From Pseudomonadota bacterium (lineage in GTDB: Bacteria; Pseudomonadota; Gammaproteobacteria; Burkholderiales; Burkholderiaceae), in the NCBI GenBank assembly GCA_029777935.1, contig JAKORH010000358.1, positions 1 through 8,028 of the forward strand: DNA of 8,028 nucleotides, given 5' to 3'. The notes under the pieces are model-generated. The model did not search any database. It saw only the letters and a program-made list of their open reading frames with translations, and was not told the DNA's origin. The translations under genes were made by a program, and so were the position numbers. Positions 1-8,028 of this stretch are shown here, piece after piece. Positions within the stretch are counted from its first letter, which is position 1. Each line of letters starts with the position of its first letter.

Positions 1-75
1 CGCGGCCAGGTCGACAAGGGCAAGGTCGCGAACTGGCAGGTGACGATCAAGGTCGGCTTCACGCTGGAAGACTGA
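1..75 (+). CDS. Dodecin, C-terminal end (partial)
   Basis: The reading frame open at base 1 runs to TGA at 73-75 and gives 24 residues. They contain the segments KGKVANWQVTIKVGF and TLED, which match the last beta-strand of dodecins: a lysine/glycine turn, V-x-x-W/F-Q-V-T-(I/L)-K-(V/I)-G-F, then a short acidic end. Dodecins are small proteins of about 65-75 residues that form hollow dodecamers binding flavin in the cytosol, so roughly two thirds of the gene lies outside the window. Family assignment rests on this short segment only, but the pattern is distinctive. The gene probably ends its own transcription unit, since a C/T-G/A hairpin follows directly. Confidence 0.75.
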   Translation, partial: RGQVDKGKVANWQVTIKVGFTLED

Positions 76-90
76 GATGAAGCGGGACCC

Positions 91-130
91 ATCCCCTCCC
101 CTTCCCCCTCCCCTTGAAGGGGAGGAGAAG
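91..130. repeat. C/T-rich to G/A-rich hairpin repeat, copy A (degenerate)
   Basis: A pyrimidine run (91-115) flips to a purine run (117-130). CCTCCCCT at 107-114 pairs with AGGGGAGG at 118-125 around a TGA loop. No T-run follows, so it is not a classical intrinsic terminator. It resembles three better copies at 3171-3204, 5672-5708 and 6780-6815 but lacks their flanking CCCTCACCC/GGGTGAGGG block, so membership in the family is less sure. It sits between the dodecin stop and the next gene. Confidence 0.5.
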
Positions 131-156
131 TGGACAGCGCTACGCGGAGGTCGTGA

Positions 157-858
157 ATGACGCTCGCCCGCGAAGCCATCGAAACGCTGCGGCACGTCTC
201 GACCGCGACGCTAACCACGGTGCTGCTGAAGAAGGGCCTGCGCAACGTGTGGCTGCGGGGCCCGAAGCCGCTGCGGTCGGATCAGCCGCGGCTGGTCGGC
301 CGCGCGTTCACGCTGCGCTTCATTCCGGCGCGCGAAGATCTGGCCACGCCGGAATCGTGGGGCAAGCCGATCTCCACGCGCGGCGCGATCGAAGCGATGC
401 CGCCAGGCTGCATTGCGGTGGCCGACGCGATGGGCGTGACCGATGCAGGCATCTTCGGCGACATCCTGTGCGCGCGCATGAAGAAGCGCGGCGTCGCCGC
501 GTTGGTTACCGACGGCGCGCTGCGCGACGTTGCAGGTGTGCTCGCGACCGGGCTGCCGGTGTGGAGCCGCGGCATCGCGGCGCCGCCATCGGTTGCCGGG
601 CTCACGTTCGTCAACTGGCAGGAACCGATCGCCTGCGGCGGCGTGGCGCTGTTTCCCGACGACGTGATCGTCGCCGACGACGACGGCGCGGTCGTGATTC
701 CGGCCGCGCTGCTCGATCACGTGCTCGAAGTCGCGCCCGAACAGGAGCGGCTCGAGGCGTGGATCATGCAGGAAGTCGAGCGCGGCGCGGCGCTGCCGGG
801 ACTGTATCCGCCGAACGACGAGAACAAGGCGCGGTACGAAACGTCGAAGAAGAGCTGA
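157..858 (+). CDS. RraA-like protein (HMG/CHA aldolase or oxaloacetate decarboxylase type)
   Basis: A 233-residue protein of the RraA/demethylmenaquinone-methyltransferase-like fold. The family signature is clear: G98-I-F-G-D102, then V-T-D-G-A-L-R123-D124. In class II HMG/CHA aldolases the Arg-Asp pair binds substrate and the divalent metal, so an active pyruvate-aldolase or oxaloacetate-decarboxylase site is plausible. True RraA inhibitors of RNase E share the fold, and length and sequence favour a metabolic enzyme here. The C-terminal 30 or so residues are an extension rich in charged residues, as in many RraA-like proteins near catabolic genes. The start at 157 is supported by GGAGG at 146-150, 6 bases upstream. 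The gene converges on the catabolic operon, and its product, pyruvate or oxaloacetate, would suit that neighbourhood. The exact substrate cannot be read from sequence. Confidence 0.85.
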   Translation: MTLAREAIETLRHVSTATLTTVLLKKGLRNVWLRGPKPLRSDQPRLVGRAFTLRFIPAREDLATPESWGKPISTRGAIEAMPPGCIAVADAMGVTDAGIFGDILCARMKKRGVAALVTDGALRDVAGVLATGLPVWSRGIAAPPSVAGLTFVNWQEPIACGGVALFPDDVIVADDDGAVVIPAALLDHVLEVAPEQERLEAWIMQEVERGAALPGLYPPNDENKARYETSKKS

Positions 859-862
859 CGCG

Positions 863-1240
863 CTACGCGTGCTCCGAGATCTCGATCAGGTTCAGGTCCG
901 GATCGCGCACATAGACCGAACGCAGCCTGCGCGTGGCGCCGGTGCGCTCGACCGGGCCTTCGATGATCGGCCAGTTGCATTGCGCGAGCCGTGCGATCAC
1001 CTGGTCGAGCGGCCGGTCGGCGACGAAGCACAGGTCGAGTGCGCCCGGCACCGGCAGATGGGCCTTCGGCTCGAACTCGCGGCCGCGTTCATGCAGGTTG
1101 ATCTTCTGGCTGCCGAAGCGCAGCGCCAGGCGGCCGCCGGCGAAGGTTTCGAGCGTCATGCCGAGCACGCGCGTGTAGAAGTCGATGCAGGCGGCGCGGT
1201 CGATCGTCGTCAGCACGATGTGGTCGAGGTGGTCGATCAT
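863..1240 (-). CDS. VOC-family (glyoxalase/dioxygenase fold) protein
   Basis: A 125-residue protein with the two beta-alpha-beta-beta-beta modules of the vicinal oxygen chelate superfamily. The N-terminal module starts MIDHLDHIVL and contains FYTRVLGM; the C-terminal module ends YVRDPDLNLIEIS. Likely metal ligands are H7, H50 (in NLHE) and E120 (in NLIE), the usual spacing for single-domain VOC proteins. Substrate cannot be predicted: members are glyoxalases, epimerases, dioxygenases or resistance proteins. Its ATG overlaps the stop of the upstream CitE-like gene in an ATGA arrangement (1237-1240), so the two are translationally coupled and this is the last gene of the operon. Its stop lies 4 bases from the stop of the convergent RraA-like gene, with a small ACGCG-CTA-CGCGT dyad at 858-870 over the junction. 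Confidence 0.85.
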   Translation of the reverse strand: MIDHLDHIVLTTIDRAACIDFYTRVLGMTLETFAGGRLALRFGSQKINLHERGREFEPKAHLPVPGALDLCFVADRPLDQVIARLAQCNWPIIEGPVERTGATRRLRSVYVRDPDLNLIEISEHA

Positions 1241-2043
1241 TTCGGCTCATCCATTTCGCGCAGGATTGCCTCCGCGCGCAGGATCACCGGGCGGTCGACC
1301 ATCGTGCCGCCGACCGCGACCGCCGCGCCGCCTGCCTGCGCGGCCGCCTGCAGCACCCGCCGCGCCCACGCGATCTCTTCCGGCGCCGGCGCAAACGCAG
1401 CGTTGACGACCGCGACCTGCTTCGGGTGAATGCACAGCTTCGCGCCGAAGCCGAGCCGCCGAGCGCGCCGCGCTTCGTCCTCGAGCCGCTGCGCATCGTC
1501 GATCGCGGTGCAAACGCCGTCGACCGGCGCGTCGATGCCCGCCAGCCGCGACTCCAGCACGAGCTGCGAGCGGAAGAGCATCAGTTCGTCGCCGTCGCCG
1601 CGGATTCCCAGGTCGTGCTGGAAGTCGATCGAGCCGAACACGAGCCGCGCCACACCGCCCGTCCGCGCGATCGCGCGCACGCCGTCGAAGCCTCGCGCCG
1701 TCTCGATCAGCGGCAACAGCGCACGTCCGGGCGCGGCGCGCGCTACGCGCGCGAGATCCTCGACGCGCTCGGCCTTCGGCAGCATGACGCCGATCACGGC
1801 CGGCGCCGCGACGAGCGCGAGGTCGGCGTCGAACCATTCGGTGTCGGCGCCGTTGATGCGCACGATTACGCTCGCGTTCGCCGTATGCAGCCAAGCAGCG
1901 AGCTGCGCGCGCGCATCGTCCTTGGCGTCCGGCGCGACCGCGTCCTCGAGATCGACGATCACCGCGCCGGCGCCGCTGGCGAGCGCCTTCGCGAAGCGAT
2001 CGGGGCGGTCGGCTGGAACAAACAGATAAGAGCGGCAGAACAT
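1237..2043 (-). CDS. CitE/HpcH-HpaI family CoA-ester lyase (citramalyl- or malyl-CoA lyase type)
   Basis: A 268-residue TIM-barrel protein with the full set of CitE-like motifs: LFVPADRPDRFAKA at residues 7-20, VDLEDAVAP at 30-38, VRIN at 61-64, LPKAE at 88-92, LPLIET at 110-115, FGSIDF at 136-141, GVCTAIDD at 176-183 and KLCIHPKQV at 202-210. R62 is the usual substrate-carboxylate contact, and E114 and D140 are the Mg2+ ligands. The family cleaves citramalyl-, malyl- or hydroxymethylglutaryl-type CoA esters to pyruvate or glyoxylate plus an acyl-CoA in the cytosol. With a CoA-transferase and a hydratase in the same operon, (S)-citramalyl-CoA lyase is the most likely role, but this is inference. 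The ribosome binding site before 2043 is weak (GAGC), and a 104-base gap with an inverted repeat separates it from dctP. Confidence 0.92.
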   Translation of the reverse strand: MFCRSYLFVPADRPDRFAKALASGAGAVIVDLEDAVAPDAKDDARAQLAAWLHTANASVIVRINGADTEWFDADLALVAAPAVIGVMLPKAERVEDLARVARAAPGRALLPLIETARGFDGVRAIARTGGVARLVFGSIDFQHDLGIRGDGDELMLFRSQLVLESRLAGIDAPVDGVCTAIDDAQRLEDEARRARRLGFGAKLCIHPKQVAVVNAAFAPAPEEIAWARRVLQAAAQAGGAAVAVGGTMVDRPVILRAEAILREMDEPK

Positions 2044-2069
2044 GATTTCAGCTCGGCAACGTGTCGCGC

Positions 2070-2135
2070 GTCATTCCCGCGCAAGCGGGCATCCAGAGGG
2101 CCGCGCCACTGGATTCCCACTTGCGCGGGAATGAC
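2070..2135. repeat. Inverted pair of GTCATTCCCGCG-type dispersed repeats
   Basis: The 27-base arm at 2070-2096 begins GTCATTCCCGCGCAAG and ends ATCCAG. It is matched in inverted orientation by 2109-2135 with 25 of 27 bases complementary and a 12-base loop. Each arm also holds a small internal CCCGC/GCGGG-type dyad. Short repeats with the core ATTCCCGCG..AAGCGGG are known in Neisseria (dRS3-like) and many other proteobacteria, and this looks like the same broad class. The pair lies between dctP and the CitE-like gene on the operon transcript, where it would form a long hairpin just after the dctP stop. Confidence 0.85.
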
Positions 2136-2147
2136 ACGACCGCGCGC

Positions 2148-3143
2148 TCACTTGTACCCCGCTGCCGCTGCTTCCTTCTGGATCGAGACGATCAGATCCT
2201 TGCCGACGCGGCTCTCCATCTCCTTGTACACCGGCTGCATCGCCTTGCGCCACGCGGTCTTCTGCGCGTCGGTGAGCGTGATGATCTCGGTCTTGCCCGC
2301 CGCCTTGATCGCCGCCAGCGCCTGCTCGTTCTCCTGCCGCGCGATCGCGTTCGCGTAACGGGTGGCATCGCGCATCGCGCCTTCCAGGATCGTGCGGACA
2401 TCGGGCGGCAGGCCGTCCCAGAACTTCGCGTTGGTGATCACGGCATATCCGATGTAGCCGTGGTCGGACACCGTCAGGTACTTCTGCACCTCGTGCATCT
2501 TCTGCGTATAGACGTTCGACGGCGTGTTCTCGGTGCCGTCGACCACGCCGGTCTGCAGGGCCTGATACACCTCCGAGAACGCCATCACCTGAGGAATCGC
2601 TCCGAGCGCGCGGAACTGCGCGTCGAGCACCTTGGACGACTGGATGCGGAATTTCAGCCCCTTGAAGTCCTCCGGCATCCGCAGCGGCTTGTTGGCGGTC
2701 ATCACCTTGAAGCCGTTGTCCCAGTACGCGAGCCCCTTGATGCCCTTGCTCTCCAGCTTCTTGAACAGCAGCGCGCCGACCGGTCCCTCGGTCACGTGCG
2801 CGAGCACATTGCGGTCGGGAAAGATGAACGGCAGATCGAACGCCTCGTACTCCCTGACACCGAGCGGGCCGAACTTCGACACCGACGGCGCCAGGACCTG
2901 CACGGTGCCGAGCTGCAGCGCCTCGATCTCCTCGTTGTCCTTGTACAGCGTCGAGTTCGGATAGACCTCGATCTTCACGCGGCCGTTCGTTCGCTGCTCG
3001 GCGAGTTCCTTGAAGCGCAGCGCACCCTTGCCCTTCGGCGTGTCGTTCGCGACCACGTGGCTGAACTTGATCACGATCGGCGCCTGCGCGGCCGCGAGCG
3101 GCGCGATGCAGGCCAGGGCAAGCAGGGCAATCCATCGTTTCAT
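2148..3143 (-). CDS. TRAP transporter solute-binding protein, DctP family
   Basis: A 331-residue periplasmic binding protein. Residues 1-21 form a Sec signal peptide: MKR, a hydrophobic stretch, then AAAQA with cleavage after A19 or A21. The mature start (IKFSHVV, then DTPKGKGALRFKEL) is typical of DctP. R166 in GLKFRIQ is the conserved arginine that usually clamps the substrate carboxylate. The segment VVDGTENTPSN at 200-210 and the motif WDNGFKVMTANKP at 141-153 are also family hallmarks. Start 3143 is fixed by AGGAG (CTCCT at 3151-3155 on the plus strand), 7 bases upstream; the same frame stays open further upstream only as a shadow. No dctQ or dctM membrane genes are in the window, so the permease must lie elsewhere. 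The ligand is probably the organic acid handled by the surrounding CoA-pathway genes. Confidence 0.93.
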   Translation of the reverse strand: MKRWIALLALACIAPLAAAQAPIVIKFSHVVANDTPKGKGALRFKELAEQRTNGRVKIEVYPNSTLYKDNEEIEALQLGTVQVLAPSVSKFGPLGVREYEAFDLPFIFPDRNVLAHVTEGPVGALLFKKLESKGIKGLAYWDNGFKVMTANKPLRMPEDFKGLKFRIQSSKVLDAQFRALGAIPQVMAFSEVYQALQTGVVDGTENTPSNVYTQKMHEVQKYLTVSDHGYIGYAVITNAKFWDGLPPDVRTILEGAMRDATRYANAIARQENEQALAAIKAAGKTEIITLTDAQKTAWRKAMQPVYKEMESRVGKDLIVSIQKEAAAAGYK

Positions 3144-3170
3144 TTCCTGTCTCCTCTCATTGGCTCCTCT

Positions 3171-3204
3171 TCCCTCTCCCTCAGGGAGAGGGACCGAAGG
3201 TGAG
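3171..3204. repeat. C/T-G/A hairpin repeat, copy B
   Basis: TCCCTCTCCC at 3171-3180 and GGGAGAGGGA at 3184-3193 form a perfect 10-bp stem with a TCA loop, followed by CCGAAGGTGAG at 3194-3204. This has the same plan and orientation as copy D (6780-6815) and is inverted relative to copy C. It lies between the CoA-transferase stop (3224) and the dctP ribosome binding site (3151-3155), so it would fold in the operon transcript 16 bases upstream of that site. No T-run follows on either strand, which argues against intrinsic termination. Confidence 0.8.
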
Positions 3205-3223
3205 CGCCGTGCACCGCAAATCA

Positions 3224-4417
3224 TCAGATCGCCCCTTCCCTGCGGAACCGTTCGATCTCGCCTTCGGCGTAGCCGAGCTCCTTCAGGATCGCCGCCGAAT
3301 GCTGTCCGAGCGCCGGCACCGCGTCCATCCGCGGCGAGAAGTCCTCCGGCATTCCCGGCGGCACCAGCGCCGGCACCGGACCCGCGGGCGTTTCGACCTT
3401 GGTCCAGCGGCCGCGCGCCTTCAGTTGCGGATGTTCCCATACTGCCGCGAGCGAATTGACCTGCGCATTGGCGATCTGCGCCGCGTCGAGCCGCGCAACG
3501 AGCTGCTCTGCTTTCAGGTCCGCAAAAGCGCCGACGATCAGCGCGTGCAGATCCTTGCGCGCCGCCACGCGCAGCGCGTTCGATGCGTAGCGCGGATCGG
3601 TCGCGAGCTCCGGTCGCAGCAGGACCTTGCTGCAGAACTCGACCCACTCGCGCTCGTTCTGCAACCCCAGCATCACGGTCTTCCCGTCGCCGGTGGCAAA
3701 CGGTCCGTACGGATAGATTGTCGCGTGCGCGGCACCCGTACGCGGTGGCGGCGACGCGCCCTCGAAAGCGTAGTACAGCGGATAGCTCATCCACTCGACC
3801 ATGCTTTCCAGCATCGATACGTCGATGCGCACGCCGCGCCCCGTCCTGGCGCGTTGGATCAGCGCCGCGAGGATGTTGGTGTAGCCGTACATGCCGGCGG
3901 CGATATCGGCGATCGAGCAGCCTGCCTTGGCCGGCTCCTCCGGCGTGCCGGTGATCGACAGAAAGCCGGATTCGCTCTGGATCAAGAGGTCGTACGCCTT
4001 CTTGTCGCGATACGGGCCGGGTCGCTCGCCGTCGTCACCATAACCGGATATGTCGCACACAATGAGCTTCGGGAACCTCGGGTGCAGCGCCTCGAACGAC
4101 AGCCCGAGCCGCGCCGCCGCGCCGGGCGCGAGGTTCTGCACCAGCACGTCGGCGCGCGCGAGCAACCGGCCGAGGATCTCCGGCGTCCGGTCGTGCTTCA
4201 GGTCGAGCGCCAGGCTTTCCTTCGAGCGATTGGTCCACACGAAGTGCGACGCCTGCCCGCGCACGCGCGCGTCGTACGCGCGCGCGAAGTCGCCTATTCG
4301 GGGTCGCTCGACCTTGATCACGCGCGCGCCGAGGTCGGCGAGCTGCCGCGTGCAGAACGGCGCAGCGATCGCGTGCTCGAGCGAGACGACGGTGACGCCT
4401 TCGAGCGGGCGGCTCAT
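3224..4417 (-). CDS. Type III (CaiB/BaiF) acyl-CoA transferase
   Basis: A 397-residue family III CoA-transferase. The N-terminal Rossmann-like part has PLEGVTVVSLEHAIAAPFC (residues 4-22), GARVIKVERPRIGDFAR (30-46) and KESLALDLK (66-74). The predicted catalytic aspartate, which forms the aspartyl-CoA anhydride, is D143 in KKAYDLLIQSESG. GFLSITG and DIAAGMYG follow as usual. These enzymes move CoA from a donor such as succinyl-CoA to a carboxylic acid in the cytosol. Next to a MaoC hydratase and a CitE-like lyase, the acceptor may be mesaconate, itaconate or citramalate, which is an inference from context. The start overlaps by one base with the stop of the upstream acyl-CoA dehydrogenase remnant (TGATG at 4415-4419), a translational-coupling arrangement. 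Length is normal and no key residue is missing. Confidence 0.93.
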   Translation of the reverse strand: MSRPLEGVTVVSLEHAIAAPFCTRQLADLGARVIKVERPRIGDFARAYDARVRGQASHFVWTNRSKESLALDLKHDRTPEILGRLLARADVLVQNLAPGAAARLGLSFEALHPRFPKLIVCDISGYGDDGERPGPYRDKKAYDLLIQSESGFLSITGTPEEPAKAGCSIADIAAGMYGYTNILAALIQRARTGRGVRIDVSMLESMVEWMSYPLYYAFEGASPPPRTGAAHATIYPYGPFATGDGKTVMLGLQNEREWVEFCSKVLLRPELATDPRYASNALRVAARKDLHALIVGAFADLKAEQLVARLDAAQIANAQVNSLAAVWEHPQLKARGRWTKVETPAGPVPALVPPGMPEDFSPRMDAVPALGQHSAAILKELGYAEGEIERFRREGAI

Positions 4418-4692
4418 CAGAAGCTCCGCCGCAGCGCGGGCACGTGCTCGGCGATGTACGACAGCACCAGGTTGGTCGAGATCGGCGCCGCCTGATACAA
4501 GCTCGTCTCGCGGAACCTGCGCTCGACGTCATACTCAGCGGCGATCAGCGTGCGCTCGGCATTCAGCCTGTCGAGGATGTACTTGAATCCCTGCCCTTCC
4601 GCGCCGATCAGGTTCTCCGCCGGGATCTCGGGGTTCTCGAACGACCGCTCATTGTCGCGGACATCCTCGTGCTTGCAGGTCGCTCTCCGCAT
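4417..4692 (-). pseudogene. Acyl-CoA dehydrogenase remnant with N-terminal loss and large internal deletion
   Basis: A 91-codon open frame made of two separated parts of a normal acyl-CoA dehydrogenase of about 380-400 residues. Residues 19-51 (NPEIPAENLIGAEGQGFKYI, then LDRLNAERTLIAAE) match the middle-domain segment that lies after the second beta-sheet region. Residues 50-91 (AAEYDVERRFRETSLYQ to the end ...RRSF) match the extreme C-terminus. The roughly 100-130 residues normally between them, including flavin contacts and the catalytic region, are absent, as is nearly all of the N-terminal half. The first 18 residues show only a weak ATC match to the family. The frame remains open and still ends in the TGATG coupling to the CoA-transferase start, and it begins 3 bases after the MaoC stop. 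It cannot be an active dehydrogenase. The open frame may survive because it carries ribosomes to the next gene. Confidence 0.85.
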
Positions 4693-4695
4693 GCG

Positions 4696-5544
4696 TCATC
4701 CCAGTTCGGCGGTGGCGTCCATCGCGAGCCAGCCCTCGTGGTCGCGCGCCCACAGCGCGAGCGTGTCGTTCTGCCGCCGTCCGCACACTGCGAACGGATG
4801 GATGTCGAACAGCGGCCGCACGGCCTTGAACGCGAAGCGGCGGATCCGCGCCTGCCGCAGGTTGCGCCGGACGAGATCGACCAGCAGCGTGGCGATCAGC
4901 GGGCCGTGCACGATCAGCCCCGGATAGCCTTCGACGCCGGTCACGTAAGTGCGGTCGTAATGGATGCGATGGCCGTTGAAGGTCAGCGCTGAATAGCGAA
5001 ACAGCAGCACGGGGTCGGGCGCGATGTCGCGTGCGAAGTCCGATTGCGCCGGCGCGGGCTGCGGCGCGGGAGCGGGCGCGCCAGGCTGCGGGTTGTCGCG
5101 GTAGACGATGTCGTGCTCCTCCGTCAGCGCCACGCCGCGCGCGGTCGCGATCTCGTGTTGCACGCACACGAACACCAGCGTGCCGCTGCGGCCCGACTTG
5201 ATCGTCACGTCGGCGATCTTCGACGTGCGCGTGATCGCGTCGCCCACCCGCAGCGGCTCGTGGAAGGCGAGCCGCCCGCCGGCCCACATGCGGCGCGGCA
5301 GCGGCACCGGCGGCAGAAAGCCGCCGCGCTTCGGATGTCCGTCGGGTCCGAGCTCGCTGTGCTTCGCGACGGGCAGGAAATACAGCCAGTGCGCGAGCGG
5401 TGGCACTTCGGTACCTTGCGCCGGCGACGGGTCGTCGCGGTCGAGTGTGGCCGACAGCGCCGCGAGCGGCGCCACCGTCACGACATCGGTCCGCTGCTCG
5501 GTGCGCCCGATCCAGTTCCGCAATCGATCCAGTTCCGCCGTCAT
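4696..5544 (-). CDS. MaoC/FAS1-like double hot-dog enoyl-CoA hydratase (mesaconyl/itaconyl-CoA hydratase type)
   Basis: A 282-residue protein made of two hot-dog halves joined by an Ala/Pro-rich linker at residues 152-166. The N-terminal half resembles the FAS1-like dehydratase domain (WLYFLP at 53-58, LPRRMWAGGRLAFHEPLRVGD split over 82-102). The C-terminal half has the hydratase motif RYSALTFNGHRIHYDRTY at 183-200 followed by YPGLIVHGPL at 207-216, with H195 and D197 in the expected catalytic region. Such proteins hydrate C5 enoyl-CoAs such as mesaconyl-CoA or itaconyl-CoA to citramalyl-CoA, or act as other HTD2-like hydratases; the exact substrate is inferred. Start 5544 is chosen because GGAGG (CCTCC at 5552-5556) lies 7 bases upstream. 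An ATG 66 bases further upstream lacks such a site. It is the first gene of the leftward operon. Confidence 0.9.
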   Translation of the reverse strand: MTAELDRLRNWIGRTEQRTDVVTVAPLAALSATLDRDDPSPAQGTEVPPLAHWLYFLPVAKHSELGPDGHPKRGGFLPPVPLPRRMWAGGRLAFHEPLRVGDAITRTSKIADVTIKSGRSGTLVFVCVQHEIATARGVALTEEHDIVYRDNPQPGAPAPAPQPAPAQSDFARDIAPDPVLLFRYSALTFNGHRIHYDRTYVTGVEGYPGLIVHGPLIATLLVDLVRRNLRQARIRRFAFKAVRPLFDIHPFAVCGRRQNDTLALWARDHEGWLAMDATAELG

Positions 5545-5650
5545 CTCGTGCCCTCCGCCAGGGCGAAAGCTTGCACTGTCCGCGCGCAAACGACAATTCG
5601 AGCCACCCACCTTACGCGCATTCCGCGCGATGATTCCGGTCTCGTGCGAG

Positions 5651-5670
5651 GACGGCGATGCATCGCCGTC
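5651..5670. promoter_or_regulatory. Perfect 20-bp palindrome, candidate operator
   Basis: GACGGCGATG followed directly by CATCGCCGTC is fully self-complementary with no spacer. It is centred in the divergent intergenic region, about 107 bases before the leftward start codon and about 90 before the rightward one. Such symmetry is typical of a site for a dimeric repressor or activator, but no regulator gene is in the window and the half-site is not one I recognise. It also abuts repeat copy C, so it could be part of that repeat instead. Confidence 0.45.
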
Positions 5671-5671
5671 T

Positions 5672-5708
5672 CCCTCACCCCTTCCCCTCTCCCGACGGGA
5701 GAGGGAAG
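5672..5708. repeat. C/T-G/A hairpin repeat, copy C
   Basis: CCCTCACCCC at 5672-5681 leads into a stem: CCCTCTCCC (5685-5693) pairs with GGGAGAGGG (5697-5705) around GAC, with one bulged C and three more pairs (CTT 5681-5683 with AAG 5706-5708). Copy D downstream of the next gene has the same units in inverted order, so the oxidoreductase gene is bracketed by inverted copies. Confidence 0.75.
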
Positions 5709-5759
5709 TTCTTTGGACCGCGCGCGACTGATATCGCGCGCGATCGACTGGAGCACGCC

Positions 5760-6776
5760 ATGAGAGTCTTTCAGATCCAGGACGACTGGGGCATGGACCA
5801 CCTGCAGCTCGCCACGCGGCCCGATCCGAAACCGGGGCCGGGACAGGTGCTGCTGCGGATGAAGGCCGCGTCGCTGAACTACCGCGACTCGGTGGTGCCG
5901 AACCGCGGCTACGGATCGTTCACCGGCAATCTGCCGCTGATCCCGATCTCCGATGGCGTGGGCGAAGTGGTGGAGATCGGCGCCGGCGTCACGCGCGTGA
6001 AGGTCGGCGACCGCGTGTGCCCGACCTTTCACCAGGGATGGATCGCGGGCGACCCCGACCTCGCGCGCATCACGCAGACGCTCGGCGGTCCGATCGACGG
6101 CACGATGGCCGACCTGATGTGCCTGTCCGAGCAGGGCGTATCGAAGGTGCCGTCCCATCTCACCGACGAGGAAGCAGCGGCGCTGCCCTGCGCGGCGTTG
6201 ACCGCGTGGAGCGCGCTCGTGACCTACGAGGACCTGCGGCCCGGCTCGCGCGTGCTGGTGCAGGGTACCGGCGGCGTGGCGCTGTTCGCGATCCAGTTCG
6301 CGAAGCTGCTTGGCGCGCACGTGACCGTGATCTCGTCGAGCGACGACAAGCTCGCGCGCGCACGGCGGCTCGGCGCCGACGCCGGCATCAACTACACGAC
6401 CACGCCGGAATGGTCGAAGCCGGCACGCGAAGCCACCGGCGGCGCGGGGTTCGATCACATCGTCGAACTCGGCGGCGAGAAGACGCTGCCGCAGTCGCTG
6501 CGCTGCATCCGCCCCGGCGGGACGCTATCGATGATCGGCGTGCTTTCCGGTTCGGCGCTCGCGGCGCCGCTCGGGCTCGTCGTGACCCGGCAGGTGCGGA
6601 TGCAGGGCATCACGGTCGGTCATCGCGACGGCTTCGAGGCGATGCTGCGCGCGGTCGGCCAGCACAGGCTGAAGCCGGTGGTTGACCGCGTGTTCGACTT
6701 CGCGCAACTGAAGGACGCGATGGCTTACCTGAAGAGCGGCGCGCAGTTCGGCAAGATCTGCATCCGGCACACTTGA
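5760..6776 (+). CDS. Zinc-independent MDR oxidoreductase (NAD(P)H:quinone oxidoreductase-like)
   Basis: A 338-residue medium-chain dehydrogenase/reductase. The GroES-like N-terminal domain has SLNYRD at 38-43, where zinc-dependent alcohol dehydrogenases have their catalytic cysteine; with Asn-Tyr here, the catalytic zinc is expected to be absent, as in the quinone oxidoreductase branch. The Rossmann cofactor loop is GTGGVALFAIQFAK at 169-182, with SSSDDK at 192-197 after the second strand, where NAD(P) selectivity is set. RPGGTLSMIG at 251-260 and KPVVDRVFDF at 305-314 are family features. It probably reduces quinones or enals or oxidises an alcohol with NADP(H); substrate is unknown. The start at 5760 is supported by GGAG at 5750-5753. 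An in-frame ATG at 5658 would add 34 residues encoded by palindrome and repeat sequence and is rejected. It is transcribed divergently from the catabolic operon. Confidence 0.9.
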   Translation: MRVFQIQDDWGMDHLQLATRPDPKPGPGQVLLRMKAASLNYRDSVVPNRGYGSFTGNLPLIPISDGVGEVVEIGAGVTRVKVGDRVCPTFHQGWIAGDPDLARITQTLGGPIDGTMADLMCLSEQGVSKVPSHLTDEEAAALPCAALTAWSALVTYEDLRPGSRVLVQGTGGVALFAIQFAKLLGAHVTVISSSDDKLARARRLGADAGINYTTTPEWSKPAREATGGAGFDHIVELGGEKTLPQSLRCIRPGGTLSMIGVLSGSALAAPLGLVVTRQVRMQGITVGHRDGFEAMLRAVGQHRLKPVVDRVFDFAQLKDAMAYLKSGAQFGKICIRHT

Positions 6777-6779
6777 TCT

Positions 6780-6815
6780 CCCCTCTCCCTTTGGGAGAGG
6801 GGCCGGGGGTGAGGG
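6780..6815. repeat. C/T-G/A hairpin repeat, copy D
   Basis: CCCCTCTCCC at 6780-6789 and GGGAGAGGGG at 6793-6802 form a perfect 10-bp stem with a TTT loop, then CCGGGGGTGAGGG to 6815. It starts three bases after the oxidoreductase stop codon. The position suits a transcript-end or mRNA-protecting hairpin, but no T-run follows the stem. Confidence 0.8.
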
Positions 6816-6841
6816 ACGGGCTTCAGGGTTTTCACCGGCTG

Positions 6842-6859
6842 GCGCTACGAGCGTAGCGC
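6842..6859 (+). other. Short dyad upstream of the riboswitch
   Basis: GCGCTAC at 6842-6848 pairs with GTAGCGC at 6853-6859 around GAGC. The same GTAGCGC occurs again inside the aptamer at 6889-6895, so the first arm has two possible partners. The bases between repeat copy D and this dyad (6816-6841) show nothing recognisable; the terC promoter should be here or just upstream, but no clear hexamers are seen. Confidence 0.4.
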
Positions 6860-6879
6860 TGGTCTGATTCGCCCGCCTC

Positions 6880-7010
6880 CGACGGGGAGTAGCGCGGGAC
6901 TCGCCTCACGGTCCCGCTGCGATGTCGTCAATACGGCGATGTGATCGCGCAGGCGCACGATCCATCGCCCGGCGTCGCGAGCCGGTAACGCCGGCGCGCC
7001 AGACCGAAAG
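6880..7010 (+). promoter_or_regulatory. yybP-ykoY (manganese) riboswitch aptamer
   Basis: The conserved segments occur in the right order: GGGGAGTAGC at 6884-6893, TCGTCAATA at 6925-6933, CGG at 6970-6972 and GCCAGACC at 6998-7005. The helices fit. P2 is GCGGGAC (6894-6900) with GTCCCGC (6911-6917). P3 is TGCGATG (6918-6924) with CGTCGCG (6973-6979), including G-U pairs, with the TCGTCAATA/CGG internal loop. Its distal part is GGCGATG (6935-6941) with CATCGCC (6963-6969). P4 is GCCGG (6981-6985) with CCGGC (6991-6995). P1 is weak: CGG (6883-6885) with CCG (7004-7006), plus CTC/GAG further out. In bacteria this Mn2+-sensing class often precedes alx/terC/ykoY genes and turns them on when manganese is high, exactly the gene found downstream here. 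Assignment is by recall of the consensus, not by a covariance search. Confidence 0.85.
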
Positions 7011-7081
7011 AGCGACAACTCCAACCCCGCGGTCCGCGCCTGGCCATACCAGAACCTATCTCAGAGTCCCCGATGGATCGC

Positions 7082-7184
7082 GTTGCGACGAGAAGCCGGC
7101 GGATGCTAGGCGGCAGGCGCAGGACAGTAGCTCGGCCTACGGCCAAGCCTGCCAACGACGCAGACGCCGGCTTATCGTCGCAAC
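7082..7184. repeat. Internal hairpin arm 1 of the element
   Basis: The 19 bases at 7082-7100 (GTTGCGACG..GCCGGC) pair with 7166-7184 with a single mismatch (G7092/A7174). Nested within are GGCAGGC (7112-7118) with GCCTGCC (7147-7153), and a terminal GGCC-TAC-GGCC hairpin (7134-7144). The arm is thus stem upon stem to its tip. Confidence 0.85.
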
Positions 7185-7192
7185 CCTCCGGG

Positions 7193-7291
7193 GCGGGGTC
7201 GCATTGGGCGCATAACGTTGTTGCGGCTCGGGTCCTTGCATCAGCAATGGTCCCCTCGCCGCGCCTAGTTCTGCGCCCAGTGCGACCCCGC
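7193..7291. repeat. Internal hairpin arm 2 of the element
   Basis: The 20 bases at 7193-7212 (GCGGGGTCG..GGGCGCA) pair with 7272-7291. The only non-Watson-Crick position is T7204/G7280, which would be a U-G wobble in a plus-strand transcript. The tip carries TTGC-ATCA-GCAA within less regular pairing. Confidence 0.85.
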
Positions 7292-7324
7292 CGCGCCCAC
7301 CGGGGACTCTGAGATAGGTTCTGC

Positions 7325-7329
7325 AGAGG
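7325..7329 (+). promoter_or_regulatory. terC ribosome binding site next to the element border
   Basis: AGAGG lies 8 bases before ATG 7338 and starts two bases after the last base of the element's right terminal arm (7323). A folded terminal stem would sit directly against this site. Confidence 0.7.
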
Positions 7330-7337
7330 CAAATCCC

Positions 7338-8028
7338 ATGACGTCCGTCGGCACGCCGTCGCTGTGGTCGCTGTTTGCGGCGTTCGTCTTCGTCGCGCTG
7401 CTGGTCGACTTCCTGGCGCTGCGCAAGCAGGGCGCGCACAAGGTGTCGATGCGCGAAGCGGCGCTGTGGTCGCTCGTCTGGGTCGCGGTGTCCTTCGCGT
7501 TCTGCGGCTGGTTGTGGTGGTACCTCGGCGGCACACAGGGCAACGCGGCCGCCGGCGCCAGGGCGCTCGAATTCGCGACCGGCTACCTGATCGAGAAGGC
7601 ACTCGCGGTCGACAACATCTTCGTGTTCCTGATGCTGTTCACCTATTTCGCCGTACCGGCGGAGTTCCAGAAGCGCGCGCTGATGATCGGCATCCTCGGC
7701 GCGCTCGTGCTGCGCGCGGTGATGATCCTGATCGGCGCGTGGCTGATCGCGCGCTTCGACTGGATCCTGTACGTGTTCGGCGCGTTCCTGCTCTTCACCG
7801 GCATCAAGATGTGGTGGGCCGCCGGGCAGGAGCCCGACCTCGAAGGCAACCCGGCGCTGCAGTGGCTCCGCCGCCACCTGAAGATCGCGCCCGGCTACGA
7901 CGGCGAGAAGTTCTTCACGCGCGTCGACGGCGCGCGGATGGCCACGCCGCTCACCGTCGTGATCCTGCTGATCGGCATCGTCGACATCGTGTTCGCGGTC
8001 GACTCGATCCCGGCGATCTTCGCGATCA
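7338..8028 (+). CDS. TerC/Alx-family integral membrane protein (partial, runs off the window)
   Basis: The frame is open from ATG 7338 to the window end and gives 230 residues of a family usually about 300-350 long. Hydrophobic segments lie near residues 8-28, 43-62, 90-106, 116-137, 143-160 and 204-229. The family signatures are LIEKALAVDNIFVF at 84-97, with E86 and D92, and VFAVDSIPAIFAI at 218-230, with D222. These acidic membrane residues are the conserved metal-site candidates of TerC proteins. Alx/YkoY-type members act in manganese export or in metal loading of exported proteins. The yybP-ykoY riboswitch in the leader supports a manganese-linked role, so this is probably an Alx-like Mn2+ exporter rather than a tellurite-resistance protein. 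The C-terminal third is not in the window. Confidence 0.92.
   Translation, partial: MTSVGTPSLWSLFAAFVFVALLVDFLALRKQGAHKVSMREAALWSLVWVAVSFAFCGWLWWYLGGTQGNAAAGARALEFATGYLIEKALAVDNIFVFLMLFTYFAVPAEFQKRALMIGILGALVLRAVMILIGAWLIARFDWILYVFGAFLLFTGIKMWWAAGQEPDLEGNPALQWLRRHLKIAPGYDGEKFFTRVDGARMATPLTVVILLIGIVDIVFAVDSIPAIFAI

Follow-up and report, generated by a model that had tools for sequence, protein, structure and literature searches.

The 274-bp block at 7050..7323 of the window (the whole 8,028-nucleotide stretch of DNA analysed here) is, as sequence comparison indicates, a mobile element and not an RNA gene, and it belongs to a family of about 268 bp that shares one architecture, terminal inverted repeats and freely varying stems. 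Transposition itself is read from comparison. In kind the element is a MITE. The explanation that we favour, and regard as highly probable as a whole, joins four parts: a MITE, an IS5-type DDE transposase acting in trans, a conserved core of inverted hairpins, and stems that are kept matched by template switching.

Anatomy of the window element and its place before terC

The features discussed below are as follows.

7050..7323, no strand assigned: whole element of 274 bp, a fold-back MITE copy with no recognised gene (from its pairing, its fold, its absence at the corresponding site of L001 and an 87% identical relative in G007)
7050..7076, + strand: left terminal inverted repeat, the 5' side of closing stem P1, with a GAACCTATCTC-type end (from its complementarity to the right end)
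7082..7184, + strand: arm 1, consisting of a stem of about 20 bp, an apical hairpin and an internal loop in which AGGCG and CAACG are conserved
7185..7191, + strand: junction mini-hairpin CC-TCC-GG, two pairs (from the fold and the family alignment)
7189..7295, + strand: arm 2, the module of arm 1 in the opposite orientation (from pairing, fold and arm-to-arm scores)
7297..7323, + strand: right terminal inverted repeat, the 3' side of P1 (from pairing with the left end)
7325..7329, + strand: AGAGG, a putative ribosome-binding site of terC, lying just beyond the element
7338..8028, + strand: terC, TerC family membrane protein, running off the window (PF03741, E 1.4e-34)

The two ends (7050-7076 and 7297-7323) are complementary at 26 of 27 positions. 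Arm 1 (7082-7106 with 7160-7184) is paired at 22 of 25 positions and arm 2 (7189-7216 with 7268-7295) at 25 of 28; in the shorter cores originally delimited, the counts are 18/19 and 19/20, the exception in arm 2 being a T-G pair. The lower end of arm 2 overlaps the mini-hairpin at 7189-7191, which represents an alternative pairing. The + strand of the element folds at -194.5 kcal/mol, compared with -114.9 +/- 4.8 for 200 dinucleotide shuffles (z -16.5), and the - strand is about equal to it (-196.8 kcal/mol, z -14.9). When the 8 kb were scanned with a 274-base frame in 50-base steps, the element was the most structured place (-192.6); the next reached -152.5, and the mean was -125.5. Even when as many as 3 mismatches are tolerated, the 19-base end sequence has no occurrence in the window beyond these two ends. 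The true boundary of the unit may lie 1-2 bases inside 7050, because its relatives begin at (A)GAACC. Four mechanical frames of 92-246 aa overlap the element, none of them with a Pfam family match, and no Rfam family reached its cut-off. The original prediction of three near-perfect stems, no gene and no recognised RNA family was borne out.

The element sits directly before the putative AGAGG, and the start codon of terC follows 14 bp past its end; an effect on terC is possible. Upstream of the element, the terC leader carries GGGGAGTAGC (6884-6893) and GTCGTCAATACGG (6924-6936). Among five other terC leaders, this pair is the same in L001 and L009, nearly the same in L014, and absent in L005 and L007. 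An Rfam search of the 6884-6936 region returned no riboswitch. We take the pair to resemble a variant of the manganese-sensing yybP-ykoY leader; if it is such a variant, the element would therefore part the sensor from its gene. Two further repeats were noted in the window. One is another palindromic repeat at 2070-2141 (translation ..VIPAQAGIQ../..SHLRGNDT..), with an inverted match to L001 at 78%. The other, at about 6778-6816, is a CCCTCTCCCTTTGGGAGAGGG-GCCGGGGGTGAGGG repeat after a quinone-reductase-like gene, and it is missing at the collinear place in L001.

A search with the terC protein gave L001 as the nearest relative; it comes from a metagenome-assembled Pseudomonadota genome (G001) and encodes a TerC that is 90% identical. 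Its DNA is 82-90% identical to the window and collinear with it in order, apart from some additional segments, and the block is missing: the terC leader continues straight to the start codon. Five other places in the same genome are occupied by family sequence: a related copy of 337 bp, two copies of about 270 bp that are more distant, and a pair of solo closing stems. Among 61 relatives, a match at E<=0.01 was found in 9 and a match below 1e-10 in four (G001, G007, G027 and G051), with G007 containing a full-length relative of the window element at 87% identity. A BLAST search of plasmids, phages and E. coli genomes with the window copy found nothing. No target duplication is visible around this copy (flanks CCA / TGC). 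Exact matches to GAACCTATCTC in G001, G007, G027 and G072 (n=13) included no insertion-sequence end among the 6 of 13 loci read, and the DUF4096 transposase of G001 has no matching ends. Since neither a target duplication nor a partner in the closest relatives was found, the window copy may be old and immobile.

The dispersed family, its target sites and its candidate transposases

Copies of the family were found well beyond the closest relatives. At the level of the order, 42 of 300 genomes matched at E<=1e-4 with another G001 copy as the query; with a consensus query at 1e-6, 37 of 369 genomes matched in the class and 29 of 398 in the phylum, where all three counts include G001 and two candidates were scored per genome. 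Inverted-repeat extraction from the loci, under script length limits of 240-300, yielded 43 members, 36 of which measure 266-275 bp. Exact end patterns gave 11 pairs 267-281 bp apart and one of 233 bp in 6 of 10 genomes chosen for having copies, and the other exact matches in those 10 genomes were unpaired or short palindromes. Twenty further class-wide matches comprised 12 units of 266-273 bp with a closing stem of 24-35 bp, one unit of 298 bp, two shorter ones (194 and 213 bp), three one-arm or contig-end cases, and two loci (L346 and L362) with no unit above threshold. The AGGCG and CAACG motifs are conserved in the internal loops of the family. In all 32 aligned members, arm 1 aligned with the reverse complement of arm 2 outscores arm 1 aligned with arm 2 directly (means of 48.0 inverted vs 41.0 direct; shuffled 41.4). 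We read the interior as a conserved core, in which two like hairpin modules lie inverted inside a long closing stem, and not as a deleted insertion sequence.

A search of viral contigs and genome contigs with the exact end patterns gave zero matches, probably because the ends differ by lineage. When two other members were compared with plasmids, one gave nothing and the other gave one match of 44% coverage in an Azotobacter plasmid. Shortened forms also exist: three copies in G357 are missing 94 bp, most of arm 1 among them, and one copy in G350 is missing 53 bp; there are also solo stems (33-55 bp) and 20-bp palindromes. The deletion derivatives and solo stems fit the template-switch biology of fold-back DNA. 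A longer member of 409 bp (L125:1301-1709) carries an extra, strongly folded insert of roughly 140 bp within one arm.

Evidence of recent movement came mainly from the genus of G211, in which 26 of 34 genomes matched at 1e-15; many of the copies there are full-length (268 bp) and share 93-100% identity with the query. Flank comparison covered 71 distinct places (90 loci, 19 places being fetched twice), and one place was common to two genomes at the sensitivity used. In this genus, the core is flanked by TA on each side in 36 of 47 close copies, while among 30 diverse members a duplication of TA, TAA, TTA or TGA was seen in 16 and none in 14. At site G211:C1:5367532, a copy is present at the same place in G330; 13 sister genomes are uninterrupted across the join, two stop short of it, and 17 of 34 gave no match. 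Alignment of nine empty sites placed TA at the target in 8, the clearest being GCAC-TA-GGGTAG. In a comparison bearing on whether insertions avoid genes, joined sites lay in a long open frame in 29 of 52 cases, as against 240 of 400 control positions in this GC-rich DNA. BLAST comparison of some 39 family members with 80 terC loci gave one match, a partial one in L029. The original prediction had offered a non-autonomous mobile element as one possibility, had proposed a sequence search for copies and empty sites, and had regarded confinement to terC leaders as counting against it. The search found dispersed copies and the empty site of L001, the copies lie at places other than terC leaders, and the TA-type duplication, together with the IS5-family-like ends of relatives, agrees with that possibility.

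In three relatives' genomes (G211, G082 and G051), the outer 13-18 bp of the family copies are like the ends of resident IS5-family elements. G211 contains an 828-bp element with DUF4096 and DDE_Tnp_1 frames, named IS5 family in NCBIfam, whose ends are AGGGTCTGTTTACATT...AATGTGAACAGGCCCT; against the local 268-bp copy, the right end agrees at 16/16 positions and the left end at 14/16. Presumably this partner insertion sequence belongs to the IS427-like group of the IS5 family. In G082, the right end of an 829-bp element (AGGGTCTGTTAACAATTA) agrees with the local AGGGCCTGTTAACAATTA at 17/18 positions, and the left end fits less well. In G051, one end of an element of about 859 bp (GAAGCTGTTTTAA) agrees with the local GAAGCTGTCTTAA at 12/13 positions, with TAA on either side. 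A DUF4096 transposase was present in just 4 of 12 family-bearing genomes. An IS5-type element also occurs in 12 copies in G211 (L219), and the script did not delimit its ends. The enzymes that move the family are probably those of ordinary IS5-type insertion sequences, the matching ends being the basis on which we infer the transposase. A DDE transposase of the IS5 family (DUF4096 + DDE_Tnp_1), supplied in trans, would recognise the outer 16 bp or so and insert the element, in double-stranded form, at a TA-type target.

Within one class, the same core of about 270 bp stands behind the unrelated ends GRGCCTGTY, TAGTGTACTGCG and TACTCTTTCAAGG. For the TAGTGTACTGCG ends, 30 loci gave pairs spaced by 180 and 270 bp, with no pair as long as an insertion sequence, and a limited look for a corresponding transposase found none; a transposase was matched to the IS5-type ends alone. 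Because the same core stands behind unrelated ends and near-identical copies change both ends together, the three-way-junction core might be an old mobile unit that persists across Pseudomonadota and re-tailors its ends to the available transposase, a new end being template-switched to the other side; we consider this extension speculative and rather unlikely. Genome G446 contains many copies, both full and shortened, whose ends differ from the IS5 type: the pattern TAGTGTACTGCRCC gave 106 matches (<=2 mismatches) vs 15 for a reversed control, and the matches listed include 11 pairs with a spacing of 268-272 bp as well as pairs spaced by about 180-194 or 72 bp.

Coupled change in the stems and the competing explanations

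In the alignment of 32 members, 90.9% of the cells pair and 93 of 105 pairs vary on both sides. The covariation score is 0.632, compared with 0.177 when shuffled and at most 0.121 with slid partners; because the structure line came from the very sequences being scored, the slid controls are biased in its favour, but the gap is large. The mini-hairpin (helix 5) is paired in 98% of its cells, with both pairs almost invariant, and is therefore not covariation evidence. Individual changes can be followed in the 47 close copies, whose identity to the reference is 91-100%. Closing-stem pair 17 is C-G in 22 of them, A-T in 12, T-A in 12 and G-C in 1, with no mismatch. On a tree of the interiors, this pair underwent 16 changes, every one of them on both sides, while interior positions on the same tree averaged 0.54 changes with a maximum of 10. 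At pair 24, both intermediates and the double change are present. Pair 17 (e.g. L128:1495 with L128:1730) lies just inside the 16-bp transposase-like end and is hypervariable; the neighbouring pairs 18-22 are unchanged in the 47 copies.

At the sole site common to two genomes, the interiors of the G211 and G330 copies are mutually inverted and are identical at 263 of 268 positions once one is inverted; the flanks are 89% and the elements 98% identical. The inverted interior comes from one site, where an independent later insertion is possible. For inverted repeats, the passages of PMC8604942 that bear on the matter report that template switching gives homogenisation of arms and inversion of the spacer, and those of PMC8794818 report that it maintains stems. 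The coupled stem changes and the one inverted interior suggest that template switching keeps the arms matched. Each strand can fold into a three-way junction with the mini-hairpin at its centre, and, with less certainty than the other steps, during replication or repair of such fold-back DNA a polymerase may switch templates (quasipalindrome correction) and copy one side of a stem onto the other; the stems would therefore stay near-perfect while their sequence drifts. Such switching would also make the interior invertible in place, and loss of an arm would leave solo palindromes of 20-55 bp. Recombination between copies could likewise change both ends together relative to the tree of interiors.

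The strongest rival accepts the same mobile element and attributes the paired stems to selection on the fold, for example for cruciform extrusion that joins the ends. Selection on the fold is possible as the keeper of the arms, and we give this reading an appreciable chance while not preferring it. Architecture and length persist in genomes sampled over the whole class, the internal loops with their AGGCG and CAACG motifs have not been erased by homogenisation, and closing-stem mismatches other than that at pair 23 each occur in 1-3 of 47 copies, as if mismatched copies spread poorly. However, the coupled changes at pair 17 include transversions and have no mismatch intermediate in the 47 copies, and a G.T mismatch at pair 23 has spread nonetheless. 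The closing stems of the close copies contain more G.T than A.C mismatches (17 vs 6), and 10 of the 17 are this one mismatch, common to copies in G333, G350 and G353; correction is therefore incomplete, and mismatched copies do spread.

An ordinary MITE, formed by internal deletion of its insertion sequence, is improbable as an account of the family. Its ends do resemble IS5-family ends, and such a derivative exists, a 268-bp sequence on a Cupriavidus taiwanensis plasmid (L396:601-868). However, the 8 best matches between one G211 insertion sequence and the family cover terminal stretches of 16-29 bp only, and the three-arm fold is absent from the Cupriavidus derivative (-94.6 kcal/mol). It is an ordinary MITE of an IS5-family element, and its equal length is apparently a coincidence.

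A dispersed structured RNA, either an sRNA or a cis-regulatory leader that is incidentally multi-copy, was the other possibility named in the original prediction, and it now appears very improbable. The very stable fold, the strong covariation and the location of the window copy in a terC leader would suit it, as would the excess of G.T over A.C in arm 1 alone (14 vs 5) and in the closing stem of the close copies, where most of the excess is the one common mismatch. However, selection on an RNA would be expected to enrich G.U in all the stems, and the stems of 40 members contain 36 G.T and 43 A.C mismatches, with 47 of other kinds. By helix, the G.T to A.C counts are 18/22 in the closing stem, 14/5 in arm 1 and 4/16 in arm 2, and the opposite biases of arms 1 and 2 agree with a single DNA module present twice in inverted orientation. 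In addition, both strands fold equally well, the copies lie at varied sites with TA duplications and empty sites, and zero Rfam families exceeded the cut-off (best scores of 27.2 bits vs a cut-off of 124, then 25.1 vs 89). Two sub-threshold Rfam microRNA matches reflect the hairpin shape.

Least probable of all is a unit that moves as a folded single strand, a mode which the original prediction had also entertained and which here would be of the IS200/IS605, REP/RAYT or integron attC type: the extreme hairpin content and the pseudo-symmetric arms with conserved unpaired bases would suit it, but the family has terminal inverted repeats in common with DDE insertion sequences, target duplications and a DDE-type partner, features which are unexpected in those systems and which point to ordinary double-strand transposition. 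IS200/IS605 and REP/RAYT elements by definition transpose without target duplication, and membership in these groups was rejected on the TA duplication in close copies and the TA at 8 of 9 aligned empty sites.

Relation to known systems and significance

The preferred reading, a MITE with a conserved fold-back core, places the family close to several known systems. The window element is short and geneless, its terminal inverted repeats match at 26 of 27 positions, copies are dispersed and empty sites exist, and for its relatives in G211, G082 and G051 the respective genome was found to contain an autonomous partner that shares their ends. Like IS5-family MITEs, the family is short, geneless and dispersed, with terminal inverted repeats resembling those of resident IS5 elements and a TA-type duplication. 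It differs in that its interior is a conserved inverted hairpin pair near 268 bp, not the remnants of an insertion sequence, and in that its stems vary through coupled changes. Eukaryotic Foldback elements are likewise long self-complementary mobile DNA, but they differ in hosts, transposases and arm anatomy.

For the QMITE-type MITEs of Coxiella, the description consulted in PMC10969869 likewise has a single strand that folds into a stable structure, but with direct repeats of 7-9 bp, where we found TA or TNA, and that part of the description mentions no three-way junction conserved across genomes. The REP/RAYT palindromes, in the sections of PMC3733652 that describe them, are also dispersed palindromic DNA whose dimers may form hairpins or cruciforms, but they are units of 20-40 bp tied to a tyrosine transposase, whereas the family described here measures about 268 bp and has terminal repeats and a target duplication. 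No earlier description of the three-arm family was recognised in the literature at the level of titles and abstracts, ISfinder and subscription papers aside, and a name for it may exist. As a kind the element is a MITE; in the literature consulted, its conserved inverted-hairpin core, near-constant length, differing ends and coupled evolution were not found described.

Prokaryotic MITEs have mostly been described as shortened insertion sequences; the three-arm family instead keeps an elaborate self-complementary architecture, with a length that hardly varies over many genomes while the sequence drifts. Strong covariation alone does not show an RNA, as 93 of 105 pairs covary here in what is likely mobile DNA. 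The family offers many naturally replicated stems in which homogenisation by template switching can be measured against selection on pairing. As the two halves of each arm tend to change together, it lends itself to studying how mirror-image sequences in DNA are kept in agreement.
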